Positions 1 to 64,000 are shown, counted from the stretch's first letter. The stretch: DNA of 64,000 nt from Candidatus Kryptonium thompsonii (GCA_001442925.1 LDXX01000008.1:1-64000), one strand, 5' to 3'. Made by a program: numbers and translations. The notes: a model not told the origin generated them from the sequence alone.

Positions 1-922
1 CATTCGGATATAAGATGATTCGAGCAAGCGTATCAGCAAAAAGCAATGTTATCGCTCCAACGAAAAAAGATGTCGGCACTAAAATCCTGTAATCAACAGC
101 AAAAACACGACGACATATATGTGGAACCACAAGCCCAACAAAACCTATTATCCCAGTGTTTGAAACTATAACAGCTGTTAAAATTGAAGCAACAAAATAA
201 GCTGATCTTTTTGTAACCTCCGCATCAACCCCAAGTTGCGTTGCGATTTCATCACCCATTGCGATCAAATTGAGACGATTTGAATAGATGAAAGTTAACA
301 GCGAAAAAATTAACACAACAACCATGATTAAAATAGATTGCCACAAATTAACATTCGCAAGATTTCCAAGAAGCCAAAAAATGACATTTTTTACCGATTC
401 ATTTGATAAAGTTACTATGATTAAAATTGAAGCGGAAAAGAAAGCACCTATCATTATCCCACTTAACAACATTGTATTTATATCAATTAAACCCCTTCTC
501 CTGCCAAGCAAGTAAACCAGCGCAGTTACAAACAAAGAACCAACAAGTGCTGAAATTGGAGTTAATGCAAAAGAAAAAGAACCAAGCAATAATATCGACA
601 CAACCGCACCAAAAGCTGAACCACTTGAAATACCAAGGATATAAGGCTCGGCAAGTGGATTTCTTATGATCGCCTGCAATATAGCCCCTGCAACAGCCAG
701 TCCCCCACCTGAAAATATAGAAGTTAAAATTCTTGGGAAACGCAGATGTAAAATTACAACCCTATCAATTTCATCGGATTGCCCTTTTAGAAAATTTAAA
801 ATTCGCCCAATCTCCATTTTCACTCCAGTTTCAGAACCCCCAATTGAAATCGAAATTAAAAACAAAGAAAAAAGACTAAGGAGAAGGATAAAATTGTAAA
901 GAATTAACTTCTTCAGCTTCAA
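1..922 (-). CDS. FecCD-family ABC transporter permease (partial, C-terminus cut by window edge)
   Basis: Inner-membrane permease of the BtuC/FhuB/FecCD family, which imports iron-siderophores, haem or cobalamin with a periplasmic binding protein and an ATPase; neither partner is in the window. I translated it from the minus strand. The hallmark LRFPRILTSIFSGGGLAVAG followed by RNPLAEPYILGISSGSAFG is near the N-terminus, and GDEIATQLGVD, GIIGFVGLVVPHICRR and ADTLARIIL follow towards the cut end. About eight hydrophobic segments are visible. An in-frame stop lies just upstream, so the start is within a short stretch; TTG at 922 (then KLKKLILYNF) keeps the first membrane helix, while the first ATG, near 821, would lose it. 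It starts 15 bases after the upp stop, so the two are probably co-transcribed. Substrate cannot be told. Confidence 0.85.
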   Translation of the reverse strand, partial: MKLKKLILYNFILLLSLFSLFLISISIGGSETGVKMEIGRILNFLKGQSDEIDRVVILHLRFPRILTSIFSGGGLAVAGAILQAIIRNPLAEPYILGISSGSAFGAVVSILLLGSFSFALTPISALVGSLFVTALVYLLGRRRGLIDINTMLLSGIMIGAFFSASILIIVTLSNESVKNVIFWLLGNLANVNLWQSILIMVVVLIFSLLTFIYSNRLNLIAMGDEIATQLGVDAEVTKRSAYFVASILTAVIVSNTGIIGFVGLVVPHICRRVFAVDYRILVPTSFFVGAITLLFADTLARIILYPN

Positions 923-937
923 TCCACAAAATCAATT

Positions 938-1567
938 TTAGTTTTCGGTTCCAAATACCCTATCACCAGCATCACCAAGCCCTGGAAGAATAAAACCTCT
1001 TTGATTCAACTGTCTATCAAGAACAGCAATATAAATTTGAACATCTGGATGCTCGGTGGTTAATTTATTAATTCCTTCTGGTGCCGCAATAAGGCTAACT
1101 ACTTTAATTCTGCTTGCTCCCTTTGCTTTAAGATATGAAATAGCTGCACAAATGCTTCCACCCGTTGCGAGCATCGGATCAAGAACTATGACAATGCTTT
1201 TATCAAGATTTTTGGGAAGTTTAAAATAGTAATCAACTGGCTTTAAAGTTTCTTCATCACGATAAAGCCCAATGTGCCCAACCCTCGCTTCAGGTATTAA
1301 TTCAAGAAATGGATCAACCATACCAAGCCCAGCCCTTAAAATAGGAACGAGAACGACTTCACTTTTCAAAACATAACCCTGAGTCACTTCCAGCGGAGTT
1401 TCAACTTCTTTAACCAAAAGCTCTAAATCCTTAGTTATCTCGAAAGCCATCAAAGATGTCAACCTTCTTAAAATAACCCTAAAAGTTGAGCTCGGCGTAT
1501 TCTTGTCCCTAAGGTAAGTAAGATCCCTTTTAATGAGCGGATGGTCGATGATAAAAAGATTTTCCAT
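938..1567 (-). CDS. upp: Uracil phosphoribosyltransferase
   Basis: Makes UMP from uracil and PRPP in the cytosolic pyrimidine salvage pathway. The PRPP-binding loop VLDPMLATGGSICAAI is intact, as are the N-terminal IDHPLIKRDLTYLRDKNT and the uracil-binding region PGLGDAGDRVFGTE at the C-terminus. The length of about 209 residues is normal. ATG at 1567 is preferred; an in-frame GTG two codons earlier (1573) is possible. No clear Shine-Dalgarno sequence precedes either. The FecCD permease follows 15 bases downstream. A perfect inverted repeat sits directly in front of the gene (see 1575-1606). Confidence 0.96.
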   Translation of the reverse strand: MENLFIIDHPLIKRDLTYLRDKNTPSSTFRVILRRLTSLMAFEITKDLELLVKEVETPLEVTQGYVLKSEVVLVPILRAGLGMVDPFLELIPEARVGHIGLYRDEETLKPVDYYFKLPKNLDKSIVIVLDPMLATGGSICAAISYLKAKGASRIKVVSLIAAPEGINKLTTEHPDVQIYIAVLDRQLNQRGFILPGLGDAGDRVFGTEN

Positions 1568-1574
1568 AATCACT

Positions 1575-1606
1575 TTTGAGTTTTTGCATTAAGTTAAAAA
1601 CTCAAA
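1575..1606. promoter_or_regulatory. Perfect 11-bp inverted repeat in the upp leader
   Basis: TTTGAGTTTTT (1575-1585) and AAAAACTCAAA (1596-1606) are exact reverse complements around a 10-base spacer. The repeat ends 8 bases before the upp ATG and covers the possible -10 at 1591-1596. It could be an operator or an RNA hairpin hiding the ribosome site. No regulator is known from the sequence. Confidence 0.5.
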
Positions 1607-1619
1607 TTTGAAAATGCAA
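1591..1619 (-). promoter_or_regulatory. Weak candidate promoter for upp
   Basis: On the minus strand TTGCAT (1619-1614) and TAACTT (1596-1591) are 17 bases apart. Both hexamers fit the sigma-70 pattern only loosely, but the position in front of upp is right. Confidence 0.25.
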
Positions 1620-1631
1620 TTTTTTGCAAAG

Positions 1632-1660
1632 TTGAATGTTAAATCTGAATTAAGTATATT
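1632..1660 (+). promoter_or_regulatory. Candidate promoter for the acyl-CoA operon
   Basis: TTGAAT (1632-1637), 17 bases, TATATT (1655-1660). The same -35/-10 style with the identical TATATT recurs at 5026, 8828 and 47302, which supports it. Start of transcription would be near 1667, leaving a leader of about 75 bases that contains the palindromes at 1694-1716. Confidence 0.45.
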
Positions 1661-1693
1661 TTTGAAAAACGAAAAAGCAAGTAAAAGAGCACA

Positions 1694-1716
1694 TTTCAAG
1701 TTTGAAACTTTCAAAC
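1694..1716. promoter_or_regulatory. Overlapping palindromes, possible operator of the acyl-CoA operon
   Basis: TTTCAAGTTTGAAA (1694-1707) and GTTTGAAACTTTCAAAC (1700-1716) are both perfect dyads and share a half site, giving three alternating TTTCAA-type half sites. The element lies between the promoter and the thiolase start (1742). Palindromes of the form GTTTGAA/TTCAAAC are typical of TetR-type fatty-acid regulators such as PsrA; that link is inference. Confidence 0.4.
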
Positions 1717-1741
1717 CAAAAATTAACCTTCGGGAGGTAAC

Positions 1742-2920
1742 ATGAGAGAGGTAGTAATAGCCAGCGCATGCAGAACCCCAATCGGTTCATTTAATGGGGC
1801 TTTAAGTCCTCTACCAGCTCCTAAACTTGGTGCGATCGTAATTGAAGAGGCATTAAAGAGAGCAAATGTTCCAAAGGAAATGGTAGATGAAGTTATAATG
1901 GGTTGCGTTTTAACAGCTGGGGTTGGTCAAGCACCAGCAAGACAGGCAGCAATTTTCGCAGGACTTCCAACAAAAGTCGAATGTATGACAATTAACAAAG
2001 TTTGCGGTTCTGGACTTAAATCCGTCATGCTCGCAACACAAGCTATAAAACTTGGCGATGCCGATATAATTGTTGCTGGTGGAATGGAAAGCATGTCAAA
2101 TGCTCCTTACCTTCTCGATAGGGCAAGATTTGGTTATAGAATGGGACATGCACAAATAATTGACTCAATGATAAAAGATGGACTTTGGGATGTTTACAAT
2201 GACTTTCACATGGGCAATGCTGGTGAACTATGCGCAAGGGAATGCAACATTTCAAGAGAAGAACAAGATGAGTTTGCAGTGTTAAGCTATAAACGAGCTC
2301 TTGAAGCAATTGAAAAAGGTTATTTCAAAAACGAAATCGTCCCTGTTTCAGTCCCACAGCCAAAAGGAGAGCCGATAATTGTCTCAGAAGATGAGGAACC
2401 GAAAAAAGTAGTCTTTGATAAAATACCTAAGCTAAAACCAGCCTTTGATCCAAACGGTACGATAACAGCAGCGAACGCATCAAAAATAAACGACGGCGCA
2501 GCAGCTCTCGTCCTGATGTCAAAAGAAAAAGCAGATGAACTTGGCATTAAACCCCTCGCAAGAATAGTTGCCTACACCTCCGCCGCAAAAGATCCAGCTT
2601 GGTTCACAACCGCACCTGTAGATGCGATTGAAAAGGTTTTAAGGAAAGCAAACATGAAAAAAGAAGACATCGATCTATTCGAGGTAAATGAAGCATTTGC
2701 CGTCGTCGCCTTAGCGACATCAAAACTTGCAGGAATTCCAATTGAAAAAATGAATATTCACGGTGGAGCTGTAGCTCTTGGGCATCCAATTGGCGCAAGT
2801 GGTGCAAGGATCTTAACAACGCTTCTTTACGCAATGGAAAGAAAAGGAGCAAAATTTGGAATTGCTGCAATTTGTATTGGCGGAGGGGAAGCAAGCGCAG
2901 TCATAGTTGAAAGAGTTTAA
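1742..2920 (+). CDS. atoB: Acetyl-CoA C-acetyltransferase (thiolase)
   Basis: Condenses two acetyl-CoA to acetoacetyl-CoA, or runs in reverse in beta-oxidation. All three thiolase active-site elements are present: the nucleophile Cys at about 88 in [11 protein letters not shown], His at about 348 in [16 protein letters not shown], and Cys at about 378 in CIGGGEASA. Length 392 is typical of the biosynthetic/degradative tetrameric type. A strong ribosome site (GGGAGG) lies just before the ATG. It leads an operon with a 3-hydroxyacyl-CoA dehydrogenase and an acyl-CoA dehydrogenase, so it acts in short-chain acyl-CoA interconversion. The direction (butyrate-like synthesis or fatty-acid breakdown) cannot be read from sequence. 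The gene symbol is a family-level choice. Confidence 0.95.
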
Positions 2921-2960
2921 AGGTATCCTACAACAAAAACAAAAATTTGGAGCACATACC

Positions 2961-3842
2961 ATGGAAATCAAGAAAGTTACAGTTGTCGGAGCTGGAACAA
3001 TGGGAAGTGGAATTGCTCACGTTCTTTCACAAAATGGTTATCTTGTAAATTTAATTGATATCAACAAAAGCGTTCTTGAAAAGGCTATAAATGTGATAAG
3101 ACAAAATATGGACAGGCAAATTAAGAAAGGCTTGATGACAGAAGAAGAGAAAGAGCAAGCAATAGCCAGGATAAATACACTAACTTCGCTTGAAAGCGGA
3201 GCTAAAGATGCGGACTTTGTAATCGAAGCAGCTACTGAAAATGTCAAAATTAAAAAAGATATTTTCAAATCCCTCGATCTCGTTTGCAAACCAGAAGTTA
3301 TCCTCGCTACAAATACTTCATCAATTTCAATCACTGAAATCGCCTCCGCTACAAACCGTCCAGATAAAGTGATAGGAATGCATTTCTTTAACCCTGTTCC
3401 AGTGATGAAGCTTGTCGAAATTATCCGAGGACATGAGACATCAGATGAAACGTTCAAAATCACAAAAGAATTAGCAGAAAAACTTGGAAAAACGCCTGTC
3501 GAGGTAAAGGATTACCCAGGATTTGTCTCAAATCGCATCTTAATGCCAATGATAAACGAAGCAATTTACTGTCTTATGGAAGGTGTCGCTTCAGCAGAAG
3601 ATATCGACACTGTAATGCGTCTTGGAATGAACCACCCAATGGGACCACTTGCGCTTGCAGACTTAATCGGACTTGATGTGTGCCTTTCAATTATGAATGT
3701 CCTTTATGAAGGCTTTGGAGATCCAAAATATAGACCTTGCCCCTTGCTAAAAAAGATGGTTGCTGCCGGATACCTCGGCAGGAAAACCGGAAAAGGATTC
3801 TATGACTATACTCAACAACAAAATAACAAAACACAACAATGA
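2961..3842 (+). CDS. hbd: 3-hydroxybutyryl-CoA / 3-hydroxyacyl-CoA dehydrogenase
   Basis: NAD-dependent oxidation/reduction between 3-hydroxyacyl-CoA and 3-oxoacyl-CoA. The Rossmann motif [13 protein letters not shown] is at residues 8-20, followed by the conserved [16 protein letters not shown] around the catalytic His, and [14 protein letters not shown] at the start of the C-terminal domain. Length is 293 residues, the usual size of the single-function enzyme. An upstream frame extends to 2907, but ATG at 2961 has GGAG eight bases before it and begins exactly where the family begins, so I use it. It is 40 bases after the thiolase, and its stop overlaps the next start (ATGA). Confidence 0.95.
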
Positions 3843-4987
3843 ACTTTCAACTTACAGAAGAACAACTAATGATTAAAGAAACCGCGAGAAAATTCGCGGT
3901 TGAAGAATTAGCGCCAAAAGCAGCTGAAAGAGACGAAAAAGAAGAATTCCCTCACGAGGAAATCAAAAAACTCGCCGAACTCGGCTTCATGGGAATGATG
4001 ACACCAGAAAAATATGGTGGCGCTGGGCTTGACACAATTAGCTATGTTCTTGCTATGGAGGAAATCTCAAAAGTTGATGCATCTGTCGGAGTTATAATGT
4101 CTGTTAATAATTCCTTGGTTTGCTGGCCTATTGAAATTTATGGGACCGAGGAACAAAAACTAAAGTATTTACCAAGGCTTGCCCGTGGTGAACTACTTGG
4201 TGCCTTTTGCCTTTCAGAACCAGAAGCTGGAAGCGACGCATCGAATCAAAGAACTACCGCTGTCAGAGATGGTGATTTTTATATCTTGAACGGAACAAAA
4301 AACTTCATAACAAACGGCGTCTACGCTAATATTTTAATCGTCTTCGCTCAAACAGATAAAGAGAAAGGCCCAAAAGGGATTTCTGCCTTTATCGTTGAAA
4401 AAGATTTTCCCGGCGTCATCGTGGCGAAAAAAGAGAAAAAACTTGGAATTAGAAGTTCAGACACTGCTCAAATTGTCTTTGAAGATTGCAAAGTTCCAGT
4501 TGCCAATCGGCTTGGTGAAGAAGGGATGGGGTTTAAAATCGCAATGACCACCTTAAACGGCGGAAGAATTGGGATAGCTGCTCAAGCACTTGGAATTGCA
4601 CAGGCATCACTTGAGGCGTCGATAAAATATGCAAAGGAAAGAAAAACATTTGGAAAATTCCTTGCAGAGCATCAAGCGATTCAATTTAAGATTGCGGACA
4701 TGGCAACGAAAATTGAGGCAGCAAGGTTATTAACATTTCTCGCTGCATGGAAAAAAGATCGAGGCGAAAAATATGTCAAAGAAGCGTCAATGGCTAAGCT
4801 GATGGCATCTCAAGTTGCAGTTGAAGCAGCATTAGAAGCAGTCCAAATTCACGGAGGTTATGGTTACATCAAAGATTTTCCTGTCGAAAGATATCTTCGC
4901 GATTCGAAAATCACAGAAATTTACGAGGGAACATCTGAAATTCAGCGAATAATTATCGCAAGAGAATTACTTGAAATGAAAGTTTAA
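3839..4987 (+). CDS. Acyl-CoA dehydrogenase (short-chain/butyryl-CoA type)
   Basis: FAD enzyme that introduces or reduces the alpha-beta double bond of acyl-CoA, passing electrons to an electron-transfer flavoprotein, which is not encoded here. Signature [13 protein letters not shown] lies in the middle domain. [20 protein letters not shown] and [19 protein letters not shown] are in the C-terminal domain, with the catalytic base Glu at about 363. At 382 residues it is full length. Coupled to hbd by a 4-base overlap and followed by a strong terminator. No enoyl-CoA hydratase is in this operon, so the pathway must draw one from elsewhere. Confidence 0.94.
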
Positions 4988-4992
4988 CGCAT

Positions 4993-5017
4993 AAGCCCCG
5001 GCATTGACCCGGGGCTT
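4993..5017 (+). terminator. Hairpin terminator of the acyl-CoA operon
   Basis: AAGCCCCGG (4993-5001) pairs perfectly with CCGGGGCTT (5009-5017) around a 7-base loop. The downstream tract is only moderately T-rich. It starts 6 bases after the acyl-CoA dehydrogenase stop. Confidence 0.8.
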
Positions 5018-5025
5018 GTCAAGTT

Positions 5026-5053
5026 TTGATTTAAAACTTCATCTGTTTATATT
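5026..5053 (+). promoter_or_regulatory. Candidate promoter of gltX
   Basis: TTGATT (5026-5031), 16 bases, TATATT (5048-5053), directly behind the terminator and about 37 bases before the gltX start. Confidence 0.45.
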
Positions 5054-5090
5054 TAAAACCAAACAAAATTAAATTCGTTTATTCGTAATT

Positions 5091-6530
5091 GTGTCTATAA
5101 GGACTCGTTTTGCACCAAGCCCAACTGGATTTCTACATGTAGGTGGCCTTAGAACCGCACTTTATAATTACCTTTTTGCCAAAAAACATAACGGCCAATT
5201 CATCCTCCGCATAGAAGATACAGACCAAACTCGCATTGTCCCAGGGGCTATAGAAAATTTAATCGAAACATTGCATTGGGCTGGAATTGAATTTGACGAG
5301 GGACCAAACAAAGGTGGACCTTATGGACCCTACATTCAATCCCAAAGATTAGAACTTTACCGCAAACATGCCCAAGAACTTATCGAAAAAGGATATGCCT
5401 ATTATTGCTTTTGTTCCCCGGAGCGACTTGAAAAAATGAGAGAAGAACAAATAAAGCTAAAACAACAACCACGATACGACGGCACATGTAGAAGGCTATC
5501 CCAAGAAGAAGTTAAAAAGAAACTCGATGAGGGGATACCTAAAACAATAAGAATGAAAATTCCCGAATGGGGTGAGCTAACATTTCACGATTTGATTCGA
5601 GGCGATGTGACCATAAATTTTAAAACTTTAGATGACCAGATAATTCTAAAATCTGACGGATTTCCAACATACCATCTCGCCGTCGTCGTCGACGACCACT
5701 ATATGAAAATCTCCCATGTAATTCGTGGTGAAGAATGGTTACCGAGCACGCCTAAACATATTTTGCTTTACGAATATTTAAACTGGAAAAAACCACAATT
5801 TGCACATTTGCCCCTGCTTCTTAATCCCGACAGAACAAAATTAAGCAAGCGCCAAGGCGATGTCGCAGTTGAAGATTATAGAGCTAAGGGTTATTTACCC
5901 GAGGCGATTGTTAACTTTATTGCTTTACTTGGATGGAACCCCGGCGATGAAAGAGAATTCTTCAAGCTTGATGAGTTGATAAATGAATTTTCCCTTGAAA
6001 GAGTTAATAAAGCTGGCGCAATTTTCGACATAAAGAAACTCAACTGGATGAATTCGCATTATATTAAAAATTCTGACCTCGATAGGATAACTCAACTTGC
6101 TATCCCCTTCCTAAAAGAGAAAGGATATGATGTTTCAAACTTTCAAAAAGTAAAAATAATAGTTGAAGCTGTCAGAACTCACCTTGAATACCTTGCCCAA
6201 ATTGTTGACTATGTTGATATTTTCTTTACAGAAATAGTTGAAATTGAAAATGGGGAAGCGCGAGAGATTTTAAAACTTGACACAAGTAAAACCGTACTTG
6301 AAAAATTCATACAAAAGTTACAAAACCTCGATGGTGAAATAGATAGAGAAAAATTCAAGCAGTTGATGAAAGAAATTCAAAATGAAACGAGCATAAAAGG
6401 CAAAAATCTTTTCATGCCGATAAGAATAGCCCTTACGGGCAAAACTCACGGTCCAGAGCTTCCCCTTCTCGTTGAATACTTCGGCAAAGAAAAGATAAAA
6501 CAAAGATTGGAGAAATTTATTAGCTTATGA
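5091..6530 (+). CDS. gltX: Glutamyl-tRNA synthetase
   Basis: Class I aminoacyl-tRNA synthetase charging tRNA-Glu. The N-terminus TRFAPSPTGFLHVGGLRTAL carries the HIGH-type signature, RIEDTDQTR follows, and KLSKRQGD is the KMSKS loop. Length of 479 residues is typical of discriminating or non-discriminating bacterial GluRS; which of the two cannot be told here. GTG at 5091 is the start, since the family motif begins six residues later; no Shine-Dalgarno is visible. The stop overlaps the next start by four bases. Confidence 0.97.
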   Translation: MSIRTRFAPSPTGFLHVGGLRTALYNYLFAKKHNGQFILRIEDTDQTRIVPGAIENLIETLHWAGIEFDEGPNKGGPYGPYIQSQRLELYRKHAQELIEKGYAYYCFCSPERLEKMREEQIKLKQQPRYDGTCRRLSQEEVKKKLDEGIPKTIRMKIPEWGELTFHDLIRGDVTINFKTLDDQIILKSDGFPTYHLAVVVDDHYMKISHVIRGEEWLPSTPKHILLYEYLNWKKPQFAHLPLLLNPDRTKLSKRQGDVAVEDYRAKGYLPEAIVNFIALLGWNPGDEREFFKLDELINEFSLERVNKAGAIFDIKKLNWMNSHYIKNSDLDRITQLAIPFLKEKGYDVSNFQKVKIIVEAVRTHLEYLAQIVDYVDIFFTEIVEIENGEAREILKLDTSKTVLEKFIQKLQNLDGEIDREKFKQLMKEIQNETSIKGKNLFMPIRIALTGKTHGPELPLLVEYFGKEKIKQRLEKFISL

Positions 6531-7669
6531 AATTTCGTTTGAGATTTATTGATGTATTTCGAGGTCTCGCAATAGTTTTAATGTTACACGGACATACAGC
6601 CGATGCCCTACTAAGTCCTGACGAAAAAACAAGCCTCGCTTTTCAACTCTACACAATCTTCCGCGGATTCACCGCTCCGATGTTTCTTTTCATATCCGGA
6701 TTCGCTTTTGCTATAACAACAATAAAATATGTCGAAGACTATTTAAAATTTTCACAAAAGTTTCTAAAACGGATAAGAAAATTTCTCTTCATAACACTGC
6801 TTGGCTACTTCCTCCATCTCCCCTATTTATCCCTCAAAAAAACAATAACCGAGTCAAATTTTGAAACACTTTCAGTTCTGTTTTCATCAGATGTTTTGCA
6901 AGTTATCGGAATTTCCCTACTGATTCTTCAAATAAGCTTATTTTTGCTGAAAGACGCGTTTAAATTTTCACAATTATCACTCTACATGGGTATTTTTGCT
7001 TTTCTAATTTCGCCATTTTTGTTTATGATTGACTTCGCAAAATTTCTTCCCTTACCTATATCTCAATATTTAAATACTTTCAACGGCTCTAAATTTCCCC
7101 TTTTCCCATGGATAGGCTACATCTTGTTCGGGAATTATATCGGCTACAAATTTATAAGCGCGTCAAGTTCCGAAAATTCAGAGCTCTTCCTAAATAAAAT
7201 CTATAAAATTTCACTGCTTGCGCTTCCACTTGCTTTCACTTTAGAGCTTGTATATGAAAAATTGTTTAATCCAAATCAATTCCTTATCTATTCAAGTCCA
7301 TTTCTTTCTGTTTCACGTCTCTCGTTTGTAATTGTTCTGTTTTATCTGGTGATGAAAGTTGAAAAAAATGTAAATTTAAAAGTCCACCCATTACAAATCC
7401 TTGGAATGGAATCGCTCTTCGCTTATGTTTTTCATCTTATGATCATTTATGGAAGCCCCATAAACCCAGGCTTATCACTTTCAGCAGTTTGGGGCAATAT
7501 GTTAAGTTATCACATTGTCTTTGCTTTCTTTCTAATCTTGGCAACTACCACATTTTTAATTTCCTACTTTTTACATATAACGAAGCAAAGTAAACATCAT
7601 TTGGTTGACTATATCAAGTATGCATTTGTCAGTGTGATCTTACTTGTATTTTTCATAAATCCATACTAA
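6527..7669 (+). CDS. Multi-pass membrane protein, HGSNAT/DUF1624-like acyltransferase
   Basis: Integral membrane protein of 380 residues with about ten hydrophobic segments. The N-terminus RFIDVFRGLAIVLMLHGHTA, followed by RGFTAPMFLFISGFAFAI, matches the catalytic core of the heparan-alpha-glucosaminide N-acetyltransferase / DUF1624 / YeiB group, whose conserved His is in LHGH. Such proteins transfer acyl groups across the membrane onto sugars or other substrates; the substrate here is unknown. Translationally coupled to gltX by overlap (ATGA), which need not mean a shared function. An OPG/acyltransferase-3 membership is the main alternative. Confidence 0.75.
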   Translation: MKFRLRFIDVFRGLAIVLMLHGHTADALLSPDEKTSLAFQLYTIFRGFTAPMFLFISGFAFAITTIKYVEDYLKFSQKFLKRIRKFLFITLLGYFLHLPYLSLKKTITESNFETLSVLFSSDVLQVIGISLLILQISLFLLKDAFKFSQLSLYMGIFAFLISPFLFMIDFAKFLPLPISQYLNTFNGSKFPLFPWIGYILFGNYIGYKFISASSSENSELFLNKIYKISLLALPLAFTLELVYEKLFNPNQFLIYSSPFLSVSRLSFVIVLFYLVMKVEKNVNLKVHPLQILGMESLFAYVFHLMIIYGSPINPGLSLSAVWGNMLSYHIVFAFFLILATTTFLISYFLHITKQSKHHLVDYIKYAFVSVILLVFFINPY

Positions 7670-7683
7670 AAATGGGAGCAAAA

Positions 7684-8706
7684 ATGAGAGCTATCGCTAT
7701 CAACGAGTTTGGCGGGAACGATAAACTTAAATTAATGAATCTACCTGAACCAAAACCAAAAGCTGGGGAAGTTTTAATTCAACTTAAAGCAGCAAGTTTA
7801 AATCATCTTGACATTTGGGTTAGAAAAGGTCTTTTCAAGATTCCATTTCCACATATTCTTGGCGCTGATGGAGCTGGAATAATAGTAGAGGTTGGAGAGG
7901 GAGTTAACCATTTAAAAGTTGGAGAGAAAGTTCTAATTTCGCCCGGAATTGGTTGCGGTATTTGTCAGGAATGCGCGTCTGGAAGGGAAAACTTTTGTAA
8001 ACTCTATCATATACTTGGAGTTCAAAAAGATGGAACTTATGCTGAATATGTTGTTTTACCTGCTCAAAATGTTCTGCCGATCCCACCTAACCTTGATTTT
8101 GAATCAGCCGCATCTGTTCCACTCGTGTTTTTAACTGCATGGCACGCACTTGTAACGCGGGGAAATATAAAACCGGGAATGAAAGTTTTGATTCATGCAG
8201 CGGGAAGTGGCGTTGGGATTGCAGCAATTCAAATTGCAAAACTTTTTAATGCAATTGTTTTCACAACAGCTGGAAGCGATACAAAACTCGAAAAGGCAAA
8301 AGAACTTGGCGCAGATGTGTTAATAAACTATAAACAGGAAGATTTTCAAGAGAGATTAAAAATTGAAACACAGGGCGAGGGGATAGATCTCATCCTTGAT
8401 CATGTTGGATTTGACACAGTTATGAAAGGTTTGAAGTCACTGAAAAAGGGAGGCAAATTGATAACATTAGGTGCGACAAGCGGAAGCGAGGTTCCAATCG
8501 AACTTAGGTTTGTGTATGGTAAAAATTTATCAATCGAGGGAATTTACATGGGGAGCAAGGCGGAGTTAATGGAAGTTTTGAAATTTTTCCAAAATGGTAA
8601 ATTGAAACCAGTGATCCACACAGTTCTACCGCTTGAAGAAGCGCAAGAAGCCCATAGAATACTTGAAAATAGAGAAGCCTTTGGGAAAGTTGTATTAAAA
8701 ATTTGA
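7684..8706 (+). CDS. Zinc-type alcohol dehydrogenase / quinone oxidoreductase family protein (MDR)
   Basis: NAD(P)-dependent medium-chain dehydrogenase/reductase of 340 residues. The GroES-like domain has HILGADGAGIIVEVGEGV and a structural-zinc loop GCGICQECASGRENFCK with four cysteines; the nucleotide fold carries HAAGSGVGIAAIQIAK. At the usual catalytic-zinc cysteine position it reads SLNHLDIW, as in the quinone-oxidoreductase-like branch, so it may lack the catalytic zinc. ATG at 7684 is preferred over 7672, because GGGAG lies five bases before 7684. It is 14 bases after the membrane acyltransferase, on the same transcript. Substrate unknown. Confidence 0.88.
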   Translation: MRAIAINEFGGNDKLKLMNLPEPKPKAGEVLIQLKAASLNHLDIWVRKGLFKIPFPHILGADGAGIIVEVGEGVNHLKVGEKVLISPGIGCGICQECASGRENFCKLYHILGVQKDGTYAEYVVLPAQNVLPIPPNLDFESAASVPLVFLTAWHALVTRGNIKPGMKVLIHAAGSGVGIAAIQIAKLFNAIVFTTAGSDTKLEKAKELGADVLINYKQEDFQERLKIETQGEGIDLILDHVGFDTVMKGLKSLKKGGKLITLGATSGSEVPIELRFVYGKNLSIEGIYMGSKAELMEVLKFFQNGKLKPVIHTVLPLEEAQEAHRILENREAFGKVVLKI

Positions 8707-8827
8707 TCATATAATCTTTTAATCCAACGCTTCTGTTCGCCTGCTTTTTGCACTCTCCGAGGGAAGATTCACAGCCCCAATATACTTTATTCACCAAAAT
8801 CTTTCAAAAGTTGAAAAACATTTTAGC

Positions 8828-8856
8828 TTGACTTTTCAACTTTTTATCTTTATATT
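8828..8856 (+). promoter_or_regulatory. Strong candidate promoter of the TetR-MMPL cassette
   Basis: TTGACT (8828-8833), exactly 17 bases, TATATT (8851-8856): close to sigma-70 consensus in both hexamers. It is about 40 bases before the tetR-family start, and an inverted repeat begins at the next base. Confidence 0.65.
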
Positions 8857-8889
8857 ATTTTTGACTAAAAGAACAAATTGGTCAAAAAT
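8857..8889. promoter_or_regulatory. Operator candidate for the TetR-family regulator
   Basis: ATTTTTGACTAA (8857-8868) and TTGGTCAAAAAT (8878-8889) are reverse complements with one mismatch, spaced by 9 bases; the outer 9 bp are perfect. The dyad covers the expected transcription start, immediately after the -10 at 8851-8856, and ends 5 bases before the regulator gene. This is a classic place for autorepression. Confidence 0.65.
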
Positions 8890-8894
8890 TCAAT

Positions 8895-9473
8895 ATGATC
8901 GACATTGAAAAAACGAGAAATGAAATCGTTGAAATAGCGAAAGATATCTTCGCAAGGTTTGGATTCAAAAAAACGACCGTGGAAGAAATTGCCAAAGCAG
9001 CAAGAAAAACCAAAAGCTCACTTTATTATTACTTCAAAAATAAAGAAGAGATATTTCAAGCAGTCATCGAACAGGAAGCGGAAGTTCTTCGAGAGCGAAT
9101 TAAAAAGGCGATATCCCAAGAAAACACTCCACAAGATAAACTTAGAGCTTACATAATAACAAGAATGAAAGCGCTCAAACAACTTGCAAATTTCTACAGC
9201 GCCATCAAAGATGAATATCTTGAAAATTATAAATTTATCGAGAAATTCAGAGGTAAATACGATGAAGAAGAGAAAAACACGATAAGCCAAATTTTAAAGG
9301 AGGGCATCGCCAAGGGAATTTTTAAAGTAAAAGATGTTGAAATTACAACTACTGCAATTTTAATCGCCCTCAAAGGATTTGAAGCATGGATTTTTCGGGG
9401 CAACACGAGGTGGACGGAAAAAGACATCGACAATCTCCTTGAAATTTTGTTTTACGGGATAACGAGAAAATAA
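8895..9473 (+). CDS. TetR/AcrR-family transcriptional regulator
   Basis: Cytosolic repressor of 192 residues. Residues about 8-55 form the TetR DNA-binding domain: AKDIFARFGFKKTTVEEIAK, then SSLYYYFKNKEEIFQAVI, the usual helix-turn-helix ending in YYYFKNKEE. The C-terminal part is the variable ligand-binding domain. It is the first gene of the cassette with the exporter and sits on top of the dyad at 8857-8889, so it very probably represses itself and the four genes downstream. The inducer is unknown; a lipid or fatty acyl compound would suit the operon. Confidence 0.93.
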   Translation: MIDIEKTRNEIVEIAKDIFARFGFKKTTVEEIAKAARKTKSSLYYYFKNKEEIFQAVIEQEAEVLRERIKKAISQENTPQDKLRAYIITRMKALKQLANFYSAIKDEYLENYKFIEKFRGKYDEEEKNTISQILKEGIAKGIFKVKDVEITTTAILIALKGFEAWIFRGNTRWTEKDIDNLLEILFYGITRK

Positions 9474-9486
9474 AATTAAATAAACG

Positions 9487-11763
9487 ATGAAAAAATATTC
9501 ACATTTCATCATAAAATACAGATGGATATTTATTTCTCTAACCTTTGCCTTAACTCTATTCTTTGCATATTCAATTAAGAAAATAAAAATCAACTCAGAC
9601 TTTACTTCCTATCTCCCTCAAACTGACGAAGCCGTTAAGCTCGCCCGATACATTGGGGACAAATACGGCGGGAATCTAACTGCCATAGTGGCAATTGAAT
9701 CTGCGGACATCTTTGATTATGAAGTGCTTAAAGATATCTACAACTTGACGGAAAAATTAAAATATGTTGAAGGTATCTCCTATGTCACCAGCTTAACAAA
9801 CACAATTGATATAAAGGGAACAGAAGAAGGAATTGAGATAGGGAAGCTAATCAACGAGATACCCGAAGATCCCCAAGAATTAAATAGAATAAAAAATTAT
9901 GTCCTCTCAAAAGATCTGTACAAAAATCTCATATCAAGCGATGCAAAAATCACGCTGATATTATGTAGGTTAAAAGAAGGTGTAGATAAAGAAAGTGTAG
10001 CAAGGGAAATCAAAAAAGTAGTTGAGGCAGAGAGAATCAAGGGAAAAGTTTACTACGGGGGGCTGCCATTTCAGATGATTGATATGAATAAATTGATAAT
10101 TGATGACTTGAAGATATTAACCCCAATGGTCGGGTTTGTAATGCTTGTGATTTTATTTTTGAGCTTTAGGAACCTAAAGGGTGTTATAATACCATTTCTC
10201 AGTGCGGGTTTCAGTATAATCTGGACGCTTGGGCTGATGGCAATCTTAAACATACCATTGACCATAATTTCAAATACAATACCTGTAATTTTAACAGCAA
10301 TTGGAACTGCTTATGGAATACACATCGTAAATAAATACAACGAAATTTTATTTATAACCGACCCCAGAGAAAGAGCCGAAATCACTCTTTCAGAAATTTC
10401 ACTACCAGTGTTCCTTGCTGGGATTACAACAATTGCAGGATTTCTATCGTTTATCTATGGCTCATACTTAACAATGATAAAGGAATTTGGAATTTTTACA
10501 AGCGTCGGTGTTCTATTTTCCCTCATTATATCACTTACATTGATACCCTCAATTTTATCCCTTTTAAAACAAGGTAAAAAAACAAACAAAGTTTCAAAGC
10601 CTCAGCTTGATAAAAAGCCAGCGGTAAAAATCACAAAGTTAATTTCAAAATTAAAATATCCGATTTTGCTTTTTTCGATTTTAATAGTTTTGGCATCTGC
10701 CATTGGAATTTTTAAAATTAACAGAGAAGTTAGCATACTTGAATATTTCAAGCCTGAGACAAATGTAAGGGCTACGGAAGAGATGTTAAAGCGAAATTTT
10801 GGGGGATCGTTGCCTTTGTATGTTTTAGTAAAGGGGGATGTGCAAGACCCGCAAGTTCTACAGGAAATTAAAAAGGTTGAGGATTTTCTGAAATCGCTTG
10901 AAGATGTTCATAACCCACAATCAATTGTTGATATAATTGAAGAGATGAATCATGTAATGGGTGAAGGTAGAAAGATACCTGAAACAAGAGAAAAAATTGC
11001 AAATCTAATTTTTCTGATAGAGGGCGAGGAAATTTTTAATCAACTTGTCTCGCCAGATAAAGATGAGGCGATAATTCAAGCGATGGTGACATATGCAAGC
11101 TCAAATAAAATTTCGGAACTCGTCAATAAAATTCAATCCTACTTTAATTCGGTTTCCGACAAGGGGAACAATGTAAAATTTGAACAAACGGGGATGCCCT
11201 TAATTTATAAACATCTCGACGATGCGATAATCAAAAGTCAAATTCAAAGTTTAATCTTCGCTCTAATCTTTGTCTTCTTAATAATGATATTCCAAACTGG
11301 CTCAATTTCAGGTGGGATTCTTGGGATAATTCCTGTTTCTCTAACAATTGCTGTTATTTATGGATTCATGGGCTATTACGGAATTCCACTTGACATCGCC
11401 ACTGTTTTAATTGCTGGGGTTTCTCTTGGAATGGGAATAGATTATTCAATTCATTTTATGAATAGGTTAAAGGTTGAGCTTGGACAAAGTTATTCTTTTG
11501 AAGAAGCAATAAGTAAGGTTATTGGCACAACGGGTGTTGCGATTCTAATAAACGCCTTGTCAGTTGCCCTTGGCTTTGCAGTGCTTATTTTTGCAAGCGT
11601 GATACCATTGCAAAGATTTGGGATCTTAATTTTACTTACGATGTTTCTATCCAGTGGGGCAACATTGATTTTATTGCCAGCGATAATTCTGACGACGAAA
11701 CCAAAGTTTTTGAAGAAGATGCTTTGTGAAACTGAGGTTGAAAAAGTTAAAACAAATGCATGA
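9487..11763 (+). CDS. MMPL/RND-superfamily lipid or hydrophobe exporter
   Basis: Inner-membrane transporter of 758 residues with the duplicated RND layout: an N-terminal helix, a periplasmic domain of about 170 residues, about six helices (residues 205-360, with GTAYGIHIVNKYNEI), a second helix and periplasmic domain, then a second helix block (580-745, with GVSLGMGIDYSIHFMNRL). The GxxxDY motif in the second block is the proton-relay region of MMPL/HpnN-type proteins. It lacks the long domains of drug-efflux AcrB, and no membrane-fusion protein is nearby. Downstream LolA-like and barrel genes suggest lipid or hydrophobic cargo moving to the outer membrane. Start 13 bases after the regulator gene. 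Confidence 0.88.
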   Translation: MKKYSHFIIKYRWIFISLTFALTLFFAYSIKKIKINSDFTSYLPQTDEAVKLARYIGDKYGGNLTAIVAIESADIFDYEVLKDIYNLTEKLKYVEGISYVTSLTNTIDIKGTEEGIEIGKLINEIPEDPQELNRIKNYVLSKDLYKNLISSDAKITLILCRLKEGVDKESVAREIKKVVEAERIKGKVYYGGLPFQMIDMNKLIIDDLKILTPMVGFVMLVILFLSFRNLKGVIIPFLSAGFSIIWTLGLMAILNIPLTIISNTIPVILTAIGTAYGIHIVNKYNEILFITDPRERAEITLSEISLPVFLAGITTIAGFLSFIYGSYLTMIKEFGIFTSVGVLFSLIISLTLIPSILSLLKQGKKTNKVSKPQLDKKPAVKITKLISKLKYPILLFSILIVLASAIGIFKINREVSILEYFKPETNVRATEEMLKRNFGGSLPLYVLVKGDVQDPQVLQEIKKVEDFLKSLEDVHNPQSIVDIIEEMNHVMGEGRKIPETREKIANLIFLIEGEEIFNQLVSPDKDEAIIQAMVTYASSNKISELVNKIQSYFNSVSDKGNNVKFEQTGMPLIYKHLDDAIIKSQIQSLIFALIFVFLIMIFQTGSISGGILGIIPVSLTIAVIYGFMGYYGIPLDIATVLIAGVSLGMGIDYSIHFMNRLKVELGQSYSFEEAISKVIGTTGVAILINALSVALGFAVLIFASVIPLQRFGILILLTMFLSSGATLILLPAIILTTKPKFLKKMLCETEVEKVKTNA

Positions 11764-11776
11764 AGGAGGAATAAAA

Positions 11777-12508
11777 ATGCGCTACTTAGCCCTTGCATTA
11801 TCATTAGTCTTCACAACAAATATCTTATTTGCACAGCTCACTGCTGTGGAAATTTTAAAAAAGGTTGACGATGTTTCATACGCCCCCAAAGATCAATTCT
11901 ACAAATCAAAGGTTATATTAATAGACAAGAACGGCAAAGAGATGCATCGGGAGGCACTTATGTATCAAAAAGGAACGAACAAGAGACTAGTAAAATTTAC
12001 GGAACCCGCAGATATAAAGGGGATTGGATTTTTATCCCTACCGGAAGATGTAAATTATGTCTATCTTCCAGCTTTCAAGAAAAGTAGACGCATAGCGTCG
12101 CACATCAAAAATCAAAATTTTGCAGGTACAGACTTTACCTATGAAGATATGGAAGCGTTAACTTATTCAGAGAAATGGGAACCAGAGCTTTTAAGAAAAG
12201 ATGAATTTCACTATGTTTTGAAACTAACACCAAGAAAAGGAAGGACAAGTGATTATTCAAAGCTTATCATGTATGCAAGAACAGATAATTTTTACCCTGA
12301 AAAAATCGAATACTATGATAAGGCTGGTAACCTATGCAAAATTTTAACCCGGAGAAGAATTGAAAAAGTTGGTAATTATTGGATAGCTATTGAAACCGAA
12401 ATGAAAGATCTCAGAAAAAACCATACAACTAAACTTATGCTCGAAGACATCAAATTTGACACAAATTTAAGCGATGACATTTTCACATTAAGAAATCTTG
12501 AGAGATAA
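11777..12508 (+). CDS. LolA-like outer-membrane lipoprotein-sorting family protein
   Basis: Periplasmic protein of 243 residues with a signal peptide (MRYLALALSLVFTTNILFAQ). The body, with VNYVYLPAFKKSRRIAS, FTYEDMEALT and a run of antiparallel-strand segments, matches the LolA_like domain found beside MMPL exporters. That fold is an open barrel that binds lipid acyl chains. ATG at 11777 follows AGGAGGAATAAA, so the longer frame from 11726 is rejected; the gene begins 13 bases after the exporter. I infer that it accepts cargo from the MMPL protein and carries it to the outer membrane. It is not the housekeeping LolA. Confidence 0.85.
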   Translation: MRYLALALSLVFTTNILFAQLTAVEILKKVDDVSYAPKDQFYKSKVILIDKNGKEMHREALMYQKGTNKRLVKFTEPADIKGIGFLSLPEDVNYVYLPAFKKSRRIASHIKNQNFAGTDFTYEDMEALTYSEKWEPELLRKDEFHYVLKLTPRKGRTSDYSKLIMYARTDNFYPEKIEYYDKAGNLCKILTRRRIEKVGNYWIAIETEMKDLRKNHTTKLMLEDIKFDTNLSDDIFTLRNLER

Positions 12509-12511
12509 AAA

Positions 12512-13315
12512 ATGAAACAAGCCATTTTATTATTTATCCTTTCACTCTTATGTTTTTTTAACAACTTAACAGCTGATGATTTTAAATTCAGCTCTGAGTA
12601 TCTTGAGTACGATGTTTACTGGAAATTTCTAAATCTCGGGAAGATAAGGGTATGGACAAAGGTTGAAGGTGATAGCATCTATTCAAGAATTCATGTTGAG
12701 TCAAACCCGTATATCTTTTTCGTAAATGTAAACTACACCTTTGAAAGCAAATTTCATAAGGAAAATCCTTTCAACAGCTACCTCAACGTTTATGAGACGA
12801 AAAATGGGCTTCCACTAAAAACAACCTTTTTAAGAAAAGAAAATGAAATAGTCGCAAAACAATTTGATATAAGAAATGGCACAGTTATTGGGCAGAAGTC
12901 AATTCCCTATCCGGATATATATTATCATGGGATAACTGCATTTTTTGTTGCGAGAAAATTGTGTGGTGCTGGGGTTGTGGTTTATCTTCCCCTGTTATTT
13001 GCCACAGAGGAAAAACTTGAGAGACCACCATTTATTATAAAGGTTGAAAAAGTAAGATTTGATTTTTTGGAACAGAAAGAAGATGTAAAAATTTCAGCAT
13101 TTGATTCAGAGGTTCAAACGATCAAATTTAATGGATACGCATCATTTGTAAGTAAGGAATTGGCTGGGATAACAGGTGAATTTAGTGGATGGCTTTCAGA
13201 CGACTGGGCAAGAGTTCCAATCAAAGCAACTTTTAACACTTTTCTCGGTATTGTTCGCCTTGAACTTTCAAAATGGGAAAAAGATAAATGGAAACCACCT
13301 TTAAAAACAAATTGA
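12512..13315 (+). CDS. DUF3108 family periplasmic protein
   Basis: Secreted protein of 267 residues with signal peptide MKQAILLFILSLLCFFNNLTA. It opens with EYLEYDVYWKFLNLGKIRV and ends with GWLSDDWARVPIKATF followed by FLGIVRLEL, which are the two ends of the DUF3108 fold, a LolA/VioE-like half barrel. It starts three bases after the LolA-like gene, so it is surely co-transcribed. Function unknown; a second periplasmic lipid-binding factor is the simplest reading. Confidence 0.8.
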   Translation: MKQAILLFILSLLCFFNNLTADDFKFSSEYLEYDVYWKFLNLGKIRVWTKVEGDSIYSRIHVESNPYIFFVNVNYTFESKFHKENPFNSYLNVYETKNGLPLKTTFLRKENEIVAKQFDIRNGTVIGQKSIPYPDIYYHGITAFFVARKLCGAGVVVYLPLLFATEEKLERPPFIIKVEKVRFDFLEQKEDVKISAFDSEVQTIKFNGYASFVSKELAGITGEFSGWLSDDWARVPIKATFNTFLGIVRLELSKWEKDKWKPPLKTN

Positions 13316-13328
13316 TGCCTGCAAAGGT

Positions 13329-14651
13329 ATGAAAGCGCTCAAAATTATAACTTTGATTTTTATTCAAAGCGCTCTTTTAATTTCTCAAAATCTTCAAATC
13401 GGCGGATACATTCAAGCGGACGACAGAGTGAAACTAAAAGACAAAACCATATCGTGGGAAGAATACCGACTTAACTTAACAGGGCAAGTTGAACTTGAAA
13501 ATGTAAAATTTTACTCTGAAATCTGGGTTAGAAATTTCGGCTCAAGTGATGTTAAAAAAATATCAGACCTTTTAGACAGAAATTATGTCGAACCAGTTGA
13601 CATTAAAATTCGTGAAGCGTATGTTGATGTGAAAGATTTTCTCATTGACAACCTTGATCTTAAGGTTGGAAGGCAAAGAATTGCGTGGGGAACTGCAGAT
13701 AAATTAAACCCAACAGATAACTTGAACCCAGATGACCTTGAAGATATATGGGATTACGGAAGACATCTTGGATCAAACGCAATTAAACTTTCATATTACA
13801 TTGGTGATTTCACCTTCACAAGTGTTTTTATTCCAACATTTACACCTGCTGTTTTGCCTCGTGGTGATTGGGTGAAAATCTTTACAGATGAATTTTTCCC
13901 GGGAGCAATTCAAACCCAGATTCAAACTCAAATTCAAAATCCTGATCCTTCACTTAAAGAAGCATCAAAGTTTGGTCTGAAAATATCAAAAAGAGATATC
14001 CTTGGGTTTGCCTTTTCTTTAAGTTATGTGTACGGAAGAGATGATATCCCAATACCATACAAAGTTTCTGGTAAGTTCAAGGACGGTAAGTTTGTCCCTG
14101 ATTCTGTGCTTTTATTCTTTCCAAAGATGAAAATTGTTGGTTTTGATCTCACTGGTGATATAAAAGGAATTGGCGTCTGGGGAGAAGCTGGAATATTCTA
14201 TCCCGAAGAAGTTATCCTTGAAACTGTAATTTCAAACATCCCAATTCAAAAGAGTGAAACAATCCTTAAAAAAGAAAATTACACAAGGTTTGTCCTTGGT
14301 TTCGATTATACATTTAAAAACGGAATTTATGCTAATGTTCAATATCTTCACGGCTTTCTTCATGAACGGGGGCGTGAAAATTTAAGAAATTACATTGTGT
14401 TTAATTTTGAACGAAAATTTATGAATGACAAAGTCAAATTTAACTTTCTTAGTGGTGGGTTCGAGTTCAAACGAGCGAAAGATGTAAAAAATAATTATGC
14501 ACTGATTTACAATCCGCAGATATCTTATAACCCAATCGATAACTTAGAATTCACCATTGGCGTAAGACTAATTGAAGGTAAGGGCAGGACAACTTTTGGT
14601 AGATTGAGCGATAGGGATGAGATTTATTTAAAGGTCAAATATAGCTTTTAA
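13329..14651 (+). CDS. Outer-membrane beta-barrel protein (DUF1302-like)
   Basis: Predicted outer-membrane barrel of 440 residues with a signal peptide ending near LLISQ and alternating amphipathic strands ending in the aromatic YLKVKYSF. The segment REAYVDVKDFLIDNLDLKVG, then RQRIAWGTADKLNPTDNLNP, is typical of DUF1302 porin-like proteins, which accompany RND exporters in hydrocarbon- and sterol-handling bacteria. A short IQTQ repeat lies in one loop (near residue 200). It is the last gene of the cassette and would be the outer-membrane exit or docking site. Confidence 0.82.
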   Translation: MKALKIITLIFIQSALLISQNLQIGGYIQADDRVKLKDKTISWEEYRLNLTGQVELENVKFYSEIWVRNFGSSDVKKISDLLDRNYVEPVDIKIREAYVDVKDFLIDNLDLKVGRQRIAWGTADKLNPTDNLNPDDLEDIWDYGRHLGSNAIKLSYYIGDFTFTSVFIPTFTPAVLPRGDWVKIFTDEFFPGAIQTQIQTQIQNPDPSLKEASKFGLKISKRDILGFAFSLSYVYGRDDIPIPYKVSGKFKDGKFVPDSVLLFFPKMKIVGFDLTGDIKGIGVWGEAGIFYPEEVILETVISNIPIQKSETILKKENYTRFVLGFDYTFKNGIYANVQYLHGFLHERGRENLRNYIVFNFERKFMNDKVKFNFLSGGFEFKRAKDVKNNYALIYNPQISYNPIDNLEFTIGVRLIEGKGRTTFGRLSDRDEIYLKVKYSF

Positions 14652-14658
14652 TAAATAA

Positions 14659-14678
14659 GGCACGCCTTTCGGCGTGCC
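14659..14678. terminator. Bidirectional terminator between convergent operons
   Basis: GGCACGCC (14659-14666) pairs perfectly with GGCGTGCC (14671-14678) around TTTC. Followed by CTTTT on the plus strand and by an AT-rich run on the minus strand, it can end both the export cassette and the S9 peptidase operon. Confidence 0.85.
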
Positions 14679-14687
14679 CTTTTGAAA

Positions 14688-17084
14688 TTAATCAATCAAA
14701 AATTCGAATTGTGGAAATTTCGAAATTCTAAGCCTCATCTCACCTTTTAAACCTGTAACATCGAAGGCAACCCTAAGTGGATAATACTGCTTTTCATCCT
14801 TCGCATTAATGCTTGCTTTAACATTGCCCACCAGTAATCCTTTAACCCCGCTAACTTCAACGGGAACACCAGCAGGACTTGCAGAAGCGTCGGAAGAGAT
14901 AAGCGTAAAATCACTCAACAAATTTATCTCCAATGGTTTTGCATTCTCTTTTGCCCTGAAAAGGATTTCAACCTCAATAAACTTTTTCGATGTATCGAAG
15001 CCAGAATAATTGACATTTTTATTCGCATTTACCACTTTTATCGCCCATTCATCCGTCTCAACCCATTCATCAACTCGAACAAGTGGTTTTTTCTCTGGTT
15101 CAATTCCAAGAAGATATTTATTAAACCACGCAAGACAACGATAGAATTCGTCTATTCTATGATTTGGCTCTCTAAATCCATGACCCTCACGGGGATAGCG
15201 AACAAATTCAACTGTTTTACCAAGATGTTTCAAAGCTTGATACATTTCCTTTGAATTGCTTATGAAAGTATTTGGATCTTCATCTCCATGCATTATCAAG
15301 ACAGGTGTTTTTATGTTTTTGACATAATAAAATGGCGAACGCTCAAGGTAAATTTTAAGATTATTCCAATAATAATCGCCAAGATAATCAGGCTCCCAGC
15401 TCGGAAGATAAGAGTTGCTGTAATCCGTGATAAGATTGAATATTCCAAACATTGAAACAGCTGCTTTAAATCTATCGGTTTGAGTGATAGCCCAATTCGT
15501 CATATAACCGCCATAACTTCCCCCAAATATGCCGATTTTATTTTCATCTGCGATTTTAAGTTCTTTTACAATGTAATCAATTCCAGCCATTATGTCTTTA
15601 AAATCACCACCACCAAGATCTTTGAAATTAGCTATACCGAACTTGTTTGAATATCCAGAGCTTCCTCTAAAGTTCGGGGCAAAGACAAGATAACCTTCAT
15701 TTGCCCATACTTGAAGATTGTAATACTGACGAAGTATATCTTGAATCCTTCCGTAAGGTCCACCATGAACAGCGACAAGCATCGGATACCTTTTGCCTTG
15801 CTCAAAATTAACAGGTTTTACAAGCACTCCTTCTATCACCCATCCGTCAAAACTCTTCCATCTTATAACGGTTTGCTCGCCGAATGTAAAGTTTTTAAGT
15901 TGTGGATTTAAATCTGTTAATTTCTTTAACTCACCATTTTTCAACACATATACATCTGGAGCACTTGTCTTATCCTCAACAAGGAACGCAAGAACTTTAT
16001 CAGAGACTGCGATATCACCAAAAACTCTTTCGCCACCCAAAAATTCCTTTATCGTCCCATCGTTAATTGAAATTGTGTAAATATGAGTATAAACTCCGCT
16101 CGCAGTTCTTGCATAAATTTTTCCTGGTTCCGACTTTGAGAATTCATAACTTACAATCCCAACATCAAACTTCTCGGTCAAATTTTTAATTTCCCCCGTT
16201 TGCGGATCAGCAATAAAAAGTTCCTCTTGCGAATATGTAAACTTTGGGTCAAGATCAGCAACGAAAGCTATATATTTACCATCGGGAGACCATTTCGGTT
16301 GCCTTTCCCCACCTGGTCTTTTCGTGAGTTGCTTTGATTTCCCTGTTTCAACTTCTAAGAGCCAAAGATCAAATTTTTTGCTATCATCAATATCACCCGT
16401 ATAGTTTGTGTTATAAACGACAAATTTCCCGTCGGGAGAAACATCAAATTGTTCAATCCCATAATCCCCAGTAAAAATTTTTCTTTCCTTTTTTGTCTTT
16501 ACATCAACAATATAAAATTCCTTCCGATACTTTTCTTTATCAACAACAGTTGGGTCAAATTTTAACTTTTTATCTCGTTCCTTCTTCTCTTTTTCGGGCT
16601 TGGGGAGCGTCTCCTGTGTCAGATAAAGTATATTTTTACCATCAGGCATCCATTGAAATGAAATTACACCCTCAGGGGCATTTGTCAATTTGAAAGCCTC
16701 ACCACCATCAACTGGAAGAAGCCATATTTGATTTTTCGTCTCCTTTTCCTGTGGATCTGATTTACGGTTTGATATGAAAGCTATAAATTTGCCATCAGGA
16801 GAAAACTTTGGATTTCTTTCATCTTCGTTTGAAAATGTTAACTGTCTTACCTCACCAGTTTCCACCGAAGCAAGGTAAAGATCTGTTCTGTATTTGCTTT
16901 CTTCGAAATCAGCTTTTGAAAGCACAAAGACAACACTTTTTCCATCCAGAGAAATATCCATTTGGGAAACTACATTAATTGAAAGCATATCACGGATTGT
17001 AAACTTTTTCTGCTGAGTTTGTGCAAATGTGAAACAAAGCAATGAAAAAACTATGACAAGAAAAAATAAGATTCCTTTTCTCAT
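14688..17084 (-). CDS. Secreted S9 prolyl-oligopeptidase-family serine peptidase
   Basis: Exported peptidase of 798 residues with signal peptide (cut near TFAQ). A beta-propeller of PD40-type repeats (SPDGKFIAFISNRK and similar) covers about residues 40-380. An alpha/beta-hydrolase domain carries the triad: Ser at about 523 in GGSYGGYMTN, Asp at about 600 in MHGDEDPNTF, and His at about 633 in PREGHGFREP. It resembles acylaminoacyl or dipeptidyl peptidases. About 130 residues after the hydrolase form an extra beta-rich, Ig-like domain not needed for the fold. Start supported by GGAGGAAGAAC before ATG. It follows the CBM9-DUF5916 gene by 17 bases. Probable role: breakdown of peptides in the periplasm or outside the cell. 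Confidence 0.92.
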   Translation of the reverse strand: MRKGILFFLVIVFSLLCFTFAQTQQKKFTIRDMLSINVVSQMDISLDGKSVVFVLSKADFEESKYRTDLYLASVETGEVRQLTFSNEDERNPKFSPDGKFIAFISNRKSDPQEKETKNQIWLLPVDGGEAFKLTNAPEGVISFQWMPDGKNILYLTQETLPKPEKEKKERDKKLKFDPTVVDKEKYRKEFYIVDVKTKKERKIFTGDYGIEQFDVSPDGKFVVYNTNYTGDIDDSKKFDLWLLEVETGKSKQLTKRPGGERQPKWSPDGKYIAFVADLDPKFTYSQEELFIADPQTGEIKNLTEKFDVGIVSYEFSKSEPGKIYARTASGVYTHIYTISINDGTIKEFLGGERVFGDIAVSDKVLAFLVEDKTSAPDVYVLKNGELKKLTDLNPQLKNFTFGEQTVIRWKSFDGWVIEGVLVKPVNFEQGKRYPMLVAVHGGPYGRIQDILRQYYNLQVWANEGYLVFAPNFRGSSGYSNKFGIANFKDLGGGDFKDIMAGIDYIVKELKIADENKIGIFGGSYGGYMTNWAITQTDRFKAAVSMFGIFNLITDYSNSYLPSWEPDYLGDYYWNNLKIYLERSPFYYVKNIKTPVLIMHGDEDPNTFISNSKEMYQALKHLGKTVEFVRYPREGHGFREPNHRIDEFYRCLAWFNKYLLGIEPEKKPLVRVDEWVETDEWAIKVVNANKNVNYSGFDTSKKFIEVEILFRAKENAKPLEINLLSDFTLISSDASASPAGVPVEVSGVKGLLVGNVKASINAKDEKQYYPLRVAFDVTGLKGEMRLRISKFPQFEFLID

Positions 17085-17101
17085 GTTCTTCCTCCGTTTG
17101 T

Positions 17102-19549
17102 TTAAATTATTAAACCATGATTCAACTTAAGGTAAATTCCGCTTAAAGCTGGTGCTTTAAATACCCCCGCGATATTTCTGGACAAACTTTTGAAATAATC
17201 GCTATCCCTATTATTTCGGGACTGAGTAATTACAAAATATAACACGCTTCCGGATTTATACTCCCAGCGAACGATAAGATTTAGGTTAAAAGTTTGAGAA
17301 TTAAAATCCGGATTTTTGGTATAATCATATGGCACGAGCAGTTCAGGGGTTTTCAAAATTTTAAAATTTTGATAATGCCCTTTCGCGATAAATGTTTGGG
17401 CGTAAATTTGAAAACTTAGGTCGCGTGTGAAATTTACAGTTCCACGCAAGGTGAGATCAAATTCATCTGTTGATCTATCTCCAAAAATGCTGAAGTAGCC
17501 ACCATTAATTCCGATATTTTCAACCCACGCCTCCTCATTTCTAACAAATCTCAGCTGATTTTCTATCTCAAACTCCATCCAATCGGCTGGTTTAAACATA
17601 ATACTCATCTCATACCTATTCTGCCATCTCTTCACGCTTTCATTTTCCTCAAAGCCCCATTCTCCGAATCCATATTCAAGATTGATCACAACATTTTTTC
17701 TCGAATCACTGCGCAATGAAAAATTAACATTATACCTGCTTTTTCCAAGATAAAGCCCATTACCTCTTGTTTCCCTATCATCATAAACTTTCCAAGGGCT
17801 ATAAAAACCAAAAACTGAAAACGACCAATAATTTAAAAATTCAATCATTTGATCAAAACCAATCCCACGCATGATCGTCACGCCATCGAAATTCCATCTG
17901 TAATTATATCTGAGCCCAGCATAATATCTCCTGATTATCCAAAATGGTTTTATATCCTGTTTAAACCTCAGCTCGGTCGTCCCGCCGTGATCATCATCTC
18001 TGCGGAAAAAACCAACATCATTTATATAAAATCCTCTCGCGGTATAATCATAACTAGTCGAGTAAAGAAAATTTTTACCAGCAATTTTTCCGATTGAAAA
18101 CCTACCAGCGGATGCAGGTCTTCCATTGTTGCGGGATGTTTTTGAAAAAGCAACAAATCCAACAAAAGAATAAGTATTGCTTTTGAATCTCAAATCCCAA
18201 TCGAGACCACTTACAGTTGACGGAATTGCGCCGCTTTTAGAAGTATTCGTCAGTATAAATCCGACCGCAGAGTTGTTCATTATATCCTTTTGAAGTCGTA
18301 GAACAGAATAGTTAGCAAGCGGTTCAACCAACACTTTATATTTATTCCCAAGTGAATCGCTTACTGTTGCTTTCTCCGGACTCGTCAGGGCGTTTATAAA
18401 TCCAAGCGATATCCCATTTTGAGTTTTCCCTGTCAATTTAATAGCATTGAGAATTTTAGTTCTTTCAGGGAAATAAATAACTTTCCCACCCTCTGGAACC
18501 GCGGGAAATCCAGAAGGTCTTTTACCTATCCTTCGTGAATAAAAAATTTGCATTCCCGCAAATCTTCCTCCACCACCTCTACCACCAGGGGCACCAAAAG
18601 TAAAAAATTGGGAACCATCGGTGAAAAATTGTCTCTTTTCAGGATAAAATGTCTCGTAAGTTGTTAAATTCAAAACAACTTGGTCTGCTTCAACCTGACT
18701 GAAATCAGGATTAAAAGTTGCGTTTAAAACAAAATCATTCGTTATTTTATATTTCAAGTCAACTCCAAAGTCAAATCTGAAATCTTTAGTTCCAACATTT
18801 AATTCCGACTCGGGTGAAAAAATAAGTTTTGGAGCAACATAAGGATAGATTTCCACGCCTTTAGCAGAATTAATTTCATTGAGTCCTTCCAAATGACCAA
18901 TTTTCGATACCCGACCTGTCTCCTTTTTTGAAATTAAAGCCCACTGAACAAGCTCTTTCTTTCTACTTATATATCTTTCAAAATTGACCCCCCACTCCTT
19001 GCCAGTGGCAAATCTTAATGTCGCAAACGGTATCTCAACTTCACATACCCAACCTATATCAGTTATCTTCGTGCTTGCTTCCCATATCCCATCCCATTCG
19101 GTATCAAACCTTGAACCGTCTCCTGTGATGATCCCATCGACTTTAACTCCTGCGGAATTTACAGAGAAAAAATAAGCAGTTTTGTGATCATGGAATGTAT
19201 CAAATATTATGTTGATTTTATCTGATTCAACATCTCTATCTCGCCTTGTCAGTCGTGAAACTATTTTAACTGGCTCCGAATCATAAAGGATGAACCCCAA
19301 ATAAATTGCCTTGTCATTGTACAAAATTTTAACCTCTGTTTTCTCGCTCGGATTTTCACCTTCATAGGGATCAAGTTGAACAAAATCAGAAATAGGTATA
19401 GCTTTCTTCCATGCTTGCTCCGAGAGATCACCATCAATTTTTATTTCTTCATTGATTTTTATGGCTACAGCAGTTTTGCCCTGCGAATTGTGAGAGAAGA
19501 GCAAGTCGGCAAATAAGACAGAAAAAGACAATAATAATCCCAATATCAT
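17102..19549 (-). CDS. CBM9-like / DUF5916 outer-membrane protein
   Basis: Secreted protein of 815 residues. After a signal peptide there is a carbohydrate-binding-module-9-like domain (about 30-210: EIKIDGDLSEQAWKKAIPI, and ILYNDKAIYLGFIL), then a long DUF5916 barrel-like region with FNPDFSQVEADQVVLNLTTY and many aromatic strands. Such proteins are common in Bacteroidota and related phyla, often beside peptidases, but have no proven function; a polysaccharide- or peptide-linked outer-membrane role is guessed. The reading frame extends to 19588, but ATG at 19549 gives a clean signal peptide (MILGLLLSFSVLFAD) with AAGGA upstream and removes the overlap with the cca gene. Confidence 0.85.
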   Translation of the reverse strand: MILGLLLSFSVLFADLLFSHNSQGKTAVAIKINEEIKIDGDLSEQAWKKAIPISDFVQLDPYEGENPSEKTEVKILYNDKAIYLGFILYDSEPVKIVSRLTRRDRDVESDKINIIFDTFHDHKTAYFFSVNSAGVKVDGIITGDGSRFDTEWDGIWEASTKITDIGWVCEVEIPFATLRFATGKEWGVNFERYISRKKELVQWALISKKETGRVSKIGHLEGLNEINSAKGVEIYPYVAPKLIFSPESELNVGTKDFRFDFGVDLKYKITNDFVLNATFNPDFSQVEADQVVLNLTTYETFYPEKRQFFTDGSQFFTFGAPGGRGGGGRFAGMQIFYSRRIGKRPSGFPAVPEGGKVIYFPERTKILNAIKLTGKTQNGISLGFINALTSPEKATVSDSLGNKYKVLVEPLANYSVLRLQKDIMNNSAVGFILTNTSKSGAIPSTVSGLDWDLRFKSNTYSFVGFVAFSKTSRNNGRPASAGRFSIGKIAGKNFLYSTSYDYTARGFYINDVGFFRRDDDHGGTTELRFKQDIKPFWIIRRYYAGLRYNYRWNFDGVTIMRGIGFDQMIEFLNYWSFSVFGFYSPWKVYDDRETRGNGLYLGKSRYNVNFSLRSDSRKNVVINLEYGFGEWGFEENESVKRWQNRYEMSIMFKPADWMEFEIENQLRFVRNEEAWVENIGINGGYFSIFGDRSTDEFDLTLRGTVNFTRDLSFQIYAQTFIAKGHYQNFKILKTPELLVPYDYTKNPDFNSQTFNLNLIVRWEYKSGSVLYFVITQSRNNRDSDYFKSLSRNIAGVFKAPALSGIYLKLNHGLII

Positions 19550-19559
19550 CTGGAGTTCC

Positions 19560-21017
19560 TTATTCTTTTTGATTATGTTCAGCTTCATATTCTGAAATTA
19601 TTTTATCTTTTATTTTCATCAGGTAATCAAACGCAGCGTCATGTTCGTTTGGAATTATTCCTTCAAGTATGGCTTCTTCTATCGCTTTCTTTAGACGACC
19701 AACAAGCGGTCCTGGTTTTAAACCAAGCACCTGCATTATCTCATTTCCATCCACAGGTGATTTAAACGCCCTTAATCTATCCTTTTCTTCAACTTCTTTA
19801 ATTTTTTGAACAACTATATCATAGTTCCTTGAATATTCTGCAACAAGTTTGGGGTTTCTCGTTGTGATATCTGCTCTACAAAGCTTTATAAGATCATCAA
19901 GATCCTCGCCAGCTTGAACTATTAACCTGCGAATTGCTGAATCAGTTACGCTTTCATCAACCAAAAACATTGGACGGAGATGAAGCAGGACAAGTTTCTC
20001 AACATATTTTGATTTATCCATCGGGAGCTTCATTCTTCTGAAAATCGAGCGAACCATTTTCGCACCGAGAACATCATGTCCATAGAATGTCCACCCAACG
20101 CCCTCCTTGAATGCCTTCGTTCTTGGCTTAGCTATATCATGAAATAAACCCGCAAGACGTAGCCAAACATTATCGGTTACCGCCGCAAGGTTATCAACAA
20201 CTTGGCACGTGTGTTGAAAGACATCCTTATGATGATAACGAGCAACGTTTTCATTTTCCGATTCCGCTCTTTGTTCTGTTCCAGCAAGTTCAGAAACCTC
20301 AGGCAAAATAATGCTCATAACACTCGTTTCTTGCATCAATTTTAATCCAATTGACGGTTTTGGCGATTGCATTATCTTCAAAAATTCATCGGTGATTCTT
20401 TCTTGCGAGACAATGTTCAAGCGTTCCTTCATCTTTTTTATAGCCAAAAGAGTTTTCTCCTCTATCTCAAATCCAAGCTGGGATGCAAACCTTATCGCTC
20501 TCATCATTCTCAAGGGATCATCATCAAAAGTTCTTTCGGGATCAAGGGGCGTTCTTATTATTTTGTCGTGAAGATCTTTTCTCCCATTAAACGGATCTAT
20601 AACTTTACCGAAAGTTTTTTCATTTATTGAAACTGCAATTGCATTTATCGTGAAATCCCTTCTTGCAAGATCATCATCAAGTGTTCCATCCTCAACTATC
20701 GGTTTTCTTGAATCCCTGCGGTAACTTTCCTTTCTTGCACCCACAAATTCAATTTTTCTATCCTCAAGTGAGATCATCGCTGTTCTAAACTGCTCATAAA
20801 CTGTGACTTTCTTTTTAAAATGTCTCGCAACAACTTTCGCAAACTTTATCCCCTCACCTATCACAAGGATGTCAACATCTTTAACCTCTTTACCAAGTAG
20901 AAGATCACGCACATAACCACCGACGACATACGCCTCAAAATTGTTTTCATCAGCTAGCTTTCCAATTGTTTTCACTATTTCATCTTGTATCTCAATTAAA
21001 TCCGCAAATATGTTCAT
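19560..21017 (-). CDS. cca: CCA tRNA nucleotidyltransferase with HD domain
   Basis: Adds or repairs the 3' CCA end of tRNAs. The class II nucleotidyltransferase head has GGYVRDLLLG and KDVDILVIGEG, then RRDFTINAIA and DPLRMMRAIRFASQLGF; a central HD phosphohydrolase domain carries AGLFHDIAKPRT, and ends near the C-terminus with HLRPMF. At 485 residues it is of the HD-containing bacterial type, and could also be poly(A) polymerase-like. ATG at 21017 is used; a TTG at 21044 is an alternative. It lies between the Gfo/Idh gene (36 bases upstream) and the DUF5916 gene. Confidence 0.93.
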   Translation of the reverse strand: MNIFADLIEIQDEIVKTIGKLADENNFEAYVVGGYVRDLLLGKEVKDVDILVIGEGIKFAKVVARHFKKKVTVYEQFRTAMISLEDRKIEFVGARKESYRRDSRKPIVEDGTLDDDLARRDFTINAIAVSINEKTFGKVIDPFNGRKDLHDKIIRTPLDPERTFDDDPLRMMRAIRFASQLGFEIEEKTLLAIKKMKERLNIVSQERITDEFLKIMQSPKPSIGLKLMQETSVMSIILPEVSELAGTEQRAESENENVARYHHKDVFQHTCQVVDNLAAVTDNVWLRLAGLFHDIAKPRTKAFKEGVGWTFYGHDVLGAKMVRSIFRRMKLPMDKSKYVEKLVLLHLRPMFLVDESVTDSAIRRLIVQAGEDLDDLIKLCRADITTRNPKLVAEYSRNYDIVVQKIKEVEEKDRLRAFKSPVDGNEIMQVLGLKPGPLVGRLKKAIEEAILEGIIPNEHDAAFDYLMKIKDKIISEYEAEHNQKE

Positions 21018-21053
21018 AACATCAAGTATCAAATTTGTTTTCAATTTAAAGTT

Positions 21054-22079
21054 TCAAATATCAAGTGACATCTTTTCCTTTACAATTTTCTGTTGTCTTT
21101 CGATCTCTTCAACAATTTTAAAAGCAACCTCAAGCGAAAGCTTGCCATCCTCTGGGCTCACAACAGTTGGCTTGTCGTAGATAATCGAATCAATAAATGC
21201 CACAAGCTCCGCCTCAATTGGATTGACATCTTTTACCTTTGGCTGCTCGTAAATTATTTTTCTTTTCTTTGTTCCCTCTTCAATCTTACCTAGTAAAACC
21301 GTTGAAGTTGAACTCTCATCACTACTTTTATCTTCATCAACGAGTCTAAATATCTCCGTTATACCTTGAAGAAAGTCAATCGAAATATAAGCATCCTTTT
21401 GAAAGATTCGCATTTTTCTTTCGTTCTTCCTTGAGATCCTGCTTGCTGTAATATTTGCGGTGCAACCATTTTTAAACTGTATCCTTGCGTTTGCGATATC
21501 AATTGAATCGGAAATTACCTCAACTCCGCTCGCTCTTATTTCCTCAATTTCACTTTTAACGAGATTCAAAATTATATCAATATCGTGAATCATCAAGTCA
21601 AGCACCACCGCAACATCTGTTCCCCTCGGTTTAAACTGAGCAAGCCTATGTGTCTCAATAAAAACGGGGTTAATTTCATAATTTGAAATCGAAAGCAAAG
21701 CGGGATTAAATCTCTCGACATGTCCAACTTGCACTTTAAGATTCTTCTCTTTCGCAACTTTTATAATTTCATCTGCACCAGCCACATTATCTGTTATTGG
21801 TTTCTCAATAAAAGTATGGATTCCACGCATCAAGCAATGGAGAGCGATTTCTTTGTGCGTCGTCGTAGGTGTTGCTATAACAACAGCCTCAACATTATCA
21901 AGCAATTCATCAAGGGTAGAAAAATTCCTCACACCAATTTCATTTGAAATTTGCTTCGCCCTTTGCTCGTTTATATCATAGACACCAACAAAATTTGCCG
22001 TTGGAATTTTAGCGAGAATTTTTGCATGAATGCTACCAAGATAACCAACTCCTATAATCCCAATATTAACCTTTTCCAT
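21054..22079 (-). CDS. Gfo/Idh/MocA-family oxidoreductase (GnnA-like)
   Basis: NAD(P)-dependent sugar dehydrogenase of 341 residues. The Rossmann motif IGVGYLGSIHAKIL is at the N-terminus, followed by the family EKPITDN lysine motif and GHVERFNPA. The stretch PRGTDVAVVLDLMIHDIDII resembles UDP-GlcNAc 3-dehydrogenase GnnA, which makes the amino sugar of 2,3-diamino lipid A. No GnnB aminotransferase is next to it, so this assignment is tentative. ATG at 22079 is chosen, because the family starts there and GGG lies eight bases upstream; an in-frame ATG at 22109 would overlap the preceding gene. Confidence 0.85.
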   Translation of the reverse strand: MEKVNIGIIGVGYLGSIHAKILAKIPTANFVGVYDINEQRAKQISNEIGVRNFSTLDELLDNVEAVVIATPTTTHKEIALHCLMRGIHTFIEKPITDNVAGADEIIKVAKEKNLKVQVGHVERFNPALLSISNYEINPVFIETHRLAQFKPRGTDVAVVLDLMIHDIDIILNLVKSEIEEIRASGVEVISDSIDIANARIQFKNGCTANITASRISRKNERKMRIFQKDAYISIDFLQGITEIFRLVDEDKSSDESSTSTVLLGKIEEGTKKRKIIYEQPKVKDVNPIEAELVAFIDSIIYDKPTVVSPEDGKLSLEVAFKIVEEIERQQKIVKEKMSLDI

Positions 22080-22083
22080 ATCC

Positions 22084-23343
22084 TTATCCCTTAATTTTTG
22101 TAAATCCAATTATTCTATCAAATCCACCAAACTGTGGATCTTTGTAGTAAACGACGATGTAATAAGAATTACTTGTTCGCCAATCGTTCCCTTCAAGCTC
22201 AAGCCAATCAATCACAATAACCTCATCCTTTCCGTAATCATAATAACCGACAACATACTGATAATCATAAATTCCACGCTTAAGCCATTTCTTAACATAA
22301 TAACAATTTCTCACAGGATCATATTTCAAAATATCCTCAGGTTTAGGCTTCCAATTATTAAAAGCACCAACAATAAAAATATCACCCTTGATTTTTTGCT
22401 CCGTTTCCCTATCAACCTCAAGTTGAAAGTTCACCTCAAGATACTCCGAGTACATCCCCTCCTCAACTATCCTACAACCACCATCCATATCTGGTTCACC
22501 CTGCCAAAATTTTCTAACTTTATCAACTCCGCCAATCGGCGTCACAGGATAACCGTTCGGATAAATTTTTTCGCTTCTCAAATCAATTTGCCTGTATTCA
22601 TTTAAAGGATAAATATTCCAGATCTTAAAAATCCTTGAACTCGATGGAAAACCACTTACATAACTATATTTCTTTCTCTCAGCGAAATCAATCCGATATG
22701 GATAAAAAATTTTCCAATTTTCATAAATATCGACAGTTGTAACATAATACCAGCTCAGAGAATCAGGGATCTCGACTTCAACATCAATTTCATTTACATA
22801 ATTTCGCAGATCCGCTTTGTCTCCAAGCAAAACCTTTCTTAAACTCGCATTTACATCTGTTAATTTGTCAACCAATATAAATCTCCCGCTCGCGTAGACA
22901 ATTGTATCCGCTTTTACATTGTAAATCTCAAAGACATAATTTCCAGAATACGGAAACCTGACGACACCATTGGGATCGGGAAAAATGTTCTTAAAGTGAA
23001 AATTATAACCCTTTATCCCTTTCTCAGCTGTCGTATAATTTAGAGAAAGGGATTTGCTATGGAAAAAATCTTGAACAAATATATTTTCGGTTTTCCTCCA
23101 ATTTCTATCACAGTGGTAAAAACGAATTCCTATATCTGGCAAAGTTGTGCTTTTCACATCAAACTCAATCACAATATAATCATTCGCTGTGTTTGGCTCA
23201 CCATTCCAAAGTGTATCATATCGAACTATTATAGGCGGATAAATTTCGCTTTCGTAACTATAAACCCTCAAACCCTTAATTTCAATGTGATCTTGCGCAA
23301 ATAAAAAATTGGCAAAAAATAAAAGCAAATAATACTTAAGCAT
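22084..23343 (-). CDS. Type IX secretion system plug-like protein (DUF5103)
   Basis: Secreted protein of about 419 residues with signal peptide MLKYYLLLFFANFLFAQ. The first domain contains FYHCDRNWRKTENIF and GYNFHFKNIFPDPNGVVRFPYSG, typical of DUF5103, now named T9SS plug. The last 120 residues form a CBM48-like beta sandwich (GDIFIVGAFNNWKP, GIYDYQYVVGYYD), which is usual for the family. In Flavobacteriia the plug closes the SprA pore. No other T9SS gene is in this window, so a link to secretion rests on family only. The first ATG (23352) is possible; the one at 23343 has GGGA before it. Confidence 0.85.
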   Translation of the reverse strand: MLKYYLLLFFANFLFAQDHIEIKGLRVYSYESEIYPPIIVRYDTLWNGEPNTANDYIVIEFDVKSTTLPDIGIRFYHCDRNWRKTENIFVQDFFHSKSLSLNYTTAEKGIKGYNFHFKNIFPDPNGVVRFPYSGNYVFEIYNVKADTIVYASGRFILVDKLTDVNASLRKVLLGDKADLRNYVNEIDVEVEIPDSLSWYYVTTVDIYENWKIFYPYRIDFAERKKYSYVSGFPSSSRIFKIWNIYPLNEYRQIDLRSEKIYPNGYPVTPIGGVDKVRKFWQGEPDMDGGCRIVEEGMYSEYLEVNFQLEVDRETEQKIKGDIFIVGAFNNWKPKPEDILKYDPVRNCYYVKKWLKRGIYDYQYVVGYYDYGKDEVIVIDWLELEGNDWRTSNSYYIVVYYKDPQFGGFDRIIGFTKIKG

Positions 23344-23360
23344 ATTTCCCATTCCATACT

Positions 23361-24062
23361 TTAATCATCCTTAACTTCCATGACTAAGTTGCAAAGCAAT
23401 TCCCTAAGCTCGTCAACCGAGTAAACCACAAAGTCAGGATTTAGATTTATGACTTTATCTTTACCATAGGAATCCCACAAAGCGGAAATAATTTTAACGC
23501 CAGCTTCCCTCCCAGCACTAACATCGCTCACAGCATCACCAACGAGTATAGCCTCATCAGGTTTCAACCCAAGCGTATCAAGAATTTTCTTTATCCCCTC
23601 ACCAAACGGTTTATGATATTTCACATCATCGCCAGTGATTACAATATCAAAAAAATGCTCAAGACCCAGTTTTCTTAAAGTGATTGAAGTCGTGATTTTA
23701 CCCTTTCCTGTAAAGAGAGCAAGCTTTAAACCTTTGTGCTTCAAGAAGGAAAGTGTCTCTTTTATGCCAGGATATACTTTGGCTTTGTCATGATTTTTTT
23801 CGTAATACGAATAAAATTCATTAACCGCACTTTCAACATAAAAATCAATATTTTGAAGAACTTTGTTATCGCTCGAAAAAAGTTGAAGTAGTTTCCTAAT
23901 TCCACCTTCCTCAGGTGGACCAAAGAATAATGAAGGTATCTCTTCGTTTGAAAATCTTCGACCAGTGTATTTTTCAGCTATGTAGTTAAAGCTTTCAAAA
24001 ATCAATTCATTTGTTTGTGCAATTGTTCCATCAAGATCAAAAATTACACATTTTATCCCCAA
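23361..24062 (-). CDS. HAD-family hydrolase (phosphoglycolate phosphatase-like)
   Basis: Cytosolic phosphatase of 233 residues. Motif I IFDLDGTIAQ with the catalytic Asp pair is at residue 8, motif II LFTGKGK, the Lys region YHKPFGEG and motif IV VGDAVSDVSAGREAG; the cap lies at about 15-90. It is close to Gph/PpaX enzymes, but the substrate of HAD proteins is rarely predictable. Glycolate oxidase-like genes (glcD/F) lie 2-5 kb upstream on the same strand, so phosphoglycolate is plausible. The start is TTG at 24062, because no ATG occurs before the catalytic motif. Confidence 0.88.
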   Translation of the reverse strand: MGIKCVIFDLDGTIAQTNELIFESFNYIAEKYTGRRFSNEEIPSLFFGPPEEGGIRKLLQLFSSDNKVLQNIDFYVESAVNEFYSYYEKNHDKAKVYPGIKETLSFLKHKGLKLALFTGKGKITTSITLRKLGLEHFFDIVITGDDVKYHKPFGEGIKKILDTLGLKPDEAILVGDAVSDVSAGREAGVKIISALWDSYGKDKVINLNPDFVVYSVDELRELLCNLVMEVKDD

Positions 24063-24082
24063 AACAGTTTCACAATTTATTT

Positions 24083-25219
24083 TTAAACTGTTGTTTTCAT
24101 AATTCCCTTGTGTCTTAACATTGCTCCGACTCCCTGATTTAAAGTGTTCGAATAAAAAATCGGATAGATATCCGCACCTTTTTCAATAGCGACATCGATG
24201 AGTTTAAAAATTATATTCGATTCACGGATGAGATTTGTTCCGCACTTTGGGCATTTATCTTCCTTCAACGCAAGGTAATTGCATGAAGGACAATATTTCC
24301 CTGCATAAGTAAAATCAAGATTAAAAACAAGCTTATTTACATTTGCCTCATTCAAAGCTCTTATCGTATCTTTAATTCCAAGAACAGCCATACCCGATGT
24401 TTCAGAATGCGCATGTGTCTCAAGTTGCTCAATCACTTTTTTCTCCTTTTCAATTTCAAGTTTCATCTGAAGCTCAAGTGATTTTCTCAAAACATCAGCC
24501 TCTTTTGCATCAACTGGCAAATTAAATGAGCCACCGTAAACCTTTTCAAGATATGGATGCAATTGTTCAACAAACAAGTTAACATCTTGTGGCTTCGCTC
24601 CGACCAGAAGAATATCGAATTTATCGCTTTGATAAATTTCAAGCAATCTATTCACAATTTTTTTGTAATGTTCGATTATTTTATTCGTCTGATACTCAAC
24701 TGCCCTTGACTCATCAAATCCATGATATCCAGCAACCTTTATTCTTTTGGGTGTTTCATCGTAAATCTCATCTCTCAATGCTATCTCATTGCCGAAAACT
24801 TCAAAAATTCTTGCCTTGCGGTGGTCAAATATAACAGTGCAAATTTTATAAAGCTTCGAAAAAATTACAAATAAAGGACGAACATAGGGATTCTTATCGA
24901 TGACAAATAAATTTGGTGGTGAAATGTTTAGCTCATAAACCTGCCAAAAGTTTTCCTTACTGCACGAAAATATAACAATCCCTTTTGTTTTCACTATGTC
25001 AAGATTTTGCGATATATATTGCTCCATTCTCTTTATATCTTGAAGGACATCATCCGTTGCTTCAGCCTTCTTTTCTTTAACAAGATCCTTAAATATAACT
25101 TCAATTTCCTTTTTTGAGAATTTGCTTCCATCGGTGTTAAGATAAAGCGATGATACAAGGCAGGATTTTGGTTGATAATTTTTTAACTCCTTTAACTGTT
25201 TTTCTGACCTGATCAGCAT
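24083..25219 (-). CDS. baeRF (bacterial eRF1-like) protein with zinc ribbon
   Basis: Protein of 378 residues resembling domains 2 and 3 of archaeal and eukaryotic release factor eRF1 / Dom34 / Vms1 (the bacterial 'baeRF' families). Evidence: the middle part IFDHRKARIFEVFGNEI followed by the helical stretch ILLVGAKPQDVNLF, and the C-terminal L7Ae-like region NKLVFNLDFTYAG interrupted by a CPSCNYL...CPKCGTNL zinc ribbon, then KGADIYPIF. Known relatives act on stalled ribosomes; whether this bacterial form cleaves peptidyl-tRNA is unknown. It has no GGQ motif that I can see. It follows the rhomboid gene closely (17 bases). Confidence 0.78.
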   Translation of the reverse strand: MLIRSEKQLKELKNYQPKSCLVSSLYLNTDGSKFSKKEIEVIFKDLVKEKKAEATDDVLQDIKRMEQYISQNLDIVKTKGIVIFSCSKENFWQVYELNISPPNLFVIDKNPYVRPLFVIFSKLYKICTVIFDHRKARIFEVFGNEIALRDEIYDETPKRIKVAGYHGFDESRAVEYQTNKIIEHYKKIVNRLLEIYQSDKFDILLVGAKPQDVNLFVEQLHPYLEKVYGGSFNLPVDAKEADVLRKSLELQMKLEIEKEKKVIEQLETHAHSETSGMAVLGIKDTIRALNEANVNKLVFNLDFTYAGKYCPSCNYLALKEDKCPKCGTNLIRESNIIFKLIDVAIEKGADIYPIFYSNTLNQGVGAMLRHKGIMKTTV

Positions 25220-25236
25220 AAAGCCCCCTTTTAGTT

Positions 25237-25917
25237 TTAGTAGTATTTCCTTTTAACGAAGACAAACGATAGCAAAACACCTGAAACAAATCCACCAATA
25301 TGAGCCCACCATGCGACGCCACCTGTAGTTGCGTAAGAAGCCACACCTAACGAAGCGACACCGTTAAAAAACTGAAGCAGAAACCATATCCCCAAAAAAA
25401 CAAACGCCGAAACCTCAATAAAATCGAAGAAAAAGAAAATCGGAACCAAAGTTATAACTCTTGAATAAGGGAAAAGAACAAAATATGCACCTAAAACCCC
25501 TGATATTGCACCGCTTGCCCCAACCGCTGGGACTTCAGAATGTGGATTCGTGTAAACATGAGCGAGCCCTGCAAAGAAACCACAAAGCAGATAAAATAAG
25601 AGAAATCGAAAATGCCCCATTCTATCTTCAACATTATCGCCAAAAATCCAAAGGTATATCATATTTCCGATCAAGTGCATCCAACCACCATGCAAGAACA
25701 TAGAAGTTAAAAATGAATAATACACCAGCAAAAAAGGTGCTCCAGCTTCTTTTAATTCAAAATATGTTGCAGGCACAACGCCGAAAAGATCAAAAAATTC
25801 AGATAAATTCTCGCCAAGCGTAAGCTCAAAAAGAAAGACCAAAACATTCAATATAATTAAAGTAACAGTGATAAATGGATAGGTTCGAGACGGTATTGTA
25901 TCTTTAAGCGGTATCAA
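25237..25917 (-). CDS. Rhomboid intramembrane serine protease
   Basis: Six-helix membrane protease of 226 residues. The catalytic Ser is in VGASGAISGVLGAYF, the catalytic His in WWAHIGGFVSGVLL, and the oxyanion region in HGGWMHLIGNMIYLWIFG. It cuts single-pass membrane proteins inside the bilayer; targets unknown. The start is TTG at 25917, with GAGGAGGGAAA right in front and the usual MIPLKDTIPSR-like N-terminus. It begins a run of minus-strand genes and has a promoter at 25958-25986. Confidence 0.92.
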   Translation of the reverse strand: MIPLKDTIPSRTYPFITVTLIILNVLVFLFELTLGENLSEFFDLFGVVPATYFELKEAGAPFLLVYYSFLTSMFLHGGWMHLIGNMIYLWIFGDNVEDRMGHFRFLLFYLLCGFFAGLAHVYTNPHSEVPAVGASGAISGVLGAYFVLFPYSRVITLVPIFFFFDFIEVSAFVFLGIWFLLQFFNGVASLGVASYATTGGVAWWAHIGGFVSGVLLSFVFVKRKYY

Positions 25918-25957
25918 TTTCCCTCCTCGTTTATTTTTAACTTTTCAGCTCTATCCT

Positions 25958-25986
25958 TTTATACAGAGATTTGATAATTGGCTCAA
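25958..25986 (-). promoter_or_regulatory. Candidate promoter of the rhomboid-led operon
   Basis: On the minus strand TTGAGC (25986-25981), 17 bases, TATAAA (25963-25958), about 40 bases before the rhomboid start. The -35 covers the stop codon of the glcF-like gene, so the two transcription units touch. Confidence 0.45.
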
Positions 25987-27293
25987 ACCTTTTGGAAAAA
26001 TTTTTGATGGGTATTATTTGCGCGTTCCTTTGATAATTTATAGGCAAGATTTAACAAGGTTATGGGATGCATAACTTTAATATTTGCACCAGCCTTTTTG
26101 AGCCCATATTCAATTTGAGCGTGACAACCCGGATTCGCCGTTAAAACAACCCCAGCGTTTGTTTCAAGAATATTTTTTATCTTTCTCTCAAGAATTTTCA
26201 TCGAATCATCATACCTAAGTATGTTATAAATTCCTGCGCTTCCACAGCACCATGTTGATTCGTTCAACTCAACAAAGTTAATTCCAGGAATTGACTTTAT
26301 TATCGCTCTTGGTTGCATCGTTATTTTTTGTGTATGCACAAGATGACAGGCATCGTGATAGGTTACATTTAAATTTATCTCCGCATCCGGTTTTTTAAAA
26401 TCAATTTCGTATAGAAATTCATTGATGTCCTTTGCTATCCTGCTTATATGTTCAGCTTTGTCCCTTAGAGATTCATCTTCCTTAAACAGTTCTCCATATT
26501 CCTTCATAAAAGCCCCGCAACCAGCAGAATTTATAACTATCGCATCAAGATTATATTTTGAAAATTCAATTATATTTTTTCTCGCAAATTTTTTCGCCGT
26601 CTCAATATCCCCATAATGAGCCATAACAGAACCACAACAAACCTGCTTTTTGGGAATGTAAACCTCACACCCATTTTCAAGCAAAACTTCAACAGAATCG
26701 ATGTTGATATCTGAATACATAACATTCATAAAGCAACCTGTTAAAAATCCAACTTTATACTTCGCATCACCGGTAGGTTTTAAAACTTCAGGCAAAATTT
26801 CACTTGAAAACTTATCTGAGATTTTCGGTGAAAGTTCCTCAATCTGCCTCAATCTTTCAGGGACTATTTTATCTAGCCTAACCTTTTTAAACACGCCATT
26901 TAAACTATTTTGATAAAGTCGCACTAAACTTGCAAAAAACTTAAAAATAGCAGGTAAGAAAACGAGCTTGAAAATAATTTTTTTAACTAACTTTTGTTTA
27001 TCCTTACCGAGTTTAAAAATTTTCACCCTCGCTGATTCAACAAGTTTTCCGTATTGAACCCCAGCTGGACAAACGCTTTGACATGCCTGACAATCAAGAC
27101 AGAAATACATCTCATCAACAAAATCATCTGTAGCCGGAAGATTACCGTCTTCAAATTCTTTTATAAGCCGAATCCTTCCTCTTGGCGAAGATTTTTCAAG
27201 AAGTGTCAAATTATAAGTTGGACAAACTGGAAGACACATACCACAATGCATACACTGAACGATAAGTTCAGATGGAATTCTCATATCTTCCAT
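25983..27293 (-). CDS. glcF: Glycolate oxidase iron-sulfur subunit-like protein
   Basis: Membrane-associated electron-transfer subunit of about 436 residues. Two 4Fe-4S clusters: CMHCGMCLPVCPTY and CLDCQACQSVCPAGV at the N-terminus. Two CCG domains follow (TGCFMN, CCGSVMAHYGD and DACHLVHTQ, CCGSAGIYNI), as in GlcF, LutA and heterodisulfide reductase subunit D. It pairs with the FAD subunit upstream, which it follows closely. The start at 27293 (MEDMRIPSELIVQCMHC) has AAGGGAA upstream; a GTG at 27329 would overlap glcD. D-lactate or another 2-hydroxy acid is an equally possible substrate. Confidence 0.88.
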   Translation of the reverse strand: MEDMRIPSELIVQCMHCGMCLPVCPTYNLTLLEKSSPRGRIRLIKEFEDGNLPATDDFVDEMYFCLDCQACQSVCPAGVQYGKLVESARVKIFKLGKDKQKLVKKIIFKLVFLPAIFKFFASLVRLYQNSLNGVFKKVRLDKIVPERLRQIEELSPKISDKFSSEILPEVLKPTGDAKYKVGFLTGCFMNVMYSDINIDSVEVLLENGCEVYIPKKQVCCGSVMAHYGDIETAKKFARKNIIEFSKYNLDAIVINSAGCGAFMKEYGELFKEDESLRDKAEHISRIAKDINEFLYEIDFKKPDAEINLNVTYHDACHLVHTQKITMQPRAIIKSIPGINFVELNESTWCCGSAGIYNILRYDDSMKILERKIKNILETNAGVVLTANPGCHAQIEYGLKKAGANIKVMHPITLLNLAYKLSKERANNTHQKFFQKV

Positions 27294-27319
27294 AGAAAAG
27301 TTTCCCTTTTTATTTTTTA

Positions 27320-28768
27320 TTAAACCCACAGACCTTTGTATTTTTCAATTTCTTCCCTTGCCGTCGGAAGGCGTCCCTCACATCGTGGTTTTAGATCGAA
27401 AATCTTGCCAGCGTTCAAAATATTATTTGGATCAAGAACCCGTTTAATGTTTTTCATAAAATCGATGGCAGCGTTGCTGAACTGCTTTTCGAGAAATCTT
27501 TTTTTCGCAAGTCCAACCCCATGCTCACCTGTAATTGTTCCACCAAGTTTAATAGCGTAATCAAAAATTTCTTCAAAAGCCTGTTCAACTCTTTTCATCT
27601 CTTCCTTGTCCCTTTCATCCGTCAATGCCGTCGGATGAAGATTTCCATCACCGGCATGCCCAAAGTTCCCGATGATAATTTGGTATTTATTTGCTATCTG
27701 TTGAATTTTTTCCACCATCTCAGGTATAAAGCTTCTTGGAACGGTCGCATCTTCGAGTATCGTCGTCGGTTTAACACGAGCAAGTGCTGCAAATGCGGCA
27801 CGCCTTGCGGTTTTTAAATTTAAGGCTTCGCTCTCGGATTTAGCAATTTTATAATCCGTTGCCCCATTTTTAATACAAATTTTCTCTATCTTTTCTGCCT
27901 CTTCTTCAACTTGAGCTGGATGTCCATCAACTTCGATTAAAAGTAAAGCCCCTGCGTTTACCGGCAACCCGAGATGGGCGTAATCTTCAACACATTTTAT
28001 GGTCGTGTTATCAAGAAATTCAAGCGTTGCCGGCATAATATGGCTTGCAATTATATCCGCGACAGTCTTTCCCGCATCACTTAGCGAGTTAAAAAACGCT
28101 ATCATCGTTTTATAAGATTGCGGCTTTGGGATAAGTTTCAATAAAATTTTGGTAAAAATCCCAAGCGTCCCTTCAGAACCAATTAAAACATCCTTCAAAT
28201 TATATCCCGCGACATCTTTAACATTTTTACCACCGACATTTATTATCTCTCCAGTTGGAAGCACGACCTCAAGCCCAAGAACATAATTTTTTGTAACCCC
28301 ATACTTTAACCCTCTCAAACCACCAGCGTTTTCAGCAACATTTCCGCCTATCGTTGAAATTGTCATGCTTCCTGGATCAGGTGGATAAAACAAACCGTAC
28401 TTTTCAACCTCTTGATGAAGATGCGCAGTTATAACACCTGGTTCAACCAACGCCGTTAAATTTTCTCTATCAATCTCGAGAATTTTTCTCCATCTGTTCA
28501 TCAACAAAACAATAGAATTAGGCAAAGGCACAACCCCACCGCTTAAACTGGTTCCAGAACCGCGCGGGACAACGATAAAATTTTCCTCATTTGCAAGTTT
28601 TAAAATTCGAGATATTTGCTCGGGAGTTTGTGGGATCACAATGGCATCCGGTAAGCTTGCAAATGTTGGCGTTGCGTCGTAAGAGTAAGCTATTCTGTTC
28701 TCTATCGATGTTAAAACATTTTCCCTTCCAACGATCTCTTCAAGTTGACGAATTATCTTGACATCCAT
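27320..28768 (-). CDS. glcD: FAD-linked glycolate/D-lactate dehydrogenase subunit
   Basis: Flavoprotein of 482 residues oxidising glycolate, D-lactate or a related 2-hydroxy acid. FAD-binding domain 4 has VVPRGSGTSLSGGVVPL and NVAENAGGLRGLKYG; the C-terminal FAD-oxidase domain has NFGHAGDGNLHPT and TGEHGVGLAKKRFL. Typical length for GlcD. No GlcE-like third subunit lies next to it, so a two-subunit form is suggested. It has its own near-consensus promoter at 28795-28823. A phosphoglycolate phosphatase-like HAD gene downstream on the same strand would fit glycolate use. Confidence 0.92.
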   Translation of the reverse strand: MDVKIIRQLEEIVGRENVLTSIENRIAYSYDATPTFASLPDAIVIPQTPEQISRILKLANEENFIVVPRGSGTSLSGGVVPLPNSIVLLMNRWRKILEIDRENLTALVEPGVITAHLHQEVEKYGLFYPPDPGSMTISTIGGNVAENAGGLRGLKYGVTKNYVLGLEVVLPTGEIINVGGKNVKDVAGYNLKDVLIGSEGTLGIFTKILLKLIPKPQSYKTMIAFFNSLSDAGKTVADIIASHIMPATLEFLDNTTIKCVEDYAHLGLPVNAGALLLIEVDGHPAQVEEEAEKIEKICIKNGATDYKIAKSESEALNLKTARRAAFAALARVKPTTILEDATVPRSFIPEMVEKIQQIANKYQIIIGNFGHAGDGNLHPTALTDERDKEEMKRVEQAFEEIFDYAIKLGGTITGEHGVGLAKKRFLEKQFSNAAIDFMKNIKRVLDPNNILNAGKIFDLKPRCEGRLPTAREEIEKYKGLWV

Positions 28769-28794
28769 AGTCGTTGATCTTTTTTTCTAAATTA

Positions 28795-28823
28795 AAGATA
28801 AGCAAGATAAATGCAAATGTCAA
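28795..28823 (-). promoter_or_regulatory. Strong candidate promoter of glcD-glcF
   Basis: On the minus strand TTGACA (28823-28818), a perfect -35, 17 bases, then TATCTT (28800-28795). It fills the 60-base gap after the DUF2085 gene, about 27 bases before the glcD start. Confidence 0.6.
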
Positions 28824-28828
28824 AAGTT

Positions 28829-29296
28829 TTATCCTTGGCTTGAGAACATATCAATAATTTGAGATGTTAAGATCAGCCCAGCTATCCCCCCAAGCCAAAG
28901 TGAAGATAAAACTTTTGCGGTTAAAACTTCTACCCCAAAGAATCTTTCATACAAGAATTCAAAAAGCGATGGAATTAAAGCAAGAACGAGTAAAAGATTT
29001 GCCTTATTAAGAAATTTCCTATTTATAACAATAGGTGCGATAAAAACACCAAATAAAACACCCAAATAAATTGAACTACACCTCGAACAAACAGCTAACT
29101 TTACACCATTGATGTGAAAACTTCTGGAGTCCATTTGATGGCACAATGGCTTGAAAAATAAATAAACCGCTTCTGAGAATTTATTCATCCCAAAGTTTGA
29201 AAAAATAACAGGAGATATAATTAGGAAATCAAAAACGATGACGCATAATAGCATAATCATATAAACTTTTATACCCTTCCTGTTAAGCTTCCCCAT
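28829..29296 (-). CDS. DUF2085 family membrane protein
   Basis: Small multi-pass membrane protein of about 155 residues with four hydrophobic segments. The hallmark is LCHQMDSRSFHINGVKLAVCSRCSSIYLG, given here in parts: FKPLCHQMDSRSF followed by VCSRCSSIYLGVLFG, a conserved His/Cys set that may bind a metal. Function unknown. I use ATG at 29296, which overlaps the antiporter by 14 bases; the frame also opens at 29323 and at 29260. Confidence 0.75.
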   Translation of the reverse strand: MGKLNRKGIKVYMIMLLCVIVFDFLIISPVIFSNFGMNKFSEAVYLFFKPLCHQMDSRSFHINGVKLAVCSRCSSIYLGVLFGVFIAPIVINRKFLNKANLLLVLALIPSLFEFLYERFFGVEVLTAKVLSSLWLGGIAGLILTSQIIDMFSSQG

Positions 29297-31277
29297 TATC
29301 AAGTAATTGAATTGCTTTTTCAATTTTATTACGCTCCCCCATTAAAACCACTAAATCCCCAACCTCAAACTTAAAATCAGCCGATGGATTTATAAAAATT
29401 TCTTCACCTCGCTTGACGATGAGAACCGTAACCCCAGTGCGACTTCTCAAAGCCATCTCACCAATTGATGTTTGTTTTGCCCTTGAGTTTGATTTAACCC
29501 AATAAGTCTCAAACTCAACACGCCTTAGATGCTCTGATAAATTTTTTGGAAGAGCCAAGTTTTGCACTAATTCATTAAAGGACACATCATCTCGCCTGAA
29601 TAACTCATAGCTCCCCTCTTTTAACTTGCTTACATACTCTTTTGTTAAATTTATCGGAAATTTAAAATAACTTAAAACACGATTTGCAATTTCAACCGAT
29701 ATTTCAAATTCCTCAGGTATGACCTCATTTGCCCCTAATTTTCGGAGTTCTTCAACCTCAGCTACATATCTTGTTCTCACAATTATATAAATATTGCTGT
29801 TCAAAGAGCGAGCGATAGCAACTATTCTTTTGCTTGAAACAGGATCAGAAATCGTGATTATCATTAATTTTGCCTCTTCAATCCCAGCCTTCCTTAAAAC
29901 ATCAGGGCTTGTTGCATCGCCATGGAAAATAAGCTCCCCAACCTCTCGCATTTTCTTCACCGTTGAAATGTTAAGTTCAATAACTACATAAGGAATACCA
30001 ATTCCCTTTAAAACTCGGGCGACACTTCTACCGTTTAACCCAAAACCAATTATTATAACATGCTCCCTTAGTTCGCTTTCTCTCTTAAGCCTTTCCCAAC
30101 TCTCATCTTTAACTTTGATATAGTTCCCCACAAATGCAGCAAGATTATGAACATATGTAAACAAGATTGGCGATAGAACCATGGTTATAACAGCTGATGC
30201 AATAAAAAATTGATATATCCTATCATCAACCAACCCAAATTTCTTGCCAAGTAAAATCAAAACAAAAGAAAACTCGCTTATCGGAGCTAAGAGAATTCCA
30301 GAAATAAACGCAGTCTTAATGCCACCACCACTGATAAGAATTCCTAAAGATGTTCCAAGGATTTTTATCAATATTATTAAAAGTGAAATCAAAACAACGA
30401 CTCTAAAATTCTCCATCAAAAAATTAACATTTAAAAGCATGCCGATTGAAACGAAAAATATCGCCATTAAACTTTCTCTAAACGGGATTATATCAGCAGT
30501 GACTTGGTGTGAATACTCTGATTCAGATATCAAAAGCCCAGCAACAAAGGCGCCAAAAGCAAGCGAAAAACCAAGCTCAGATACTATCAGCGCAACACTA
30601 AAACAGAGAAATAAAACCGAAATTATGAACAGATCTCGTATCCTTGACTTTGCTATCAAAAATAAAAGTGGTGGAACAAGCTTCCTTGAAGCCCAAACCA
30701 CAAAAATCAATATCAAAGATGAATTGAGAAGTTTGACCAGAAAATTGATCGGATTAAAATTGCTACTTAGAAATAAAGGAATAAAAGGTGTTATAAAGAT
30801 GGCGACCAAATCTTGAAATATCGTAATGCCAGTTGTAACTCTTCCATGTGAAGAGTCAATTTCACCACTATCAAACAAATATTTCAAAACTATAGCAGTG
30901 CTACTTAAAGCAGCTATCAAGCCTATAAAAATGGAAAGATTTAACTCAAAGAAGAGCAAAGACAAAATTGTGAATAAAAACACGGTCATAATAATCTGTG
31001 CTCCCCCAGCCACAAGCAAAAAGCGTCTCATCTCAAGCAATTTCGTCAGAGAAAGCCCCAATCCAAGAACAAAAAGAAGAAGGATCACCCCGACCTCAGC
31101 TAAAACTTGAACTACTTCAACCCTTTCAACAAGCTTGGCTCCATAAGGTCCAATTATAACTCCCGAGATTAAAAATCCGATTACAGGCGGTAACCTCACT
31201 TTGTGCAGAAGATAAACAACAAGGGCAGAGATACCAAAAATAAAAGCAAATATTTTCAAAAACTCAACGACATCCAT
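29283..31277 (-). CDS. CPA2-family monovalent cation:proton antiporter with TrkA domains
   Basis: Inner-membrane K+ or Na+/H+ antiporter of 664 residues in the KefB/KefC/YbaL style. Residues about 1-390 form 12-13 helices (VRLPPVIGFLISGVIIGPYG, SSTAIVLKYLFD). Residues 405-530 are a TrkA-N/RCK domain with the NAD motif HVIIIGFGLNGRSVARVL. Residues 570-660 are a TrkA-C ligand domain (GVTVLIVKRGEEIF, FEVGDLVVLMG). The RCK domain suggests gating by nucleotide or glutathione adduct. The ATG is one base after the purC stop, so tightly coupled to it. Confidence 0.92.
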   Translation of the reverse strand: MDVVEFLKIFAFIFGISALVVYLLHKVRLPPVIGFLISGVIIGPYGAKLVERVEVVQVLAEVGVILLLFVLGLGLSLTKLLEMRRFLLVAGGAQIIMTVFLFTILSLLFFELNLSIFIGLIAALSSTAIVLKYLFDSGEIDSSHGRVTTGITIFQDLVAIFITPFIPLFLSSNFNPINFLVKLLNSSLILIFVVWASRKLVPPLLFLIAKSRIRDLFIISVLFLCFSVALIVSELGFSLAFGAFVAGLLISESEYSHQVTADIIPFRESLMAIFFVSIGMLLNVNFLMENFRVVVLISLLIILIKILGTSLGILISGGGIKTAFISGILLAPISEFSFVLILLGKKFGLVDDRIYQFFIASAVITMVLSPILFTYVHNLAAFVGNYIKVKDESWERLKRESELREHVIIIGFGLNGRSVARVLKGIGIPYVVIELNISTVKKMREVGELIFHGDATSPDVLRKAGIEEAKLMIITISDPVSSKRIVAIARSLNSNIYIIVRTRYVAEVEELRKLGANEVIPEEFEISVEIANRVLSYFKFPINLTKEYVSKLKEGSYELFRRDDVSFNELVQNLALPKNLSEHLRRVEFETYWVKSNSRAKQTSIGEMALRSRTGVTVLIVKRGEEIFINPSADFKFEVGDLVVLMGERNKIEKAIQLLDNGEA

Positions 31278-31278
31278 C

Positions 31279-32187
31279 TTAAACTTTTATTTTCTTCAAC
31301 AAATCTTCACCAGTTAAAAGCCTATACGCTTCGAGATATTTCTCGCTGGTTTTCTTAACGACTTCCTCAGGCAGTTCAGGCGCCGGCGGTTGCTTGTCCC
31401 AATTTAAAGATTCAAGATAATCACGGACATACTGCTTGTCAAACGACGGCTGGGATTTTCCCGGTTCATATTCAGAGAGTGGCCAAAATCGAGATGAATC
31501 AGGAGTTAAAACTTCATCAATTAAAATTAAATTATCATTTTCATCAAGCCCAAACTCAAACTTCGTATCGGCTATAATAATCCCTCTTTCTCGAGCGTAT
31601 TTCTCAGCCTTAGCATAAATTTCCAAGCTTAAATCACGTACTTTTTCAGCAAGTTCTTTACCAATTAGATCAACAACTTTTTCAAATGTGATATTTTCAT
31701 CATGACCGGTTTCAGCCTTCGTTGATGGGGTGAAAATTGGCTCATTAAGTTTATCAGATTCCCTTAATCCCTCGGGAAGTTTCACTCCGCAGACAGAACC
31801 ACTTCTCTTGTAATCTTTCCAAGCTGAACCCGAGATATAACCCCTGACTATACATTCAACTGGAAGTGGTCTTGTTTTTTTAACAAGCATTGACCGATAA
31901 ACAACCTGATCATAACTTTCCTTGAAAACCTCAGGAAACAAATTAACATCGTCCGTTATAAAATGGTTTTCCACAATATCCTTTAAAAACTTAAACCAAA
32001 AAACAGAAATTTGATTTAAAACATAACCTTTATAAGGGATTGGATTTGGAAGCACCACATCAAATGCTGAAATTCTATCCGTTGCAAGTATCAAAAGATA
32101 ACCATCCACTTCGTAAATATCACGAACTTTCCCCCGTTTTATTAACTTAGCTTTCGGTATATTGCTTTGTGAAAGTGGTTTGTACAT
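31279..32187 (-). CDS. purC: SAICAR synthetase (purine biosynthesis)
   Basis: Joins CAIR and aspartate, with ATP, to SAICAR in the purine pathway. Signatures [50 protein letters not shown] and the [20 protein letters not shown] segment (split here: [24 protein letters not shown]). At 302 residues it is the longer type also found in yeast. It sits alone among non-purine genes, between a lipoprotein and the antiporter. Confidence 0.96.
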
Positions 32188-32191
32188 TATT

Positions 32192-32662
32192 TCACCTTAT
32201 TTGTTTTAGTAACGAATGTAATGTTTCAAGAGATACTTGAAAATCCACTGAAAGCCATATCAATTTGTCATTTTTGGTGTAAACATAGTGAGATTGCCCC
32301 ATCCCGAAAAGAAGAAATATATTTGTGTTTTGAACATTAACCTGATTATGCAAGAAAAATGGTGTGCTTCCATGCGCGATCTTGATTAACATTTGCTCAA
32401 GTTTTTGTTCCGCAATTTTAGAATCCTTGAATTTTGATATGTAGAGCACCGCTTTAAGTGTATCATGTGAATAAAAACCGATTTCATTTTTATCCCCAGC
32501 AACCATCCCACTCATGTGCAGCTGGTTTATCATTTCCTTAGCTTTTGCACCAACATAATACTTATCAAGATTCAACTTACCCAAAGAGTTCGGTATCATA
32601 GTGGGTTTATCTGAGCAGCCAAGCAAAATAAGTAAACCTAAAAAGATAAATTTTCTAAGCAT
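32192..32662 (-). CDS. Predicted lipoprotein, unknown function
   Basis: Protein of 156 residues with a clear lipobox: [16 protein letters not shown], lipidated Cys at 16. I do not recognise a family. The mature part (about 140 residues) is mixed alpha/beta with [20 protein letters not shown] and ends HSLLKQIR; it may sense or carry something at the membrane. It lies 23 bases after uvrB and four bases before purC, so it belongs to the same transcript. Confidence 0.75.
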
Positions 32663-32685
32663 AAAAAGACCAATTTATTTTAAGG

Positions 32686-34707
32686 TTAATTTTTCATCAT
32701 TTGCATAAGCCTTTGAATTTCATCCCTAATCTCAGCAGCTCTTTCAAACTCAAGATCTTTTGCGGCTTTTATCATCTCACGCCTCAACTGCTCTATCAAC
32801 TCCTTTCTTTGCTCTGGGGTCATGAATTTAAAACCTATATCAGTAACAATCGAGATACTTGTCCTTCTCTCTTTAATCTCATATTTTGGTTTAACATCTG
32901 CAACAATTGTCGTTGCAAGTATGTCTTCTAAACTCTTATAAACAGTCTGTGGTTTAATCCCGTGTTTTTCATTGTACTCCATTTGAATTTTTCTTCTTCT
33001 ATTTGTCTCGTCGATCATCTTTTGCATTGATTTAGTAATTCTGTCTGCGTAAAGTATAACCTTGCCATTAACATTTCTTGCGGTTCTCCCGGCGATTTGA
33101 ATAAGTGACCTCTCGGAGCGAAGGAAACCTTCTTTATCAGCATCAAGTATTGCCACAAGCGAGACTTCCGGTAAATCAAGTCCTTCCCTTAAAAGGTTAA
33201 CCCCAACGAGCACATCAAAATCGCCAAGTCGCAAATCCCTTAAAATTTCAACCCTTTCAAGCGCATCAATATCAGAATGAATATATCTAACCTTTATTCC
33301 AATGCCCCGCAAAAACTCCGCAAGGTCTTCTGCCATTTGCTTAGTCAAAGTTGTAACCAAAACCCTTTCCTTTCTTTTAACTCTTTCTCTTATCTCGTGA
33401 ATTAAATCGTCAATCTGATTCTTTGTTGGTTTAACAACTACCTCTGGATCCAAAAGCCCTGTCGGTCTTATTATCTGTTCGACCACAACGCCTTTGCACT
33501 TTTCAAGCTCGTAATCTCCAGGGGTTGCACTGACGAATATAACTTGATTTATTAAAGATTCAAACTCCTCAAATTTTAGGGGTCTATTATCAAGTGCTGA
33601 TGGAAGCCTAAAACCATGCTCAACTAAGGTTTCCTTTCTTGATCTATCTCCATTATACATCCCACGAATTTGGGGTATTGTCACATGCGATTCATCAATG
33701 ATCATCAAATAATCTTTGGGGAAGTAATCAATCAAAGTGAAAGGTCTTTCACCTGGCTTTCTCCCCGTAAGGTGCCTTGAGTAGTTTTCAATACCTTTAC
33801 AATATCCTATCTCTCTCATCATTTCAATATCAAATCTGGTTCTGCTCTCAAGTCGCTGTGCCTCAAGAAATTTACCTTGTGCCCTTAACTCAGCTAATCT
33901 TTGTTCAAGTTCTTCCTCTATACTTTTAATTGCCCTCTCAAGCGTTGGTCTATCAGTTACAAAATATTTAGCAGGGTAAATCACAACCTCATCTGTTCTA
34001 CCTATAACTTGCCCGGTCAGTTTATTGATATATGATATTCTTTCAATCACATCATCAAAAAATTCAATTCTTACTGCCTCCTCATTTTCATATGCCGGCA
34101 GAATTTCAACTACATCTCCCCTGACTCTGAAAGTCCCGCGCGTAAATTCAAAGTCGTTTCTCACATAGTGAATATCCATAAGTTTATATAAAAGTGAATT
34201 TCTGTCGATCCTATCACCGACCCTTATAGTAACGATTTGACGCAAGTATTCATCGGGGGAACCAATGTTATAAATACAACTCACAGATGCAACTATTATT
34301 ACATCCCTTCTTCCCGAAAGCAACGCACTTGTAGCTTTCAAGCGAAGACGATCAATTTCATCGTTTATAGCTGCGTCTTTCTCAATATAAGTATCCGTCT
34401 CTGGGATATAAGCCTCGGGTTGATAGTAATCGTAATAGCTTATGAAAAATTCAACCAAATTTTCCGGAAAGAAAGATTTAAACTCGCCATAAAGTTGAGC
34501 TGCAAGAGTTTTATTGTGCGAGATCACAAGTGTGGGTTTATTTACATTTGCGATTACATGAGCAAGTGTAAATGTTTTACCGCTTCCCGTGACACCAAGA
34601 AGAGTTTGATACTTCTCACCGCGCAAAACTCCCTCGCTGAGTTCTTTTATTGCTTTGGGTTGATCTCCGGTCGGTTTGTATTTTGAAACAAGTTTAAATT
34701 TATCCAT
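32686..34707 (-). CDS. uvrB: Excinuclease ABC subunit B
   Basis: Helicase-like damage-verification subunit of nucleotide excision repair. Walker [11 protein letters not shown], the beta-hairpin region [18 protein letters not shown], helicase motifs SATPGDYE and QIAGRTARN, and a C-terminal UVR domain [20 protein letters not shown] that binds UvrC. Length of 673 is normal. First gene of the uvrB-lipoprotein-purC-antiporter-DUF2085 run; divergent from rsmI. Confidence 0.98.
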
Positions 34708-34752
34708 TTCCCAAGTTTATCTTCCGTGCAATGATTTCACTTCACCAATTGA

Positions 34753-34780
34753 ATTTTAAAAACTTTAAATTATTTTTCAA
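34753..34780 (-). promoter_or_regulatory. Candidate promoter of uvrB
   Basis: On the minus strand TTGAAA (34780-34775), 16 bases, TAAAAT (34758-34753), about 46 bases before the uvrB start. I see no SOS (LexA) box of the CTGN10CAG or GAACN4GTTC type near it. Confidence 0.35.
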
Positions 34781-34809
34781 AACTCGGTTTCAAATCAAAT
34801 GCAAAACAT

Positions 34810-34838
34810 TTGGGATAATTTCAGCCTTTGTATATCTT
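34810..34838 (+). promoter_or_regulatory. Weak candidate promoter of rsmI
   Basis: TTGGGA (34810-34815), 17 bases, TATCTT (34833-34838), 37 bases before the rsmI start. The -35 is a poor match, so this rests mainly on position. Confidence 0.3.
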
Positions 34839-34874
34839 AATAACAAGAGCAAAAAATAAAACTAAAATCAGTTA

Positions 34875-35543
34875 ATGACGGGCAAACTTTACATCGTTTC
34901 AACACCAATTGGAAACCTTGACGATATAACATTTAGAGCGGTTGAAGTGCTAAAAAGTGTTGATTTAATCGCATGCGAAGACACAAGGCGCACGCTTATC
35001 TTACTCGAGAAATTTAATCTTGCAAAAAAACTTGTAAGTTATTATAATTATAACGAGAGGCAAAGAGCTGAGGAATTAATCTCTCACCTTAAATCAGGAA
35101 AAAATATCGCTCTTGTTTCCGATTCGGGAACACCTGGTATATCCGATCCTGGATATATCCTGATCAAAAGAGCAATTGAGGAAGATATCCAAGTAATTCC
35201 AATACCTGGACCGACGGCATTCGTCAGTGCACTTGTTGTAAGCGGACTGCCTATGGACGAGTTCGTCTTCGTCGGTTTTTTGCCCCATAAAAAAGGAAGA
35301 AAGACAAAACTTCAAAAATTAGCTCAAGAAGAGAGAACAATAATTTTATACGAATCACCACACAGGCTTTTAAAGACGCTGAACGAAATTCTTGAGATCT
35401 TTGGAGATAGAGAAATAGCCGTAGCTAAAGAGTTAACAAAAGTTCATGAGGAAGTTTTCAGAGGTAAGGTATCTGAAGTTTTAAACAAGTTAACACCCGA
35501 TAAAATAAAGGGTGAATTTGTAATCGTAATTTCGGGAAAATAA
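34875..35543 (+). CDS. rsmI: 16S rRNA (cytidine-1402-2'-O)-methyltransferase
   Basis: SAM-dependent enzyme modifying C1402 at the ribosomal P site. Signatures STPIGNLDDITFRAVEVL at the start, ACEDTRRT, SDSGTPGISDPGY and IPGPTAFVSALVVSGLP. At 222 residues it lacks the small C-terminal domain seen in the E. coli protein (286), which is common. It opens a plus-strand run that continues with a methyltransferase and the inositol-lipid genes. Confidence 0.95.
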   Translation: MTGKLYIVSTPIGNLDDITFRAVEVLKSVDLIACEDTRRTLILLEKFNLAKKLVSYYNYNERQRAEELISHLKSGKNIALVSDSGTPGISDPGYILIKRAIEEDIQVIPIPGPTAFVSALVVSGLPMDEFVFVGFLPHKKGRKTKLQKLAQEERTIILYESPHRLLKTLNEILEIFGDREIAVAKELTKVHEEVFRGKVSEVLNKLTPDKIKGEFVIVISGK

Positions 35544-35557
35544 AAAGGAGGAGAGAG

Positions 35558-36343
35558 ATGAAGAAATTCAACATATCTCGACATTTTGCCCAAATTGCAC
35601 CTGTATATCGTCATGTTCGAACCCTTGATCCCGAACCAATTTTAGCAATACGAGATATCTTGGTACAACATAAAAAACTCAAAAAGCCAATAAAAATTGC
35701 AGACATAGGGGCTGGAACTGGGAGATACACAGAGCTTTTGATTAAAATTCTTAAACCCGAAAATATTAACGCTGCTTTATTAATTGATGTAAGTTTTGAA
35801 ATGCTTTCAATGGCACAGTCATACCTCGCAGGTCGCAAGGCTTATTTTATAAATTCACCTGCTGAAAACTTGCCATTGAAAAGCCAAACGATTGAAGTGT
35901 TAACTGCTTTCAACGCCATCCATCATTTCGACTTCAAAAAATTTATTCGTGAAGCACAAAGGGTTTTAAAACCTGGGGGATTCCTTTTCATTTACACTAG
36001 AACGCAGGAACAAAATCGGAGATCGATCTGGGGTAAATTTTTCCCAAATTTTTCGGATAAAGAATATCGCTTGTTTTGGAAAGATGATCTGATCAAACGG
36101 CTCAAAAGATTAAAAAAATTTGAACTTGTAAGCTATACTGAATTTGAATATCCACGCATATCAACTATGGAAGAGCTTCTTAAAAAAGTATTTGCAAAAC
36201 ATTATTCTACTTTTTATCTTTACGACGATGAAGAGTATAAACAGGCAGTTAAACTTTTTAAACAAAATTTGCTCAAATATTATGATCCAGAACAGATAAC
36301 CTATACTGACGAAAACACGCTTATTGCACTGAAAAAGAATTAA
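35558..36343 (+). CDS. SAM-dependent class I methyltransferase
   Basis: Methyltransferase of 261 residues. Motif I IADIGAGTGRYTELLIKIL binds SAM; LTAFNAIHHFDFKKF and EAQRVLKPGGFLFIYT are the next conserved strands of the UbiE/Methyltransf_11 type. A strong ribosome site (AAGGAGGAGAG) precedes the ATG. Substrate unknown. It stands immediately before the phosphatidyltransferase and inositol-phosphate synthase genes, so a lipid or small-molecule target is possible but unproven. Confidence 0.85.
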   Translation: MKKFNISRHFAQIAPVYRHVRTLDPEPILAIRDILVQHKKLKKPIKIADIGAGTGRYTELLIKILKPENINAALLIDVSFEMLSMAQSYLAGRKAYFINSPAENLPLKSQTIEVLTAFNAIHHFDFKKFIREAQRVLKPGGFLFIYTRTQEQNRRSIWGKFFPNFSDKEYRLFWKDDLIKRLKRLKKFELVSYTEFEYPRISTMEELLKKVFAKHYSTFYLYDDEEYKQAVKLFKQNLLKYYDPEQITYTDENTLIALKKN

Positions 36344-36355
36344 CAAGAATACTTT

Positions 36356-37084
36356 ATGTCCCCAAACCTAATACCCAGAAAAGTTGAGATTTTATACCTT
36401 AATTCAATAGAAAAAATCCTACGATTGGTCTCGCACTTAAACTTAAATCCAAATTTTTTAACAACACTTGCACTTATCATCAGTATACTTGCGGGATATT
36501 TTTTCGCAGTAGGCAAATTCATAATTGCTGGCATTTTAACTCTGTTAAGCGGAATATTTGATACCATTGATGGGAAAATCGCAAGATTAACTAATAGAGT
36601 GACCAAATTCGGAGCGCTTTATGATTCAACGCTTGATAGATATGCCGAGGTAATTATATTTTTCGGGATCGGAGTTTACTTGATAAAATACAACTTTTAC
36701 ATCACATCTGTTGCTGCTGTTTTTGCAATTGGTGGTTCAATGATGGTAAGCTATATAAGGGCAAGAGCAGAAGGGCTTGGTTTTGAGTGTAATGTTGGAC
36801 TTATGAGAAGAGCTGAGAGAATAGTTTTGCTTGGATTTGGTTCAGTCTTTTACTTTCTCCATGATTACTTTGTAAGATTTTTCGATTATGTATTTGATAA
36901 ATTTAATTTTGATTTTCCTGCTTATCCACCCATGCCCCTTTCAATCGCAATTTACATAATGGCTGTTTTAACAAATATAACTGCATATCAACGACTTCAT
37001 TATGTATGGAAAAAATCAAAAGAGATTGAACTTTTCGAAAATCAAACTGAACTCATAACACAAAATAAGGAGGTGGGAAAATGA
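36356..37084 (+). CDS. CDP-alcohol phosphatidyltransferase, probable phosphatidylinositol-phosphate synthase
   Basis: Membrane enzyme of 242 residues with about six helices. The full catalytic signature is present at about residues 70-98: DTIDGKIARLTNRVTKFG followed by ALYDSTLDRYAE, i.e. DG(x2)AR(x8)G(x3)D(x3)D, preceded by the first Asp. Such enzymes displace CMP from CDP-diacylglycerol with an alcohol. The next gene, overlapping by four bases, makes inositol-1-phosphate, so I infer that this one joins inositol phosphate to CDP-diacylglycerol, as in the inositol-lipid pathway known from Bacteroides. Alternatives: phosphatidylglycerol-phosphate synthase, or a dialkyl inositol phosphate synthase as in hyperthermophiles. 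Confidence 0.85.
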   Translation: MSPNLIPRKVEILYLNSIEKILRLVSHLNLNPNFLTTLALIISILAGYFFAVGKFIIAGILTLLSGIFDTIDGKIARLTNRVTKFGALYDSTLDRYAEVIIFFGIGVYLIKYNFYITSVAAVFAIGGSMMVSYIRARAEGLGFECNVGLMRRAERIVLLGFGSVFYFLHDYFVRFFDYVFDKFNFDFPAYPPMPLSIAIYIMAVLTNITAYQRLHYVWKKSKEIELFENQTELITQNKEVGK

Positions 37085-38403
37085 TAAAGACAAAATCAGG
37101 TGCGGAAATAAAAGAACCTGTTGGAAAACTTGGGGTACTTTTACCTGGGCTTGGTGCCGTTGCAACTACTTTTATCGCAGGAACATTGCTCGTTCGCAAA
37201 GGATTGGCTTTACCGATTGGCTCACTTACGCAAATGGGAACGATTAGACTTGGTAAAAGAACCGAGAGAAGATTCCCCAAAATTAAGGAATTTGTCCCAC
37301 TCGCTGACTTAAATGATCTTGTATTTGGTGGATGGGACATTTTCGAAGATAATGCGTATGAATCTGCGTTAAAAGCTGGCGTTTTAAGAAAAGAACATCT
37401 CGACCTTGTAAAAGACGAACTTGAACAAATTAGACCGATGAAAGCCGTCTTCGACAAAAAATATGTTAGAAAGCTCGATGGACCGAATGTAAAAAAAGCA
37501 AAGGATAAATTTGAACTTGCTCAAATGCTTAGAGAAGATATTAGAGAGTTTAAGCAGAAAAATAATTGTGATCGCCTCGTTATGATTTGGTGTGGCAGTA
37601 CGGAAGTTTATATGGAACCTACCGAAGCACATCAAACCCTTGAAAAGTTCGAAGAAGCAATGAAGAGAAATGATGATGCAATAGCACCAAGCATGATCTA
37701 TGCCTATGCTGCGATCGCTGAGGGTGTCCCATACGCAAACGGCGCACCTAATTTATCAGTTGATATACCAGCACTTATCCAATTTGCCAAAGAGATGAAA
37801 GTTCCAATTGCTGGAAAAGACTTCAAAACTGGACAAACACTTGTCAAAACAGTGATAGCTCCAATGCTCAAAGCAAGGATGCTTGGACTCACAGGCTGGT
37901 TCTCTGTTAATATACTTGGCAACCGCGATGGCGAAGTTTTAGACGACCCAGAATCTTTCAAGACAAAAGAAGTTAGTAAACTCGGTGTTCTTGAATATAT
38001 TTTACAACCAGAACTCTACCCAGATTTATACGGGAACTACTATCACAAGGTGCGAATAAACTTTTATCCACCGCGTGGAGATGAAAAAGAGGCATGGGAC
38101 AACATAGACATATTTGGATGGCTTGGCTACCCGATGCAAATCAAAATAAATTTCCTCTGTCGGGATTCAATCCTTGCTGCCCCAATAGTTCTCGATCTCG
38201 CACTATTTCTTGACCTTGCCCAGAGAAGCGGAATGAGTGGAATCCAAGAGTGGCTATCTTTTTACTTCAAAAGTCCAATGCACGCTCCAACTGTTTATCC
38301 AGAACATGATTTGTTTATACAACTTATGAAGCTTAAAAATCGATTACGCCATTTAATGGGAGAGGAACTTATAACACATCTCGGACTTGAATACTACGAT
38401 TAA
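37081..38403 (+). CDS. ino1: Myo-inositol-1-phosphate synthase
   Basis: NAD-dependent conversion of glucose-6-phosphate to inositol-1-phosphate. Length 440. Evidence: GKLGVLLPGLGAVATTFIAG at the NAD site, WCGSTEVYMEPTEAHQTLE, PNLSVDIPALIQFA, AGKDFKTGQTLVKTVIAP (the catalytic lysine region), and SVNILGNRDGEVLDDPESF. Preceded by AAGGAGGTGGGAAA and overlapping the phosphatidyltransferase stop (ATGA), hence strictly co-expressed. The product would supply inositol lipids or a compatible solute. Confidence 0.93.
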   Translation: MIKTKSGAEIKEPVGKLGVLLPGLGAVATTFIAGTLLVRKGLALPIGSLTQMGTIRLGKRTERRFPKIKEFVPLADLNDLVFGGWDIFEDNAYESALKAGVLRKEHLDLVKDELEQIRPMKAVFDKKYVRKLDGPNVKKAKDKFELAQMLREDIREFKQKNNCDRLVMIWCGSTEVYMEPTEAHQTLEKFEEAMKRNDDAIAPSMIYAYAAIAEGVPYANGAPNLSVDIPALIQFAKEMKVPIAGKDFKTGQTLVKTVIAPMLKARMLGLTGWFSVNILGNRDGEVLDDPESFKTKEVSKLGVLEYILQPELYPDLYGNYYHKVRINFYPPRGDEKEAWDNIDIFGWLGYPMQIKINFLCRDSILAAPIVLDLALFLDLAQRSGMSGIQEWLSFYFKSPMHAPTVYPEHDLFIQLMKLKNRLRHLMGEELITHLGLEYYD

Positions 38404-38415
38404 AAATTTGTTCAT

Positions 38416-38538
38416 CTATTTGTCGTCCGAGCCCAATTCTCTTGAAAACTTTTTATAAAGCATATAGGTTATCACGAAAGAAAATGCGAAGATGAAAAAT
38501 GGAATTACCAATCCCCATATAATCGTATCGATGCTCAT
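38416..38538 (-). CDS. Small single-helix membrane protein (40 aa), symporter-associated
   Basis: Tiny gene found by reading the minus strand. It encodes 40 residues: MSIDTIIWGLVIPFFIFAF then a hydrophobic run and a charged tail KKFSRELGSDDK. ATG overlaps the stop of the 37-residue gene (ATGA), so it is translationally coupled. One transmembrane helix with a positively charged inner end is expected. Function unknown; small accessory proteins are known next to sodium:solute symporters. It ends 12 bases from the ino1 stop, tail to tail. Confidence 0.6.
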   Translation of the reverse strand: MSIDTIIWGLVIPFFIFAFSFVITYMLYKKFSRELGSDDK

Positions 38539-38648
38539 TTTTTGAGCCCTTTTCTTTTCCTGTAAGAAATGTAAGCAAGGATTAAACCAAGAAACGAAAC
38601 AAAGTAAGCTATCGTCATCCCTAAAACTACTGTTAAACCTTTTTCCAT
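38535..38648 (-). CDS. Small single-helix membrane protein (37 aa), symporter-associated
   Basis: Second tiny gene read from the minus strand, 37 residues: MEKGLTVVLGMTIAYFVSFL, then helix end and a basic tail YRKRKGLKK. The start codon directly follows the stop of the 98-residue gene, and its stop overlaps the start of the 40-residue gene. Three coupled small membrane genes behind a symporter make chance open frames unlikely. Function unknown. Confidence 0.6.
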   Translation of the reverse strand: MEKGLTVVLGMTIAYFVSFLGLILAYISYRKRKGLKK

Positions 38649-38939
38649 TTATTCTCTCCAGCTTACTATTTTTTCAAGATTTTCTATATACTCTCGTTGC
38701 TTCTTTTCGTATTCACTTGAAACTGCTTTTAATTTCGGATCTATTACCCAATGCATAACTCCAGTTAAAATTATACCAATTATAAGAAACACAAATCCCC
38801 ATAGAAAAAGAAGCAAACTTAGCGCAACTCCAATCATCAAAAAAGCATATGCAAAGGGCGAGACAATAATAGCAATTACATCTTCACGAGTCCACTTATT
38901 TGCCTCCTCAGGAGTCCAATTTCTTCTTATAAAAGCCAT
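38649..38939 (-). CDS. Two-helix membrane protein, symporter-associated
   Basis: Protein of about 96 residues. An N-terminal amphipathic stretch (RRNWTPEEANKWTREDVIAI) precedes two hydrophobic helices (residues about 25-70) and a charged coiled C-terminus ending EKIVSWRE. ATG at 38939; a TTG two codons earlier is possible. It starts 16 bases after the symporter stop, and I do not recognise a named family. It may be a small subunit of the transporter. Confidence 0.7.
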   Translation of the reverse strand: MAFIRRNWTPEEANKWTREDVIAIIVSPFAYAFLMIGVALSLLLFLWGFVFLIIGIILTGVMHWVIDPKLKAVSSEYEKKQREYIENLEKIVSWRE

Positions 38940-38955
38940 GGGCAAAACACCATTT

Positions 38956-40524
38956 TTATTTTATCAAGCCTCTTTTTCTCGCTTCCTCTTCAACTGGCTT
39001 CCACCATCCGATCGGTCTTGTCATAACATAATACTTGACGAGATGTTCCATATCCTCTGGCTCTGTTAAAAGAGTTACAGGAATATAGACTAGCGCAGTT
39101 AAAAACATTAAGATCCAGAATTGCAAGTAATCGGGCAATTCAGGTATAACACCAAATGTAGGAAGAATCCAAACAACAAGCCACGAAAAGCCTAAATTTG
39201 CAATCCACGCAGAAAGATAACCCCATGAATTAAATCGCCACCAGACAACTTGCAAGATATTTGGGAGCCACATCCCAGCCCCCATTATCCATAAAGCGAA
39301 AATTAACCACTTCGTTATTTCCTCCATCATTGAACCATAAATAAATGAGCCAATCAAAAGAAAAAGAGTAGCAATTCTCCCCATCCATACAAGTTCTTTT
39401 TGACTCGCATCTGGTTTTACATAGTGATGATAAATGTCTCGTGTCAAATAAATAGAGCCAAGATTTAGATGAGTTGAAATTGTAGAAATGTGAATCGCAA
39501 CTACTCCAGCAAACAAAAAACCAGTCATACCAGCGGGTAAATGTTCAAATGCAATCCTAAACCATGCCATTTCATACTCCTTTACATCGGTCAAAAATGG
39601 ATTCATCACAAAAAAAGCAATTATAGCAACTGCCCAGATAGCATTTCTCATTAATGTCAATGCAGTTCCCCACCAAATACTATATGAAGCATCACGAACT
39701 GTTTTTGCTGACTGGATTCTTTGAGCTTCTGCATACCAATCAATACTTGTTCCCATCCCAAAACCACCAAGCACAGCGATAATTATCATTGTTATAAACC
39801 ACGCAACTGGAAAATCCCCAGAGAAAAAGCCCGTAAAATGAAATGGATTTAAACGCCAAGATTCACCAAGTTCATATAACTTTTGAACAATTCCATAGGG
39901 ACCGCCAGCTTCACGAACGCCCCATAGCGAGGCTATAACTATAACTAGAAAAGCAATTATTCCCTGTTGAAAGTCAGCCATTACAACACCCCAGTATCCA
40001 GCTGATAAAACATAAACTGCAGTTATAGAAGAAAAAAATACAAGCCCAACCCAGTTTTCCCATCCAAATAAATAATTACACAATTTCCCCATCGCCATTC
40101 CAACCCAGCCAAGGATAAACATATTAAGAAAAAATCCCCATCCAGCCATCCAACCTCGCAAAAGTTCAGATCCAAGCCCAGAATATCTCAAACTTTGCCA
40201 TTCAGCCTGCGAATATGCAACCGATCTTCTAAAAATTCTCGCGGATACAAAAGCAGCGATTGCGCACCATGCGGAGAAAAAAGTATACCACAACCCGCGG
40301 AAACCATGTTTATAGATAACACCACTGACCCACATCGGCGTATCAGTTGCCGTATGCGTGGCATAAACACTCATTGCAGGAAGCCACCAAGGTAAGGATC
40401 TCCCAGCAAGAAAAAAATCTGCCTCAGATCTCTTACCAAGATTATAGAACAAAACCCCCGCCCCGGTCATTAAAATAAGGTAAAGAACAAGCCAGAAATA
40501 ATCTAGGAAAGCAAATTTAACCAT
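38956..40524 (-). CDS. Sodium:solute symporter (SSS/SLC5 family)
   Basis: Inner-membrane Na+-coupled importer of 522 residues with about 13 helices. Evidence: DFFLAGRSLPWWLPAMSVYA, GFGMGTSIDWYAEAQRIQSA, AGVVAIHISTISTHLNLGS and WMGRIATLFLLIGSF, matching SSS helices 1, 6, 8 and 9. The N-terminus and the unusual Trp-rich composition match the clade often labelled Na+:galactoside/hexose symporter, but the substrate cannot be assigned. Start after AAGGGGC. Three small membrane genes follow and HU-SPOR precedes it by 22 bases. Confidence 0.9.
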   Translation of the reverse strand: MVKFAFLDYFWLVLYLILMTGAGVLFYNLGKRSEADFFLAGRSLPWWLPAMSVYATHTATDTPMWVSGVIYKHGFRGLWYTFFSAWCAIAAFVSARIFRRSVAYSQAEWQSLRYSGLGSELLRGWMAGWGFFLNMFILGWVGMAMGKLCNYLFGWENWVGLVFFSSITAVYVLSAGYWGVVMADFQQGIIAFLVIVIASLWGVREAGGPYGIVQKLYELGESWRLNPFHFTGFFSGDFPVAWFITMIIIAVLGGFGMGTSIDWYAEAQRIQSAKTVRDASYSIWWGTALTLMRNAIWAVAIIAFFVMNPFLTDVKEYEMAWFRIAFEHLPAGMTGFLFAGVVAIHISTISTHLNLGSIYLTRDIYHHYVKPDASQKELVWMGRIATLFLLIGSFIYGSMMEEITKWLIFALWIMGAGMWLPNILQVVWWRFNSWGYLSAWIANLGFSWLVVWILPTFGVIPELPDYLQFWILMFLTALVYIPVTLLTEPEDMEHLVKYYVMTRPIGWWKPVEEEARKRGLIK

Positions 40525-40546
40525 TTGCCCCTTGCATTTTTACTTT

Positions 40547-41839
40547 TTACTTTACTACACCCTTTGTCGCTTCGCTTATCCAAACCTTTTCAACCTTTAC
40601 ATCTCTCTTCAATTTTTCAGCAACTTCATTCGCACGTTCAATTGAATCAAAAAATCCAACGCGAACACGATACCAGCTTCCGCCTTTCCACTCAACAAAT
40701 GCTCTTTCAACAAAAGCGTTATAGCCTTTACTTCTCAAATTACTTGCAAATGCATCTGCTAACTTTTTATCCTGGAACGAAGCGACCTGAATTATATAAC
40801 TTCTCCCCTCCCTTGGAACTGGCTTGCTAACCTTGGGAGGCTTAACAGTAACAGATGGTTCTGGCTTTTTTCCTTCAATCGTCGCAGGTGTTTCTGGCGT
40901 CGGCTTAAGCTCCGGTGGTGTTGCCACAATAACCTCCTCTGGCTGTTTAAACTCCACTTTGCCAGCTTCTTTACCTTTACCCCACAGATGAATGTAACCA
41001 TATTGATTCAACAAGAATACAACCCCACCAATAAAAATTAAAAACACCACCAGAAGAAACACCCAAAAGCCTGTTCTCTTCTGATTTTCCTCTTCATATT
41101 CAAATGCCATTGCTGGTACCTCCTTTTTTTGTGTATCGTCAAAAATTTTTTTCACCTCGCCTTTCTCTTGAGGCTGCTTGGATTCCTCTGTTAAATTAAA
41201 TTCAGGCATCGCTACCTCCTCAAAGTTAATTTTTACTTTTTCCAATTCCCCAATATCCTTATCCCAATCCACCTCGGCAACATCAACCCTTTGAAAAACA
41301 TCGAAAATCGGAACCTCAATATCTATCGTTTCAACTTTTCCTTCTGATATCGGTTTCTCAGGTAAAGTCAAATAATCTTCAGATTGCATCTTCAAAGTTT
41401 GAATTGGTTCAACGATAGGTTCATACTCACCGAAAACAATTCCAGATTTTATACCATTTGCTTTTTTCTCTGCCTCAAAAAATGTGAGCTTAAATTCATC
41501 GGTTTCCTTCTCTTCAACAACAGGTGGTTGCACTTTAACAACAACCGATTTCAAGTTTCTATATCTTATATTGATTTTATCGGCAAAAATTTTCGCTGGT
41601 AGAAAGCTAACCACAACCTTGGAAGGAATAACCCTTTCAAGTCCAGTTTTAGGATCAAAAACTCTTTTCCCCTTTCTAATTTTCCTTTTAAACTCACCGA
41701 AACCCGAAATTCTAATATTCTGCCCCGATTTTATAGCTTTCGCAAATCTTGCAATAAATTTGTCGTAAAACAGTCTCGCCTCGTCATATGAGATATTCGC
41801 ACGCTTTGAAAGCAAATTTAAAAATTCGCTTTTATCCAT
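40547..41839 (-). CDS. HU-domain / transmembrane / SPOR-domain fusion protein
   Basis: Protein of 430 residues with an unusual order. Residues 1-95 form an HU/IHF-like DNA-binding domain (LLSKRANISYDEARLFYDKF, ISGFGEFKRKIRKGK, the DPKTGLERVIPS arm). Residues 95-250 are an acidic linker, 252-273 one hydrophobic helix (FWVFLLVVFLIFIGGVVFLL), 275-345 a Pro/Glu-rich linker, and 348-425 a SPOR domain (YIIQVASFQDKKLADAF, WYRVRVGFFDSIERANE) that binds denuded peptidoglycan at division sites. It would place DNA-binding inside and septal-wall binding outside. Follows a stand-alone HU gene by six bases. HU-SPOR fusions are known in Bacteroidetes; the cellular job is unproven. Confidence 0.87.
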   Translation of the reverse strand: MDKSEFLNLLSKRANISYDEARLFYDKFIARFAKAIKSGQNIRISGFGEFKRKIRKGKRVFDPKTGLERVIPSKVVVSFLPAKIFADKINIRYRNLKSVVVKVQPPVVEEKETDEFKLTFFEAEKKANGIKSGIVFGEYEPIVEPIQTLKMQSEDYLTLPEKPISEGKVETIDIEVPIFDVFQRVDVAEVDWDKDIGELEKVKINFEEVAMPEFNLTEESKQPQEKGEVKKIFDDTQKKEVPAMAFEYEEENQKRTGFWVFLLVVFLIFIGGVVFLLNQYGYIHLWGKGKEAGKVEFKQPEEVIVATPPELKPTPETPATIEGKKPEPSVTVKPPKVSKPVPREGRSYIIQVASFQDKKLADAFASNLRSKGYNAFVERAFVEWKGGSWYRVRVGFFDSIERANEVAEKLKRDVKVEKVWISEATKGVVK

Positions 41840-41845
41840 GAAAAA

Positions 41846-42124
41846 CTATCGGTTGTTAATTATATTAATTATCGACTTGCTCGGCTTAAAATGCGGGTAA
41901 TCCCTCGGCGGCAAAATCAACTCTTCACCAGTTTTGGGATTGCGCCCCTTTCTACTCGCTCTATGTTTCACCGTGAAAACCCCAAACTTAAACAAGTTCA
42001 ATTTCCCTTCCTTCATCAAAATTTCAGATACCAAATTAAAAAAAGAATCAACAACCCTTTCGGTTTTTGATGCACTCCATTTCAAATCTTGCGCAAGCGA
42101 TTTTACCAATTCACTTTTATTCAT
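41846..42124 (-). CDS. HU-family DNA-binding protein
   Basis: Nucleoid-associated protein of 92 residues. N-terminal helices NKSELVKSLAQDLKWSASKT, then LNLFKFGVFTVKHRASRKGR and NPKTGEELILPPRDYPHFKP, the DNA-bending arm with the Pro tip. The sequence is off the canonical HU (GVFTVKHR for GFGTF) and closer to the HU-like arm in the neighbouring fusion, with which it may form a heterodimer. Part of the TPR-barrel-HU run. Confidence 0.9.
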   Translation of the reverse strand: MNKSELVKSLAQDLKWSASKTERVVDSFFNLVSEILMKEGKLNLFKFGVFTVKHRASRKGRNPKTGEELILPPRDYPHFKPSKSIINIINNR

Positions 42125-42141
42125 CCAAAACCCAATTTTGT

Positions 42142-43812
42142 TTAAAACCTATACTCAATCCCACCAATGAAAACCATATTGGGCTCAAGATAATTATGCC
42201 AATTATAAAATTTTTGAGATAACAAATTATCAAAATTCAGGAAAACCTTGAAATTTTTAAAAACCTCATATTCCGCTCCAAGATTCACAAGCACAAATCC
42301 CTTAAGTTCATCTCCATTAAAGTTATAAACTCTACTACTAATTAAATCAATTTCCAGATTAATTACAAGTCCAAAAGCGAAACGATATTTATACCCAAGA
42401 TTTGCCGAAAAACTCGGATAATATGGGACCGGTTTCTTGCTTTTTGCATTGTATGATGAATTTAAAATAACGCCAAAAACAAGCTCATTGCCCCGATAAT
42501 TTAAATAACCCGAGCTCTTTAATTCAATAAATTGAGTCCGTTCAAACTCAACTGAGTAAAATCCATCCTTATCCTCGTCAACATAGATTGGGAAATTTTT
42601 AAATACTTTAAAATTTAACCCCGCATCAACCCCGAAATTGCTCAACCCATACTTCACCCCAAAACTAAGATTAAAATATTCCTCAGGATGTACAATTTTT
42701 AGATTTTTCGTCAGGAATCTATTTACACTCAGGTAATTTGAAACTGTCAAATTTAAAACCTCTGGTGAAAAAAATGCGTAAACCTGCGTCTTCTTGCCAG
42801 CAAGATATTTGAATGAAACATCAGGGTAAATCCTAAATCTGTTTACTGAATCAAAATTTTGAAATGAAAATAACTTAACCCCAAAATCAAGAAGATAATT
42901 CCCATTAATTTCAAAAAATTCAAGCAAATTCCCAGCAAATATACCAAGCTTAAGATATCTCGCTGGCAAAGGTGTATAATCAACGCCAAGTCTCAATTTT
43001 AAAAAATCAACCCTATGTCTATAGTTAAAGCTCAAATCAAATCGTTTCTCCCTTCCACCAAAATTTGAATTTTCATAGTTTGCTATTGTATCAAGCAATG
43101 TAAAAATTGAATAATTAAGTCCCAAGCTGTAATCGAAAACATTTCTATACGGTGACTCAATGTAAAGCCCAAGATCGAATTTATTCATATTTCTATGAAA
43201 ACTCGGCGAAACAGAACCATAAAAGCCAAAACTATAAGTTGAGTAATTTACCGCCGTTGAAATTTTTGCACCCCCAAGCCAATCCAAAATTTTATCTTTA
43301 ATTTTGGGGAGATAAAGACCAGCATTAACAGAAAATTGATTCCTCACATAATCTGCGTTTTCGATGAACCCTTGGCTTGAACGATGATAAAAATTTGAAC
43401 TGATCGAAAAAATTTTCGAGACATTGCCTTGAAGTATACCATCAAAGTAAGTTGTCAAGTACCTCCCAACGCCAGCTTTAAATTTGGCAATCGGATTTTT
43501 TTCAAAAAATTTTACATAACCATCTTTGATGTTTTTAACAGGAACATCAGGTGTAAATTTTTCAGCGGATGAAATTTGGTATAGATTTAAATCAACTTTA
43601 GGCAAATTAACATCGGTAATTTCAACTTTTTGTCCAATTTCAACTTCAATCGTCTCTCGCCCTGTTATCACAAATTCAGGAAGGACAAATTCATTTTTCG
43701 GTTCACCAAATCTTGTCGTATCAATTCTAAATTCTCTTTCCCCTGGCTTTGATTCTTGAGATAAGACATTCAAACAAACAAAAAATGAAATCGCAATGAT
43801 AATTTTTTTCAT
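42142..43812 (-). CDS. Outer-membrane beta-barrel protein (TonB-receptor-like, no plug)
   Basis: Secreted protein of 556 residues with signal peptide (MKKIIIAISFFVCLNVLSQ). After a short linker with EFVLPEFVITGRETIEVEIG, the rest is alternating amphipathic strands rich in Tyr/Phe/Asn and ends in the outer-membrane-type IGGIEYRF. The barrel resembles TonB-dependent receptors, but I see no plug domain and no TonB box. Transported molecule unknown. It follows the cytochrome gene and precedes HU. Confidence 0.75.
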   Translation of the reverse strand: MKKIIIAISFFVCLNVLSQESKPGEREFRIDTTRFGEPKNEFVLPEFVITGRETIEVEIGQKVEITDVNLPKVDLNLYQISSAEKFTPDVPVKNIKDGYVKFFEKNPIAKFKAGVGRYLTTYFDGILQGNVSKIFSISSNFYHRSSQGFIENADYVRNQFSVNAGLYLPKIKDKILDWLGGAKISTAVNYSTYSFGFYGSVSPSFHRNMNKFDLGLYIESPYRNVFDYSLGLNYSIFTLLDTIANYENSNFGGREKRFDLSFNYRHRVDFLKLRLGVDYTPLPARYLKLGIFAGNLLEFFEINGNYLLDFGVKLFSFQNFDSVNRFRIYPDVSFKYLAGKKTQVYAFFSPEVLNLTVSNYLSVNRFLTKNLKIVHPEEYFNLSFGVKYGLSNFGVDAGLNFKVFKNFPIYVDEDKDGFYSVEFERTQFIELKSSGYLNYRGNELVFGVILNSSYNAKSKKPVPYYPSFSANLGYKYRFAFGLVINLEIDLISSRVYNFNGDELKGFVLVNLGAEYEVFKNFKVFLNFDNLLSQKFYNWHNYLEPNMVFIGGIEYRF

Positions 43813-43825
43813 GTCGTGAAGAAAT

Positions 43826-44239
43826 TTATTTTGAAGCGCCCTTTATCTGTGGCTTCGTTTGACCACGGTGGCATGTATAGCAATCAACTACTTGAGCACC
43901 CTCCCAATTTATGAAATCGCGGTTTATTGTCATCACCATCTTAAGCATCGTTCTGGCTTTTCTTTTCGTCTCCTTTACATCGCTTGAGTAATTGTTAACA
44001 TCATGGCAATAGTTACATTTAACTCCAAGAGCGTCGGAAATTCCCTCCATAATTTTTTGAAGTTGCTCCTTCGAACGAACATCCGTCAAAACCTGCAAAT
44101 TTCGTCCAAATCTACCCTGAGCCCATGCGACTGCATCAATGCTAATTTCATTATCCTTTTTATTTAAGTCGATCGCAATAATTAGTCCAATGATTACAAG
44201 GGTTAGTAGCCCTGTATAAAAAAGTGCCATTTTCTTCAT
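43826..44239 (-). CDS. Diheme c-type cytochrome, reaction-centre-cytochrome-like fold
   Basis: Periplasmic, membrane-anchored cytochrome of 137 residues. N-terminal helix residues 5-24. Two haem sites: CNYCH at 75-79 and CYTCH at 120-124. MLKMVMTINRDF between them provides likely Met axial ligands, as in the cytochrome subunit family of photosynthetic reaction centres (CytoC_RC), which is widespread in non-phototrophs. No reaction-centre gene is here, so it is probably a small electron carrier. Coupled to the TPR gene (three bases upstream). Confidence 0.88.
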   Translation of the reverse strand: MKKMALFYTGLLTLVIIGLIIAIDLNKKDNEISIDAVAWAQGRFGRNLQVLTDVRSKEQLQKIMEGISDALGVKCNYCHDVNNYSSDVKETKRKARTMLKMVMTINRDFINWEGAQVVDCYTCHRGQTKPQIKGASK

Positions 44240-44242
44240 TTT

Positions 44243-47236
44243 TTAACCTGGCATTTTTGTTTTTAATTGTTCCAGTTTTTCAAAAACCCTCAGCCTCATT
44301 TCATCAGTTATGTGCATCTTAAGAACTTCATTTAAAAATTGTATTGATTTAGGATAATCACCTTTAATTTCATAACACTGGGCAATGCGATAATAAGTCA
44401 TCGGTAATAGCCCGACATATTCACCATATAGATATCTCACTCTTAAAAATTGAAGTAACGCCGCATCAATATCACCGAGTTTGAAAAATGCTTCCGCATA
44501 AAGATACTGTGCCTCCGCTGAAACCTCATCTGTTGCCCTTTGTGTGACGACTGGTTTTAAAATCTCAATCGCTTCATTAGTTCTGTCATAACTCAACAAG
44601 ATCCCACCAAGCTTAACCCTCGCTCTATCTGAAAAATCTGAACTCGGAAATTTATCTATGACCTCATTAAATTTCCTCAAAGCATTTGCCGTATCACCCA
44701 ACGAAAGATAATTTAACCCAATAAGGTAAAGAACCTCATCATAAAACTTTACTTTAGTTTCAACCTTACCAAGATATTCAATTGCTTCTGCAAACTCCCC
44801 TGAATTAAACTTTAACCGCCCAAGTCGAACAAGCGCATTTTGAGCGAATTCGCTCATCGGATATCTAGAGATAAGATTTTTATAAATCTCAACAGCCTCA
44901 GAGTTTCTCCTCATCGCCTCATAAACTCTACCAAGTTCGTAATAAGCCTTTGGCAAAAGTTTGCTTTCAGGATAGTTTGCGATAAACTTTTTGTAAAGAT
45001 TTACACCCTCCGAATAATTCCCTTGTGAAGCTTGAAATTCAGCTTTTTTCAACGAAACAACTTCAAGAAAATTGGGATTTTTGCTCTTTGAAATTAACTC
45101 ATCAACGAGATTAGGATTTTTCCCTTGAGCTGAGAGCGAATATTGAATACCAGAAATTGCATCCTCAGAATATTTTGAATCTGGATATCTTTCAATTACC
45201 TCAAGATATGATTTCATGGCAAGTTCATATTTCCCCATGTTATAGTAAGCATCGCCGATGCCATAAAGCGCCTTCGGTGCAACTTCGCTATCTGGATACT
45301 TTTCAACCACTTCACGAAACGAGTTTATAGCTGGAGTATAGTTTTTATCTTGAAAATAAATCCATCCCATTTGGTATTTTGCTGATGGGGCAAGCGGTGA
45401 ATTGGGAAACTTACTAAGCAAAAGATTTAACATCTCAAGCGACCGCATCAATTGTCGTTGCCTGAGATAAACTTGAGATAGTTGGAAATAAGCATAATCA
45501 GCACCCTCTTGATTTCCAAAAAGTCGCACGAAAGAAAGATAATTTGATTCTGCTTGTTTATAATTTTTCATCATAAAATAGCAATCCGCAAGCCGAAGTC
45601 GTGCATCAAGCGCCCTTTTTCCAGTTGAATATATACTTAAAAACTTTTCAAATTGCTTTGCCGATTCTTTATATTCTCCCTCTTTAAAATATGACCACGC
45701 AATTGAATAAAGTGCTTGCTCAGCATTGCGACTCCCTGGAAAGCGATTCAGAAGCTCAGTGTAATATTTTCTCGCATTTTTATAATCACCCAATTTATAG
45801 TACATCTCACCAAGGTAAAGAATTGCCCACTCAACATTAGGATTATGTTGAAACTTTGATAAAAACTCCTCAAAAACTTTTATCGCTTCATCAAATTTAC
45901 CCTCCTGCATTAAAGCTACGCCCTCGGTATAAATGTTAATCGCTTCATTTTCACTTGAAAGCTTCATTTCATTCCTTATCATTCGCAGAATTGAAGCACC
46001 TTTTGAATAATCACCTTGCCTTATGTAAGACTGGGCAAGAAGTTCAAACGCTTTCACCCCAACACCACTTGTATCATCAATATGTATTTTTTCAAGATGG
46101 ACGATCGCGCTATCATATTTACCTTGCGAAAAATAAATTAACCCAAGCTCATAATTTGCTTGAGCGAACAATCGCGAATAATTTTTATTTCTCTCAACGA
46201 AGTTTTTAAATGTTAAAATTGCGCTAACGGTATCACCTGAAACCTTTTTAACCTCAGCAAGATAATAAAGCGAAAAATTCGCTATTTCATCATCACCTTT
46301 GGAAAGCGAATCAAAAATTTGAATCGCCTTATCGTGACTTCCCCGCTTATAGTAAATCCAACCAATTGAATAAAGCGAATGCCTATTATACTCACCGTTG
46401 GGAAAATTTTTCAAATAATCTTCATAATAAACCATAGCCGAATCATACAACCCAAGAGCGTAATAACTTTCGCCAAGGAGAAAAATAATTTTTTCATCAC
46501 CAACTCCACTATTCAAAAGCTCCCGGGCAAGCATAGCAACTTCTTTATGGCTTCCAACCTTATAGTAGCAATCAATAAGATTTAATTTTGCGTCGCCCAA
46601 GATTTTACTTAACCTTCCAGAGCTATTGCTAAACTTCTCGATCAAGCTTTTATATTTTTCAATCGCATCTTGAAATTTCCCCTGCTTTTGAAAAGTGAAC
46701 CCAAGCGCGAAAAGTGAAAATGGAGCAATTTCACCTGTCGTATCAACCTCATAAGAAAGGGTATAATATCTTAACGCATTTTTATAATCACCCTGTTCAA
46801 AGTAAATATCCCCAAGATAATACGCGGATTGAGAAATCAGTAATTTATCAGCCGAGCTCTCTATCGCTCTTTTAAAACTTTCAATAGCAGAAGTATAATT
46901 TTTCCGTTTCAGATATATTTCTGCGATTCGGTAATTTGCTTTATCCTTAAATCTTGTGTTCGGAAGGTCTGATAAAAGTGAAAGGTAAGTTTTAAGAGCG
47001 GTATCATACTCGCCAAGCTTAAATGCCGATTCCGCGCTAAAAAATCGTGCTTCCTCTACAAGTTTGCTCTCTGGATAATTAGTTATAAACTTTTGAAACT
47101 CCGAAAGAGCAAGCCGATACATTCCATCTTCAAAAAGGGAATAAGCAAATTTAAAATCGCGCATCTCCTGTAAATTTACCTGAGCAAACGATAATGTAGT
47201 TAATAAGAGAAAAAACAATGTAAATTTTTTAATCAT
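44243..47236 (-). CDS. Large secreted TPR-repeat protein
   Basis: Protein of 997 residues with signal peptide (MIKKFTLFFLLLTTLSFAQ) and more than 20 tetratricopeptide repeats of the YbgF/Sel1-like type, such as FQKFITNYPESKLVEEARFF and YNMGKYELAMKSYLEVIERY. Repeats run the whole length with no other domain. Such proteins scaffold periplasmic or outer-membrane complexes; here it heads the cytochrome-barrel-HU run and may dock the barrel. Partner unknown. Promoter at 47274-47302. Confidence 0.85.
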   Translation of the reverse strand: MIKKFTLFFLLLTTLSFAQVNLQEMRDFKFAYSLFEDGMYRLALSEFQKFITNYPESKLVEEARFFSAESAFKLGEYDTALKTYLSLLSDLPNTRFKDKANYRIAEIYLKRKNYTSAIESFKRAIESSADKLLISQSAYYLGDIYFEQGDYKNALRYYTLSYEVDTTGEIAPFSLFALGFTFQKQGKFQDAIEKYKSLIEKFSNSSGRLSKILGDAKLNLIDCYYKVGSHKEVAMLARELLNSGVGDEKIIFLLGESYYALGLYDSAMVYYEDYLKNFPNGEYNRHSLYSIGWIYYKRGSHDKAIQIFDSLSKGDDEIANFSLYYLAEVKKVSGDTVSAILTFKNFVERNKNYSRLFAQANYELGLIYFSQGKYDSAIVHLEKIHIDDTSGVGVKAFELLAQSYIRQGDYSKGASILRMIRNEMKLSSENEAINIYTEGVALMQEGKFDEAIKVFEEFLSKFQHNPNVEWAILYLGEMYYKLGDYKNARKYYTELLNRFPGSRNAEQALYSIAWSYFKEGEYKESAKQFEKFLSIYSTGKRALDARLRLADCYFMMKNYKQAESNYLSFVRLFGNQEGADYAYFQLSQVYLRQRQLMRSLEMLNLLLSKFPNSPLAPSAKYQMGWIYFQDKNYTPAINSFREVVEKYPDSEVAPKALYGIGDAYYNMGKYELAMKSYLEVIERYPDSKYSEDAISGIQYSLSAQGKNPNLVDELISKSKNPNFLEVVSLKKAEFQASQGNYSEGVNLYKKFIANYPESKLLPKAYYELGRVYEAMRRNSEAVEIYKNLISRYPMSEFAQNALVRLGRLKFNSGEFAEAIEYLGKVETKVKFYDEVLYLIGLNYLSLGDTANALRKFNEVIDKFPSSDFSDRARVKLGGILLSYDRTNEAIEILKPVVTQRATDEVSAEAQYLYAEAFFKLGDIDAALLQFLRVRYLYGEYVGLLPMTYYRIAQCYEIKGDYPKSIQFLNEVLKMHITDEMRLRVFEKLEQLKTKMPG

Positions 47237-47273
47237 TGCCTAACTCTCACACTAAATTACGATTTTTACCTTA

Positions 47274-47302
47274 AATATAAACACCGAAGATTTGTAAATC
47301 AA
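47274..47302 (-). promoter_or_regulatory. Candidate promoter of the TPR-cytochrome-barrel-HU run
   Basis: On the minus strand TTGATT (47302-47297), 17 bases, TATATT (47279-47274), about 38 bases before the TPR start. The same hexamers recur at 5026-5053. Confidence 0.55.
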
Positions 47303-47370
47303 GAAGAATGCAAGCGCAGGCGGATGGAATTAATTAAAATCAGCGGGACAGATTAAAAATCCTAGCTTTT

Positions 47371-48003
47371 CTACGTCGCTTGTAATTGTTTGCTTCGCAG
47401 ACGTTTCTTCCCCGGGGTTGTGATATATTTCTCAATTGCCGAAAGCAATTCATTTTTCCCAACGCCTGTGATGGCCGAGAAAGTGATAAAATCTTGACAA
47501 TACTTTAATTTCCCGAAAGAATTTTTAATTATCTCAACCTGCCTTGAGATCTTGCTTCGCGCAATTTTATCAATCTTGGTTATTACAATTATATATGGGA
47601 TCTTAAAGTAATCAAGCCATCCTGCCATCATTTTGTCAAGTTCGGTTGGCTCATGACGCGCGTCAACGATGTGAAGAACGAGCTTAATTTGTTCTCTGTT
47701 GCTCAGATAATTTTCGATGAGTTTGCTCCACCCAGCCTTCACATGCTCTGGAACGCGAGCATAACCATAGCCGGGGAGATCAACAATATAGAACGACTCA
47801 TTTATCAAAAAATAGTTTAACGCTTGTGTCTTCCCCGGGGTTGAACTTATAAAAGCAAGATTTCTCTTGCCACAGAGTTTATTGATAAGAGACGACTTTC
47901 CAACATTTGATCTTCCAACAAGAGCAATTTCTGGCAGTCCGTCAGTGGGTAATTGCTTCACATCAGTTAAACTTGCCACAAATCTCGCAGACGTTATTTT
48001 CAT
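47371..48003 (-). CDS. ysxC: Ribosome-biogenesis GTPase YsxC/EngB
   Basis: GTPase of 210 residues needed for late 50S assembly. G1 GRSNVGKSSLINKL, switch region FISSTPGKTQALNYFLI, G3 DLPGYGYARVPE, G4 ITKIDKI. ATG at 48003 lies 54 bases after rplQ, so it may be read as the tail of the ribosomal cluster. Confidence 0.96.
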   Translation of the reverse strand: MKITSARFVASLTDVKQLPTDGLPEIALVGRSNVGKSSLINKLCGKRNLAFISSTPGKTQALNYFLINESFYIVDLPGYGYARVPEHVKAGWSKLIENYLSNREQIKLVLHIVDARHEPTELDKMMAGWLDYFKIPYIIVITKIDKIARSKISRQVEIIKNSFGKLKYCQDFITFSAITGVGKNELLSAIEKYITTPGKKRLRSKQLQAT

Positions 48004-48057
48004 AACCTCTCAAATCCTGTGTTTTCAAAACTAAACGAAGGTGAAAAGCTTCATCAG

Positions 48058-48486
48058 TTAAGATGCTACTTGTTGTTCTGCAACTTCCTTAGTTTTCTCT
48101 TTTTTCGGTTTCACCATCCCAGTCCCGATGTTATAATCAACAAGTTCAAGCACAGCAAGTTCAGCGGAATCACCTCGTCTGAAACCAAGACGAACAACAC
48201 GGGTATAACCGCCAGGTCTATCCATTGCTCTTGGGGCGATCTCGTCAAATAGTTCTTTTAATGCTTTTCTATTTCTTATAAATCTTGCGACAAGTCGTCT
48301 TGCGTGTATATCGCCACGCTTTGCTTTCGTTATTAATTTTTCAGCAAATCTTCTTGCCTCTTTTGCCTTTGCAACTGTCGTCACAATTCTTTTATGAAGA
48401 AACAAAGCTGTTGCAAGAGCTGATAAGGTTGCTTTTCTGTGGCTATGCGTTCTTTTAAGTTTTCTTCCTTTCTTCAAATGGCGCAT
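48058..48486 (-). CDS. rplQ: Ribosomal protein L17
   Basis: Large-subunit protein, 142 residues. The conserved N-terminus MRHLKKGRKLKRTHSHRKAT and TKAKRGDIHARR are clear. A basic/acidic tail of about 20 residues (MVKPKKEKTKEVAEQQ) extends beyond the usual core. Last gene of the alpha operon part. Confidence 0.97.
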   Translation of the reverse strand: MRHLKKGRKLKRTHSHRKATLSALATALFLHKRIVTTVAKAKEARRFAEKLITKAKRGDIHARRLVARFIRNRKALKELFDEIAPRAMDRPGGYTRVVRLGFRRGDSAELAVLELVDYNIGTGMVKPKKEKTKEVAEQQVAS

Positions 48487-48505
48487 TTAAACCTCCAAGA
48501 ATTTT

Positions 48506-49516
48506 TTAATTTTCCTTGAGATATTTATCCACATCAAAACCAAAATGTAATCCATATCCCTCAATGATCCTCTTTATCTCATTCAATGAGGTTCGCCCAA
48601 AGTTTTTGAAACTTAAAAGCTGATGCTCCTGGTATCTCACAATATCGCTGATTGTGTTCAAGCCATTGGACTTCAAAATGTTAAAAGCTCTCATACTGAG
48701 AAAGAGTTCTTCTATCGGGGTCTTCAAAATTTTTCTAATGCGATCTTTTTCATTCATACTTTTATCTTCAACCTTAGAAGCTACCTCAGGCTCTACTTGG
48801 GGATGAATCTCAATCACGATTTCAAAATGTTCTTTCAAGATCTTCGCAGCAAGCACAAGCGCATCATCCGGAGTTATTGAACCATCCGTTTCAACTTCAA
48901 TTATTAACTTCTCGTAGTCACCCCTTTGCTTTAAGCGAATGTTCTCAATAAAATACCTAACATTTTTAATTGGGGTAAAAATAGCATCAAGCATTATTAT
49001 ACCTGCTTCCGGGGTTACCGGCGGCGAAGGATAAAGATACTCAAGCTCTTCCGATGGAACATAACCTTTGCCGTAACCAATCCATAAATTCATTTCAAAC
49101 TCGGTATCACCAGTCACATCAGCAATGTGATGGTCAGGATTTAAGATTTCTATCCCCGAATTCTGTTTCTGTATATCGCCAGCCTTAAAAACACCGGGTC
49201 CTTTAACAAGCACATTTACCTTTTTAAGCGATTTATCGATCAATTTAAATCTAACACCTTTTAAATTCAATACGATATCAGCGACATCTTCGACAACTCC
49301 AGGAATTGTTGAAAATTCGTGCAGAACACCCTCTATTTTCACAGCTATAAAAGCATATCCAGGAATTGATGAAAGTAGAACTCTTCGCAAAGCATTTCCT
49401 ATAGTCACGCCATAGCCACGTTCAAGCGGTTGAATAATGAATCTTCCAAAAGTATTTGAATATGTTGCTTCATCAATTTCCACATTCTCGGGGAAAGTCA
49501 ACAAAATATTTGACAT
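48506..49516 (-). CDS. rpoA: RNA polymerase alpha subunit
   Basis: 336 residues. N-terminal assembly domain with GNALRRVLLSSIPGYAF and IPGVVEDVADIVLNLK; C-terminal domain (about 255-325) with LFLSMRAFNILKSNGLNTIS and LLSFKNFGRTSLNEIK, which contacts UP elements and activators. Located between rpsD and rplQ, as is standard. Confidence 0.98.
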   Translation of the reverse strand: MSNILLTFPENVEIDEATYSNTFGRFIIQPLERGYGVTIGNALRRVLLSSIPGYAFIAVKIEGVLHEFSTIPGVVEDVADIVLNLKGVRFKLIDKSLKKVNVLVKGPGVFKAGDIQKQNSGIEILNPDHHIADVTGDTEFEMNLWIGYGKGYVPSEELEYLYPSPPVTPEAGIIMLDAIFTPIKNVRYFIENIRLKQRGDYEKLIIEVETDGSITPDDALVLAAKILKEHFEIVIEIHPQVEPEVASKVEDKSMNEKDRIRKILKTPIEELFLSMRAFNILKSNGLNTISDIVRYQEHQLLSFKNFGRTSLNEIKRIIEGYGLHFGFDVDKYLKEN

Positions 49517-49539
49517 TTTTACCTCTATAACTTTAATTT

Positions 49540-50169
49540 TTACTTGGAGTAAAGTTCAACGATCAACTGTTCATTAACATTAATCGGTATCTCAGAACGT
49601 TCAGGTATATACATAAACACGCCACTTAAAGTTGCTTTATTAAGCTGGAGCCATGGGACAAGGCTTGTCTCAGTGACGCGTTTTAATGAATTGTGTATTA
49701 TTTCAAGTTCTTTGCTTTTATCTCTAACTCTTATCTCATCACCTGGTTCAACAAGATATGATGGGATGTCAACAATTTTATTGTTCACAAGAATATGCCT
49801 ATGTTTTACAAGTTGTCTAGCTGCTTTCCTTGAAGGGGCAAATCCTAAACGATACACCACATTATCAAGGCGTCTCTCAAGTATCTTTATTAAATTCTCA
49901 CCTGTCTTCCCTTTTTGCCTTGTTGCCATCTCAAAATATCTCCTAAATTGACGCTCTAAGACACCATAGATTCTACGAAGCTTCTGTTTTTCTCTTAATT
50001 GAATTCCATACTCAGATAACCGCGCACGCCTCAATGGTCCGTGTTGACCAGGTGGATAATTTTTCTTCTCAAGTGGACATTTTTCAGTGTAGCACTTTTC
50101 ACCTTTAAGATAAAGCTTCACTCTTTCCCTTCTGCAAAGTCTACAAACTGGACCTGTGTATCTTCCCAT
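49540..50169 (-). CDS. rpsD: Ribosomal protein S4
   Basis: 209 residues, primary 16S rRNA binder. [20 protein letters not shown] and [20 protein letters not shown] carry four Cys at the N-terminus (zinc form, CxxC...CxxxxxC), and the S4 RNA-binding domain contains [20 protein letters not shown]. It may feed back on the alpha operon as in E. coli; no site is visible. Confidence 0.98.
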
Positions 50170-50193
50170 GATTTTTAGTTTTGATTTTAATTT

Positions 50194-50577
50194 TTAAACT
50201 CTTCTTCTCTTCGGTGGCCTACAACCGTTATGCGGAATTGGCGTCACATCACGAATAGTGAGAATTTCAAGTCCTGCGGTCTGAAGCGCACGTATAGCCG
50301 CTTCTCTACCTGAGCCAGGACCTTTGACAAGAACATCGACTTTACGAACGCCAAGATTGTACGCCTCCTTAGCTGCCGCCTCCGCAGCAAGCTGAGCTGC
50401 AAATGGTGTTCCCTTCTTTGTTCCTTTATAGCCTATCCTACCACCAGATGACCACGCAAGAACATTACCATATTTATCCGTGATGGTTACTATGGTGTTA
50501 TTAAAAGTTGCTTTAATATGAGCTACGCCGTGAGCATCTACTTGAATTTTCTTTTTCTGTTTCTTTACCTTAGCCAA
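50194..50577 (-). CDS. rpsK: Ribosomal protein S11
   Basis: 127 residues. Core [40 protein letters not shown] and the C-terminal [16 protein letters not shown] are diagnostic. Sits 24 bases from rpsD and rpsM. Confidence 0.98.
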
Positions 50578-50601
50578 CTTCTATCCTCCGAATATTAATT
50601 T

Positions 50602-50985
50602 TTATTTTTTAGCTACCGCTTTCTTCTTGCCTGGAACTGTTTTCCTCTTACCTTTCCTCGTCCTTGCATTTGTCCTAGTCCTCTGCCCGCGAACTGGCAA
50701 TCCGCGACGATGCCTCAATCCACGATAGCAACCGATATCCATAAGACGCTTTATATTCATCTGAATCTCAGCCCTTAAAGCACCCTCGACCTTATACTCC
50801 GTGTTTATTATATCTCTTATCTTGCTGATTTCCTCATCCGTAAGTTCTCCAATCTTTTTCATCGGGTCAACTCCAGCCTTTTCAAGTATTTTAAGGGCTG
50901 AGCTTCTACCTATTCCATAAATGTAGGTTAAGGCAATAAATGACCTTTTATTCTTCGGCAATTCAATTCCTGCTATTCTAGCCAT
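50602..50985 (-). CDS. rpsM: Ribosomal protein S13
   Basis: 127 residues. [20 protein letters not shown] at the start and [20 protein letters not shown] near the end. It binds the 16S head and contacts tRNA. Directly follows rpmJ (six bases). Confidence 0.98.
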
Positions 50986-50991
50986 ACTCTT

Positions 50992-51108
50992 TTAACCTTG
51001 CCTTTGTTTATGCTTTGGATTTTTTTTGCAAATAACTCTTATAACTCCCTTACGTTTGATAATTTTACAATGCTCGCAAATTTTTTTAACTGATGAGCGA
51101 ACTTTCAT
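50992..51108 (-). CDS. rpmJ: Ribosomal protein L36
   Basis: 38 residues, too short for ordinary gene screens and read here from the minus strand: [19 protein letters not shown], then [19 protein letters not shown]. Zinc ligands C-H-C-type CEHC and CKKNPKH are intact. It lies between infA and rpsM, the standard place. Confidence 0.95.
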
Positions 51109-51124
51109 TTTTCCTTTCTCAAAT

Positions 51125-51343
51125 TTATTTATACCTGTAAATAATTCTTCCCTTCGTCACATCATAAGGCGAAAGTTCAACTTGAACCTTGTCGCCTGGC
51201 AAAATTTTAATAAAATGCATCCTCATCTTACCTGAAACATGGGCAATAACCTCAAGCCCATTGTCAAGTTTAACCTTAAAAGTTGCATTCGGCAAAGATT
51301 CAATTACAACGCCATCAACTTTTACACCTTCCTGTTTAGCCAT
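51125..51343 (-). CDS. infA: Translation initiation factor IF-1
   Basis: 72 residues, OB fold. [40 protein letters not shown] and the ending [13 protein letters not shown] are family hallmarks. It begins immediately after the map stop. Confidence 0.98.
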
Positions 51344-52102
51344 TTACAGTGTTAAAATTTCTGGTTTCCCTTTCCTAACGACAATTGTATGCTCAAAATG
51401 AGCCGATGGCAAACCATCAAGCGTATAAACAGTCCATCCATCGCTCCCAAAATAAACCTGCCAAGTTCCAGCGTTAACCATCGGCTCAATCGCAAGCGTC
51501 ATCCCTTCACGCAATCTAATTCCTTTACCTTTTTGACCAAAATTCGGAACGGGTGGTTCCTCATGTAATTTTTTCCCTATCCCATGACCAACCAAATCAC
51601 GAACAACGGAAAAACCATGCGATTCCACATAGCTTTGAATGGCATATCCAATGTCAAAGAGACGATTTCCTTCAACCGCTTGCTCAATTCCTATATAAAG
51701 TGCCTTCTCCGTCATCTCCATCAATCTTCTCTTTTCATCGCTTACCTCTCCAACAGCAAATGTCTTAGCTGCATCCGCATAATATCCATTTTTAACAACT
51801 CCAACATCTATCGAAACCAATTGTCCTTCTCTTAAAATCTTATCTCTACTTGGAATTCCATGCACAACCTCGTTGTCAATTGAAACACAAATTGACGCCG
51901 GAAAAAGATTCTTCTTATCAAAACCATAACCTTTAAAAGCAGGTTTCGCTCCTTGCGACAATATAAAATCCTCGGCTATTTTATCAAGCTCATAAGCTGA
52001 TACACCTGGCTTAATATATTTACCAAGCAATTTTAACAAATCCGAAACAATCCTGCCAGCCTCTCTCATTAAATCTATTTCCATCTCGCTCTTTATGCTC
52101 AC
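51344..52102 (-). CDS. map: Methionine aminopeptidase, type I
   Basis: Removes the initiator Met from new proteins. Metal ligands: SIDVGVVKNGYYADAAKTFA with the two Asp, GHGIGKKLHEEP with His, and TLAIEPMVN with Glu; the last ligand Glu is in SAHFEHTIVV. About 252 residues. GTG at 52102 (then SIKSEMEIDLMREAG) aligns with the family start; a TTG at 52117 would overlap secY. adk, usually between secY and map, is missing. Confidence 0.96.
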   Translation of the reverse strand: MSIKSEMEIDLMREAGRIVSDLLKLLGKYIKPGVSAYELDKIAEDFILSQGAKPAFKGYGFDKKNLFPASICVSIDNEVVHGIPSRDKILREGQLVSIDVGVVKNGYYADAAKTFAVGEVSDEKRRLMEMTEKALYIGIEQAVEGNRLFDIGYAIQSYVESHGFSVVRDLVGHGIGKKLHEEPPVPNFGQKGKGIRLREGMTLAIEPMVNAGTWQVYFGSDGWTVYTLDGLPSAHFEHTIVVRKGKPEILTL

Positions 52103-52106
52103 TCCC

Positions 52107-53450
52107 TTAATAGCCAACCCTGCTTTTTATTCTACCTGTTTTCATAAAGCCATCATAATGCCTCATCAAAAGATATGTCTCAATCTGTTGCAATGTATCA
52201 AGAGCAACTCCAACCACAATCAGCAAGCTTGTTCCACCAAAGAACGAAGCCATGGTTGGTGAAACTCCCAACCTTATCATAAATCCAGGTAAAATTGCAA
52301 TTATAGCCAAAAAGATCGACCCGGGTAAAGTTATCTTCGTCAAAATGTTGTCAATGAAATCAGCCGTGCTTTTACCAGGTCTTATCCCAGGTATAAAACC
52401 GCCCTGCTTTCTCATCGTATCAGCGATATCTTGTGGATTGAAAACAATTGCTGTGTAAAGATATGTGAAAAATATAACTAATAAAGCATAAACAAAGCTA
52501 TACCAAAAAGAAGTATAATTAAAGTTTGCCGCAAACTCTTGCAATGATTCGCTTTGTGGGAAAAATGTTATAATTGTGCTGGGCAAAAACATAACTGACT
52601 GAGCAAATATTATCGGCATCACACCAGCAGCATTTACCCTTATCGGAATATATTGAGTTACTCCTCCGTAAACTCTTCTTCCGACAACTCTCTTTGCATA
52701 CTGAACTGGGATTCTTCTCGTTCCAGTAGTGACAAGTATAACAAGCGCAACAACCAAAACCATCCCTGCGATGATCAATATTTCCTCAATTATGCTTCTC
52801 GCACCCGTTTTTATCATCTGAAATTCTTCAAGTAAAGCATTTGGGAAGCGCGCAATTATACCAACAAAAATTATCAAAGAAATTCCATTCCCTATGCCAC
52901 GCTCCGTTATTTGCTCACCAAGCCACATTATGAAGATTGTTCCAGCTGTTAGAATAAAAACTGTAGTTATAACAAAACCCAACCCTTTCACAGCTTCCGG
53001 CACTATTGGCAAACCTCCTGGAGTTGTCATATTCATCAACCTTATACTCACACCCCAAGCCTGAAGCGCAGCAACTAAAACAGTACCTTGCCTTGCGTAT
53101 TGCTCAAGCTTTCTACGCCCTTCTTCTCCTTCTTGTTGCAATTTTCTAAAATATGGAACAACAGCGCCAAGCAATTGCAAGATAATCGCGGCGCTTATGT
53201 AGGGCATTATTCCGAGTGCAAAAACCGCCGCGTTTTGAAAAGCTCCGCCAGCAAAAAGATCATAGAGAGCAAAAAGAGAGTTTTGCGATTGACTCCTTAT
53301 AACTTCCGCAAGAAGTGATGCATCGACGCCAGGTAAAGTTATATGCGCGCCAATTCTAACAACAGCAAGCAATGCGATCGTAAAAAGAACTCTATCGCGG
53401 AGCTCTTCGATTTTAAAAATATTTCTGAGATTTTCGACTAATTTGCTCAT
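52107..53450 (-). CDS. secY: Preprotein translocase subunit SecY
   Basis: 447 residues, ten-helix channel of the Sec translocon. GVDASLLAEVIRSQ, plug and ring helices such as SAAIILQLLGAVVPYFRKL, and IAFNPQDIADTMRKQGGFIP-like loops (here VFNPQDIADTMRKQGGFIPG) are typical. ATG overlaps the L15 stop by four bases. Confidence 0.98.
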   Translation of the reverse strand: MSKLVENLRNIFKIEELRDRVLFTIALLAVVRIGAHITLPGVDASLLAEVIRSQSQNSLFALYDLFAGGAFQNAAVFALGIMPYISAAIILQLLGAVVPYFRKLQQEGEEGRRKLEQYARQGTVLVAALQAWGVSIRLMNMTTPGGLPIVPEAVKGLGFVITTVFILTAGTIFIMWLGEQITERGIGNGISLIIFVGIIARFPNALLEEFQMIKTGARSIIEEILIIAGMVLVVALVILVTTGTRRIPVQYAKRVVGRRVYGGVTQYIPIRVNAAGVMPIIFAQSVMFLPSTIITFFPQSESLQEFAANFNYTSFWYSFVYALLVIFFTYLYTAIVFNPQDIADTMRKQGGFIPGIRPGKSTADFIDNILTKITLPGSIFLAIIAILPGFMIRLGVSPTMASFFGGTSLLIVVGVALDTLQQIETYLLMRHYDGFMKTGRIKSRVGY

Positions 53451-53911
53451 AACTTAATCGCCTTGCCTCCAATTGCTTGTATCTTTTGTAACGCTGATTT
53501 GCTGAAAGCATGAGCAGAAATTTCAAGCGCAACCTTCAATTCTCCATCACCAAGAATTTTCACAGGCAATGCCTTCTTAGAAACAGCACCTACCTCATAA
53601 AGCAACTCAGGCGTAACCTTTGTATCAGCCGAAATTTTACCTCTATCAATTAGCTCTTGAAGCCTGCCCAAATTAACAATTTGATATTCAACCTTAAACG
53701 GATTCCTAAAACCACGCTTCGGAATTCGCCTGATCAAAGGCATTTGACCACCTTCAAACCATGGCTTTATGCTCTCTCCAGATCTTGACTTTTGACCTTT
53801 ATGACCACGCGTTGAAGTACCACCGTGCCCTGAACCTTGACCTCGTCCAACTCTTTTTTCTTTTTTCCTCGAACCAGGAGCTGGTTTTAAATTACTTAAT
53901 ATATTAGGCAT
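53447..53911 (-). CDS. rplO: Ribosomal protein L15
   Basis: About 154 residues. [20 protein letters not shown] then [20 protein letters not shown], and the [15 protein letters not shown] loop. ATG at 53911 follows GGAGGTGAAA, so the frame from 53923 is not used; the start overlaps the rpmD stop by eight bases. Confidence 0.96.
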
Positions 53912-54107
53912 TTTCACCTCCATCTTCTATTTCTTCCACAACGACGAGATGTTTAACTTTATTTATCATTCCGCGAATCACGGGGGTATCATAATGAATT
54001 ACTGTTTTATGCGGTTTTCCTAAGCCGAGAGCTTTTATCGTCCTTCTCTGTTTTTCAGGTGTCCCAATTATGCTTCTTACCTGTGTAATCTTAAGTTTTT
54101 TCGCCAT
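53904..54107 (-). CDS. rpmD: Ribosomal protein L30
   Basis: 67 residues. [20 protein letters not shown] followed by [20 protein letters not shown] and [12 protein letters not shown] is the standard L30 fold. Confidence 0.96.
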
Positions 54108-54121
54108 TTTAAAAATTCAAA

Positions 54122-54655
54122 TTAAATTTTTACAAGTGAATCAGATTCAAACAATTCTTTAAGCGTCATTCCACGCTTTGCTGCCATCGTTTTAGCATCG
54201 ATCATGCTCGTCAGAGCTTTTAAAGTGGCTTTAACAACATTGTGCGGATTAGTTGAGCCAAAACATTTTGTAAGCACATTCTGTACACCCGCAAGTTCAA
54301 GCACAGCTCTGACAGCTCCGCCTGCGATTATACCAGTTCCAGGTGCAGCTGGTTTAATCAAAACTTTCGAAGCTCCAAACTTTGCAACAATTTCATGAGG
54401 AACAGTTCCATTAACAATTGGGACTTCAACTATATTTTTCTTTGCGTTCTCGCTTGCTTTCTGAATTGCATCGGTCACTTCGCGACCTTTGCCAAGCCCA
54501 ATCCCAACATGACCATTTTTGTCTCCAACCACAACAATGGCACTAAAGCGAATTCTTTTACCGCCTTTTACGACCTTTGCGGTTCTGTTAATCATAACGA
54601 GTTTTTCTCTTAAACCTTCAAGCTCGCTTGGTTTTACCTTTTTTATCTTTGGCAA
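54122..54655 (-). CDS. rpsE: Ribosomal protein S5
   Basis: 177 residues. [20 protein letters not shown] in the N-terminal domain and [20 protein letters not shown] in the C-terminal domain. Helps decoding accuracy and mRNA unwinding. Confidence 0.97.
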
Positions 54656-54680
54656 TTTACCTCAACAAGTTTGTTTTAAC

Positions 54681-55058
54681 TTAAAAAATTAATCCACCTT
54701 CACGAGCTGCTTCTGCAAGTGCTTTCACCCTACCGTGATACTTATAGCCATTCCTGTCAAATACAACTTTAGTTATACCTTTCTCAAGCGCCTTCTTCGC
54801 AAGTGCAAGTCCAACAACTCTACTGACATCAGTTTTAGTTTTGCAGTTTTTAACTTCATCTCTTATCTCTTTTGATAAACTTGACATCGCAACAAGCGTA
54901 TGTCCTTTTGTATCATCGATAATCTGTGCATAAATATGTTTCAAACTTCTATAAACCGACAGACGTGGCCTTTCCGGGGTACCAAAAATCTTGGATCTTA
55001 CACGCTTACGAATCTTTTCTCTTCTTATCTTCTTCTTTTCAAATTCTCGCCTTATCAT
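54681..55058 (-). CDS. rplR: Ribosomal protein L18
   Basis: About 125 residues; binds 5S r[23 protein letters not shown] and [20 protein letters not shown], ending [16 protein letters not shown] at 55058 is chosen; the frame opens with TTG at 55073. The upstream gap holds the hairpin at 55090-55127. Confidence 0.96.
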
Positions 55059-55089
55059 ATTAAATTTAACCAATTTTATTTTGAATTCC

Positions 55090-55127
55090 GAACGAGGTTA
55101 CGCTCGAAATATGAGCCCGCCTCGTTC
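55090..55127 (-). ncRNA. GC-rich hairpin between rplF and rplR
   Basis: GAACGAGG (55090-55097) and CCTCGTTC (55120-55127) are perfect complements. Inside them, GCTC (55102-55105) pairs with GAGC (55113-55116) around a 7-base loop. No T-run follows on the minus strand, so it is not an intrinsic terminator. A processing site or translational control element in the spc transcript is possible. Confidence 0.4.
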
Positions 55128-55130
55128 ATT

Positions 55131-55670
55131 TTATTTACCCGCTGCCTTTCCAGCCTTCATTCTTATAACTTCACCCTCATAGCGTATACCTTTACCCTTA
55201 TACGGCTCGGGTGGCCTAAACGAACGTATTTTCGCTGCAACTTGACCAACAAGTTGCTTGTCAATTCCACTAACAATGATATTAGTTGGCTGAGGAACTT
55301 CGATCTTAACTCCATCCGGTGGTATAAAAATTATCGGGTGAGAATATCCAAGATAAAGAACAAGTGCTTTGCCCTTTAATTCGGCTCTATATCCGATTCC
55401 AACAATCTCGAGCTTCTTTGAATAACCCTGAGAAACACCAATTATCATATTGTTAATTAAAGACCTCCATAACCCATGCAACGTTTTATCCATCCTTGAA
55501 TCGCTTTTTCTCTTAACTAGAACATTGTCCGTTGTTATTTCAACTTCTATCCTCGGATGAACCTTGGTCGAGAGCTCTCCTTTCGGACCCGAAACTTTCA
55601 AAATACCGTTTGTTTTTTCAACTTTAACACCTTTTGGAATAGGTATCGGTTTTTTCCCAATTCTAGACAT
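55131..55670 (-). CDS. rplF: Ribosomal protein L6
   Basis: 179 residues, two-domain fold. SRIGKKPIPIPKGVKVEKTN at the start, LEIVGIGYRAELKGKALVLY, and the signature RPPEPYKGKGIRYEGEVI near the end. Confidence 0.97.
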   Translation of the reverse strand: MSRIGKKPIPIPKGVKVEKTNGILKVSGPKGELSTKVHPRIEVEITTDNVLVKRKSDSRMDKTLHGLWRSLINNMIIGVSQGYSKKLEIVGIGYRAELKGKALVLYLGYSHPIIFIPPDGVKIEVPQPTNIIVSGIDKQLVGQVAAKIRSFRPPEPYKGKGIRYEGEVIRMKAGKAAGK

Positions 55671-55715
55671 TTTTTATCGCGAATTTATTTTACCATATGT
55701 TTTAATGCGTCCAAT

Positions 55716-56111
55716 TTACCACACATAACAAATTACTTCACCGCCAACCCTTTCTTTCCTTGCGCGACGGTCAGTCATAACTCCTTTTGAAGTGGTCAAA
55801 ATTGCAATGCCAAGACCATTTAAAACTCTTGGTATCTCATCAACTCCAACATAAATTCGGCGCCCCGGCTTGCTTACACGAACAAGATTTGTAATAGCAG
55901 GTTCGCCGTCTTCTGTATACTTTAGATAAATCCTTAAAATTCCTTGTTTCCCATCATCGATAACCTCGTAACCTTTTATGAATTTCTGCTCAAGCAAAAT
56001 TTGTGCTATCGCCTTCTTAAGCTTTGAAGAAGGAGCTTCGACAACCTTATGTCTGGCTCTGACCGCATTTCTTATCCTTGTTAAAAAATCTGCAATTGGA
56101 TCGGTCATCAT
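55716..56111 (-). CDS. rpsH: Ribosomal protein S8
   Basis: 131 residues. [20 protein letters not shown] and the C-terminal [20 protein letters not shown] are diagnostic. 16S binder and classical spc-operon regulator in E. coli; no site seen here. Confidence 0.97.
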
Positions 56112-56139
56112 AGTTCGCTTTTACCTTTAAATTTAATTT

Positions 56140-56325
56140 TTACCAGCTTGCCTTTCTTACTCCAGGAATTTTTCCTTCAAGTGCAAGTTTCCTAAAACAG
56201 ATTCTACAAAGTCCAAACTTCCTATAATAGCCTCTTGGCCTACCACAAATTGAACAACGATTTCGCTTTCTGACCTTGTATTTCGGTTCTCTCAGTGCTT
56301 TTTGAATTGATGCTTTTCGTGCCAA
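56140..56325 (-). CDS. rpsN: Ribosomal protein S14, zinc type
   Basis: 61 residues. [20 protein letters not shown] carries the CxxC-x12-CxxC zinc site of the short S14 form. Gene lies between rplE and rpsH. Confidence 0.97.
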
Positions 56326-56348
56326 GTTTTAATTCCAAAATTTTATTT

Positions 56349-56990
56349 TTATGCCACTGCTTTTTCTTCAACAACAACCTCACGTTTTCTAAACGGCATG
56401 CCAAACAATCTGAGCAATTCATATGCCTCTTCATCAGTCTTTGCAGTCGTGACAATCGTTATATCCATACCAAAAATCCGTTCAACCTCATCAACATTTA
56501 TCTCCGGGAAAATTACATGCTCCCTAATTCCAAGCGTGTAATTACCTCTGCCATCAAAAGATTTATCAGATAAACCTCTAAAATCTCTAATCCTTGGGAT
56601 TGCAGCATTTATCAATCTATCAAGAAATTCGTACATTCTCTCACGTCTTAATGTAACCTTGCATCCAATAGCCATTCCAGCTCTTAGCTTAAAATTAGAA
56701 ATTGACTTTTTCGCTCTTCTAATAATGGGTTGCTGTCCAGTGATCTTTGCAAGTTCTTTCATCGCCATTTCAAGGAGCTTTGGATCCTGAGTTGCTTGTC
56801 CAACACCCATATTGATAACGATTTTCACAAGCCTGGGCACTTGCATCACATTTTTATAATTGAATTTCTTCATCATCTCTGGAACTATAACCTCTTGATA
56901 AAGCTTCTTTAATCTTGGAACAACCTTTTCCTGAACCTCTTCAACTTCCTGAACTTCTTGCTGTTTTTTCTGCTTTTTCTCCTTTGCCAT
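56349..56990 (-). CDS. rplE: Ribosomal protein L5 with N-terminal extension
   Basis: 213 residues against about 180 in most bacteria. The core starts at [20 protein letters not shown] and has [20 protein letters not shown] and the [20 protein letters not shown] loop. About 25 extra N-terminal residues ([20 protein letters not shown]) are Lys/Gln/Glu-rich. An internal start at the core has no better ribosome site that I can see. Binds 5S rRNA and the P-site tRNA. Confidence 0.95.
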
Positions 56991-57012
56991 TTTAGTTCAC
57001 CTATTGTTTTAA

Positions 57013-57333
57013 TTAAAACATTTCACCGCATTTTTTACAAACTCTCATCTTGCTTCTTTTACCATCAGCCGAAGTAAGAGTTGCATGACCAACGCGTGTT
57101 GCCTGTCCACATTTCGGGCAAACAAGCATAACATTAGAAACATGGATCGGGGCTTCCATTTCAATTATTCCACCTTGCGGATACTTGGGCGATTTTCGAA
57201 CATGCTTTTTAACGATATTTACACCCTCAACGAGAACTCTTTCTTCCTCACGAAAAACCTTCAAAACTTTGCCAATTTTACCTTTATAATTTCCAGCAAT
57301 TACTTTGACCGTATCATTCTTTTTGATGTTCAT
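57013..57333 (-). CDS. rplX: Ribosomal protein L24 with zinc-ribbon-like cysteines
   Basis: 106 residues. The KOW motif [20 protein letters not shown] is at the N-terminus. The C-terminal part has [12 protein letters not shown] and VCKKCGEMF, two CxxC pairs that could bind zinc; many L24 proteins have lost these. Confidence 0.96.
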
Positions 57334-57354
57334 CCTCCACCAAAATTAAATTTT

Positions 57355-57723
57355 TTAAATAACCTCCGGTGCAAGTGAGATTATCTTCATAAATTGTTTC
57401 TCTCTTAACTCTCTCGCAACAGGTCCAAAAATTCTCGTTCCACGCGGCTCGCCATATTTGTCAAGCAAGACAACAGCGTTTTCATCAAATCTGACATAAG
57501 ACCCATCTTTACGCCTTATCTCCTTTTTGGTGCGAACGACCACCGCTCGCGAGACTTCTCCCTTTTTAATTGGTGCACCTGGAATTGCACTTTTTACCGA
57601 AACAACGATAATATCTCCAACAGTTGCGGTCAATCTTTGGTGCTGACCTATAATACCTATACATCGAACTTTTTTAGCTCCTGAATTGTCAGCAACGACA
57701 AGATCAGTTTCTCTTCTTATCAT
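57355..57723 (-). CDS. rplN: Ribosomal protein L14
   Basis: 122 residues. [20 protein letters not shown] and [20 protein letters not shown] are diagnostic. No unusual features. Confidence 0.98.
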
Positions 57724-57738
57724 GGCATTTACCGAAGT

Positions 57739-58083
57739 TTATTTTGCTCTTTCTATTATTTCAACAAGGCGCCATCTCTTATGCCTGCTTAAAGGTCTTG
57801 TCTCCATAATTTTCACAATATCACCGATATTACACTCATTTTTTTCATCATGAGCCATAACTTTTGTAGTCCTCACATAAACTTTTTTGTAAATCGGATG
57901 CATAACCTTTCTCTCAATCGCAACAACGATAGTCTTCTGCATCTTATTGCTTACAACTCTTCCAATTCTAACCTTTCTCTGCCCGCGCTTCGATTTTTCA
58001 GTCTGAGCCTTTTGCGCTTCATCTTGCTCTTGTTGAACTTGTCCAATATTTTCTTGCTCTTGGATTTTATTCTCGCTCATCAA
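57739..58083 (-). CDS. rpsQ: Ribosomal protein S17 with N-terminal extension
   Basis: 114 residues against about 85 in most bacteria. Core [20 protein letters not shown] and [20 protein letters not shown]. The first 33 residues are Gln/Glu-rich ([19 protein letters not shown]) with no motif, a probably disordered tail. ATG at 58083 or 58080. Confidence 0.95.
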
Positions 58084-58090
58084 TCAACCT

Positions 58091-58297
58091 TTACTTTTTG
58101 TTTTCTCTTTGTAATTCTCTCTCCCTTAAAATTGTTTTCATCCTTGCGATATCTTTTCTAATCATTTTAAATCTATGGGGCTTTTCAAGCTGTCCGAGAG
58201 CTTTTTGAAACCTTAAATTAAATAGTTCCTCTTCAAGTTCTTTTATCCTCTGCTTTATCTCTTCATCCGAAAGTTGTCTTATCTCACTTGCTTTCAT
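58091..58297 (-). CDS. rpmC: Ribosomal protein L29
   Basis: 68 residues. [20 protein letters not shown] then [20 protein letters not shown] is the helical hairpin of L29. Confidence 0.97.
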
Positions 58298-58323
58298 TTA
58301 GCTCGAAAATTTTATTTAAGTTT

Positions 58324-58737
58324 TTAGCTAGATGCTTCAATTCTTGTGACAAACTTCGTCTTTATAGGTAATTTATCTGCTGCAAGTTTAAGTGCTTCCT
58401 CAGCCACATCTCGGCTGACACCACCTATTTCAAACATTATTCTCCCAGGTTTAACAACAGCAACCCAACCTTCGACATTACCTTTACCCTTACCCATACG
58501 TGTCTCAGCTGGCTTCTTTGTATATGGCTTGTCGGGAAAAATTCTTATCCAAATCTTGCCACCTCTTTTTAAAGTTCTTGAAATCGCAACGCGTGCTGCC
58601 TCAATTTGCTTGTTTGTTATCCACGCGGGCTCAAGTGCTTTCAATCCATAATCTCCAAATGCAAGTGTCGATGCCCGATATGATTTACCTTTCAAACGAC
58701 CGCGTTGCTGTTTTCGATATTTCGTCCTACTTGGCAT
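58324..58737 (-). CDS. rplP: Ribosomal protein L16
   Basis: About 137 residues. [40 protein letters not shown] and [23 protein letters not shown] at 58737 matches the family start; one at 58743 also exists. Confidence 0.97.
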
Positions 58738-58766
58738 TAACATAGTTAAAAACTCCAGAATTAATT

Positions 58767-59411
58767 TTAACGAAGTTGTGGTTTTCTACCAATAACTTCA
58801 CCTTTAAAGATCCAAACCTTAACTCCAATTTTACCGTAAATTGTCAACGCTTCTGCAATCGCAAAATCAATATCTGCTCTTATCGTGTGAAGTGGAACCC
58901 TACCCTCAAGATACCACTCACTTCTTGCAATCTCAGCTCCAGCTAACCTACCCGAACACATCACCTTAATTCCCTGAGCTCCCATCCGCATTGCAGCTAT
59001 AACAGCCGCCTTCATGGCCCTCCTGTAAGAAACCCTATTTTCAATTTGCGCAGCTATTGATTCAGCAACAAGATAAGCATCAAGCTCAGGACGTTTAATC
59101 TCAACAACTTCAATTTTAACCTCCTTATTCGTCAACCTTTTCAACTCCTCCTGCAATAACTCAATGTCCTTACCTCCTTTACCTATAACCATTCCAGGTC
59201 TGGAAGTATGAATCTTAATTTCAACCTGTCTTGTCTTCCTGTCAATTATAATTCTCGAAACTCCACTTCTCTTAAGACGGCTACGCAAATAGTTTCTAAT
59301 CATTAAATCTTCTTGGAGCTTCTCCGCAAAGTTCTTATCATCATACCAACGCGCATCCCAATCTCTTATTATTCCGAGCCTAAAACCTATTGGATGAGTT
59401 TTCTGTCCCAA
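58767..59411 (-). CDS. rpsC: Ribosomal protein S3
   Basis: 214 residues. [20 protein letters not shown] at the start, the KH domain [20 protein letters not shown] and the C-terminal [20 protein letters not shown]. Contacts mRNA at its entry. Confidence 0.98.
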
Positions 59412-59425
59412 GACCCCTCCACCAA

Positions 59426-59806
59426 CTACTTTGTTTTTGATTTATTTGTTTGTTCCTCTTTTTTAGATTTTTCCGCAACCACTATCGTCAAATGGTTACT
59501 TCTTTTTCTTATAATATAAGCTCTACCAAATGGCGCGGGCAAAACGCGCTTTAGCATCGGTCCTGGATCAACATAAGCTGATTTTACATAAAGCTCAGAT
59601 ATATCAACCCTTCTCTCAGTTTCTTTGTTCATGAAGTTCGCAACTGCAGATCTTAAAACTTTTTCAGCAATTTTTGCTGCGCGTTTTGGAGTGTAATGCA
59701 AAATGTTAAGTGCTTCATCAACCGATTTGCCTCGAATTAAATCAATCACCGCTCTCATCTTCCTTGGAGAAGACGGTATATACCTTGCTACAGCTTTTGC
59801 TTCCAT
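59426..59806 (-). CDS. rplV: Ribosomal protein L22
   Basis: About 126 residues. [20 protein letters not shown] and the exit-tunnel loop [21 protein letters not shown] Lys/Ser/Glu-rich tail follows. ATG at 59806 is used; the frame opens with TTG at 59818. Confidence 0.96.
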
Positions 59807-59824
59807 ATCGCTATCCAAACTTTT

Positions 59825-60115
59825 TTACTTTTTCATTTTACTTGCTTTTTCAGCCTTCGTTCCTGGATGACCTCTAAAAGTCCTCGTTGGAGCAAACTCC
59901 CCAAGTTTGTGTCCAACCATATTTTCAGTTATATAAACGGGGATGAACTGCTTGCCATTGTGAACAGCAAATGTAAAACCGACGAAATCAGGTATTATAG
60001 TACAATCGCGTGCCCATGTCTTTATAACTTTTTTCTGACCTGTCTTCAACATTTCCTGAACCTTCATTAGCAACTTACGATCGATATACACACCTTTTTT
60101 AAGCGAACGAGCCAT
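59825..60115 (-). CDS. rpsS: Ribosomal protein S19
   Basis: 96 residues. [20 protein letters not shown] and [20 protein letters not shown] are diagnostic; 30S head. Confidence 0.97.
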
Positions 60116-60129
60116 ATCAGTTCAATTTT

Positions 60130-60963
60130 TTATTTTTTCTTTCTCCTTGCAACAATGTATTTATCAGACGCCTTATTTTTCTTCCGTGTTTTCTTTCCTT
60201 TCGTATGCCATCCCCACGGAGAAACCGGATGCGGATTACCCTGCGGAGCCTTACCTTCACCACCACCATGTGGATGATCAACCGGATTCATAGCAACCCC
60301 ACGAACATAAGGTCTTCTGCCAAGCCAACGCGCTCTTCCAGCTTTACCAAGCGTAATATTCTCATGATCAAGATTGCTTACAATTCCAACCGTCGCATAA
60401 CAATTCAAATGAATCTTTCTCAACTCACCCGACGGCAAACGCAAAAGCGCATAGTCTCCCTCTTTTGCCATAACTTGAGCATAAGTCCCAGCGCTTCTTG
60501 CTATTTGCCCACCTTTACCTGGACGAAGCTCAATATTATGAACAAACTCACCAACAGGGATATTTCTTAACGGCAATGCATTACCAACCTTTATCTCTGC
60601 ATCCGGACCAGACATAACCATATCCCCGACCTTTAAACCATCCGGAGCTATGATATACCTTTTTTCACCATCAACATAGTGCAAAAGTGCTATCCTTGCA
60701 CTTCTATTGGGATCGTATTCTATTGCAGCAACCTTTGCAGGAATTCCAATTTTATCTCGCTTGAAATCAATAATTCTATACATTCTCTTATGACCGCCAC
60801 CTCGATGCCTTACGGTAATTCGTCCCTGATTGTTTCTACCAGCGTGCTTTTTTAATGGAACAACAAGTGATTTCTCTGGCTCCGTCTTAGTTATATCCGA
60901 AAAATCAGACACCGTAAAAAATCTTCTCCCTGGCGTTGTAGGTTTAAATGTCTTTACAGGCAT
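60130..60963 (-). CDS. rplB: Ribosomal protein L2
   Basis: 277 residues. [20 protein letters not shown] and [20 protein letters not shown], the region near the peptidyl-transferase centre. Standard length. Confidence 0.98.
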
Positions 60964-60983
60964 TGGCTCACTCCTTCAAATTT

Positions 60984-61274
60984 TTAAATGTTCTCAAAAA
61001 TATCAATTTTGTATCCTGGCTCAAGAACAACAATAGCCTTCTTCCAGTCACGCTTCTTTCCTTCAAACCTTCCTCTCCTTGTCAACATAAACTTCCTCTT
61101 CCCTTTGACAATCATGGTTCTAACCTTTTTCACCTTAACATTAAATCTTGACTCTATTTCTTTCTTAATCTCAATCTTATTTGCATTCATAGCAACCTCA
61201 AAAACATACTGATTCTTATCACGCAAAATTGTTGACTTTTCCGTCACTATTGGTCTAATTAAAATACTTGGCAT
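60984..61274 (-). CDS. rplW: Ribosomal protein L23
   Basis: 96 residues. LIRPIVTEKSTILRDKNQYV and EIKKEIESRFNVKVKKVRTM. It sits at the tunnel exit and docks trigger factor and SRP. Confidence 0.97.
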   Translation of the reverse strand: MPSILIRPIVTEKSTILRDKNQYVFEVAMNANKIEIKKEIESRFNVKVKKVRTMIVKGKRKFMLTRRGRFEGKKRDWKKAIVVLEPGYKIDIFENI

Positions 61275-61297
61275 CTGATTCGCAAAACTTTAATTTT

Positions 61298-61927
61298 TCA
61301 TTCCGTGAAAGTATTTTGCAAAACCTCAACTGCGCTCTTTTGAATCAAAATCATTTGATTGTTTAAAATATCATAAGTCGACGCCTTATACGCCTCCAAA
61401 ATGTTAAGCCCAGGTATATTCCTTCCAGATTTATAAACATTTAAATCTGTGCTCGCAGTTAAAAGCAAAACTTTTTTATTCAGAAGATTAAATGCTTTCA
61501 AAATCTCAACCATCTTTTTTGTCTTCGGCTCTTCAAATGTAAAATCTTCAACAACAATTATTTGCTCATCCTTTGCCTTGTAAGATAAAGCAGATTTTCT
61601 TGCAAGCTGCTTAACCTTCTTCGGCAAATCAAGGCTGTAATCTCTCGGAACAGGACCAAAAACAGTTCCACCTCCAACCCAAAGTGGCGATCTAATCGAG
61701 CCAGCACGCGCTCTTCCAGTGTGCTTTTGTGGCCATGGCTTCCTACCGCCACCTCTGACCTCACCTCTCGTCTTCGTTTTATGCGTTCCTTGCCTTTGAT
61801 TGGCAAGATATGCTTTAACAGCTAGATAAATCGCATGATCATTAGGTTTAATTTCAAAAATATCGGGCCTTAACTCAACATATTCACCCGATTTCGTCCC
61901 ATCAATTTTATAAACCTCAAGCCTCAT
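61298..61927 (-). CDS. rplD: Ribosomal protein L4
   Basis: 209 residues. The tunnel loop GTHKTKTRGEVRGGGRKPWP and RAGSIRSPLWVGGGTVFGPV. In E. coli L4 feeds back on the S10 operon; the window ends too soon to judge that. Confidence 0.97.
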   Translation of the reverse strand: MRLEVYKIDGTKSGEYVELRPDIFEIKPNDHAIYLAVKAYLANQRQGTHKTKTRGEVRGGGRKPWPQKHTGRARAGSIRSPLWVGGGTVFGPVPRDYSLDLPKKVKQLARKSALSYKAKDEQIIVVEDFTFEEPKTKKMVEILKAFNLLNKKVLLLTASTDLNVYKSGRNIPGLNILEAYKASTYDILNNQMILIQKSAVEVLQNTFTE

Positions 61928-61990
61928 CTCAAATTCCGGTTAATTTTTTGAGTTCATAATTTACAAAACCTTCATAACACACTGAACAAC

Positions 61991-62617
61991 TCAACTTAAT
62001 TTTGTTATCTGAACATAGCTATTCTTTGCTCCAGGAACCGAGCCCTTCACAACAAGTAAATTAGCTTCGGGAATCACCTCAACAACTTCAAGATTTCTCA
62101 CAGTAACCTGTTCATCTCCCATGTGCCCAGCCATTCTCTGTCCTTTAAATGTGTGCGACGGAAAAGAGCTTGAACCAACAGAACCAGGAGCTCTATGCCT
62201 ATCACTCTGACCGTGAGTCTTTGGACCTCCACCAAAACCATGCCTTTTGACAACACCTTGGAATCCCTTACCCTTTGATCTTCCCGTCACTTTAACAAGA
62301 TCACCAACAGAGAAAATATCTTCGACCCTTATTTGATCGCCAGGTTTATATTTGCTTATATCGAAACCTTTAAATTCTTTAAGTACTCTCAAAAATGGAG
62401 TGTTCGCCTTTTTAAAGTGACCTTGTAGTGGCTTTGGGGTTCTCTTTTCCTTCGCTGTTTCAAATCCAAGTTGAAGCGCCTCATATCCATCCTTTTCCTT
62501 CGTCTTTACTTGGACAACATAACAAGGTCCCACCTCAAGAACAGTGCAAGGTATAGCCACTCCATTTTCACCAAAAATTGTTGTCATACCAAGTTTTTTA
62601 CCTATCAATCCGACCAT
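61991..62617 (-). CDS. rplC: Ribosomal protein L3
   Basis: 208 residues. [20 protein letters not shown] at the start and [20 protein letters not shown] in the core. The 63-base gap to rplD holds nothing I recognise. Confidence 0.97.
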
Positions 62618-62639
62618 TGCTCAAAGCTAATTTAAATTT

Positions 62640-62951
62640 TTATGTCTTAATTTCTACCTCTACCCCTGCCGGTAAATCAATTTTCGTCAAAACATCCATC
62701 GTCTTTGCATTCCAGTTTAAAATATCAATCAATCTTTTATGAGTTCTTATCTCAAACTGCTCACGAGATTTCTTATCAACATGCGGAGACCTTAAAACAG
62801 TAAAAACTGAGCGCTTTGTCGGCAGGGGTATCGGCCCTGAAACAACAGCACCAGTTTGCTTCACAGCTCTTACAATCTTATCAGCCGACTTATCGATTAA
62901 ACGATAATCATAAGACTTTAATTTGATCCTAATTCTTTTTTGCTGTGCCAT
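62640..62951 (-). CDS. rpsJ: Ribosomal protein S10 (NusE)
   Basis: 103 residues. [40 protein letters not shown]. Also acts as NusE in antitermination. First gene after tuf in transcription order. Confidence 0.98.
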
Positions 62952-62969
62952 TTTTAAAAAGAACCTATT

Positions 62970-64000
62970 TTATTCAAGTATTTTGGTAACAACTCCCGCA
63001 CCAACTGTTTTACCACCTTCACGAATAGCAAATCTCAATCCTTCTTCCATAGCAACAGGTGCAATCAACTCAATCGTTAACCTTACATTATCACCAGGCA
63101 TAACCATTTCCTGTCCTTCTGGCAACCCAATTATCGTTCCTGTAACGTCAGTTGTTCTGAAGTAGAACTGTGGTCTGTAACCTTTATAGAATGGCGTATG
63201 TCGACCACCTTCTTCCTTTGAAAGGATATAAACCTCAGCTTCAAACTTTGTATGTGGTGTGATTGTTCCAGGCGCTGCTATAACCATACCACGCTCAAGT
63301 TCATCCTTTTCAATACCACGCAAAAGCAATCCAACATTATCACCAGCTATAGCCTCATCAAGTTCCTTACGAAACATTTCAATACCTGTCACCACTGTTC
63401 TCTTGTGCTGACCAAGCCCGACAACCTCAACCTCATCACCGAGCTTTACCCTGCCTCTTTCAACACGCCCTGTACCAACAGTTCCGCGACCGGTGATAGA
63501 GAAAACATCTTCAACAGGCATAAGGAATGGTTTATCAATATCACGCTGTGGCAGTGGTATATAGTTATCAATCGCATCAAGCAATTGATAAATCGGTTGT
63601 AAATCCGGATGATCAGGAGTTGTTTCCGGTTTCATTCCTGCTTCAAGCGCTTTCAAAGCGCTACCTCTTATAACTGGAACTTCATCGCCAGGAAATTCAT
63701 ATTTCTTCAGCAAGTCTCTAACCTCAAGCTCAACAAGATCCAAAAGCTCTGGATCATCAACCATGTCAACTTTGTTCATAAACACAACAATATAAGGTAC
63801 GTTAACCTGCCTCGCAAGAAGCACATGTTCTCTTGTTTGGGGCATAACACCGTCATTCGCAGCAACAACAAGAATCGCCCCATCCATTTGTGCAGCACCA
63901 GTGATCATATTCTTTATATAGTCAGCATGACCTGGGCAGTCAACATGCGCATAATGTCTCTTTTCTGTTGAATACTCAACATGTGAAACAGCAATCGTAA
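62970..64000 (-). CDS. tuf: Elongation factor Tu (partial, N-terminus cut by window edge)
   Basis: Carries aminoacyl-tRNA to the ribosome. The frame runs to the window end: [20 protein letters not shown], the G3 motif DCPGHADY, G4 MNKVDMVDD and SALKALEAG are present, then domains 2 and 3 ending [10 protein letters not shown]. The first 60 or so residues, with the G1 P-loop, lie beyond 64000. Located upstream of rpsJ, the usual str/S10 junction. Confidence 0.98.

Follow-up and report, generated by a model that had tools for sequence, protein, structure and literature searches.

A TetR-controlled pump, carrier and barrel cassette in Candidatus Kryptonium thompsonii, a candidate envelope export line for membrane lipid

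In a window of 64,000 nucleotides from Candidatus Kryptonium thompsonii (LDXX01000008.1, positions 1-64000), which is the whole stretch of DNA analysed here, a run of five co-directional genes raises the question of what a regulator, an inner-membrane pump, two presumably periplasmic proteins and an outer-membrane barrel might move across the cell envelope, and in which direction. The bacterium is a heat-lover, and Candidatus Kryptonia is known from geothermal springs (PMC4737851). The locus comprises the following features:

8828-8856, plus strand: sigma-70-like promoter, TTGACT-17-TATATT
8860-8886, plus strand: putative TetR operator TTTGACT-N13-GGTCAAA, an imperfect palindrome just 5' of the ATG at 8895
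8895-9473, plus strand: TetR-family regulator, probable autorepressor with the operator at its own start codon (PF00440, 9.5e-15)
9487-11763, plus strand: MMPL/HAE3-like RND inner-membrane transporter of 758 aa (PF03176, 1.6e-50)
11777-12508, plus strand: LolA_like periplasmic carrier with a signal peptide and solved LolA-fold homologues (PF17131, 1.6e-53)
12512-13315, plus strand: DUF3108 protein with a signal-peptide-like N-terminus, a genus-specific addition (PF11306, 1.1e-7)
13329-14651, plus strand: DUF1302-like outer-membrane β-barrel with a signal peptide and a C-terminal Phe (PF06980, 7.5e-8)
14657-14680, no strand assigned: GC-rich hairpin separating two convergent genes, probably a (bidirectional) terminator

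The five-gene unit and its parts

The preliminary description had placed five genes in one direction, in this order and spacing, and the open reading frames between 8895 and 14651 bear it out, with intergenic gaps of 13, 13, 3 and 13 nt and all five families above the Pfam gathering cut-offs. GGAGG precedes the start codon of the LolA_like gene at 11777; a GTG listed as its start, at 11726, lies further upstream. The -35 region of the promoter, TTGACTT, is shared by all seven genomes of the genus, the -10 region being less conserved. At the 3' end, the terminator-like call falls on the minus strand only, the plus strand displaying just four T after the hairpin; comparable hairpins lie 3' of the cassette in four of the five other genomes of the genus whose 3' ends can be read. 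The view of the five genes as a self-contained, self-regulated unit is supported.

The assignment of the parts as a regulator, an inner-membrane RND pump, a periplasmic LolA-fold protein and an outer-membrane barrel also stands, resting on the families, on solved homologues and on a confident barrel model, and no membrane-fusion-protein family is matched by any of the five genes in Pfam, in agreement with the earlier claim that such a protein is lacking. The TetR_N match of the regulator scores 54.6 against a gathering cut-off of 24, and the MMPL match of the pump, in two stretches, 172.4 against 20.5. The best-scoring model for the pump is the NCBIfam HAE3 model TIGR00921 (8e-96), with a score below its cut-off (321.7 versus 351.9), and the protein is therefore called HAE3-like; the HpnN models score far below their cut-offs (133.4 versus 751.9 and 72.6 versus 1100). 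At the profile level, the pump matches the solved MmpL4, MmpL5, HpnN and MmpL3. Three residues are invariant in 37 pump homologues, including (i) D652 and H656, in the stretch GMGIDYSIHF, and (ii) H279, in the equivalent first-half stretch GTAYGIHI; the first half of the window's pump has no Asp at the position corresponding to D652. By analogy with RND transporters, the pump would be coupled to protons.

The LolA_like protein matches PF17131 with 181.6 against 30, barely passes the DUF1329 model as well (23.8 versus 23.1), and is related to the solved LolA-fold proteins 9tp6, 3bk5, 4z48 and 3buu, a homology from which a hydrophobic cavity may be expected. The DUF1302 match of the barrel (32.3 versus 23.2) covers only about 41 residues (91-131), and the sequence ends in VKYSF. 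Its AF2 model (pLDDT 90, pTM 0.84) belongs to the 18-strand porin class, with MOMP, Occ/OprD, LamB and AlgE as the nearest folds at Z 20-22; the model indicates a barrel and not a cargo. As a separate observation, the first domain of a Type 9 secretion plug protein (PF17116) is encoded in the window at 22084-23352 on the minus strand.

Spread of the core and origin of the DUF3108 gene

In all seven genus genomes the order TetR-MMPL-LolA_like-DUF3108-DUF1302 is preserved, with 64-93% protein identity, the cassette of genome G005 ending inside DUF3108 at a contig end; LolA_like is the most conserved among the four proteins aligned. The cassette flanks display at least three contexts within the genus, and an order kept in every genome despite changing flanks argues that the unit is not an accident of one genome.

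Beyond the genus, a scan of genomes with the LolA_like profile returned 80 loci, with 78 LolA_like genes counted, from Aminicenantes, Cloacimonadota, WOR-3, Stahlbacteria, Spirochaetota, Bacteroidota, Balneolota, KSB1, Omnitrophota, Bacillota MAGs, Desulfobacterota and others. An MMPL gene lies near 68 of the 78 LolA_like genes and a barrel gene directly after 62. The conservation of neighbours, on which the preliminary description had staked its reading, applies to the four-gene core, MMPL, LolA_like and barrel being found together at 61 of the 78 loci, and not to DUF3108, which is not conserved in the cassette outside the genus. By sequence, TetR, an MMPL/HAE3-type RND pump, a PF17131 LolA_like protein and a DUF1302-like barrel form a widespread cassette. 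At L088, from the cultivable Fodinibius roseus DSM 21986, TetR, MMPL and LolA_like are present and no barrel appears before the edge of the locus. Two further observations concern these loci, numbered here with the prefix L: a gene for a ThiF-like (E1-type) protein is a recurrent neighbour of the cassette at L106, L109, L116, L120 and L124, and the MMPL genes of L053, L054, L060, L068, L082, L083, L088-L090, L093 and L094 encode proteins of about 970-1010 aa versus about 765 aa, with 200 extra residues.

The DUF3108 match of the fourth protein scores 32.3 against a gathering cut-off of 26 (PF11306), and no other Pfam family is reported in it. Outside the genus, no DUF3108 gene is found within the cassette at the 78 LolA_like loci or adjacent to it among 60 relatives, and the phage records give no DUF3108 match. 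The DUF3108 profile has no credible match in the PDB and no relative by sequence there; profile-profile comparison with LolA_like (hhalign) gives a probability of 0.5%, and the AF2 model is poor (pLDDT 43, from an input of three sequences only). The lipid binding that the preliminary description gave to DUF3108 is at most a candidate property. In the DUF3108 tree the cassette copy is sister, with support of 99, to a genus paralogue adjoining an M1 peptidase gene; the placement of this paralogue in a second RND operon was considered and ruled out, the 1027-aa neighbour being the M1 peptidase. In the MMPL tree (FastTree support), the genus stands beside a mixed-phylum clade of 28 rows and the pumps of the class relatives L147-L149 fall in another part of the tree, with Bacteroidota; row L048 is the HAE1-type pump of that locus, chosen by length, and its long branch was disregarded. 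The sister relation to a resident paralogue, taken with the grouping of the pump among mixed phyla, points to a cassette received by transfer and a gene recruited to it: most likely, the four-gene cassette was horizontally acquired and then gained a copy of the resident DUF3108 gene before the genus diversified.

Upstream of the TetR gene, the genus genomes show no relationship until some 60-70 bases short of the start, and within this segment TTGACTT and the palindrome TTTYGACY-N13-RGTCRAAA are kept in all seven. The putative operator is unique in its own genome within 3 mismatches, a regulon search thus yielding no further copies as clues to the cargo. Across phyla the family consensus is TTCGACC-N13-GGTCGAA. 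With the half-sites TTCGACC and GGTCGAA and a free spacing of 9-17, the best match falls at spacing 13 for 12 of 25 TetR genes of other phyla versus 2.8 expected (p ~5e-6, relatedness uncorrected), and at least 10 of 14 positions match at spacing 13 upstream of 11 of the 25 TetR genes versus 13 of 706 control genes from these loci (p ~1e-11, relatedness uncorrected). Loci with a putative operator include L061, L062 and L063. From this enrichment across phyla, regulator and operator appear to travel together with the cassette.

Described relatives and the nature of the cargo

An uncharacterised status for the whole system is not supported, since four described systems are close in design, including (i) AmeABCD from Castellaniella defragrans (PMC6394551), (ii) PP_0765/0766/2018/2019 from Pseudomonas putida (PMC10866462), (iii) ApeLMN of aryl polyene clusters (PMC8253772), and (iv) TOL_3187/3188 from Thalassolituus oleivorans (PMC6304351). 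With relatives of the design described, the principle of the four-gene core is already known. The nearest, AmeABCD, combines an HAE3-type RND pump, a DUF1329 protein of the LolA superfamily and a DUF1302 barrel in one conserved cassette, a core that is present here; it has DUF1329 where the Kryptonia cassette has PF17131, and its second periplasmic protein is AmeC (COG4447), absent here, where the Kryptonia cassette has DUF3108. AmeABCD is linked to monoterpene metabolism, with no lipid-biosynthesis context reported for it (PMC6394551). The P. putida proteins PP_0765 (DUF1302), PP_0766 (DUF1329) and PP_2018/PP_2019 correspond in class to the barrel, the LolA-superfamily protein, a periplasmic protein and the RND pump, and are linked via mutant phenotypes and predicted contacts, but the set is split between two loci, is needed for growth on Tween 20 and has no DUF3108 (PMC10866462).

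ApeLMN joins a LolA-like protein to an RND pump and has been suggested to deliver an acyl lipid to the outer membrane, with the LolB-like DUF3261 and not a barrel as partner, inside an aryl polyene cluster (PMC8253772); none of the five Kryptonia genes matches DUF3261, and the nearest neighbours of the cassette are not polyene genes. TOL_3187/TOL_3188 display MMPL and LolA-like domains with a porin adjoining, but in T. oleivorans pump and LolA-like domain are fused and induced on a long-chain alkane (PMC6304351). The TetR-ABC-ABC-MMPL-LolA operons of Porphyromonas gingivalis and Prevotella intermedia share TetR, MMPL and an outer-membrane lipoprotein-sorting protein; they differ in carrying ABC ATPase genes and responding to iron, and a barrel is not reported there (PMC10434189). 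The hopanoid exporter HpnN (HAE3) belongs to the same broad RND family as the Kryptonia pump and functions with no dedicated partner in the periplasm or the outer membrane (PMC6394551).

Compared to these systems, the only unusual gene is the DUF3108 addition, which by sequence is confined to this genus and is a new detail, as is the predicted cross-phylum TetR operator; no description of the five-part form with DUF3108 was found in the literature searched, most subscription journals lying outside the search.

Lipid genes inside homologous operons suggest an acyl or sphingolipid-type cargo. These genes, some of which were assigned via similarity clustering to a Pfam-scanned representative, comprise (i) KAS III (L050, L051, L052, L053, L054, L067, L092, L094), (ii) GNAT acyltransferase (L050, L059, L092), (iii) patatin (L056, L058, L067, L093), (iv) GT2 (L048, L052, L053, L092), (v) PlsC (L061), and (vi) LPG_synthase_C. 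In addition, a serine-palmitoyltransferase-like (SPT-like) gene lies directly downstream of the cassette at L057, L060 and L067, and a more distant relative beside it at L085 and L087; the SPT-like proteins score 545-553 bits, below the cut-off of 640. In a sample of 149 genomes from one other phylum, an SPT-like gene is present in all eight genomes with a close-type cassette versus 29 of 141 others (p ~8e-6, relatedness uncorrected, and these eight may be close kin, which would inflate the signal), and SPT is found in only 1 of 16 genomes of the same sample with divergent LolA_like genes. Acylated lipids are the most probable class of cargo, and a sphingolipid/ceramide-type lipid is the leading specific candidate.

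The Kryptonia cassette itself contains no lipid-synthesis genes. On contig C5 of the same genome (L169:7914-10290) an SPT-like gene adjoins a GNAT gene whose product is 48% identical to that of L059 and homologous to the GNATs inside the cassettes L059, L092 and L050. SPT is nearly universal in the class, being present in 58 of 61 relatives irrespective of the cassette; the pair therefore adds little, and the SPT gene of the genome was dropped as specific evidence for the cargo. KAS III is present in a single copy, consistent with a housekeeping FabH. Elsewhere in the window (36356-38403), a CDP-alcohol phosphatidyltransferase gene adjoins one for myo-inositol-1-phosphate synthase, a probable inositol-lipid pair; from this pair and the SPT-like gene of the genome, inositol sphingolipids are conceivable.

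Direction of transport and alternative readings

We consider that the locus has about an even chance of being a lineage-specific, five-gene form of an export line that moves membrane lipid through the envelope, driven by protons and autoregulated by its TetR. In this reading TetR would occupy its operator, which lies between promoter and start codon, until a lipid-type signal frees it; the HAE3/MMPL pump would then take lipid out of the inner membrane to the periplasmic side, the LolA_like protein would ferry it over the periplasm, and the DUF1302 barrel would be the recipient at the outer membrane. DUF3108, presumably derived from a resident gene and added to the acquired cassette, may serve as an auxiliary component in the periplasm. 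The cargo, the direction and the hand-over between parts are read indirectly, export being preferred because of the known direction of RND pumps and the biosynthetic neighbours; by analogy, the functional precedents AmeABCD and ApeLMN support it (PMC6394551, PMC8253772). Against export of a lipid, the nearest modelled folds of the barrel are ordinary porins and AlgE, none of them a known lipid channel.

The cassette might instead expel toxic hydrophobic compounds of the solvent, terpene or drug type, TetR sensing them and the pump and its partners removing them, as has been proposed for AmeABCD. A TetR regulator with a single local operator, as found here, is typical of efflux pumps. AmeABCD, whose pump, LolA-superfamily protein and DUF1302 barrel are of the classes found here, adds to this reading, its deletion lowering monoterpene tolerance and raising Nile Red accumulation (PMC6394551). 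Yet lipid-synthesis genes are repeatedly embedded in homologous operons, which is unexpected for a xenobiotic pump, and no degradation genes lie beside the Kryptonia cassette; efflux of this kind is unlikely, though a serious contender.

Transport might also run inward, the barrel and LolA_like importing hydrophobic nutrients such as alkanes, fatty esters or lipids, with the RND pump aiding uptake or clearing the inner membrane. PP_0765/0766 and PP_2018/2019 are required for growth on Tween 20 (PMC10866462), the MMPL-LolA fusion and neighbouring porin of T. oleivorans are induced on n-C28 alkane (PMC6304351), and the modelled barrel resembles uptake porins; these related genes elsewhere would fit uptake too and to that extent tell against export. 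However, MMPL/HAE pumps of known direction, HpnN and MmpL, export (PMC8277102, PMC6394551), and the neighbours in homologous operons are mostly biosynthetic, with patatin and an esterase-like gene as exceptions, leaving import a rather improbable reading.

Lipoprotein sorting, with the RND pump replacing LolCDE and LolA_like carrying lipoproteins or a subset of them, is suggested by the LolA fold and by an operon of the same genome that joins a Lol-like motor to the same kinds of partner, but is very improbable given that the cassette protein belongs to PF17131 with no reported PF03548 match, that lipid-synthesis genes neighbour the homologous operons, and that a housekeeping LolA (PF03548) is encoded elsewhere in the genome, a finding that also leaves unsupported the earlier suggestion that the cassette replaces the housekeeping Lol system. 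In Pfam, the cassette displays no hallmark of that system, having neither a PF03548 match nor ABC genes.

The operon in question (L146:6675-11701, contig C4:139674-144700) comprises a LolA_like gene, two MacB/FtsX permeases, an ABC ATPase and a divergent DUF1302-profile barrel, and the same ABC-type order, judged by gene sizes and by LolA and barrel profiles, is found in the class relatives L152, L154 and L155. By sequence, LolA_like and barrel resemble a module able to team up with an RND motor in one operon and an ABC motor in another, so that one genome would drive the same pairing by two motors.

Returning to lipid export, a wider form of the proposal, in which a portable TetR-operator-controlled line is dedicated to sphingolipid/ceramide-type lipids in many outer-membrane phyla and DUF3108 is a periplasmic component added by this genus, is doubtful on the present evidence; if true, it would provide an outer-membrane route for bacterial sphingolipids. 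Little is known of how lipids reach the outer membrane in bacteria that lack the textbook machinery and have unusual lipids, sphingolipids for example, and a cassette common to many uncultured phyla, with its own putative operator and recurring lipid-gene neighbours, constitutes a testable candidate route.
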